Shown: in pieces, positions 1 through 26,437 of the stretch
Position numbering within the stretch: position 1 is the stretch's first letter
How the letters are laid out: each line of letters starts with the position of its first letter
Virus record (IMG/VR): IMGVR_UViG_3300046007_005147
Location: 1 to 26,437 of that record
DNA: 26,437 bases
Strand: one strand, 5' to 3'
Source of the DNA: a virus
The notes under the pieces: generated by a model
Databases searched by the model: none
The model's input: the letters and a program-made list of their open reading frames with translations, nothing else
What the model was told of the DNA's origin: nothing
Translations under genes and position numbers: made by a program

Positions 1-73
1 GATTCTTCTTACCGTCTTCACGCTTTTCGGTGATATACTTTACATCTTCGATATCTTCTAAAATTAACTTCAT
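1..73 (-). CDS. 21: Prohead core protease gp21, N-terminal fragment
   Basis: Only the first 24 codons are inside the window; the gene runs off the left edge. The visible protein begins MKLILEDIEDVKYITEKRED, which resembles the N-terminus of T4-type prohead proteases. This serine protease matures the head by cleaving scaffold and capsid proteins. An AAGG ribosome site lies about 9 bases before the ATG and overlaps the stop codon of the gene in front, suggesting coupling. The identification rests on this short match and on position: gp21 follows the portal and core genes in T4. The catalytic residues are outside the window. Confidence 0.72.
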   Translation of the reverse strand, partial: MKLILEDIEDVKYITEKREDGKKN

Positions 74-84
74 GTCTTTATACC

Positions 85-450
85 TTATGAATAAACGCTA
101 GTTGTAGGATTTTTTGTCAATTCAACAACGATAAATCCTGCAGCAGCAGAATTCAAATTAGCAACAAGCGTCGCGGTAGAATCATTGTTTAACGCAATAC
201 CGTTGCCAGCAAAATCCATGTAACCTGTTCCGGAGAAAACACCTACAGTGTTTGACCCTCTTTTGACTTCCCAATAACCAGTCGCTCCGTTTGCGGAGCC
301 ATACCAGATTTGAGAAATATATGCGCCGACTACTGTTTCATCACCGATTGCAACGTTGCTAACAGAACTGTTACCAGCAATAGTGATTGTCGCATTTGAA
401 GTCAAATGAACGACTGCAGATAAACCTTTTTTATTATTGATGATCGGCAT
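85..450 (-). CDS. Unknown 121-residue beta-rich protein in the head gene cluster
   Basis: I do not recognise this family. The protein is small, has no signal peptide or membrane segment, and is rich in Ser, Thr, Asn, Gly and Val with alternating hydrophobic residues, as in a beta-sandwich. Its middle has aromatic strands (QIWYGSANGATGYWEVKRG, about residues 47-65). It sits between the 305-residue core-like gene, with a 2-base gap, and gp21, and has an AGGA ribosome site. The position suggests a head component such as a decoration or minor structural protein, but that is inference from context only. T4 has no gene at this place between 68 and 21. Confidence 0.7.
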   Translation of the reverse strand: MPIINNKKGLSAVVHLTSNATITIAGNSSVSNVAIGDETVVGAYISQIWYGSANGATGYWEVKRGSNTVGVFSGTGYMDFAGNGIALNNDSTATLVANLNSAAAGFIVVELTKNPTTSVYS

Positions 451-452
451 GA

Positions 453-1370
453 TTAGATCCTACCAATCATATTTTTGTCGCGTTCTGCAGATTGTTCATT
501 CTGTGAAGCAATATTATGAACCATGTCCTCTAGTTGAGTAGACATGTTTTTCATTTGCCATAGGTTGTCAGAATGTGCCCATTTGCTGTCTGATTTGTCA
601 CAGTTTGCTTTGTGCTTCATCAAATGTTTTGCAAGGTCTTCAACTGCTTTCATTGCGCGCTTGTGGTGAGTGTTGTATGCGTCCTGTGCAACGCCTTCAT
701 CAAGTTCAACAGATTCCTTTGCAGTTTTTGCTGCGTTTTTGAAATCTTGTGCGGTCGGAGCCTTTGGGTGACCTGCGGGTCTGCTGATACCTAGTCTCTT
801 ACGACGATTGACGTAGTAATAAAGACCCTTCTTTTCTTCCTCGACTTCAACTGCTTCATTTTGTGAAGTTACAAGTTTTTTACCAGAATATGCAATTTTA
901 CCGTCACCCATATGACGAGCAGATTCGCCAGTTGCGCGATGTGCTGCTAGAACTGATTTTACGTCTTTGGGTTCGACTTGTGCATACTTCAAACCTTCAG
1001 TGACTTCAACAGCTTCCATTGCTTGCTTGCGAATGGTTGCGAAGTAAACTTGCTTGCCTTTTTCAGCGCCGTATTGCTTTTGCATTGACGACTTCATTCC
1101 TGAGTCATCATACTTTGCTTTCAACTTCTTTTCTTTTTTCTTGTCCGCAGAAGTCATGATTTCCTCATGGACTTTTTCGTCCTGCGGTTTATCATAGCCG
1201 TGACGTTCAGGAGAACGCTTGACAGTTTTTACCTTCGAGGCCTTAAATACATCATCGCCATTCTTGTTAGCATCTGGCGTGACTTTAATTTCGTGTTTTG
1301 CGACGAATTCTTGTTCGCCCTTTGCTTTAGGTGTATAACCACCTAGAATGTTGTCTAATGACTTTGCCAT
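453..1370 (-). CDS. Prohead core-like protein in the gp68 position
   Basis: A 305-residue, highly charged, Lys/Glu-rich protein placed between gp67 and gp21, where T4 carries the core protein gp68. It looks like linear modules joined by acidic linkers rather than one fold. The modules include YGAEKGKQVYFATIRKQ (about 100-116) and KKGLYYYVNRRKRLG followed by KAPTAQDF (about 180-210). Short repeats E-A/S-V-E-V/L occur near residues 119, 172 and 219. Similar modules are familiar to me from head-core or structural proteins of aquatic T4-like phages. The hydrophobic-x-Glu steps could be gp21 cleavage sites, since T4 core proteins are cut after such motifs. It may act as a scaffold or internal head protein; this is inferred from position and composition. 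An AGGA ribosome site precedes the ATG. Confidence 0.72.
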   Translation of the reverse strand: MAKSLDNILGGYTPKAKGEQEFVAKHEIKVTPDANKNGDDVFKASKVKTVKRSPERHGYDKPQDEKVHEEIMTSADKKKEKKLKAKYDDSGMKSSMQKQYGAEKGKQVYFATIRKQAMEAVEVTEGLKYAQVEPKDVKSVLAAHRATGESARHMGDGKIAYSGKKLVTSQNEAVEVEEEKKGLYYYVNRRKRLGISRPAGHPKAPTAQDFKNAAKTAKESVELDEGVAQDAYNTHHKRAMKAVEDLAKHLMKHKANCDKSDSKWAHSDNLWQMKNMSTQLEDMVHNIASQNEQSAERDKNMIGRI

Positions 1371-1372
1371 TT

Positions 1373-1711
1373 TTATTTTTCCTCTGAATCCGAAGTTTCG
1401 TCATCTTCAAGGTCTACATCGTCAATATCGTCTAAATCACTCAATAGATCATCAAGGTCATCATCAGAAATGTCGAACTCTTCATCGTCCTCTATTTCAT
1501 CTTCTTCATCATCTTCCCATTTCTCATCGTCCCATCCGGCTTCTTCTTTACCTTCGCCGCCGAACATAGACATTGCGACTTCTCTTTTCTTGCCTTCAAT
1601 AGCAGCATGAATCTTTGACAACATCAATGAATCAACTGCTTGCTTGACATTCAAAGGGTTTTCCGTCGCTGAAAAATTGATAATATCTTCAATGTTATAT
1701 TTATCACTCAT
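1373..1711 (-). CDS. 67: Prohead core protein gp67
   Basis: A 112-residue protein immediately after the portal gene, as in T4. The first half is a helical segment (about residues 20-50, including DSLMLSKIHAAIEGKKREVA). The second half is an almost unbroken run of Asp and Glu (about 60-112). T4 gp67 has the same plan, a short helix plus an acidic tail, in about 80 residues; it forms part of the scaffolding core and is degraded to internal peptides during maturation. The gene is separated from gp20 by 6 bases. The GGAG that serves it lies rather far (about 11 bases) from the ATG. Identification is by architecture and synteny, because the acidic tail is too low-complexity to be decisive. Confidence 0.82.
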   Translation of the reverse strand: MSDKYNIEDIINFSATENPLNVKQAVDSLMLSKIHAAIEGKKREVAMSMFGGEGKEEAGWDDEKWEDDEEDEIEDDEEFDISDDDLDDLLSDLDDIDDVDLEDDETSDSEEK

Positions 1712-1717
1712 GATACA

Positions 1718-3328
1718 TTAAACTCCTAATTGTGGTTGAGTTGGCGCTTGCGGAGGCATTGACGCGCCGCTCGGTGTTTCTGTCGGACCTTCCTCGGGTT
1801 GTTGTTCTATTGGTTGTCCATCCGGGCCCAACTGTGGGTATTGAGGATTGTTCATTTCTTGTTGAATTTGCTCATCAATCTCTTCAATTTCGTCATCAGT
1901 TTGACGAAGGACATTTTTACGAATCCATTCATGTGAGTAGTATTTTCCTGCATAAGGTGAAATGTTATTCAATGCGTTAATACGATCATTGAGAATTTCC
2001 ATCTCTTTAGATTCGGCAAAGAAACTGTCACGAGCAAACTTGAATCTAAATTGTTTTGAAAAATCATCCCACTCTTCAGGTGTCATAATTTTTTTCAAAA
2101 TTAATTGCTTTTCAAGACAACCAATAAACAAATCTGAGAATCTTGCGCGGAGACGATCAATGAATCTAGCAAATTTAACTTCTTCTCTAGTTATTTCTGA
2201 TGCACGACCGAGTTGGTATTGTGACTCAGGATCTAATCTGCTGAAAGGAACATTGAGTGATCTGAACAATCTTCTCTGGAAGTATTTAACATCCTCTAAT
2301 TCCCCGAGATTCTGACCTGCAGGTAATGATGTGATTTCCGTTCCTCGCGCACCTTCACGACGAGCCATCCAATAATTCTCTGTCATGGTCATCATTTTGC
2401 GATCATCACGGATTTCGCCAGTATTAGAATCGTAAACTAGGCGTGACTTATAGCGAGTCATCATGTCACGTAAATATTGTTCTGCCTTCATTTTCGGAAG
2501 GTTACCTACGTCAACGTAGAAAATCAAACGCTCAGGCGCTCTAGTTAAACGATAGATTAACGTTGCATCTTCTAATGCACGGAGTTGGTTCATCGGTTTG
2601 ATTGCTTTGTGCATGTAACTCAAAACCATTGTGCCATCACGATCAGTTAAACCTGATGTGACATGAACGATTGAGTCTTTCGCAATACGCAAACCGTTTG
2701 TGGATCCCATTGCTGCTTGAGCACCTGCACGTGCTTGAAATCCTTTGTCATTATAGACATAGTATTCGGCGGCAGTTTTCTGAATGGGGGATGCGTTGGG
2801 GTCAGATTTGTCGCGTTTTTTTGAAATTTCACGAATTTTTCTGATTTTTCTCGGGTCAATGTATCTGAGTTCTTTGATACCGTCATTGAGTTTCTTGTCA
2901 TCAATAATAACATGATAATATAGTCGACCATCAATATACCATTTTTTGAAAATGTCATATGAATATTTGTTGAAATCTAGCAAATTCAATATATTATCAA
3001 ATTCAGTTGTGATAGCTTTTTTGACGTTGTTTGCAATTTTAACATCATCTAAAACCAATTCAACTGTTTTGACATTTTCTTCATTGACTATCGAGTCGTT
3101 TACAATGTCTTCAATAGCAGAATCAATTTCTGGTTGTTGGGCCATTTCACGATATTTAGATACTAATTCTGCTTCTGTTCTAACAGTGCCATCAAGATCA
3201 ATGTATGTTCCATATTGGCCACCAGCAGCAACGACAACTGCCCCGTCATCCTTATACTCGGGAGTAAAAGATGGCAGGTCACTTGTTTCCTGTTTTCTTC
3301 TAATTTCAAAACCAAATAAGCTGGCCAT
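1718..3328 (-). CDS. 20: Portal vertex protein gp20
   Basis: A 536-residue portal protein, close to T4 gp20 in length (about 524). It forms the dodecameric ring at one head vertex through which DNA is packaged and ejected, and it nucleates prohead assembly. Typical stretches are EIDSAIEDIVNDSIV (about residues 67-81), the clip/wing region YDIFKKWYIDGRLYYHVIID, and the RLIFYVDVGNLPKMKAEQYL region with DPESQYQLGRASEITREEVKF further on. The C-terminus is a Pro/Gln-rich tail (last 45 residues or so). The start has GAAGG about 9 bases upstream of ATG. A strong hairpin lies directly upstream, between gp19 and this gene, and no late promoter box is visible between the hairpin and the start. Confidence 0.96.
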   Translation of the reverse strand: MASLFGFEIRRKQETSDLPSFTPEYKDDGAVVVAAGGQYGTYIDLDGTVRTEAELVSKYREMAQQPEIDSAIEDIVNDSIVNEENVKTVELVLDDVKIANNVKKAITTEFDNILNLLDFNKYSYDIFKKWYIDGRLYYHVIIDDKKLNDGIKELRYIDPRKIRKIREISKKRDKSDPNASPIQKTAAEYYVYNDKGFQARAGAQAAMGSTNGLRIAKDSIVHVTSGLTDRDGTMVLSYMHKAIKPMNQLRALEDATLIYRLTRAPERLIFYVDVGNLPKMKAEQYLRDMMTRYKSRLVYDSNTGEIRDDRKMMTMTENYWMARREGARGTEITSLPAGQNLGELEDVKYFQRRLFRSLNVPFSRLDPESQYQLGRASEITREEVKFARFIDRLRARFSDLFIGCLEKQLILKKIMTPEEWDDFSKQFRFKFARDSFFAESKEMEILNDRINALNNISPYAGKYYSHEWIRKNVLRQTDDEIEEIDEQIQQEMNNPQYPQLGPDGQPIEQQPEEGPTETPSGASMPPQAPTQPQLGV

Positions 3329-3340
3329 TTAATTTCCTTC

Positions 3341-3378
3341 AAATTAAAAGGGGCTATCATGCGGACATGATAGCCCCT
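3341..3378 (-). terminator. Strong hairpin with T-rich tail between gp19 and portal gene
   Basis: A perfect 13-base inverted repeat, AGGGGCTATCATG / CATGATAGCCCCT, spans 3349-3378 with a 4-base loop. Read on the minus strand it is followed by TTTTAATTT, the form of an intrinsic terminator for transcripts leaving gp19. It ends only about 20 bases before the portal start codon. The portal would then depend on read-through, or the structure may instead act as a processing or stability element. Readings other than termination remain open. Confidence 0.75.
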
Positions 3379-3422
3379 CGTATAAACAAAAATGTTAGTT
3401 CATATCAGAGGCTAAATTTTAA

Positions 3423-4028
3423 TTAGCTACGAGAAGTAGAGAAGCCAGGACCTGGCTGACTAATATTGTATGGGACTGCGCCTGTGGTATTTTCTTCAGT
3501 GTATGGTTCCCACCAGTCGTATGAGAATGTAACGTCGAAAGTTTCAATCTGGTTTGTTGTTTCCCAATCAAGATTGATTGCGTCAATTTGAGTCGGGAAA
3601 ATGCCGATGAATTTATAAGAACGAATCGGCTTACCGATATTTTCGCCAGACTTACCAGCCTTTGAATACTGTCTTACAATCGCAGTAGATTTGTAAAGTA
3701 GAGGGCTTGCACCCGCAGCGTTTACGTTTGTGACGAGAGTGTTAATTCTGTTTGACCATTCTTCGAATCTGGCACGAACTTTGAAATCTTCATCGTTCAT
3801 AACAGTGATAGACCAGTCAGCGAATGTTCTGTCACCCGCCAACTTGATTTTTCTTCCGAAGTAAGGAATTTGAATGTCACCGATAGTCATAGCAGGCAAT
3901 TGTGAAGCCCTTGCGACAAACTTCAATTGCTCTAACCCATTATAACTAATTTCAACGTCGAACAATGACGGACGAGCGCCGCCATTGACAAGACCTTGTG
4001 ATCTGAATGTGTTAATGTTAAAAGGCAT
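3423..4028 (-). CDS. 19: Tail tube protein gp19
   Basis: A 201-residue tail tube subunit, which stacks as hexameric rings inside the sheath and guides DNA during ejection. The N-terminal part (NTFRSQGLVNGGARPSLFDV, about residues 6-25) and the central SLFDVEI, ATQ/ASQLPAMTIGDIQIPYFGRKIKLAGDRTFADWSITVMNDEDF style strands (about 40-82) match the T4-type tube fold. The C-terminal stretch (IGIFPTQIDAINLDWE, then FDVTFSYDWWEP) is also typical. It is longer than T4 gp19 (163 residues). A TAGGAG ribosome site lies 6 bases from ATG, and a GATAAATA box lies about 25 bases upstream. It directly follows the sheath gene, as in T4. Confidence 0.95.
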   Translation of the reverse strand: MPFNINTFRSQGLVNGGARPSLFDVEISYNGLEQLKFVARASQLPAMTIGDIQIPYFGRKIKLAGDRTFADWSITVMNDEDFKVRARFEEWSNRINTLVTNVNAAGASPLLYKSTAIVRQYSKAGKSGENIGKPIRSYKFIGIFPTQIDAINLDWETTNQIETFDVTFSYDWWEPYTEENTTGAVPYNISQPGPGFSTSRS

Positions 4029-4052
4029 GTTGTTCTCCTATTCCTTTTCTTT

Positions 4053-4060
4053 TATTTATC
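4053..4060 (-). promoter_or_regulatory. Possible late promoter box upstream of gp19
   Basis: The minus strand reads GATAAATA, one mismatch from the T4 late promoter TATAAATA. It lies 25 bases before the gp19 ATG and overlaps the gp18 stop codon. The position is right for a separate tube transcript, which would make sense because tube and sheath are needed in very large amounts. The mismatch at the first T lowers confidence. Confidence 0.45.
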
Positions 4061-6359
4061 AGAATTGTCCGACGACTTCAGAGAATGCAACACCTGTTCT
4101 AACAGCAACAAAGTTCAACTGAATGAAATTGATGGAACGAGCAGGTTTAATGTAGATGTCACCTACAAATTCGTTACGATCAATCACTTCAGGTGTGTTG
4201 TTTGTTTCGTCACAGACAACCAAGAAATCAGTGATACCTCTACGACCCTGAACATCTGCCAAATAAGGTGTTATCAAGTTTTTGAATTGTGAACGAGTGA
4301 ATACATCGTTGAACTCAAACAAAGTGCTTCTTGCAGAGCGAGAAATTGCCTTTTCTAGAACAATAAACAATCTTCTCACGTTAATTCTGTCAAACGCAGA
4401 AGATTTTCCTAGAAGAGTCTTGTCACCATACAATAGTGTGCCTTGACCTGGGAATGTCACGACAGGGTTTACACCATTTTTGTATAGCGTGTCACGATCT
4501 GCTTTAGATGGGTTGTATGCAAGTTTGACGAGATTTTTAATTTGACCTCTGTTCAATCCTGCAGGTGACCACCACGGATCATTCGTAATATCAGTTCTTG
4601 CACATAGACCTGCAATGTCACCGTTCAAAGGAACCCAACGATACAAATCGTTATAGCGATCATACATGTATTTGTAACCTGAATCCAATACAGCGTATGA
4701 TGTTGAACGGAGGTTATTTCTTGTTGTAACAATCGCATCAGCGGCTTCGCTTCCTGTTTTGCCGATAACATCTGACTTTGGCGGAGAAACGAAAACAACA
4801 CAATCTTTTCTGACTTCAGCTAAATTGTCGATTAGATAATTTGCTAGTTGACCTGAGTTGTCAATCGTCTTACCAGTCAAGATCAATGAAATGTCAACAT
4901 CTTCTGGTGACAAGAATTGATCATATGATCTAGCAAGATTGGTCAAACTGATTGTAGATTCATCTGCGCCGTCTCTGCCCATTACGAAGTTATAACTCGC
5001 AACGTCAACAGTTGTTGATCTCAATTGTGAAGCTGTATCTGATGCAGCGCCTGACAAATCATTGATTGCATATACATATGCAGAATTTTCATTTATGATG
5101 TCTTTATAGTAGTTTGCAGCACCATCAATTGTCTTTGAATCTGTCGCACGAGAAATTCCGCTGTAAACTTCAAGGATGGTTCCAGGAACACCTGAGACCT
5201 TACCCATTTCGTCAACAACAACCACATGCATTTCATCAGCGTTAACTGCTGTATTTCCGAAATTCAATTGGTATTCGGACTTAGCAGGCGCGGTGTCAAA
5301 TGTATTATAGAATTCCCAGAAACGATTTAGTGTGGTATTGATGGTTACGTTTGAAATTTGCTTGACAGGTTCATCAAATGTCATAGTAAATGTAGCAACT
5401 GCGTTAGTGGTGTTACCAGAAACACTCGGTGAAGATAGTGACGCAATTTTCAATTTCTGCGTTCCTACTTCAACTCTATCTGTCAAGTTCAATGAATTGT
5501 AAAGTGACCATACGGTTGTGTTCGCGTCTGTATTAGAAGAAGCAAAATCAGTTGATGCTACTGTAACAGTAACTGTAGCATTTGTGCTATTTACAGGAGC
5601 AGTCACTACAGTAGATTTTGTAGTTGTTCCGTTAGAAACTGCATAAGTGCTATTTGAAATGTCGATTGCGGATGTGTATCCGACCGCATCAGCACAGACA
5701 GAAATTCTCAAACTGTTACCGATTTCACCTGGGAATCTTGCAACAAAATGCACATCAGTGTCGTATGATGATATATCTTTTGCGTCAAAATCTTCACGGT
5801 TTTTGACGATTTGACCTGATAGGTTTGCAACAGAACCGCTGTTTGCAATTGCAGTGAAAGCAGTGTCGCTTGCAAGTTGGATTGTTCCGCCTGTTGAGCC
5901 CAAAACTGCTGCAGAGTTTGAAGCTAGCACGAATACTGTGCTGTTAACTACGTTAACGACTCTGGTGCCCGCTGCTATCGAGTTATTAGTAGACGCAACA
6001 ACAACCATGCCATTAGTAATGCCTGTGGTGCTAGCAACTGTTACGTTTGCTTGGTTTAAAGAAACTGTTGCAGAAGTTGCAATAGGTGATGTGCCTGTTG
6101 TGTTTGCAGCTCTAGAAACATGCAAGCGATTTCCGTAGCTCAAAAAGCTAGCAGCAGTCAACCATGTTTCTGCATTTAAATTTGTAGGTTTACCGAAACG
6201 ACTTGCTAGAGAGTTTTCGTTGTCTATCAACACTCTCTGTTCTACAGGTCCCCAACGAAAGACACCTGCAATAGCGCCATCTGTCGTTGACACCGCAGGA
6301 ACAATAGTAGTTAAGTCAACTTCACTAACATTGATGCCCGCACTTATTTGGAATGACAT
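4059..6359 (-). CDS. 18: Contractile tail sheath protein gp18
   Basis: The sheath subunit that contracts around the tail tube during infection. The N-terminus (SFQISAGINVSEVDLTT) and the C-terminal domain (VFTRSQFKNLITPYLADVQG, then FVGDIYIKPARSINFIQLNF) are classical for T4-type sheaths. I chose the ATG at 6359 over the in-frame ATG at 6377 because AAAGGAG sits about 7 bases before it and the MSFQ..GINVSEVDL start is typical. That gives 766 residues, about 100 longer than T4 gp18 (659). The excess is in two Thr/Ser/Val/Asn-rich stretches near residues 90-180 and 235-350, probably surface domains. It is preceded by an exact TATAAATA late box. Confidence 0.95.
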   Translation of the reverse strand: MSFQISAGINVSEVDLTTIVPAVSTTDGAIAGVFRWGPVEQRVLIDNENSLASRFGKPTNLNAETWLTAASFLSYGNRLHVSRAANTTGTSPIATSATVSLNQANVTVASTTGITNGMVVVASTNNSIAAGTRVVNVVNSTVFVLASNSAAVLGSTGGTIQLASDTAFTAIANSGSVANLSGQIVKNREDFDAKDISSYDTDVHFVARFPGEIGNSLRISVCADAVGYTSAIDISNSTYAVSNGTTTKSTVVTAPVNSTNATVTVTVASTDFASSNTDANTTVWSLYNSLNLTDRVEVGTQKLKIASLSSPSVSGNTTNAVATFTMTFDEPVKQISNVTINTTLNRFWEFYNTFDTAPAKSEYQLNFGNTAVNADEMHVVVVDEMGKVSGVPGTILEVYSGISRATDSKTIDGAANYYKDIINENSAYVYAINDLSGAASDTASQLRSTTVDVASYNFVMGRDGADESTISLTNLARSYDQFLSPEDVDISLILTGKTIDNSGQLANYLIDNLAEVRKDCVVFVSPPKSDVIGKTGSEAADAIVTTRNNLRSTSYAVLDSGYKYMYDRYNDLYRWVPLNGDIAGLCARTDITNDPWWSPAGLNRGQIKNLVKLAYNPSKADRDTLYKNGVNPVVTFPGQGTLLYGDKTLLGKSSAFDRINVRRLFIVLEKAISRSARSTLFEFNDVFTRSQFKNLITPYLADVQGRRGITDFLVVCDETNNTPEVIDRNEFVGDIYIKPARSINFIQLNFVAVRTGVAFSEVVGQF

Positions 6360-6401
6360 AGGATTCTCCTTTTTCAAAGGTTTATTATAAGATATTCTCT
6401 T

Positions 6402-6409
6402 TATTTATA
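6402..6409 (-). promoter_or_regulatory. T4-type late promoter upstream of gp18
   Basis: An exact TATAAATA on the minus strand, in the short gap between the gp17 stop and the gp18 start, 43 bases before the chosen ATG. In T4 this octamer alone is recognised by the late sigma factor gp55 with the sliding clamp. A small CCTTT/AAAGG hairpin and the AAAGGAG ribosome site follow in the predicted leader. Confidence 0.85.
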
Positions 6410-6421
6410 AATGCACTAGAT

Positions 6422-8080
6422 TCAATCCCACATACTAGCTATACGCATCCAATGAGGTGACTCTACGTCAATACCTAATTCATTTACAGCTTCATTGTCA
6501 TTCCCATCGTCTAAAAACCCGTAAGGTAATAAGTCACTCATCAATTCTTCTTCAGATTTTTCACGCAATTTTTGTAGTGTGTTGATGTCTGTCATTTCTT
6601 TGAAATAATTTTGATCAGACATCCATGCAAACAAAACCAAAGGCATGACTAAGTCATCATGATTTCCTGGCTCTGCTTCATAACTACTACCTTTGCGAGA
6701 AAAGGTTGTCAACTCAAGTATCGTATTGTGGTCATTTATTATAAGTTGGTTTTGTTCAATCAGAAGTTTCAACAGAGAACAACCGACTGATTTTATGACT
6801 TTGGTTGTCCTTACACCTCTTTCAGCATTCTGTGAACCAAAACCATTTGAAATTTGCTTACCTGCACGACCTGATGCTGCAGTGTAAAGTATGTTTTCAT
6901 ATTCGTAATCATTATATATGCTATCTACAACTTGACCACCTATGTCGTTAGTTTCGACAAGGACTGCTGCTTCATTATACATTCTACATACACGGGCAAC
7001 AGTTTCAGCGTATTCGATAGGACTAATCGTGTTGTTTCTGAACGCAACAACTTGTTTGTATGGCATCTGCGAAACGTCAACAATATGGAACGCAGAATAG
7101 TCAAGACCTTTTCCGTGTGAAACGTCAACAACGCAAACGTAAACTTTTCCTGGTTGTTTTTCTTCGTAGATATACATACCATTACGAGCAAACAGTGCAG
7201 GTTTCACAACCAATTCTTTCAATTTCCATCCAGCAATCAGTGTGCCAGACGAACCTAAGAATTCGACTTCGTGTTCCTGTGAGAACTTTTCGTAGTCGAA
7301 TGACATTGCTGCGAGTGTTTTTTCTTTCCATGAGTCATCACGACCCGGAACGTCATACCACATAACTTTGATCGGGTTGTATTCGTTTTTGCCCTGGAGT
7401 GCGTAGTCCCACGTTTTGTAAAAGTGGTTCATACCATTCGGCGTAGACACCAACACAACCTTAGTAGTTTCCCCGGAAGAAATAGTGGGAAAGGTTGAGT
7501 TGAAGAACTCATCCCAATTTTCAATAAACGCTGCTTCGTCAATAAACAATAGGTTGATTGCGTAACCACGAATAGAGTCAGATGATGTTGCTGCTGCGAT
7601 GACACGAGATTGATTTTCTAGAACAAACGAACCTTTGTTCCATTCGACAACACCTTGCTGCAACCACTTCGGCAAATGTTGGTATGCGAGTTGAACCTTG
7701 CCTAGAATTTCTCTAGCAGTGTCACCTTTGTTTGCAAGCAACGCAACAGTTTTTTCAGGATTGAATATGATATACCAAAGAATGAACGCACAGGTGGTTG
7801 TCGATTTTCCGATTTGACGAGCAGTTGCGAGAATCGTATAGCGATTTTCCGCCATAGACGTCAACATGTTTTCTTGGTAATCATAAAGATCGAAGTTGAC
7901 AAGACCTTTGTCAACGTGTATAATTTTCATGTAGGTTCTGCAAAAATATACAGGATCAGTAGAGCACTTCATATACTCAGCAAGCATTTCAGGTGTCCAG
8001 TCAATACCGACACCGGCACGCTTGAGATTTACGTTTCCGTTATATCCTTTGTAATTTACGTATTCTACATCATCATTCAT
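6422..8080 (-). CDS. 17: Terminase large subunit gp17 (packaging ATPase and nuclease)
   Basis: The 552-residue packaging motor protein. The N-terminal ATPase shows an adenine-binding/Walker A segment ATARQIGKST (about residues 85-94), Walker B LLFIDEAAF with D171-E172, and the coupling motif STPNG (202-206). The C-terminal RNase H-like nuclease shows the expected three acidic sites: VVDVSHG (D309), LVETND (E366) and GNHDDLV (D465/D466). These correspond to the T4 catalytic triad pattern. The length is slightly under T4 gp17 (610). The start overlaps the gp16 stop as ATGA, so the two subunits are probably translated in a coupled way. Confidence 0.97.
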   Translation of the reverse strand: MNDDVEYVNYKGYNGNVNLKRAGVGIDWTPEMLAEYMKCSTDPVYFCRTYMKIIHVDKGLVNFDLYDYQENMLTSMAENRYTILATARQIGKSTTTCAFILWYIIFNPEKTVALLANKGDTAREILGKVQLAYQHLPKWLQQGVVEWNKGSFVLENQSRVIAAATSSDSIRGYAINLLFIDEAAFIENWDEFFNSTFPTISSGETTKVVLVSTPNGMNHFYKTWDYALQGKNEYNPIKVMWYDVPGRDDSWKEKTLAAMSFDYEKFSQEHEVEFLGSSGTLIAGWKLKELVVKPALFARNGMYIYEEKQPGKVYVCVVDVSHGKGLDYSAFHIVDVSQMPYKQVVAFRNNTISPIEYAETVARVCRMYNEAAVLVETNDIGGQVVDSIYNDYEYENILYTAASGRAGKQISNGFGSQNAERGVRTTKVIKSVGCSLLKLLIEQNQLIINDHNTILELTTFSRKGSSYEAEPGNHDDLVMPLVLFAWMSDQNYFKEMTDINTLQKLREKSEEELMSDLLPYGFLDDGNDNEAVNELGIDVESPHWMRIASMWD

Positions 8081-8487
8081 TCAGGTTTACTCTTCATGTC
8101 CTTCAGAAATTTCTGAAGCTCTGCAGTAGAACCTACGAACAAGTTATTTTGAACTTTGTTTCCGCCGAGACCATCAACAGGTCCTTCAATTGATTTCTGA
8201 ATCTCAATTTTTGTTTTTCTGAGATTCAACAAATCCTTGTTTGCATCGACCAATGTTTTCACCATAGTCGCAAGAACCTCGAATGCACGGGGATGTTGGG
8301 TTTGGGCTGCGACTTGCGCGAGCTCGTCTAACGCATTCGCACCTGTCTCAATAACGGAATATATGTTTTGACGCGCATATTCGTAGTCGTTATTATCGTC
8401 AATTGCGACAGTGCCCAAAACTATTTTAGGTTGCTCTGGCATTGGCGCCATATCAAGAGCTTTACCTATAGTATCATTATTTGCCAT
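8077..8487 (-). CDS. 16: Terminase small subunit gp16
   Basis: A 136-residue small terminase subunit, which forms rings that regulate gp17 and direct it to DNA. The recognisable core is a helical pair with HPRAFEVLATMVKTLVDANKDLL (about residues 64-86), the same block seen in T4-type gp16 proteins, followed by a charged helix (LRKTKIEIQKS). The C-terminus (FVGSTAELQKFLKDM) is the usual end. It lies between gp15 and gp17, as in T4, with a 4-base gap from gp15 and a 4-base overlap with gp17. It is somewhat shorter than T4 gp16 (164). Confidence 0.93.
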   Translation of the reverse strand: MANNDTIGKALDMAPMPEQPKIVLGTVAIDDNNDYEYARQNIYSVIETGANALDELAQVAAQTQHPRAFEVLATMVKTLVDANKDLLNLRKTKIEIQKSIEGPVDGLGGNKVQNNLFVGSTAELQKFLKDMKSKPE

Positions 8488-8491
8488 TAAG

Positions 8492-9334
8492 TTATTCAGA
8501 TAGAATTATGCCGGCGATGTCTGTGACAAACCCGTAATCATCATCTGCCTCTATTAGATTTCTGTCGATAGTTAGTGAAGAATTAGTTGTAGGATTTCCG
8601 TTAGCGTCAAGCCCCGGAGCAACAGTAACACGATCATTAGGAGTGCTGTTACCAACAATGCTTCCAAGATCCGTATCACCGCTTTCTGCAATGTAGAAAT
8701 TGGTGTTGGAAAATTTGATAATATTCGATTTTTTAACAGGCCCATAGATGTATCCTTTCAATGTGAAATCAAGAGTCCAAATTAAGGCTCTTCTTTCTTT
8801 GAAGTTGCCATCATATGTATCTTCAATCTGTATGTTATTTAACACAACAGGAATATCCATATTCACACTCATTTCAGGAATCAATGCGACCGTGGATGTC
8901 CAATCAGGAGTGAAGAACGGCAGAATTTGCTCTATAATTTTTGTTCCGTCTTCTGCATTTTTTACGTAAACGTATAACTTAAAATTGAAATTATATGGAA
9001 CAGGATTATATTGATACTTCATTTTGTTGGGATTGCTCGGATCCTTCACGGCAATCCTGCCGAGAGTATTCAATTTCCGTGTGCTATCGTATGTGACACC
9101 TTCCATGACAAATGACATGCGAGGAAGGATAACTGCTGCTTCACGTTGAATTTCAGGATCGTTTTCAAGACGAGTCAACATCTTTTCTTTTGCGGCGTAT
9201 GCAAGAGGAACCTTCAATAGGTGAGTTGTTTGACCTGCTGAGTTTGTGCGAGTGATATGAACGTCATTGAATAGCGTCCCGAAAAGGATCACATATTTTC
9301 GCATTGTGCTGAAATAAAAAGTATGCCCGAACAT
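8492..9334 (-). CDS. 15: Tail completion / sheath stabiliser protein gp15
   Basis: A 280-residue protein that caps the tail and joins it to the neck (T4 gp15, 272 residues). The N-terminal MFGHTFYFSTMRKYVILFG followed by LFNDVHITR matches the T4 pattern of Phe-Gly, an aromatic stretch and L-F-x-x-x-x-I-x-R. Other typical parts are VPLAYAAKEKML (about 47-58), the QYNPVPYNFNFKLYVYVKN strand region, EQILPFFTPDW, and RRALIWTLDFTLKGYIYGP near residue 185. The start overlaps the gp14 stop as TAATG. Confidence 0.94.
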   Translation of the reverse strand: MFGHTFYFSTMRKYVILFGTLFNDVHITRTNSAGQTTHLLKVPLAYAAKEKMLTRLENDPEIQREAAVILPRMSFVMEGVTYDSTRKLNTLGRIAVKDPSNPNKMKYQYNPVPYNFNFKLYVYVKNAEDGTKIIEQILPFFTPDWTSTVALIPEMSVNMDIPVVLNNIQIEDTYDGNFKERRALIWTLDFTLKGYIYGPVKKSNIIKFSNTNFYIAESGDTDLGSIVGNSTPNDRVTVAPGLDANGNPTTNSSLTIDRNLIEADDDYGFVTDIAGIILSE

Positions 9335-10059
9335 TAGTAAACTCCATTTTCCGAGAACGGATCACGTTCACTGAAGTCGAGGAATTGCGATGCCTCATTT
9401 TCGATGAAATCATTGTCTGCATTAGGATCTATAGTGTTCATGTTGAATGTTTCCATGACTATGTAATCCCCATCCTCAGTCGCAAGCATGAAATTGTCTT
9501 CGGTGAGAACACCGTAATCATAAATGTTGAGAGACAATTTGTCTTGAATGTCATCAATTTCGGGAATGCCTGTATTGAACTGTTCGCCTGAATATTCGAA
9601 CAATTCACAAGTCAAATCAAACATTTGCAATGCACCTAGCGGATAATAGATAGGTTTGTTGTCAACATACTTAATTTGGAAAATTTTTCTGTTCAACGGG
9701 AAGTAAATGCAATCACCTTCACGAGGACGAATGAAATCTCTAGCGATACCAATCTCATCTTCAAAGACACGCTTTGCAATCGTTAATGTTACTTGATCAC
9801 GAATTTCTAAACCGAATTTAGACATGAAACTGCCGTCACCGCCGAAACCGTCAACGTTTTTGATATACAATTCAACAAGAATTGCTTCGTCATATGATGA
9901 GTTGTCGTCCGTCCCGTATACTTCGTCTTTATTGTTCAAAGTTCTAGGAAGATAGAACATATCCTCACCGTAGATTTTAATTGACTCAATAATTAAACTC
10001 TCTAGCAGAAGTTGCTCTTGAGAGTTTTGAAAATTATTGAAATAAAAATTCGTGGCCAT
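9334..10059 (-). CDS. 14: Neck protein gp14
   Basis: A 241-residue head-completion (neck) protein. The N-terminus NFYFNNFQNSQEQLLLESLI (about residues 3-22) followed by IKIYGEDMFYLPRT is characteristic of T4-type gp14. The middle, DFIRPREGDCIYFPLNRKIF (about 111-130), and the following YYPLGALQMFDLTCELFEYS are also family-typical. With gp13 it forms the collar ring that seals the packaged head and receives the tail. The C-terminus is acidic and ends FSERDPFSENGVY. It sits 6 bases after gp13 and overlaps gp15 by one base. Confidence 0.94.
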   Translation of the reverse strand: MATNFYFNNFQNSQEQLLLESLIIESIKIYGEDMFYLPRTLNNKDEVYGTDDNSSYDEAILVELYIKNVDGFGGDGSFMSKFGLEIRDQVTLTIAKRVFEDEIGIARDFIRPREGDCIYFPLNRKIFQIKYVDNKPIYYPLGALQMFDLTCELFEYSGEQFNTGIPEIDDIQDKLSLNIYDYGVLTEDNFMLATEDGDYIVMETFNMNTIDPNADNDFIENEASQFLDFSERDPFSENGVY

Positions 10060-10065
10060 TGATCA

Positions 10066-10806
10066 TTATCCAATCATATCGGTCACAGGTAAACTGTAAC
10101 TAGAAATCATCTCTTTTTCTAGTTGATTTATTTCTTCGATAGCTTCGTTGTAAATTTGTTGGCCGTTGAACGTAATACCACCAGGCATTTGCATACCTTG
10201 ATATTTTTTCAAGTTGTTGCCCCATTGACGTTTGATCAACGCTGTCGAATATTGTAGCAACCAGCGGTCCGCCCATGCATCTGTCCAAACAGCGGGGTCT
10301 ATGACTTCATATGCTTCGACAATAATATATTCGCCGACCGACACTAGATCCCAATCCATGTCGATATGCAATCTGTTTCTGTGGCGATTATAACGGATTG
10401 GTTTTTTACCAACGAGCAATTCTTCGATCAATTGGATGTGCTGCATTGCCATGAAATAAGGAACCAATGACACACTAGTCAAAGTGTATAGGTCATTTAA
10501 CGCAATCTGATAACGAATGTTGAATATGTTATTGACGTTCAAAGATGCGCCGACATTGAAAATATTTACTACGCCGATGATGTTTTCAGGCATAGTGATG
10601 TATTTGTTGTTTTTGTCAGTTTGAGTTACTTGATACTTATAGTAAATCTTTTCGGTACCATCAAAGTGATAATCCCAATAATAGCGCAATGCTTCGTCAA
10701 TACGATCATCAACTTGATCGTCATCCACGTTAATCTCAATAACGGGAGCACCCAATCGGCGCAAGCAATTTTGTTTGAAAGTTTCTCTTGATGATGGGAC
10801 TGCCAT
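10066..10806 (-). CDS. 13: Neck protein gp13
   Basis: A 246-residue neck protein that completes the head after packaging (T4 gp13 is longer, 309). It opens with SRETFKQNCLRRLGAPVIEI and DDDQVDDRIDEALRYYWDYH (about residues 6-25 and 28-47), the most conserved block of this family. A later block is DAWADRWLLQYSTALIKRQWG (about 175-195). It is the first gene of the neck/packaging/tail run. Its ribosome site GGAGA lies 8 bases before ATG and falls inside an inverted repeat that also contains a near-consensus late promoter, so its expression may be timed (see the regulatory entry). Confidence 0.93.
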   Translation of the reverse strand: MAVPSSRETFKQNCLRRLGAPVIEINVDDDQVDDRIDEALRYYWDYHFDGTEKIYYKYQVTQTDKNNKYITMPENIIGVVNIFNVGASLNVNNIFNIRYQIALNDLYTLTSVSLVPYFMAMQHIQLIEELLVGKKPIRYNRHRNRLHIDMDWDLVSVGEYIIVEAYEVIDPAVWTDAWADRWLLQYSTALIKRQWGNNLKKYQGMQMPGGITFNGQQIYNEAIEEINQLEKEMISSYSLPVTDMIG

Positions 10807-10812
10807 TTAATG

Positions 10813-10844
10813 TCTCCGTGTTTTATTAAGTATTTATGCGGAGA
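10813..10844 (-). promoter_or_regulatory. Late promoter box inside an SD-sequestering hairpin before gp13
   Basis: On the minus strand the arm TCTCCG (10844-10839) is directly followed by CATAAATA (10838-10831), one mismatch from the late promoter octamer. About 12 bases later comes CGGAGA (10818-10813), which contains the gp13 ribosome site. RNA coming from upstream could pair the two arms and hide that site. RNA started at the box would lack the first arm and leave it free. The stem is only 6 base pairs with a 20-base loop, so the effect is uncertain. T4 uses this layout at genes such as e and soc. Confidence 0.45.
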
Positions 10845-11315
10845 TCATTTTTTCCTGTTTACGCGATCATCCATCTTTTCAATGATTCTAGATCCAAACC
10901 AGAACGCCATGATAGTCGAGAATAGTGCCATAGTTTCCGTGTCCCAAACAGCGTCTAGCATTGTAGGAACTGATTGTCCGTTTGCAATCATCACGTAAGC
11001 AGCAGAGACCTTAACTGAGACAAATAGTAAGAAAAATAAGTATGTAATGACTGGCCTAATAGAAGCTCTGAGTGCGTTAAAAAACTTTCCACCATCAATA
11101 GACTTATCATGATCACGAAGAGATTGTCCCTCTGCAACATCCGCCTTAATAGCTTCAAGTGTGATATTCGCCTTTGCTGCTTCAAGAGATGCATCGAGTT
11201 TAATTTTTGTGAGTTCGACTTCATGTTTTAATTCCTGCTTACGTTCAAAAATACGAACAACAGAGGGTAGTAAACTACCAACAATACCTAGTAGTGGCGA
11301 TAACAGTGCTAACAT
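10845..11315 (-). CDS. Putative holin with three hydrophobic segments
   Basis: A 156-residue membrane protein downstream of the endolysin. It has an N-terminal hydrophobic segment (residues 1-20), then a long charged helix likely to form a coiled coil (about 21-75), then two clear membrane segments (ITYLFFLLFVSVKVSAAYVM, about 90-109, and LFSTIMAFWFGSRIIE, about 131-146). The block SIRPVITYLFFLLF followed by WDTETMALF..MAFWFGSR is familiar from phage and GTA-type three-segment holins. It would open the inner membrane and release the endolysin. The assignment is from topology, resemblance and cassette position; it could also be an antiholin partner of the 99-residue protein in front. Confidence 0.68.
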   Translation of the reverse strand: MLALLSPLLGIVGSLLPSVVRIFERKQELKHEVELTKIKLDASLEAAKANITLEAIKADVAEGQSLRDHDKSIDGGKFFNALRASIRPVITYLFFLLFVSVKVSAAYVMIANGQSVPTMLDAVWDTETMALFSTIMAFWFGSRIIEKMDDRVNRKK

Positions 11316-11327
11316 TTCGAAAGCTCC

Positions 11328-11627
11328 TTATTTGGGTGACTGTGATGTTGAAGAAGATTCTGTGACTTCACCCGTATACAAATTTCTGATTTTTTCTTGC
11401 CCTCTTGTCCATGCAGCAACACCTACGATAGCGCCCATAGACAAATGATAAAATCCTGATTCTTTCAACGTGATCGGGTCCCATTGATCATACGGAGCAC
11501 CCGTGAGATACGAAAACACAATCGTAAGGAACGGAAACAAAATGAAATCTGCAAGACATACAGCTAGATATTGATACGCCATAAATGGGCGCCAGTATTG
11601 TTTGATCCAACTGTTTTCTTTTGACAT
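11328..11627 (-). CDS. Small membrane protein, second holin candidate
   Basis: A 99-residue protein directly after the endolysin gene (1-base gap). It has two membrane segments, about residues 17-41 (AYQYLAVCLADFILFPFLTI) and 57-74 (SGFYHLSMGAIVGVAAWTRG), joined by a short loop, and a Ser/Thr-rich polar tail. The start WIKQYWRPFMAYQYLAVCL resembles the W-x-R-Y-W-R-P type of small phage holins I know from aquatic phages. Together with the endolysin and the 156-residue membrane protein it makes a lysis cassette. Which of the two membrane proteins is the holin and which the antiholin or accessory cannot be decided from sequence. Confidence 0.65.
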   Translation of the reverse strand: MSKENSWIKQYWRPFMAYQYLAVCLADFILFPFLTIVFSYLTGAPYDQWDPITLKESGFYHLSMGAIVGVAAWTRGQEKIRNLYTGEVTESSSTSQSPK

Positions 11628-11628
11628 T

Positions 11629-12399
11629 TTACAATTCCAATAGTTTGTTTAGTGTATCGGTGTCTATTGTGCCGGTGATCGTAATATCATTCCGTTTTTG
11701 AAATTCACGAACTGCTACTTCAGTCGCCGAACCAAAATGACCATCGACAATAATGGCCGCACCTTTGTTGTTTAACATTTTTTGAAGGTCCATCACATAT
11801 GACGACTTGTCACCCTTTTTAGCCATGACAATATTGATCGTCGGTTCAGGCCTAGCAGTCACCGAATCAGTTATTTGGTCATTAATGGTTTGTTTTGCTC
11901 TTGCAAGATACAATTTACGATCATCAAAGCCATTCAACCCGCCGTTAATGCGTCTAGTTATCGTCTCAACATCATCGTTGTCGGCGTGTTTATTCAACCC
12001 ACGATCTTTCCAATATTCGAGCGCAACAAGAACAGACACCTCAGGTGTTTCTGCAAGTTCGGGATTTTTAACTAAATCATATCCCAATTTTGTTCCGAAG
12101 GTCTTGTAATTTGCACGCCCAGTCAATTGAAAGATTCCACGACCTTTGAATTTCCTGCCATCACCCTGAACAGTGTTTCCTAGGTCTTTACGACCTTCAT
12201 ATGCAGCACCTGATGCATATTCTTCAAGTGTTTTGAACCCATCAGTTTCATGTGCTGCTTGAGCTAAGAAATGACACTTACGAAGTTTGCTGTTTATTTC
12301 ATAAGCTTCAAAATGCTTGTTGAAATAAATGACTAAATCGTCAACTATTTTATCACTACTCTTTGGAGATATTTTTTTGATTATTTCTTTTGTTATCAT
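11629..12399 (-). CDS. Endolysin: GH19 muramidase/chitinase-like domain plus peptidoglycan-binding domain
   Basis: A 256-residue cell-wall hydrolase. The catalytic domain (about residues 1-175) has the GH19 pattern: FLAQAAHETDGFKTLEEYAS with the likely acid Glu51 in HET and a second Glu near 59-60, the GDGRKFKGRGIFQLTGRANY block (79-98), and RRINGGLNG (149-157). After a short Pro/Val linker comes a PG_binding_1-type domain (about 198-256) with VMDLQKMLNNKG, VDGHFGSATEVAVREFQKRN and GTIDTDTLNKLL. There is no signal peptide or signal-anchor, so it probably depends on a holin. The two following genes are membrane proteins that fit this role. The substrate bond (muramidase or chitinase type) is not decided by sequence alone. 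Confidence 0.92.
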   Translation of the reverse strand: MITKEIIKKISPKSSDKIVDDLVIYFNKHFEAYEINSKLRKCHFLAQAAHETDGFKTLEEYASGAAYEGRKDLGNTVQGDGRKFKGRGIFQLTGRANYKTFGTKLGYDLVKNPELAETPEVSVLVALEYWKDRGLNKHADNDDVETITRRINGGLNGFDDRKLYLARAKQTINDQITDSVTARPEPTINIVMAKKGDKSSYVMDLQKMLNNKGAAIIVDGHFGSATEVAVREFQKRNDITITGTIDTDTLNKLLEL

Positions 12400-12413
12400 T
12401 TTTTTCTCTTGAG

Positions 12414-12668
12414 TTATACAACAGGGTATGGATAGCGTGCTTTTATCTCAGAGACTTTTGCCTGCCATTCTTCTATCGTTGCTTCGCTGCGTTGAGCCTT
12501 GAAGAAGATCGGGTCCGCCTCAACTGTGTAAGCCGAACGGCGCGCTGCCTCCTGTATTTCTTTTGTAGGCGGTGCCGTAATCGCTGCGATTTCCTCTGCC
12601 GTGAAGGGACGAATCGTCCGCTCGCCGGTTTTCGCATCAGTGATGACTTCAAAATATTCCATTTCCAT
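12414..12668 (-). CDS. Small protein paired with tail fibre, possible fibre assembly chaperone
   Basis: An 84-residue protein one base after the fibre gene. The C-terminal half, ADPIFFKAQRSEATIEEW then KVSEIKARYPYP (about residues 51-82), is a block I associate with small proteins next to phage tail-fibre genes. The N-terminus (ITDAKTGERTIRPFTAEEIA) resembles the ends of fibre-assembly proteins. There are no membrane segments. A second ATG two codons downstream is an alternative start. Its base composition is GC-richer than its left neighbours: the 60-base lines at 12481 and 12541 are each about 58% GC by hand count, against about 27% in the line at 12301. It likely travelled together with the fibre gene in front. 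The function is inferred from position. Confidence 0.68.
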   Translation of the reverse strand: MEMEYFEVITDAKTGERTIRPFTAEEIAAITAPPTKEIQEAARRSAYTVEADPIFFKAQRSEATIEEWQAKVSEIKARYPYPVV

Positions 12669-12669
12669 G

Positions 12670-13587
12670 TTATTTCACTCCAAAGAAGCGGACAGCTCCG
12701 CCAGAAAAACTATTGGTACCGCTTAGTGCCACTGTGACGCTCGTTGATGATGTTGATATGGTGCAGTCACCTGCATACGGAGTTGAATTGACTCCAGTAG
12801 GAGGTGTGCCCTGCGCTGCAACAACCGAAGAATAAACGCCAGAGTCAAGCATAATTGTCGTAATTCCGAACCAGCCATCCGACGTGACACCACTCCAGTT
12901 TGGCGAGATTTGAACCCCTGATGTGCTGTTAAGTCGCAAGCTGAAGTTTGTCAAAGTTGAGCTAGAGCTTACATCGTCGATTACAAGAACCAATGCAGCG
13001 TAGTCGGTTAAATTGAGTCCTGATAGAGTTTGACTCGAGCCGCTGCTGGTGAGTAAGCTGCCGAGAGAAGTGTAACTCGCAGGAGCTGCCCAACTCGGAG
13101 CAACACTTGCTCCGCCAGAAGTCAAAACTTGGCCAGCTGTGCCGTAGTTTGCTCCGGCGAGGCCGATCTGGCCATTACTTGCTATGCGGAATCTCTCCGT
13201 AAGAGGCGCGCTTGTTGTGCGTGTAAAAAATCGAATATAGCCGGCTACAGAGTTTGCGCCTGTAATAGACTCTAAACTGCCTTGAATTTGCGCCGCGGTT
13301 ATAAGAGTTGTCCCGTCAAAAGCTGAATAATTCGAAGTACCTAAACCGTCTTCAGCTACTGCTGCAGTAGGGGACGCAGAGGATCCTCTGTATTTCCTGA
13401 AGTTTAAATTTGGCGATGTAGCGTCTGTCGAAGCTCTTGCCGCGATGATGGTTGTGGTACTATCACCTGACACTAAAAGTGAAGACGATGTTGCATCGTA
13501 AATAGTTAAAGGAGACGACGGAGTGTCAGTCCCGATTCCTACGGAAGGTGTCGATATGCCATTTGTTCCGTCAAGAGTAATAGTCAT
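12670..13587 (-). CDS. Tail fibre protein, GC-rich, probably acquired
   Basis: A 305-residue fibre-like protein. The N-terminus carries the phage fibre pattern DGTNGISTPSVGIGTDTPSS (about residues 6-25). The middle has FRIASNGQIGL and NYGTAGQVLTSGGA, a common fibre junction. The C-terminal third is a Ser/Thr-rich beta domain (YAALVLVIDDVSSSS, then LRLNSTSG, ending GGAVRFFGVK), probably the receptor-binding tip. It differs from neighbouring fibres in composition: lines at 13081 and 13141 count about 57-58% GC. It differs also in lacking the Asn-rich repeats of the giant fibre. Its own ribosome site (GGGAAA) is weak, while a much stronger one lies upstream before a 17-codon leader frame. A TATAAATA box lies 138 bases upstream. 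Confidence 0.85.
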   Translation of the reverse strand: MTITLDGTNGISTPSVGIGTDTPSSPLTIYDATSSSLLVSGDSTTTIIAARASTDATSPNLNFRKYRGSSASPTAAVAEDGLGTSNYSAFDGTTLITAAQIQGSLESITGANSVAGYIRFFTRTTSAPLTERFRIASNGQIGLAGANYGTAGQVLTSGGASVAPSWAAPASYTSLGSLLTSSGSSQTLSGLNLTDYAALVLVIDDVSSSSTLTNFSLRLNSTSGVQISPNWSGVTSDGWFGITTIMLDSGVYSSVVAAQGTPPTGVNSTPYAGDCTISTSSTSVTVALSGTNSFSGGAVRFFGVK

Positions 13588-13624
13588 TGTGCTTTTCCCG
13601 GAAATTGTTGTGATTAGTTTTCAT
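13571..13624 (-). CDS. Possible 17-codon leader frame overlapping the fibre start
   Basis: The strongest ribosome site of this intergenic stretch, AAAGGAG, stands 5 bases before an ATG at 13624 that opens the frame MKTNHNNFREKHNDYYS and ends at TGA. It overlaps the first 17 bases of the fibre gene in another frame. Ribosomes finishing here could re-initiate at the fibre ATG. It may also be the stub of an older gene whose remainder was replaced by the present GC-rich fibre gene. There is no proof that it is translated. Confidence 0.35.
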   Translation of the reverse strand: MKTNHNNFREKHNDYYS

Positions 13625-13635
13625 GTTTTCTCCTT

Positions 13636-13676
13636 TAACAGCAATCAAAACAATTTCATATAAAATACTGCTGTTA
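13636..13676 (-). promoter_or_regulatory. Hairpin in the fibre leader
   Basis: The inverted repeat TAACAGCA / TGCTGTTA (8 pairs plus one wobble) has a loop of about 25 bases. It ends immediately before the AAAGGAG ribosome site of the leader frame. No T-run follows on the minus strand, so it is unlikely to be an intrinsic terminator. It would be part of the 5' leader of transcripts started at the TATAAATA box at 13725-13732. A role in RNA stability or translation is possible. Confidence 0.4.
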
Positions 13677-13692
13677 TTATTGTATCAGTTAT

Positions 13693-14403
13693 TCAATCAG
13701 AAGTTTTAAATTCGTATGTGTTGTTATTTATAGGTTTTATGCCTGTTAATATCTCTGTCAATGCACCGGTTTTATTGTCATGAGTGAATTGAATGGTAGG
13801 ATCACACCATATATCCAATCCCGCTTTTTTAGCGTTGTTGCAGAAAACGTAATCCTCTCCCCAGAAATCACCGTCAATAATTTCAGTGTTAAAGAACGCA
13901 TAACCTTCCTCTACATTCATGTCTACGTCATATCCGTAATACTTCAAATGCTGTAATGATTCTTGCATCTTCAATAACGCAACTTTCGAGATCATCAAAA
14001 ACCCAGCAGGGACAGCCAACATTTTTAAAAGTTTACCTTCAGTTATTATACTGTTGTCAGGATTTGTGTCTGGCCTAAAAATAAATCTTTTTTCTGTTTT
14101 ATTATTTCTGACAGGATAAACACCCGCAATAATATCAGTATCATATTGTAAAAACTTCATAGGTGCGTTGGGATCCCATCCCATGTCACTGTCTATGCAT
14201 AATAGATGTGTGCAATCAGATTTCATGAATGTGTGAACAATCTGATTTCTTTCTTTGGCAAGTATCGAACCTGTAGTGGGCAACAATACTATAGTTTGTA
14301 TACCCGCATGATCAAGTAAATATAAACTTTGAATTAATGACAATGTGAACGTGTTGTCTACTTTTCCGCCATGACAAGGTGAAGCGATCATAAGTTTTTT
14401 CAT
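13693..14403 (-). CDS. GT-A type glycosyltransferase inside the fibre cluster
   Basis: A 236-residue protein with a nucleotide-sugar-binding GT-A plan. It has the N-terminal KKLMIASPCHGGKV, then ERNQIVHTFMKSDCTHLLCI leading to the metal-binding DSD (residues 71-73, DSDMGWDP), and IIAGVYPVRNN (91-101). VPAGFLMISK is at about 131-140. WGEDYVFCNNAKKAG (181-195) holds the usual catalytic-region acidic pair. Such enzymes add a sugar to protein, lipid or DNA; the acceptor cannot be read from sequence. Lying between propeller fibres and another fibre, it could glycosylate fibre proteins or alter the host surface. The C-terminal ITH/FTHDNKTG is typical. There is no membrane segment. Confidence 0.85.
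   Translation of the reverse strand: MKKLMIASPCHGGKVDNTFTLSLIQSLYLLDHAGIQTIVLLPTTGSILAKERNQIVHTFMKSDCTHLLCIDSDMGWDPNAPMKFLQYDTDIIAGVYPVRNNKTEKRFIFRPDTNPDNSIITEGKLLKMLAVPAGFLMISKVALLKMQESLQHLKYYGYDVDMNVEEGYAFFNTEIIDGDFWGEDYVFCNNAKKAGLDIWCDPTIQFTHDNKTGALTEILTGIKPINNNTYEFKTSD
13725..13732 (-). promoter_or_regulatory. T4-type late promoter at the 3' end of the glycosyltransferase gene
   Basis: An exact TATAAATA on the minus strand inside the last codons of the glycosyltransferase gene, 138 bases upstream of the GC-rich fibre ATG and about 100 bases upstream of the leader frame. Its position suggests separate late transcription of the fibre, its small partner and perhaps the lysis genes. Confidence 0.7.
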
Positions 14404-14423
14404 AATATATCCTCAAAAATTGA

Positions 14424-15731
14424 TTATGTTTTAATATATATCCGGACATTTTTTCCGTAGCCGTTGTCGTAAGGAGAAAACTCACCATCGAATGGCGGAG
14501 TTTTAAAATGTGTGGTTGTGTTGTATGAGATAGTGTCTGGCAATTGTGTGTATGATTGAATAGCCCCGAGGCTGACGGTGTTGTTTCCGACAGTCACAAA
14601 AACATCGTTGCCGTATGCTATGCCATTAAAAATATAAGTAAATGATGAGCTGTCATCTATAGTCATATTCCTCCAGGAAACACCATTAGTTGATGTCTGG
14701 ATTGTCCCGTTGGTAATGAGGCCGGGTCCACCTGATGCGATAAAAACACCATCGCCATATGTTACAGCGTTTAAATCCATGTATATATCTCTTGCCAGTC
14801 TTTTATGCCAGACTATACCATCAGTTGATGTTTGAATAGTACCCGCTTCACCAACTGCGACAAAAACGCCATTGCCGTATGCTACTGCAAAATTTGATCT
14901 AGTGTTACTGGCACCCGTTACTTCAGACCATGTAATTCCGTTGGTGGATGTTGCGATACCGCCTGCTGTTATTCCTGCAAAAAGTCCTTCAGTTACTGCG
15001 ACAAAAACACCGTTGCCGTATGCTACGCCTCTATGGATAATCGAAGAAGAAAAAACACCGGTTCTGTTCGTCCATGTAGTGCCGTTAGTGGATGATTGTA
15101 TAGACCCTGCACTGCCCACGGAAACAAAAACTCCGTTGCCGTATGCGACGCCATATTGTGTTTGCGTGTTAGCAGTAGTTCTATTCGTCCATGTGATTCC
15201 GTCAGTGGATGATGTGATACTACCCGAAGACCCGACAGTCACAAAAACACCATTGCCGTATGCGACGGCATTTTGATTACTGCTGTTTGCGCGGGTTCTA
15301 TTCGTCCATGTAGTGCCGTTAGTGGATGATTGTATAGACCCTGCGAGGCCCACGGAAACAAAAACACCATTGCCGTATGCTACAGCAAATTGACCATTGT
15401 TGTTAGCAATTGTTCTATTCGTCCAGGTTACATTTTTTACATCTTTATATGGATTCAGATTCAACAATGCACCTAGTTCGGGATAATTTGATATTAAGAT
15501 GGCGTTGTTTGTTACTTCTAGATACCCACTAGGAGTGCTTGGCTCATATGAAATTCTATATGAGCCAGTGGGATCATCGCAAATAAGTCCCTTTCTTAAT
15601 ACATCGTCAATTCGGGAATCTGAAAACGCTTCTTGTGCGCCGTTTAATAGAGTTATTTCATTGTTATCATAAACAATTTTATTATTTCCTGTAGAGTCAA
15701 AAAAAATATTTGCTACTTGAAGTGTGCTCAT
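14424..15731 (-). CDS. Seven-bladed beta-propeller tail fibre, third of three
   Basis: A 435-residue protein. The N-terminus STLQVANIFFDSTGNNKI (2-19) is a docking-like segment shared with the first propeller gene. A collar-like block follows, ending YLEVTNNAILISNYPELGAL (about 70-89). Residue 103 onwards holds seven repeats of about 40 residues with the core VAYGNGVFVSVG..GSIQSSTNGTTW, each ending in a degenerate Asp-box (S-S-T-D/N-G-x-T-W). The seven blades predict one closed propeller. The C-terminus KTPPFDGEFSPYD..KNVRIYIKT resembles the end of tail-collar domains. Positions just after WTNRT (for example IANNNGQ, RANSSNQ, TANTQTQ) differ from blade to blade and may form the binding face. 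It overlaps the preceding gene by ATGA. It is likely a receptor-binding protein; the ligand is unknown. Confidence 0.85.
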   Translation of the reverse strand: MSTLQVANIFFDSTGNNKIVYDNNEITLLNGAQEAFSDSRIDDVLRKGLICDDPTGSYRISYEPSTPSGYLEVTNNAILISNYPELGALLNLNPYKDVKNVTWTNRTIANNNGQFAVAYGNGVFVSVGLAGSIQSSTNGTTWTNRTRANSSNQNAVAYGNGVFVTVGSSGSITSSTDGITWTNRTTANTQTQYGVAYGNGVFVSVGSAGSIQSSTNGTTWTNRTGVFSSSIIHRGVAYGNGVFVAVTEGLFAGITAGGIATSTNGITWSEVTGASNTRSNFAVAYGNGVFVAVGEAGTIQTSTDGIVWHKRLARDIYMDLNAVTYGDGVFIASGGPGLITNGTIQTSTNGVSWRNMTIDDSSSFTYIFNGIAYGNDVFVTVGNNTVSLGAIQSYTQLPDTISYNTTTHFKTPPFDGEFSPYDNGYGKNVRIYIKT

Positions 15732-17880
15732 TTGTATCTCACATATGCTGTTAAATCCAAGCCGACATCAACGGCAGGGATGTAAAATAAACCTTCGTTA
15801 TAAGATTCTATGATTCCTAAAGAATCCACAGACACGAAAACACCATTGCCGTATGCTATTCCAGAACGTGAACTATTATTAGCACTAATCATATTCGTCC
15901 ATGTGATGCCGTCAGTGGATGATGTGATACTGCCCGCAGCCCCGACAGTTACGAAAACACCATTGCCGTATGCTACGCCATTTTGAGCATTGGTGTTTGC
16001 GCGGGTTCTATTCGTCCATGTAGTGCCGTTGGTGGATGTTTGAATACTGCCCGAACTACCAACTGCGACAAAAACGCCATTGCCGTATGCGACGGCATTT
16101 TGATGAGTGTTGTTTGCGCTGGCTCTGTTCGTCCATGTAGTGCCGTCAGTGGATGATTGAATGGAGCCGTTAAGCCCGACAGATACAAAAACACCATTGC
16201 CGTATGCTACACCGTATTGCTCACTGGTGTTAGCAGTTGTTCTATTCGTCCATGTAGTGCCGTTAGTGGATGATTGTATAGAACCATTCCTACCCACAGA
16301 AACAAAAACGCCATTACCATATGCTACAGCATTTTGCATGTTTGCGTTGGCGGATGTCCTGCTAACCCATGTAATGCCGTTAGTGGATGATTGGATAGTC
16401 ACTGCACCAGCACCAGCCGTGGCTCCTCCGACAACGACAAAAACGCCATTACCGTATGCTACGCCATTTTGAGCATTCGATGCCGCGCTACTACGTTTCA
16501 CCCATGCAATTCCGTCAGTGGATGTTTGGACGGTGTCAGCTGTATCTCCCACAGCAACAAAAACACCATTGCCATATGCAACGCCATTAAGCGAAGTATC
16601 ATTTCCGGCTCTTTGTGTGAAGACCGAAAAATAATTTTCCGTCAAAACGGGTGCTGTGTCAATCGAATGAAAAGACCCTGTCAGTAATGCATTGGTCGGT
16701 GAAGCAATTGACGAATTTAATACAATTAAATCTAGCAAAACACCTTGCGATAAAACATTGTTGACGTAAATCCCTGAATTATTTACGATTGTGTTGTTCG
16801 CAAAAACCATCGAAGAAGAATTTATTTGATTGAAAGTACTGCCTACTTTCACAACAAAACTGTTTGATGCGGCGTTTACGTATATTTTATTATCAGCGCT
16901 TAAGTTTACGTTTGATACAATCAAAGTCATTTACGTTGCTTTCACATATTGTTTTGCGATAGGATTGATTAAATTATACGGCGGGATTACCGTGAATTCT
17001 GTAGTAGGTCTGATAGTTCTTTGAATGAATGCAGGGCTTCCTGCAGAACTACCTCCCACAGAAACAAAAACGCCATTGCCGAATGCTACAGCATTTCTTG
17101 TGAAAGAACCACCATTGAATGAATTGTAACCTCTGTCTCTCCACGTAATGGCATCAGTGGACGATTGAATAATCCCATTATTACCCACCGCAACATAAAC
17201 GCCATTGCCGTATGCTACACCTAATAGTGCGTAGGAATTATTAGCAGAAGTTCTATTCGTCCATGTAGTGCCCGTGGGGGATGTTTGGATAACTGAACTA
17301 TAAGAGTCACCCCCGACAGCAACAAATCCCCCCGAAGAATGATATGTTACAGCACTAAAACCGTTAGTTCCCATGGAGGCGGCGGTGCGGCTTGTCCATG
17401 TAATGCCATCAGTGGACGATTGAATATCATTACTCCCTACAGCCACGAAAGTGCCGGTGCCGTATGCCACACTATCAGTGGCAGAAGTAGAAGCAGAAGT
17501 TCTATTTGTCCATGTAATGCCATCAGTGGATGTTTGAATAGCACCCAACCTACCCGTAACCACAAAAATACCTTCACCGTATGTTACTGCAAAAAGCCAT
17601 GCGCCGGAATTGGTGTTAGCAGAAGTTCTATTCGTCCATGTAATGCCATCAGTGGACGATTGAATAGCTGGGCTACCGACGCTGCCCACAGCAACAAAAA
17701 CACCATTGCCGTATGCCACACCATATAGTAACCCTGTGTTAGCAGAAGTTCTATTCGTCCATGTGATGCCGTCAGTGGATGTTTGAATACTGCCCGAAGG
17801 ACCAACTGCGACAAAAACGCCATTGCCGTATGTTACGGCTCTAGGAGTAAAGTTGTTAGCTGAAGTCACAGTAAACCATC
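14560..17880 (-). repeat. Twenty-one propeller blade repeats across three genes
   Basis: Each blade is about 117-135 bases. A short DNA core, plus-strand GCCATTGCCGTATGCTAC with small changes, recurs in nearly every blade, as does ATTCGTCCATGTAGTGCCG. Three blades at about 15055, 15297 and 16238 share almost the same 45 or more bases. The 7+7+7 count comes from reading the translated proteins by eye. Confidence 0.85.
15728..16930 (-). CDS. Seven-bladed beta-propeller tail fibre, second of three
   Basis: A 400-residue paralogue of its two neighbours. The N-terminus is different in detail (TLIVSNVNLSADNKIYVNAA, 2-21) and followed by a beta-rich stalk. The YP collar block seen in the other two is not recognisable. 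Seven blades start near residue 110; their cores are all variants of VAYGNGVFVxVG and SSTxGxTW. The end FYIPAVDVGLDLTAYVRYK again resembles the last strand of a collar domain. Several blades are nearly identical in DNA sequence to blades of the third propeller gene, so exchange between the genes is likely. It starts at TAAATG right after the first propeller gene and ends in an ATGA overlap with the third. Confidence 0.85.
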   Translation of the reverse strand: MTLIVSNVNLSADNKIYVNAASNSFVVKVGSTFNQINSSSMVFANNTIVNNSGIYVNNVLSQGVLLDLIVLNSSIASPTNALLTGSFHSIDTAPVLTENYFSVFTQRAGNDTSLNGVAYGNGVFVAVGDTADTVQTSTDGIAWVKRSSAASNAQNGVAYGNGVFVVVGGATAGAGAVTIQSSTNGITWVSRTSANANMQNAVAYGNGVFVSVGRNGSIQSSTNGTTWTNRTTANTSEQYGVAYGNGVFVSVGLNGSIQSSTDGTTWTNRASANNTHQNAVAYGNGVFVAVGSSGSIQTSTNGTTWTNRTRANTNAQNGVAYGNGVFVTVGAAGSITSSTDGITWTNMISANNSSRSGIAYGNGVFVSVDSLGIIESYNEGLFYIPAVDVGLDLTAYVRYK

Positions 17881-18241
17881 GTTCAACACCAGTATTAGCG
17901 CCGCCTACGAGTGAGAATAAACTCGGATACGCCGCTTGTGATAATATGACGTTGCATGATACAAATTCGAACGGATTTTCATCAACAATTGTTAAACTCG
18001 ATTGTGCATCATACTTCGTTACAATATCACCTAGTCGATAAGAATTTAAATTATATGGTCCTCCGCTGATAGATGACAATATAGGAAAACTAACATCATT
18101 GCGTGTTAATGTTATTTCTGTAGAATTAGCCGTCAACATAGGTTTACCGGATTGAAAAATAGAAACATTCGATCCGATAATTTGAATTCTATTGTTACCT
18201 GTAGATTCTAAATGTATGTTAGATACTTCTACTGTTGACAT
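16931..18241 (-). CDS. Seven-bladed beta-propeller tail fibre, first of three
   Basis: A 436-residue protein. The docking-like N-terminus STVEVSNIHLESTGNNRI matches the third propeller gene. A collar-like block follows, with VSCNVILSQAAYPSLFSLVG (94-113). The propeller begins at about residue 122 with seven blades (cores AVTYGNGVFVAVG, GVAYGNGVFVAVG and so on, each followed by a degenerate Asp-box such as TSTDGITW). Blades 4 and 5 are the most divergent in this paralogue. The C-terminus TEFTVIPPYNLINPIAKQYV then KAT resembles a collar end. The propeller thus looks inserted into a collar domain. A GGAG ribosome site lies 8 bases from ATG, one base after the previous stop codon. Confidence 0.85.
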   Translation of the reverse strand: MSTVEVSNIHLESTGNNRIQIIGSNVSIFQSGKPMLTANSTEITLTRNDVSFPILSSISGGPYNLNSYRLGDIVTKYDAQSSLTIVDENPFEFVSCNVILSQAAYPSLFSLVGGANTGVERWFTVTSANNFTPRAVTYGNGVFVAVGPSGSIQTSTDGITWTNRTSANTGLLYGVAYGNGVFVAVGSVGSPAIQSSTDGITWTNRTSANTNSGAWLFAVTYGEGIFVVTGRLGAIQTSTDGITWTNRTSASTSATDSVAYGTGTFVAVGSNDIQSSTDGITWTSRTAASMGTNGFSAVTYHSSGGFVAVGGDSYSSVIQTSPTGTTWTNRTSANNSYALLGVAYGNGVYVAVGNNGIIQSSTDAITWRDRGYNSFNGGSFTRNAVAFGNGVFVSVGGSSAGSPAFIQRTIRPTTEFTVIPPYNLINPIAKQYVKAT

Positions 18242-18242
18242 A

Positions 18243-18809
18243 TTATACTCCTATTGCTAACCAATACACTGTGCTTGCGGTTGCGTTAGCAGATCTTAAT
18301 GTCGCAGTTGTGGTCGTCAGCGCTGTAACTGCAGGCAATGTATTACCCACGGTGCTCACACTAGGTGTCAATTGCATGGTATATACTGCAGAAAATGCTG
18401 TAGGGAATGTGACTGATCCTGAACTTGAGTTAACCGATGTGTTACCCCATTGCATCAATAATCCATTAGGTAATCTGCTGTGTCCAGGATTTGCAATTGA
18501 AGAAGTTCCTAATGTTAAAGTATTAGTACTGAGAGTCGCATTCGCAGCAGTGACAGCACCGGTAACTGATAAATTCGCCTGTGCTGCTACGTTTCCGGTG
18601 ACAGTCAACGTGCTTGTCATAGTTGCAGCAGCGTTTACTCTAACACCGGTAGTGTTTGCAATGATCACGTTCATTGTGCTGTTTGCTGCTACAGTAACAG
18701 TGTTTGTCGAATTTATTATAATCGACGGTCCTGAGGTGTTACCGGTTCTAACAGTCAAATTAGTGGAACCGTCTTTCGTGTTTATTGTAGTTGTTGTTAA
18801 GCTTGACAT
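18243..18809 (-). CDS. Short tail fibre with gp53-like C-terminal tip
   Basis: A 188-residue fibre protein. The N-terminal 50 residues or so (TNLTVRTGNTSGPSIIINST) align with the N-terminus of the glycine-rich fibre at 24982-25905 (TSLTISTGNTSAGDIVLNSG), suggesting a shared attachment domain. A beta-repeat stalk follows. The C-terminal 80 residues, GHSRLPNGLLMQWGNTSV then GSVTFPTAFSAVYTMQ and a final YWLAIGV, match the pattern of the gp53-like C-terminal fibre domain (x-LPNGLxxQWG ... FP ... YWxAIG), a receptor-binding tip. The ATG overlaps the giant fibre stop as TAATG, so it may be translated together with that protein and act as its tip or a separate fibre. Confidence 0.85.
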   Translation of the reverse strand: MSSLTTTTINTKDGSTNLTVRTGNTSGPSIIINSTNTVTVAANSTMNVIIANTTGVRVNAAATMTSTLTVTGNVAAQANLSVTGAVTAANATLSTNTLTLGTSSIANPGHSRLPNGLLMQWGNTSVNSSSGSVTFPTAFSAVYTMQLTPSVSTVGNTLPAVTALTTTTATLRSANATASTVYWLAIGV

Positions 18810-21800
18810 TATACGATCACCACTCTTCCACCTTCACTGATTGTTAAATTAAACCCGTCTTGGATGACAACGGGACCTGCAGTTAGCGCATTTTCACCCG
18901 CGTCAATCGTGACATTATTAGATTGTGTATTACTATTTATTCGATATAGATTGTTTCGGCTGTTTGTTTCACCGACAGCTCCCAGATTTCCTTTGTAGTA
19001 TCCGCCGCCGCCACCAATAGAACCCCATGCGGAATTAGCAAAACCTTCAAATCTTACCAATTCACTATTATAACGGATCATACCATTAGCACCCGTAGGT
19101 CTTTGTGTAGTATTACCTACAGGTATGAAAATCGCGTCATTTGCTACTATATGCAAAGCAACACTAGGAGTCGTAGTTCTTACGCCGACACGGTTATTGA
19201 CCGCATCCACGAATAAAGTTCCTGTGTCAAAGTTTGCGTTTGCAGTGACAGTCAAGTTTGCAAGTGTTCCTACTGCAGTTATACCTGTATACTCACCAGA
19301 AATTCTTGCAGTGTTTAAAGTTCCGCTTGTAATGTTTTGTGCGTTTGCATAGAATGAAGCAGGTTGACCATTAAAGTTGGATGCGTTGTTTGACGTTCCG
19401 CTGAAGTTTGTTGCGTTGATTGTCGCAGTAGCAGTTGAATTTATGAATGCTACTGCGATAGAGTTTACAGTCGAATTGACAATACTATTGCCTACAAAGA
19501 GCGTCGAAGCATTCACAATCACATTAGCGCCGACTGCAACAACTGTGGCGTTAACAGTCGAAATGCCAACACGCAGGTCAACAGGTGACAAGTTTGCTAT
19601 ACCTGAGGCATTCGATACACGCACTAACGTAGCAGTTTGTAGAGAGTTGACAGTGCTGTTACCAACAAACAATGCAGAAGTGTTTGCAATCACATTAGCG
19701 CCCACGAACAACCCGCTCGCAAAGTTTACGTTTGCAGCAGTAAAATTCAAATTACCTGATAACGTTCTGGAATCAGTATTCTGAACATAAGAAGCAGCAG
19801 CAGTTCCGCCCAAGAAAGAAGCGTTGTTAGCAGCTATAGTTGCGATGTATGATGCATTTACATGAACGCCTGTAGTGTTCACAGCGAGTCCTGTCCCTGC
19901 GACGACTAGAAGAGAAACATCACCTGATGTTCCGCCACCTGATAATCCGTTTGCCGCGCTGACGCCAGTTATGTCACCTAAAGTTCCTGTGACAAGTAAG
20001 TGTGTCGCATTTGATGATACGACAATGCCGTTTGCACCAGAAACCAATATATCGTCATTAGCATTCGAACTATCGCGGAGACGAATTATCCCTTGATTTA
20101 CTGTTGTGTTAGCTACTGCAAGCAAATCATATGATGCGCTGTCATCTAAAGCCCAGTAGGTCGCAGTTCCATTTGAATGTAATACTTGACCCGCAGTTCC
20201 GAATCCGCCATTTGCAGAAAGACCTGCTCCTAGTATGACGTTTGCGTTAAATGTAGTGTTTCCTGTTCTTGTAAACGCGGCTGTAGTGTTTACGACATTA
20301 ACTGGAATTCGGGCATACGGCAAAGTTCCGGATGTGATGTTGTCAGCATTTGCATAGAATGAAGCAGGTTGACCATTGAAATTTGATGCGTTGTTTGACG
20401 TTCCGGTAAAGTTGGTTGCGTTAATTGTCGCGGTTGCTGTAGAATTTATGAATGCAACCGCGATAGAGTTTACAGTCGCATTGACAGTACTATTACCGAC
20501 CAACAATGCAGTTGCGTTTGCAATAACGTTTGCACCCACAGCAACTGCCGTTGCATTAACTGTAGAAATTCCTATACGCAAATCGAGTGCGGTCAAGTTA
20601 GCAGTTGATGTGCTATTTGAAACTTGAAGCAATGACGCCGTGTGTGTTGCGTTGACTGTCGAGTTCGTATATACTTGAACAGCAGTTGCAGTTAAGTTAG
20701 CAGTTGATGTGCTATTAGAAACTTGAAGCAAACCAGAATTATGTGTAGAATTCACAGTGCTGTTGCCCACAAAAACAGTTGTCGCATTACTGTAAACATT
20801 AGCACCAACATTTATTTGAGTTGTGTTAACGCTTGCAATACCTGCAAAGAAACCTAAAGCAGTCAAGTTAGCAGTTGATGTGCTATTTGAAACTTGCAAC
20901 AACGATGAGGTATGTGAAGCATTGACTGTGCTATTACCGATAAACAACGCAGTCGTGTTTGTAATGACATTCGCACCAACTTTCAGACCTGCAGTGTATG
21001 TTACATTTGCACCTGAAAATTCTAAGTTGCCTGATAGCGTTCTGCTATCAGTATTTGTGACATATGAAGCATTTACATGAACACCAGTCGCATTGACAAC
21101 AACTCCTGTTCCTGCAACAACTGCAAGAGAAACGTCACCTGAAGTTCCGCCGCCGGTCAAACCGTTTCCTGCAGCCACACCATTAATATCACCCGCAGTT
21201 CCGGTGACAAGTAAGTGTGTCGCGTTAGAAGATATGATGATGCCATTAGCGCCTGTGATAAGCACATTGTCATTTGCATCTGAACTATCTCTAAGTCTTA
21301 AGATACCCTCATTTGCTGCTGTATTAGTTACTGCAAGCAAATCATATGTTGTGTTATCATCTACTGCCCAATAGGTCGCGGTCCCATTTGAGTGTAATGT
21401 TTGACCTGCAGTACCGAATCCGCCATTTGCGGAAAGACCTGCTCCTAATATGACGTTTGCGTTGAAAGTTGTATTCGCTGTTCTGGTGAATACAGCGGTT
21501 GTGTTAATAACGTTCACTGGGATTTGTGAATATGGCAAAGTCCCTGTAGTGATATTTGTTGCGTTTGTATAAAACGCGCCGCCTTGACCGTTCAAGTTTG
21601 TGGCGTTATTTGCGGTTCCGGTATAGCTTGTTGCGTTTATTGTTGCTGTAACAGTAGAGTTTGTGAATGCAACAGAACTAGAGTTTATCGTGCTATTGAC
21701 AATATTATTACCTAATACGATACTCGTATTCTGTATTGAAATGCCGTTAGTTGTTCCTATTGAACCTACAGTTATGTTCGCCGTTGCATTGATAGTTGAA

Positions 21801-24664
21801 ACGTTCAATGCTGTAGCATATACGTTAGTTGCTACAACGTTACCTGTAGTTTGCACGGAATCTTTGTTGATATAGCTGTATACAGTCGCATTACCTGTAT
21901 ACATTATAGTACTATTAACTATAGAATTTCCGACTGTAATCGTATTGGCAACTGTTAGATTTTGCGCGACAGCAACATTTCCTGCCATGTTTGCGTTTAT
22001 ACCAACCAAATTCCATCTGAGGGTAGTATTACCTAAATTCTTTGCATCCGTATCAGGAATAATATCGCCTTGGGCTTGGAAAGTGCCTGAGGTTACGAGA
22101 TTTCCTGTGACGTTAAAGTTGCCGTTAACAGTTATTGACGAATTAACATACAAATTACCTGATATATTAGCGCCGCCAGTAATAGTTACATTGTTCGACA
22201 CTTGAACAACACCCGTGAATGTCGCCCCTGATAATAGTGCATAGTTTGTTAGATTGCCTGATAGTTGTGCGTTTGAAACGACGTTTGCAGCTGAGACAGA
22301 CCCCACGAATGATGTGTTGTTCGCACTGCCGCTAAATGTCGTGGATGTTATCGTTCCGTTAACACTGTTATTGCCTATTGAGATGCTTGTATTTTGTATC
22401 GAAACGCCATTAGTTGATCCTATTGAACCTACAGTTATGTTCGCCGTTGCGTTGACATGACCTGTATTGACGTATGTAGAATATACGTTGACAACTGTGG
22501 CGTTTCCAGATAATCTCAAGGTTCCTGCGACCGATAATTTGTCGGTTGGTGTGGTATTGCCGATACCTATATTTCCGTTTGCCCCAACTAACAATGCTGT
22601 TGTCGATGAGTTAGCACCTATAGCGGCAGCTGTAGAATTTATTACAGTATTTACTGTAGTGTTTCCGAGGGCTATTCTACTTGACTCAATTGTTACGTTA
22701 GAACCTAAAGATATTGCAGTGCTATTTAACGTAAAATCTGCAGTTTTAATTTCAGAAGGACTGACATTAACTGATGCGGTTGCGTTTAATATTCTTATCT
22801 GTGTTGCAGTAACAAGTGAATTTACAGTAGCATTACCCACGAATAACGCAGTCGCATTAGCGATCACGTTAGCACCAACTGCGACTACAGTGGCGTTAAC
22901 AGTTGAAATACCTACACGCAGGTCAACAGGCGACAAGTTTGCAGTGCTTGTTGAATTTGACACTTGTAGCAAAGTAGCAGTGTGTGAAGCGTTGACAGTA
23001 GCATTACCCACAAATAACGTAGTCGCATTGGCGATTACATTAGCACCCACAGAAACTTGAGCGGATGTGACAACTGAGTTAACAGTTGTGTTACCGATAA
23101 ACAACGCAGTTGCATTGGCGATTACGTTAGCACCTACTGCGACTACAGTAGAGTTTACAGTTGATGTTCCTATACGAAGGTCAACAGGTGATAAGTTTGC
23201 TATACCTGAGGCATTAGATACTTGCAGTAACGTAGCAGTGTGTGTAGCGTTGACTGTAGTATTACCCACGAATAACGTAGTCGCATTGGCGATTACATTA
23301 GCACCCACCGCGACTATAGTTGCGTTAACAGTTGATATTCCCACACGAAGGTCAACAGGTGACAAGTTTGCTATACCGGAAGCATTCGATACTTGTAGCA
23401 ATGTTGCTGTATGTGAAGCATTAACCGTGCTATTACCCACGAATAACGTAGTAGCGTTCGCAATGACGTTGGCACCTACTGCAACTTGTGTAGAAGTAAT
23501 AATTGAATTGACAGTGCTATTACCCACAGACAATGCTGTCGCATTAGCAACCACATTAGCGCCAACAGAAACTTGTGTCGCAGTAACAACTGAGTTAACA
23601 GTACTATTGCCAACAAACAACGCAGTTGCATTGGCGATTACGTTAGCACCTACTGCAACAACTGTGGCGTTGACAGTTGAAATACCTGCAATTACGCTAA
23701 TAGGACTTACGTTGACAGATGCTGTCGAGTTTGCAACGCGAATTTGCGTGCTAACCACAGATGAATTTACAGTGCTATTACCCACGAGAATTGCTGTTGT
23801 GTTTGCAACAACGTTTGCGCCAACAGCAATTGCTGTAGTGTTCACAGTTGAAATACCGGCTACAATGTCAACAGGACTTACGTTAACGGATGCGGTGGAA
23901 TTAGCAACTCTAATTTGTGTGCTGATAACTGAAGCGTTGACGGTGCTATTTCCGACAAACACAGTAGTCGCATTAGCAACAACGTTAGCACCCACAGAAA
24001 CTTGTGCAGATGTAATGACTGAGTTAACAGTTGTGTTTCCTACAAAAAACGCTGTAGCATTTGCAACTACGTTTGCGCCGACAGAAATCGTAGTACTATT
24101 TACTGTAGAAATACCTACACGCAGGTCAACAGGCGACAAGTTTGCAGTGCTTGTTGAATTTGATACTTGTAGCAATGTTGCTGTATGTGAAGCATTAACC
24201 GTGCTATTACCCACGAATAACGTAGTCGCATTAGCGATCACGTTTGCACCAACTGCAACTGCTGTAGTGTTGACGGTTGAAATGCCCGCAGTAACGCTAA
24301 TAGGAGATACGTTAACGGATGCGGTGGAATTAGCAACTCTAACTTGTGTGCTGATAACTGAAGCGTTGACGGTGCTGTTTCCGACAAGAATTGCTGTTGT
24401 GTTCGCAACAACGTTTGCACCCACAGCTATTGCTGTAGTGTTCACGATTGAAACACCTGTGGTCAATCCGATTGGAGTGATTAATGCGCTGGATGTTGCG
24501 TTTGATACTGTGACGTTTCCTGCAACATTGGCAGAACCCACAACTGAAAGCGCAGCGTCTGGAGAAGCGGTATTGATACCTATTCGATTAGAGTCTCCAT
24601 TTGCAACTAGCAAATTGGTGTTGACAACTAAACCATTCTTGACGACAAAATCTTTATCTGCCAT
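18809..24664 (-). CDS. Giant repetitive tail fibre, 1951 residues
   Basis: A very long Asn/Thr/Val/Ala-rich fibre. The N-terminus (ADKDFVVKNGLVVNTNLLVA, 2-21) is followed by the fibre motif NRIGINTASPDAALSVVGSA. Variants of that motif recur near the middle (IGIGNTTPTDKLSVAG) and near the end (NNRVGVRTTTPSVALHIVA). Residues about 70-615 hold twelve copies of a 22-residue unit, VGANVIANATTLFVGNSTVN and variants; five more occur later. Near 865-885 is TDAKNLGNTTLRWNLVG. Two copies of a module of about 200 residues follow. The last 65 residues (YYKGNLGAVGE.. AGENALTAGP.. GGRVVIV) resemble the end of the fibre at the right window edge. The unit suggests a beta-solenoid or trimeric beta shaft. It has its own late promoter. 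It is presumably the long tail fibre or main adhesin. Confidence 0.88.
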   Translation of the reverse strand: MADKDFVVKNGLVVNTNLLVANGDSNRIGINTASPDAALSVVGSANVAGNVTVSNATSSALITPIGLTTGVSIVNTTAIAVGANVVANTTAILVGNSTVNASVISTQVRVANSTASVNVSPISVTAGISTVNTTAVAVGANVIANATTLFVGNSTVNASHTATLLQVSNSTSTANLSPVDLRVGISTVNSTTISVGANVVANATAFFVGNTTVNSVITSAQVSVGANVVANATTVFVGNSTVNASVISTQIRVANSTASVNVSPVDIVAGISTVNTTAIAVGANVVANTTAILVGNSTVNSSVVSTQIRVANSTASVNVSPISVIAGISTVNATVVAVGANVIANATALFVGNSTVNSVVTATQVSVGANVVANATALSVGNSTVNSIITSTQVAVGANVIANATTLFVGNSTVNASHTATLLQVSNASGIANLSPVDLRVGISTVNATIVAVGANVIANATTLFVGNTTVNATHTATLLQVSNASGIANLSPVDLRIGTSTVNSTVVAVGANVIANATALFIGNTTVNSVVTSAQVSVGANVIANATTLFVGNATVNASHTATLLQVSNSTSTANLSPVDLRVGISTVNATVVAVGANVIANATALFVGNATVNSLVTATQIRILNATASVNVSPSEIKTADFTLNSTAISLGSNVTIESSRIALGNTTVNTVINSTAAAIGANSSTTALLVGANGNIGIGNTTPTDKLSVAGTLRLSGNATVVNVYSTYVNTGHVNATANITVGSIGSTNGVSIQNTSISIGNNSVNGTITSTTFSGSANNTSFVGSVSAANVVSNAQLSGNLTNYALLSGATFTGVVQVSNNVTITGGANISGNLYVNSSITVNGNFNVTGNLVTSGTFQAQGDIIPDTDAKNLGNTTLRWNLVGINANMAGNVAVAQNLTVANTITVGNSIVNSTIMYTGNATVYSYINKDSVQTTGNVVATNVYATALNVSTINATANITVGSIGTTNGISIQNTSIVLGNNIVNSTINSSSVAFTNSTVTATINATSYTGTANNATNLNGQGGAFYTNATNITTGTLPYSQIPVNVINTTAVFTRTANTTFNANVILGAGLSANGGFGTAGQTLHSNGTATYWAVDDNTTYDLLAVTNTAANEGILRLRDSSDANDNVLITGANGIIISSNATHLLVTGTAGDINGVAAGNGLTGGGTSGDVSLAVVAGTGVVVNATGVHVNASYVTNTDSRTLSGNLEFSGANVTYTAGLKVGANVITNTTALFIGNSTVNASHTSSLLQVSNSTSTANLTALGFFAGIASVNTTQINVGANVYSNATTVFVGNSTVNSTHNSGLLQVSNSTSTANLTATAVQVYTNSTVNATHTASLLQVSNSTSTANLTALDLRIGISTVNATAVAVGANVIANATALLVGNSTVNATVNSIAVAFINSTATATINATNFTGTSNNASNFNGQPASFYANADNITSGTLPYARIPVNVVNTTAAFTRTGNTTFNANVILGAGLSANGGFGTAGQVLHSNGTATYWALDDSASYDLLAVANTTVNQGIIRLRDSSNANDDILVSGANGIVVSSNATHLLVTGTLGDITGVSAANGLSGGGTSGDVSLLVVAGTGLAVNTTGVHVNASYIATIAANNASFLGGTAAASYVQNTDSRTLSGNLNFTAANVNFASGLFVGANVIANTSALFVGNSTVNSLQTATLVRVSNASGIANLSPVDLRVGISTVNATVVAVGANVIVNASTLFVGNSIVNSTVNSIAVAFINSTATATINATNFSGTSNNASNFNGQPASFYANAQNITSGTLNTARISGEYTGITAVGTLANLTVTANANFDTGTLFVDAVNNRVGVRTTTPSVALHIVANDAIFIPVGNTTQRPTGANGMIRYNSELVRFEGFANSAWGSIGGGGGYYKGNLGAVGETNSRNNLYRINSNTQSNNVTIDAGENALTAGPVVIQDGFNLTISEGGRVVIV
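19735..21620 (-). repeat. Duplicated 200-residue module inside the giant fibre
   Basis: Two copies, about 21620-20995 and 20405-19735, encode the same order of motifs. These are FNGQPASFY, GTLPYARIPVNVVNTT, NANVILGAGLSANGGFGTAG, HSNGTATYWA, RLRDSSNANDDILVSGANGI, SNATHLLVTGT, GGGTSGDVSL and SRTLSGNL, with modest substitutions. A third, shortened copy of only the first part lies near 19400-19330. The module probably forms a globular or coiled unit along the shaft. Confidence 0.8.
22790..24460 (-). repeat. Tandem 22-residue shaft repeats in the giant fibre
   Basis: Twelve copies of the unit VGANVxANATxLFVGNSTVN are spaced irregularly, separated by spacer types such as SNASGIANLSPVDLRVGIST or SNSTASVNVSPVDIVAGIST. 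DNA copies are close but not identical; for example the stretches near 22916 and 24118 agree over about 50 bases with few changes, and those near 19577, 23183 and 23351 share another block. The repeats are coding and arose by internal duplication. Confidence 0.85.
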
Positions 24665-24701
24665 TACGGTTCCCTTTCCCCTTCTGTGGCTATTTTATTT
24701 T

Positions 24702-24709
24702 TATTTATA
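24702..24709 (-). promoter_or_regulatory. T4-type late promoter upstream of the giant fibre
   Basis: An exact TATAAATA on the minus strand, 38 bases before the giant fibre ATG and 4 bases after the stop codon of the small chaperone-like gene. The predicted leader contains the purine-rich GGGGAAAGGGAACC ribosome site region. Confidence 0.85.
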
Positions 24710-24712
24710 ATA

Positions 24713-24970
24713 TCATACCAACTCAGGGGGCCATCCGTCAAAAGTTTCTACATGCAAATCAACAGGTGCTGATGGCCAGGTAAACTGACCTACAATAGGC
24801 CATCCTTCTTGGTTCGGCATGTCTCGTAATGCTTTTCTGTAATCACGCCACGTTTGTTTTTGTTCATCGTTATATGTTTCCCATCTATCAACTAAAACAT
24901 ACTTATCTGATGTTTCGAGATACACGTTTCTTCTGTGACGAATTTCTTCCTCAGTAGGTTGATAAGTCAT
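24713..24970 (-). CDS. Tail fibre / tail assembly chaperone-like protein
   Basis: An 85-residue soluble protein between two fibre genes. The pattern is RRNVYLETSDKYVLVDRWE (about 13-31), then the hallmark WRDYRKALRDMPNQEGWP (about 41-58), then FTWPSAP. It matches the small phage tail assembly chaperone family (Phage_tail_APC type: SDxxVLxDR/W ... YRQALRDxxxQxGxPxxxxWP). Such proteins accompany fibre genes and help fold or trimerise them. A strong GGAGATTTG ribosome site precedes the ATG. Its likely client is one of the adjacent fibres, the glycine-rich one before it or the giant one after it; which one is not shown by the sequence. Confidence 0.82.
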   Translation of the reverse strand: MTYQPTEEEIRHRRNVYLETSDKYVLVDRWETYNDEQKQTWRDYRKALRDMPNQEGWPIVGQFTWPSAPVDLHVETFDGWPPELV

Positions 24971-24981
24971 TCAAATCTCCA

Positions 24982-25905
24982 TTAAACAGCATTTGTGTAG
25001 TAATATTCGTGAATCCATACGACGCCGTTAGCTCCATTACCGCCAGGTTTTACGACAGGTGCCGTGGTATTATTTGACGATGCAGATCCCGACCCACCGC
25101 CGCCATAAAGGTCTCCGGTTACGCCGTTTGCAGGACTTCTGACAGATCCACCACCGGTTCCAAAACCCATTCCTGCAGATCCCCCTGCGCCACTAACTGC
25201 CAATGCCAATGCAACGCCGTTACCCCATCCTTGACTTCCTGCGCCACCAGTGACGTTCAAATCGCCTCCTGATGCACCGCCAGAAGTTCCAACAGTCGCA
25301 CCGGTCGCGCCGCCTCCGCCCCGACCCAATACAAGTCCGTTTGTTGAGTTTGCAAAACTACTGTTAGTTCCTGTGCCGCCCGCACCTACCCAGGATGCGC
25401 CGCCCGCGCCGCCAATACCGACAACTATGTTAGATGTTGCACCCACTTGAGCATTTTGCAAAACCGCTACGGCAACGCCGCCTCCGCCGCCGCCTGCAGC
25501 ACCCTGTGAGTTAGCAGCAGTTGCAAGGCCGTTAGATCCACCCCCGCCACCGCCACCACCTACGCAATACACCACTAATGACACCAAATTTGCATCTTTT
25601 GTGAATGTTGCGTTTGCAACGTAAACAGTTTCTTTGAGAGCAATCTTTGTAGTGTTTCCGAAAAATACTCCGCCGATAGAATTAGAGATCAATACCTGAC
25701 CTGCAGTTCCTAATGCGTTATTCGGTCGCATTAACATACCACTATTTGCTTGAATAGTGATAACGTCAACAGTTGAGTTCGAACCGATGACAACGCCGCC
25801 GCCGGAATTCAACACAATATCACCTGCACTTGTGTTGCCAGTACTAATTGTTAGTGACGTTGTTCCGTTACCTGTTGTAAGGTTTGTTACTGAAATTGTG
25901 CTCAT
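24982..25905 (-). CDS. Glycine-rich tail fibre protein
   Basis: A 307-residue fibre. The N-terminus (STISVTNLTTGNGTTSLTIS, 2-21) is a shared attachment-type domain, also in the 188-residue fibre. The junction GTAGQVLISNSIGG is at about 66-79. From about residue 100 a glycine-rich domain begins with LVSLVVYCVGGGGGGGG (109-123) and continues with many G-G-x-G runs to GANGVVWIHEYYYTNAV at the end. This is the pattern of the Gly-rich fibre tip domain, related in style to the polyglycine adhesins of T-even-like phages such as S16 gp38, which bind host receptors with glycine-rich loops. The start overlaps the previous fibre stop as TAATG. It is likely a receptor-binding fibre. Confidence 0.85.
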   Translation of the reverse strand: MSTISVTNLTTGNGTTSLTISTGNTSAGDIVLNSGGGVVIGSNSTVDVITIQANSGMLMRPNNALGTAGQVLISNSIGGVFFGNTTKIALKETVYVANATFTKDANLVSLVVYCVGGGGGGGGSNGLATAANSQGAAGGGGGGVAVAVLQNAQVGATSNIVVGIGGAGGASWVGAGGTGTNSSFANSTNGLVLGRGGGGATGATVGTSGGASGGDLNVTGGAGSQGWGNGVALALAVSGAGGSAGMGFGTGGGSVRSPANGVTGDLYGGGGSGSASSNNTTAPVVKPGGNGANGVVWIHEYYYTNAV

Positions 25906-26437
25906 TATACTATACTCACTCTTGCACCTGTTTGAATTGTTAGTGTGACACCTGATGCGACTGCAATAGGACCTGTTGCTTGTCCATTTTCACCCGCAGC
26001 AAATGTTGTGTTTGTATTTAACGTGTTTGCATTTACACGGAAAATATTTTGACCCTGGGAAGCCAATGTGCCTAATGTTGTAGAACCGCCTTTGTAATAC
26101 CCGCCGCCAACCGCAGTCGCCCAATGAGCGTTTCCAGTTGCACCTGAAGTCAACACCTGACCCGCAGTTCCGAATGAACCGTTGGCAGACAATGATTTTG
26201 TGAGGACAGCGTTTGCGTTAAATGTTACAATGCCGTCAAAATTATCTGCGGCGTCTGTTCTCGCATAATTGGCAGCAGCAACCCCACCTAGATGTGTTGC
26301 ATTAGAAACAGTGCTGTTCGCAACTAACAATGTCCCCGCATAATAAGAAACGGCATTAACAACTGTAGAGTTTGCAGTAAATGCAGTCCCCACCGTAAAC
26401 AATGCGGAGTTAACACTAGTGGTTACATTAGCAATCT
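25905..26437 (-). CDS. Tail fibre, C-terminal part, cut by the window edge
   Basis: The reading frame is open to the right edge: the codons before 26402 continue as IANVTTSVNSAL, the same Asn/Thr/Val style as the rest, so the apparent TTG start near 26402 is not real and the gene begins outside the window. The visible 176 residues contain SNATHLGGVAAANYARTDAA and GSFGTAGQVLTSGATGNAHW. The last 70 residues (GGGYYKGGSTTLGTLASQGQ, then AGENGQATGP and TGARVSIV) match the C-terminus of the giant fibre. The protein is probably another long tail fibre whose tip resembles that of the giant fibre. Confidence 0.85.
   Translation of the reverse strand, partial: IANVTTSVNSALFTVGTAFTANSTVVNAVSYYAGTLLVANSTVSNATHLGGVAAANYARTDAADNFDGIVTFNANAVLTKSLSANGSFGTAGQVLTSGATGNAHWATAVGGGYYKGGSTTLGTLASQGQNIFRVNANTLNTNTTFAAGENGQATGPIAVASGVTLTIQTGARVSIV

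Follow-up and report, generated by a model that had tools for sequence, protein, structure and literature searches.

Introduction

Two phage proteins that have already been described come closest to those considered here. In Staphylococcus phage phi11 the receptor-binding protein gp45 (5EFV) carries a tail-tip β-propeller that is believed to bind host glycan (PMC4901313), while in Pseudomonas phage phiKZ the C-terminal domain of gp131 (4GBF) is described as a seven-bladed propeller at the periphery of the myophage baseplate and a proposed receptor binder (PMC4901313). The DNA analysed in the present work, referred to below as the window, is a stretch of 26,437 nucleotides from an IMG/VR virus record (IMGVR_UViG_3300046007_005147) that contains three consecutive repeat-protein genes, here called C, B and A. 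We consider it probable that they encode tail-associated receptor-binding proteins arranged as a multi-slot array, the propellers being cassettes that can be exchanged, a reading in which both presence in the virion and receptor binding are presumed.

The three propeller genes and their repeats

The three open reading frames follow one another, as an initial annotation made from the sequence alone had indicated, and all lie on the minus strand: gene C, in slot 1 (16931..18241, 436 aa), gene B, in slot 2 (15728..16930, 400 aa), and gene A, in slot 3 (14424..15731, 435 aa). C and B abut, and B and A overlap by 4 bp. That annotation had also counted exactly seven VAYGNGVFV-type repeats per gene, and the count stands, there being seven YGNGVFV cores in each of A, B and C (the fifth in gene C is degenerate, reading VTYHSSGGFVAVG). 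Asp-box-like motifs, of the form S-x-[DNT]-G-x-x-W with a tolerance of one position, number six in each protein. The motif seen in the window, S-T-[DN]-G-x-T-W, lies in the right place for a BNR/Asp-box, between strands C and D, and since the canonical SxDxGxTW has one more residue between D and G, “degenerate” was the correct label; the Pfam BNR family matched only 1 of 33 relatives.

Paralogues A and C are 46-49% identical to B (49% for the A-B pair), and pairwise dN/dS between the propellers of the three genes is 0.33-0.35, implying that they evolve as translated proteins. At the DNA level, blades from different genes are as similar to one another as blades within one gene, with cross-gene pairs reaching 90%, which suggests that blades have been mixed between A, B and C in the window phage. 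A one-off assembly artefact was rejected as the origin of the arrangement, because a second IMG/VR contig (3300046009_006029, L001), possibly from the same phage population, is 100% identical to the window across 17.5 kb that include it.

Genomic setting

The window derives from the genome of a T4-like myophage, in which Pfam and PHROG searches place a fibre block beside gp13-gp20. The T4-like genes comprise portal gp20, tail tube gp19, sheath gp18 and terminase gp17 and gp16, together with sheath stabiliser gp15 and neck proteins gp14 and gp13, the last three forming a block of neck and tail completion genes (8492..10806, minus strand) that anchors the locus in the T4-like structural module. 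The terminase is 56% identical to those of Sinorhizobium phages phiN3 and phiM12. As a separate observation, the gp18-like sheath protein (4059-6377) is 772 aa long against 496 for the PHROG profile, the surplus lying between about residues 90 and 510.

Upstream of gp13 the fibre block runs in the order glycine-rich fibre, tail assembly chaperone, 1951-aa repetitive fibre, gp53-like fibre, C, B, A, glycosyltransferase-like gene, another fibre, and then an endolysin with its neighbours. The phage tail-fibre setting that had been proposed for the triplet is thus borne out by the gp53-like fibre, the giant fibre, the chaperone and the adjoining gp13-20 genes. The gp53-like gene (18243..18809, minus strand), upstream in the same gene run, encodes a tail fibre protein with a gp53-like C-terminal domain (Pfam PF21882, E 1.6e-14; PHROG tail fiber). 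The giant gene beyond it (18809..24664, minus strand; 1951 aa) is made of VGANVIANATALFVGNSTVN-type repeats and has a syntenic counterpart of 1198 aa in L082, a contig discussed below. Lengthy reading frames also run antisense to the window gene (547 aa at 23067-24710), in all likelihood a by-product of its repetitive sequence.

The triplet is followed immediately downstream by a gene for a GT-A-like, glycosyltransferase-type protein (13693..14403, minus strand; phrog_1574), of which a syntenic copy in L116 is 62% identical. Such a protein may glycosylate the Ser/Thr/Asn-rich discs, or else a host target. A universal pairing of propeller arrays with a downstream glycosyltransferase-like gene was considered and rejected, as GT-A-like genes lie downstream on the same strand at 9 of 51 testable propeller loci, and rarely upstream.

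Predicted fold

The suggestion that each gene encodes a closed seven-bladed propeller is upheld by AlphaFold models for B and C, and for A by homology to B. Seven four-stranded blades arranged in a closed ring are seen in both models. In B the disc spans residues 98-382 (15785..16639, minus strand) with pLDDT mostly 88-98, its seventh blade being completed by strand 98-107. A strand of this kind, contributed from the N-terminal side to complete the last blade of the ring, would account for there being seven cores and six Asp-boxes. Gene C gives the same fold, its secondary structure and pLDDT placing the propeller body at about residues 121-410 (17012..17881, minus strand); A would share it, its body being placed by homology at about residues 100-396 (14544..15434, minus strand). 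The first 100 or so residues of B and C are mostly of low confidence in the models, so that an attachment role for this part is presumptive.

Searching by structure with VIA-align, B matched virginiamycin B lyase with Z 31.7 over 276 residues and WRAP-T, a 7-bladed designer protein, with Z 30.6, while C reached Z 31.8 over 279 residues, virginiamycin B lyase again being among the best matches; Foldseek ranked Ycf48 top for B. Sequence comparisons were much less informative: B alone found nothing among PDB sequences, a profile search gave weak matches only (Ycf48 among them), and PHROGs offered no named family for A or C. Pfam matches to CRISPR nuclease, adenovirus fibre and similar families were set aside as repeat noise. 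The terms “sialidase-like” and “lectin-like” that had been applied to these proteins find no support beyond the general fold: Ycf48 and seven-bladed discs of a generic kind come closest in structure, and the sequence searches brought up no lectin or sialidase of known structure.

Relatives and repeat counts

A profile built from A, B and C retrieved 358 relatives in viral contigs and 139 in bacterial genomes. Among 106 distinct complete ORFs from the viral contigs, exactly seven first-half repeats are present in 50, and counts of 14, 21, 28 and 35 recur; in the bacterial set (62 complete ORFs) the peaks are at 7 (26 ORFs) and 14 (6 ORFs), it being understood in both cases that edge effects of the profile shift some counts to 6 or 8. 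This clustering at seven and its multiples implies that seven is not a chance number, and it is what would be expected of chains of complete seven-bladed discs. The most extended arrangement noted is in L075 (3970-12337), where three consecutive genes have 35, 7 and 21 repeats, making nine discs in a row if all are complete. Of 33 family members, 26 show repeat-level matches to Pfam DUF6242 (PF19755) and 21 to EPTP (PF03736); few blades are matched, however, A and C fall below the cut-off, and DUF6242 is without a defined function.

When 1002 blades were aligned, variability and insertions were found to concentrate in the B-C loop, the first position of which carries insertions in 81% of blades; the D-A loop is a further site of variable positions, and conservation is seen in the A-B turn and at the Asp-box turn. 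Judging from propeller topology, the two variable loops should share one face of the disc, which is likely to be the ligand-contact surface. One further family member, in Actinomycetia phage DSL-LC01 (L267, 3989-4861), lies among collagen-like proteins and is labelled “photosynthesis system II assembly factor”, likely a mislabel.

Arrays in other phages

The triplet had been thought the unusual feature of this phage, and this proves not to be so. Arrays of two to four single-propeller genes recur, for example in L026, L053, L043, L059, L061 and L033, and many phages carry one such gene. A search for the same triplet near T4-like genes elsewhere, which had been proposed as a check, was successful: a 104-kb T4-like contig (L082/L116) has the order of the window, with giant fibre, gp53-like fibre, three propeller genes, glycosyltransferase-like gene, fibres and gp13-gp17. 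It is 75% identical to the window in gp13 and 50% in gp16, and its slot 1 is 53% identical to the N-terminal module of C (residues 1-45; 18107..18241, minus strand). The three slots have distinct termini in both phages, the pair being too diverged to tell disc replacement from fast divergence. Another contig compared, L079, has no DNA in common with the window.

The closest relative in backbone, L159 (gp13 90%, gp14 88%), lacks the triplet; there the slot-C N-terminus carries a fibre body that is not a propeller, and a single propeller is joined to a glycine-rich fibre. It follows that the triplet is either dispensable or recently gained, and that the adhesin block does not track the backbone. 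Between gp14 and gp15 of L159 (7890-8420) there is also a 176-aa ORF that, by eye, resembles a GIY-YIG homing endonuclease.

Constant ends and replaced propellers

The N-terminal module of slot C is found in about 30 viral contigs, most of them T4-like. It typically lies in the fibre block ahead of gp13, and the body attached to it is in most cases not a propeller. A fuller comparison of ends and discs is possible in a marine four-slot group. Between L026 and L053, N-termini are 84% identical within the same slot (range 71-95%) against 56% across slots, and C-termini 82% (62-94%) against 64%, while for the propellers the corresponding figures are 60% (55-64%) and 58% (48-65%). It would be too strong to say that the propellers have lost all slot memory, since in this pair the true order ranks first of 24, by only 2 identity points. 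Between L149 and L150 the N-termini are 88-91% identical and the propellers 40-47%.

More direct indications of exchange come from individual loci. In contig 3300017701_000344 (L144), slot-1 ends surround about 790 bp whose DNA is 100% identical to the slot-3 propeller of L026, and a second sample, L143, shows the left junction again; both are metagenome assemblies, and so could be chimeras. This difficulty is avoided by a pair of prophages in the chromosome of an isolate, Paludibacterium denitrificans dN18-1, in which the first 180 bases of the gene are 92-98% identical and the gene end 98%, with 38-70% in between. (That chromosome holds four separate family loci, L221, L226, L244 and L245, two of them with near-identical flanks and different discs.) A wider screen gave 14 pairs, from three lineages, whose N-termini are alike and whose propellers differ; in three pairs it was the other way round.

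In L072 and L059 the Phage Tail Collar domain (PF07484) is interrupted by the propeller. In L072 the Collar match scores 21.8 bits (profile positions 5-37) in the full protein and 38.2 bits (5-54) with the flanks joined; more generally, the match ends at profile position 37, 46 or 36 in the full L072 and L059 proteins and at 54, 52 and 50 once the flanks are joined, a gain of 6-16 bits that brings it over the cut-off in L072 and L059. Since the two flanks jointly form the domain, the propeller is in these proteins an insertion replaceable as a unit. In the window the Collar alignments of A (15.6 bits over positions 7-56) and C (12.4 bits) are below cut-off, and no such match was seen for B.

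Discussion

On the reading that we favour, each protein would begin with a slot-specific N-terminal piece, most likely serving for attachment to the virion, followed by a closed seven-bladed propeller and a short C-terminal piece. The propeller would sit inside a Collar-type domain, as it does in the relatives, and be swapped as a unit, with ligand likely to contact one disc face through the variable B-C and D-A loops. Homologous recombination between slots and between phages would exchange or mix discs and blades, altering binding specificity while the attachment ends stay put. Recombination is the presumed cause in the window phage itself, and A, B and C are likewise presumed to be present in the virion. 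Receptor binding, glycan preference and trimer state are suggested by gene location and by analogy with the phi11 and phiKZ precedents (PMC4901313).

Several other explanations need to be weighed. Phage fibres are usually trimers, and A, B and C might assemble into one heterotrimeric fibre tip, making a single adhesin rather than three specificities; the distinct slot termini kept in both the window and L082 would fit such an arrangement. However, the number of slots in related arrays is sometimes two or four rather than three, and single genes of this kind occur in many phages, which argues against an obligate heterotrimer, so that we regard this alternative as unlikely. We think it equally unlikely that the diversity of the discs arose by fast vertical divergence or through a diversity-generating retroelement rather than by cassette exchange. 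The variable positions do concentrate in the B-C and D-A loops, as might then be expected, but the breakpoints fall at propeller edges, one swapped disc is identical in DNA to that of another slot, and same-slot propellers are essentially no closer than cross-slot ones while the termini remain well conserved; moreover, no reverse transcriptase (RVT_1) was found in six records, several of them fragments.

As to function, propellers do occur in structural parts of phage tails, among them the nozzles of T7 and SU10 (PMC10607447), and the discs could be structural or decorative, with no role in receptor binding. This is improbable, since the location in a fibre block, the Collar insertion in relatives and the replacement of discs between conserved flanks all fit host contact better. 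Less probable still, to the point of being very doubtful, is that they are sialidase-like or lyase-like enzymes cutting host surface polysaccharide. The match to virginiamycin B lyase, and the propeller that K1F endosialidase is described as carrying (PMC10607447), might be cited in favour, but sequence identity to the fold matches is only 12-16%, the fold is a generic one common to hundreds of chains, and a Pfam search of the window proteins matched no sialidase or other enzyme family. A sialidase (GH33 or endosialidase) has as its hallmark an arginine triad together with catalytic residues.

An array of receptor-binding proteins with exchangeable discs thus remains our preferred account of the window genes. 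A broader proposition, on which we are nearly evenly divided and lean slightly to the sceptical side, is that they belong to a widespread adhesin system of fixed slots and exchangeable discs, with two to four slots, constant ends, and propellers shuffled by homologous recombination among slots and phages, allowing combinatorial change of host range without retroelement or invertase. The repeats are present in hundreds of environmental phage contigs, where they are frequently misannotated as photosystem assembly factors or as hypothetical proteins. If the discs do bind receptors between conserved ends, host specificity could be read from their sequence, and because the ends are constant, host-range change could be probed in harmless laboratory phages by exchanging one defined module.

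Comparison with known systems

In a literature search whose coverage did not extend to subscription papers, no description of this propeller family was found. The likeness to Ycf48/HCF136 (5ojr, 2xbg), which is also a seven-bladed Asp-box propeller, explains the “photosystem II assembly factor” labels in phage records; unlike the window proteins, however, it is a photosystem II assembly factor, a single gene with about 16% identity and no phage role. phi11 gp45 resembles the model of B in that an N-terminal strand closes the propeller ring, but it has five blades, is encoded by one gene, has other N- and C-terminal domains and forms no tandem array (PMC4901313). phiKZ gp131C is set apart by description, in that neither tandem slots nor a collar split is reported for it in the account cited (PMC4901313). 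With Phage Tail Collar fibres (PF07484) the common feature is the domain formed by the flanks of the L072 and L059 propellers; the difference is that a whole seven-bladed disc is inserted mid-domain, and that the window members fall below the cut-off. Propeller receptor-binding proteins are therefore already known, both five-bladed (phi11) and, as proposed for phiKZ gp131C, seven-bladed, and what is new here is the multi-slot arrays, a collar domain that in relatives is split by the disc, and discs that are exchanged while the ends stay fixed.

Follow-up and report, generated by a model that had tools for sequence, protein, structure and literature searches.

Propeller genes and their surroundings

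What the short flanks around three tandem propellers are, and what such a trio would form on a phage, is the question raised by the window, the 26,437-nucleotide stretch of viral DNA analysed here. Three minus-strand genes, transcribed in the order g1, g2, g3, each encode one seven-bladed propeller with short flanks on both sides (Table 1). The initial annotation had placed these propellers inside a tail-collar domain. A gp53-like fibre gene and a long gene lie 5' of the trio. In the relative L164, a gene of similar size occupies the position matching the gp53-like gene, and the counterpart of the long gene, as judged by eye, has a similar start and an equivalent location; the long gene itself gave no Pfam match. 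Moreover, judged by their N flanks, g1 and g3 are orthologues of L164 genes 1 and 3 (Z 20 and Z 10.8, respectively).

Table 1. Positions of the trio, its parts and its neighbours in the window.
Feature	Position	Strand	Basis
g1, first putative propeller-in-collar gene, 436 aa	16931..18241	-	ORF; 7 blades by profile
g1 putative first collar half, about residues 59-114, with SQAAYPSLFSLVGG	17900..18067	-	uninterrupted-collar profile
g1 seven-bladed propeller	17048..17878	-	7 blade matches, residues 125-398
g1 candidate last collar half, RTIRPTTEFTVIPPY..QYVKAT	16934..17020	-	relatives' C-terminus profile, weak
g2, middle propeller gene, 400 aa	15728..16930	-	ORF
g2 seven-bladed propeller	15797..16627	-	7 blade matches and AlphaFold model
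g2 candidate last collar strand, FYIPAV..AYVRYK	15731..15799	-	relatives' C-terminus profile, weak
g3, third putative propeller-in-collar gene, 435 aa	14424..15731	-	ORF
g3 putative first collar half, residues 56-92, TPSGYLEV..ISNYPELGALL	15456..15566	-	profile and predicted strand/helix
g3 seven-bladed propeller	14544..15431	-	AlphaFold model and fold match
g3 putative last collar half, THFKTPPF..RIYIKT	14427..14534	-	relatives' C-terminus profile and predicted strand 430-434
Glycosyltransferase-like gene (PHROG 1574) accompanying the trio	13693..14403	-	phrog_1574 E 2e-24
Upstream tail fibre gene, gp53-like C-terminal domain	18243..18809	-	PF21882 54.6 bits
Long upstream gene, 1951 aa, probable fibre	18809..24664	-	ORF; position in L164

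The AlphaFold models of g3 (blades mostly at pLDDT >90) and g2 (blades mostly at pLDDT >85) each contained a closed ring of seven four-stranded blades. The best solved fold for the g3 propeller was virginiamycin B lyase 2z2o (Z 32.3, 282 residues, rmsd 2.6), and seven-bladed designs scored Z 29-30 (one at Z 30.1). Because this comparison covered the propeller part alone, it listed no collar and is uninformative on that domain. Among 36 proteins counted, 23 had 7, 14, 21 or 28 blades; this clustering at multiples of seven means that propellers are inserted whole. By profile, fold and sequence comparison, the blades are of the type found in DUF6242/BNR-like phage proteins, and g2 matched DUF6242 over the Pfam cut-off (35.4 bits). 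However, no collar halves were seen by eye around the propeller in the isolates Limnohabitans DC31, Synechococcus S-CBWM1 and B23, and when the propeller proteins were compared with phage records by BLAST, the matches were confined to the propeller.

Collar signal in the window

All motifs quoted in the initial annotation were present, namely SQAAYPSLFSLVG and FTVIPPY..QYVKAT in g1, ISNYPELGALL and FKTPPF..RIYIKT in g3, and FYIPAV..AYVRYK in g2. The collar start said to precede the propeller in the first and third genes was recovered with a profile built from 26 uninterrupted collars, which gave 11.8 bits for g1 and 10.7 bits for g3, and in both cases 0 of 1000 shuffles scored as high. Flank profiles built from the relatives also located g1 (N-flank profile, E 1e-4) and g3 (E 4e-4) where expected, in both cases through an identical copy in L001. 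The pre-propeller segment of g2 scored -0.6 bits against the 26-collar profile, with 261 of 1000 shuffles as high, and 'SPTNALLTGSFHSIDTAPVL', proposed by eye as a remnant of the first half, received no support from the profile. The middle gene had been thought to have lost this half; none is detectable by profile, but 'lost' and 'diverged' are indistinguishable, since the segment gives no profile signal and the model has pLDDT <50 there.

A collar-like last strand had been claimed for all three genes. When scored with a profile of the C-termini of 23 relatives, the segment after the propeller stood above shuffles in g3 (11.1 bits, reached by 1 of 1000 shuffles) and weakly so in g2 (2.5 bits, 13 of 1000) and g1 (5.9 bits, 27 of 1000). 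With the uninterrupted-collar profile, however, the C half added no collar score, the true score being reached by 120, 167 and 51 of 200 shuffles for g1, g2 and g3, respectively. In the whole-protein Pfam scan, PF07484 (Collar; cut-off 24 bits) matched none of the three up to E 1, and across Pfam and PHROG the uncut window proteins yielded the propeller only or nothing relevant. When the propeller was excised, g3 alone of the three matched PF07484, at 14.9 bits, which is below the cut-off and no better than the 15.8 bits of a control with a hand-scrambled C half. Searched against PDB sequences, the joined flanks matched a single phage fibre, a short tail fibre at E 0.05, followed by ribosomal proteins judged to be chance matches.

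Structure prediction had been suggested earlier as a check on the flanks. In the g3 model, a strand (57-61), a helix (84-90, PELGALL) and a further strand (430-434, RIYIK) were predicted with moderate confidence, but the g2 flanks were unconfident, with pLDDT <50 over residues 1-101 and 380-400; confidence outside the propeller was low in both models. The flank motifs are thus real, yet the window by itself is insufficient to settle their nature, and sequence comparison points weakly to collar halves.

Split collar in relatives and site of insertion

Among ten relatives with the same layout, three proteins passed PF07484 whole and uncut (L076 genes 1 and 2 and L025, at 29.8, 28.2 and 29.9 bits against a cut-off of 24), L073, L009 and L095 matched below the cut-off, and 4 of 10 gave no match. 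The uninterrupted-collar profile matched intact proteins on both sides of the propeller, at residues 28-53 and 602-615 in L078 and at residues 106-129 and 681-698 in L096. With the propeller removed, the same profile aligned over the join without a break (columns 3-58 in X1 and 20-61 in L096). Moreover, when the C half was shuffled 200 times, the true score was equalled no more than 5 times for 19 of the 23 relatives, whose post-propeller piece thus adds to the collar score; Z3, U1, U3 and L094 failed this test. A glycine-rich domain considered for L097, L099 and L101 held up in part only. The profile matches argue strongly that the relatives' flanks are collar halves. The proposed insertion into a collar domain therefore holds for the family, through the Pfam Collar hits and the matches on both sides, but the window's own signal is weak.

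The propeller takes the place of the turn that links the collar helix to the 'F-x-LPD' strand. The loop of a T4 gp12-type collar had been named as the site; the insertion does lie within the collar, but at this turn and not in the later loop of gp12 and gp37, in whose sequences the distal domains come after the F-x-LPD-type strand. According to the accessible part of PMC6957217, the distal receptor-binding domain of T4 gp37 is inserted in a collar domain whose last strand forms the C-terminus. The gp37 tip (collar D10, needle D11) is similar in that a receptor-binding domain is inserted into the collar; it differs in carrying a thin needle after the I-P-D-M-R-G strand, whereas the propeller here precedes the F-x-LP strand. 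T4 gp12 likewise has a collar with a distal part ahead of the final strand (collar residues as given in the accessible part of PMC3004832), but it is a single gene without a propeller, and its helix-to-LPD turn is uninterrupted.

Three-gene cassette

All six bounded clusters examined (the window and five others) contained exactly three propeller genes, none having two or four; in L169, two propeller genes were followed by the contig end. These clusters occur in T4-like and podovirus-like phages, and glycosyltransferase-like homologues, 40-62% identical to that of the window, adjoin 6 of 6 other cassettes. The trio and the glycosyltransferase-like gene form a cassette. That the trio recurs in distant phages suggests a swappable host-recognition tip. 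Collagen-like genes were found upstream of the trio, at 121 bits in L165 and, short of the cut-off, at 22.5 bits in L167. Isolates were looked up through the glycosyltransferase-like gene, and 4 of 65 matching records were inspected. In Caulobacter Cr30, Sinorhizobium phiM12 and Stenotrophomonas DLP_6, the relative lay among replication/repair genes; in Marine virus AG-345-L05, it adjoined long ORFs of fibre-like appearance, and no trio was seen.

Proposed fibre tip and alternatives

We consider it likely that the trio encodes receptor-binding proteins of the tail-fibre tip, whose collar has a surface turn given over to one or more whole propellers. The collar would act as a trimerising socket by which the tip is joined to the fibre; substituting for the helix-to-'F-x-LPD' turn, the propeller would be the outward part that contacts the host and may be exchanged by recombination. 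The three tandem genes that would supply such tips lie directly 3' of the long fibre genes and directly 5' of the glycosyltransferase-like gene. According to the accessible part of PMC4901313, phi11 Gp45, PhiKZ gp131C and PRD1 P2 similarly carry beta-propellers in proven or putative receptor-binding proteins, with five blades in phi11 and P2 and seven in gp131C, but none is reported there inside a collar.

How the three products assemble can be read in two ways. They may build one heterotrimeric tip, three collars interlocking in fixed positions and each showing its own propeller, with variable propellers and a cassette passed between phages; we hold this tentatively, at slightly less than an even chance. 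As closed units in a collar loop, the propellers could be changed without disturbing assembly, and the phage could make them uniform, swap them or raise their number (between one and four per chain, perhaps five), while the cassette and its glycosyltransferase-like partner would move between contractile-tailed and short-tailed phages. The model is the virophage DSLV2, in which PF07484 collar proteins from three consecutive genes cluster according to gene position and form a 1:1:1 heterotrimer, as stated in the accessible part of PMC12724248; the same is proposed here, unproven. Three consecutive collar genes are likewise found in the window, its middle gene lacking a detectable first collar half, and grouping by gene position shows within two groups of contigs but modestly over all triples. 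However, DSLV2 is a virophage, its native complex totals about 55 kDa, its heterotrimer is shown rather than proposed, and 'propeller' is absent from the PMC12724248 text that was available.

The genes may instead encode three separate homotrimeric tips with one receptor each, the tandem trio being a repertoire; this deserves serious weight, at a little below even probability. T4 gp12 and gp37 are homotrimers (accessible part of PMC3004832), and single-gene versions with about 14 blades occur at 14 loci, which indicates that a lone gene may be enough. Blades per gene may also differ within a trio (21, 21 and 28 in L167; 7, 7 and 21 in L166). Against separate tips stand the invariable three genes of the bounded clusters, the 1:1:1 co-purification of the virophage proteins (same part of PMC12724248) and the position-by-position pairing of first-half flanks, in 6 of 6 comparisons between the window and L164 and in 19 of 21 among L165, L168, L167 and L169, two groups picked after the data were seen. 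Over all triples, position matching was modest (40 of 96), and the true gene order ranked 55 of 7776 labelings. Blade similarity was 0.62-0.76 among g1, g2 and g3 of the window but at most 0.60 towards L164; taken with the flank pairing in the window/L164 group, this favours the reading of a constant collar socket with exchangeable propellers.

Two further alternatives are improbable. That the flanks are short strand-rich fibre ends, alike by chance or convergence, would fit the weak signal of the window genes and the low confidence of both models outside the propeller, but it is very unlikely given that relatives with the same layout match the collar strongly and that their flank profiles locate the g1 and g3 flanks where expected. 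Each blade carries an S-T-D-G-x-T-W motif, which we take to resemble the sialidase Asp-box and to count in favour of an enzyme degrading or trimming surface polysaccharide, as in sialidase-type tailspikes. Trimeric propeller endosialidases on stems are known from other phages (accessible part of PMC4901313), but an enzyme here is hardly probable, as a convincing match to an enzyme family was not obtained, DUF6242 accounted for the propeller matches, and the best fold matches reflect a common seven-blade frame with no function shown.

Implications

A literature search found no description of a propeller-in-collar architecture, and nothing useful was found on tandem bacterial collar genes. A recognition domain inserted in a collar is known from T4; the propeller, this particular loop and the whole-propeller units differ here. 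A propeller in a collar loop would exemplify how host contact is changed without rebuilding the fibre. Moreover, the conserved trio allows heterotrimeric fibre tips, so far reported for a virophage, to be tested in tailed phages. For annotation, some unnamed DUF6242/BNR-like phage proteins may be fibre tips whose split collar can be missed by whole-protein scans.

Propeller fold and blade counts

Seven blades were found with a blade profile in each of the tandem window genes g1, g2, and g3, and the AlphaFold models of g3 and g2 were both seven-bladed propellers (mean pLDDT 75.7 and 72.0, respectively), the blades themselves being mostly above 85–90. The g3 model was matched to virginiamycin B lyase (Z 32.3, 282 residues aligned, rmsd 2.6) and to designed seven-bladed propellers (Z 30.1 and 29.1). 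Using the blade profile on 36 proteins, an exact multiple of seven (7, 14, 21, or 28) was counted in 23, these counts not being independent as many of the 14-blade proteins are akin; nine proteins were one blade short, two were two short, one was one over, and L025 had four. Because the counts mostly fall on multiples of seven, the inserts were considered whole propellers. In most of the short-count proteins, the tail beyond the last detected blade was unusually long, as would be expected if the profile had overlooked a diverged blade. Moreover, 34 blades were detected in a 1774-aa protein of L006 with collar-like ends, which may possibly hold five propellers in one collar.

A tail-collar domain split by the propeller

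Searches with the window proteins returned mostly propellers in other settings. With the L009 protein as query, many contigs were retrieved that carry G-W-L-x-C-D-G-S-x-x-S-Q-A-T-Y-P-A-L-F ahead of the propeller and Y-N-x-A-T-Q-F-Q-L-P ... L-Y-I-R-A behind it. When ten relatives were scanned whole, the Pfam Collar (PF07484) cut-off was passed by three (L076 genes 1 and 2, L025), three matched below it (L073, L009, L095), and four gave no Collar match (L076 gene 3 and three L002 genes). A profile was also built from 26 collars without a propeller, namely 20 from bacterial genomes and 6 from phages, including T4 gp12 and gp37; the propellers of the relatives were cut out by script, and the joined flanks were scored. 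The profile ran across the join, covering columns 3–58 in X1 (L165 gene 1) and 20–61 in L096, with "tqFqLP" aligned on the "ttFaLPD" columns. In intact L078 and L096, profile matches flanked the propeller on both sides, approximately 550 residues apart. The C half, which follows the propeller, was shuffled 200 times per protein; for 19 of 23 relatives, no more than 5 shuffles scored as high as the true sequence, the test being failed by Z3 (19), U1 (25), U3 (18), and L094 (14 of 200). Left out of this count were Z1 and U2, in which the script's pattern found no C motif, and T2, V2, L079, and L146. Here, letters denote contigs (W, window; V, L164; X, L165; Y, L168; Z, L167; U, L166; T, L169) and digits gene positions.

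In the window itself, the first half scored 11.8 bits in g1 and 10.7 bits in g3 against the uninterrupted-collar profile, with 0 of 1000 shuffles as high in either case, and was not detected by it in g2 (−0.6 bits, 261 of 1000). No score was gained against this profile by adding the C half, since shuffles equalled or exceeded the true score in 120, 167, and 51 of 200 cases for g1, g2, and g3; L164 genes 1 and 3 likewise failed (200 and 199 of 200). Against a profile of the relatives' C-termini, g3 stood out (1 of 1000 shuffles), and g2 and g1 were weakly above the shuffles (13 and 27 of 1000). In the g3 model, a predicted helix at residues 84–90 (PELGALL) and strand at 430–434 (RIYIK), with pLDDT of approximately 65–75, are as expected of a collar; pLDDT in the g2 model was below 50 at residues 1–101 and 380–400. 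Flank profiles of the relatives found g1 (E 1e-4) and g3 (E 4e-4) at the expected places, as identical L001 copies; at the same threshold, g3 was missed by the N-flank profile and g1 by the C-flank profile. Since the layout is shared and these profiles find g1 and g3, we infer that the window genes are best read through their relatives.

The initial annotation had placed the propellers in the loop of a T4 gp12-type collar. Insertion into a collar was borne out by the profile matches of the relatives; the gp12-type loop was not. In T4 gp37, D11 is reported to be inserted into the collar, D10 (residues 811–881 and 1010–1026; PMC6957217), and in the gp37 and gp12 sequences the helix leads closely into I-P-D-M-R-G or L-P-D-M-R-G, the large part coming after this strand. 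In contrast, the propeller here lies ahead of the corresponding F-x-L-P strand, and thus a different turn of the same collar domain is used. No propeller inside a collar was described in the available text of the papers retrieved by our literature search; as far as its available text goes, PMC10743442 (beta-propeller, tail collar, phage) deals with a different protein family. Public structure tables already list similar proteins; one of these, A0A6J7W9V9 (411 aa), is titled "Phage tail collar domain containing protein" and aligns with the g3 model across 471 columns.

In L097, L099, and L101, the same blades lie between glycine-rich tip segments with ends such as "GGGGGG..GGDGYVKITWW", which points to another host domain for the propeller besides the collar; a Pfam scan of these three detected Gly_rich_2 only in L099. 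Because blades of the same kind also sit inside a protein of approximately 1060 aa in L008, L010, L015, and similar loci, the propeller serves in several different scaffolds.

Genome setting and the three-gene cassette

The window is an IMG/VR virus record of 26,437 bases. Genes of T4 type were present in it (portal gp20, sheath gp18, tail tube gp19, sheath stabiliser gp15, neck gp14, and terminase), and its minus strand holds the structural genes, the propeller genes among them. Genes g1 and g2 abut, g2 and g3 share four bases, and copies with 100% protein identity lie on contig L001/L034/L063. The 1951-aa probable fibre gene contains many near-repeats, such as "SVGANVIANATALFVGNSTVNS", and gave no match in a Pfam scan.

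Features of the window and of related loci
Feature	Location	Strand	Remarks
Probable fibre gene	18809-24664	minus	1951 aa; first of the stretch in transcription order
Fibre gene with gp53-like end	between probable fibre gene and g1	minus	
g1	16931-18241	minus	after gp53-like-end fibre gene
g2	15728-16930	minus	after g1
g3	14424-15731	minus	after g2
Glycosyltransferase-like gene	after g3	minus	236 aa; PHROG-1574
34-blade protein	L006:2463-7784		
Second tandem trio	L164:533-4729		tail genes with glycine-rich ends
Single-gene loci, ~14 blades	L073, L077-L081, L085, L089, L091, L092, L094-L096, L146		
Bacterial collar trios	L182, L183, L185, L189, L191, L199-L201, L204-L209		genomes G020, G026, G047, G048, G075

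Besides the window, longer stretches of six contigs were examined. Exactly three tandem propeller genes, with other genes at both borders, were found in W, V, X, Y, Z, and U; in T, which starts at a contig end, a truncated gene precedes a single complete one. As X and Y are close relatives (glycosyltransferase-like genes 91% identical), fewer than six trios are independent. A homologue of the glycosyltransferase-like gene was near the propeller genes in all seven (pairwise identity 40–91%, E ≤1e-65), ahead of the trio in U and behind it elsewhere. The portal and capsid families of T differ from the T4 set, and phrog_12985 is common to T and X; by eye, V, Z, and U carry T4-type neck genes. Therefore, two or more kinds of phages carry the cassette. 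In a second layout, a single gene with approximately 14 blades was found on 14 loci.

The second trio of L164 lies beyond the glycosyltransferase-like gene, with Gly_rich_2 in two of its three genes. Among 80 genomes searched, 17 had Collar matches, and three bacterial PF07484 genes lay close together in five of these, usually 500–650 bases apart and wider in G048. Sets of three collar genes in tandem may be a general pattern and are candidates for heterotrimer formation.

Position-matched flanks and possibly exchanged blades

Z scores from shuffled alignments were used to compare the N-terminal flanks. All 6 comparisons between W and V matched flanks of the same gene position (Z scores 20.0, 6.3, and 10.8 for genes 1, 2, and 3), as did 19 of 21 among X, Y, Z, and T3, both groups having been picked after the matrix was seen; overall, 40 of 96 matched, or 35 of 57 at a score of ≥5. 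Among 7776 possible labelings of the six trios, the true order ranked 55th; it ranked first of 36 within X, Y, and Z and first of 6 for W with V. Among the C-terminal flanks, such positional matching was confined to X, Y, and Z (1 of 36; 621 of 7776 overall).

Mean best-blade identity was 0.62–0.76 among the W genes and ≤0.60 from W to V, and 0.69–0.73 among the Z genes; in the closely related X and Y, blades were nearest to their positional partner. At the DNA level in the window, g2 and g3 share blade segments of 101 bases with up to 90% identity. Read most simply, propellers are copied or exchanged between collars, which themselves retain their identity. As an alternative to exchange, concerted evolution of the repeats within a genome may account for this blade likeness.

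Proposed function

The most likely mechanism would be a trimeric fibre tip held together by the collars, with the propellers turned toward the host. Phage phi11 Gp45 is a precedent for receptor binding by a propeller, and the same has been proposed for PhiKZ gp131C (PMC4901313). According to the available text of PMC12724248, virophage DSLV2 encodes three consecutive PF07484 proteins that co-purify, with a complex mass near that of a 1:1:1 trimer, and collar proteins of this type group by genomic position across virophages. Because this tripartite complex fits the trio here, we tentatively propose, at somewhat below an even chance, that the three window genes form a heterotrimer as in DSLV2.
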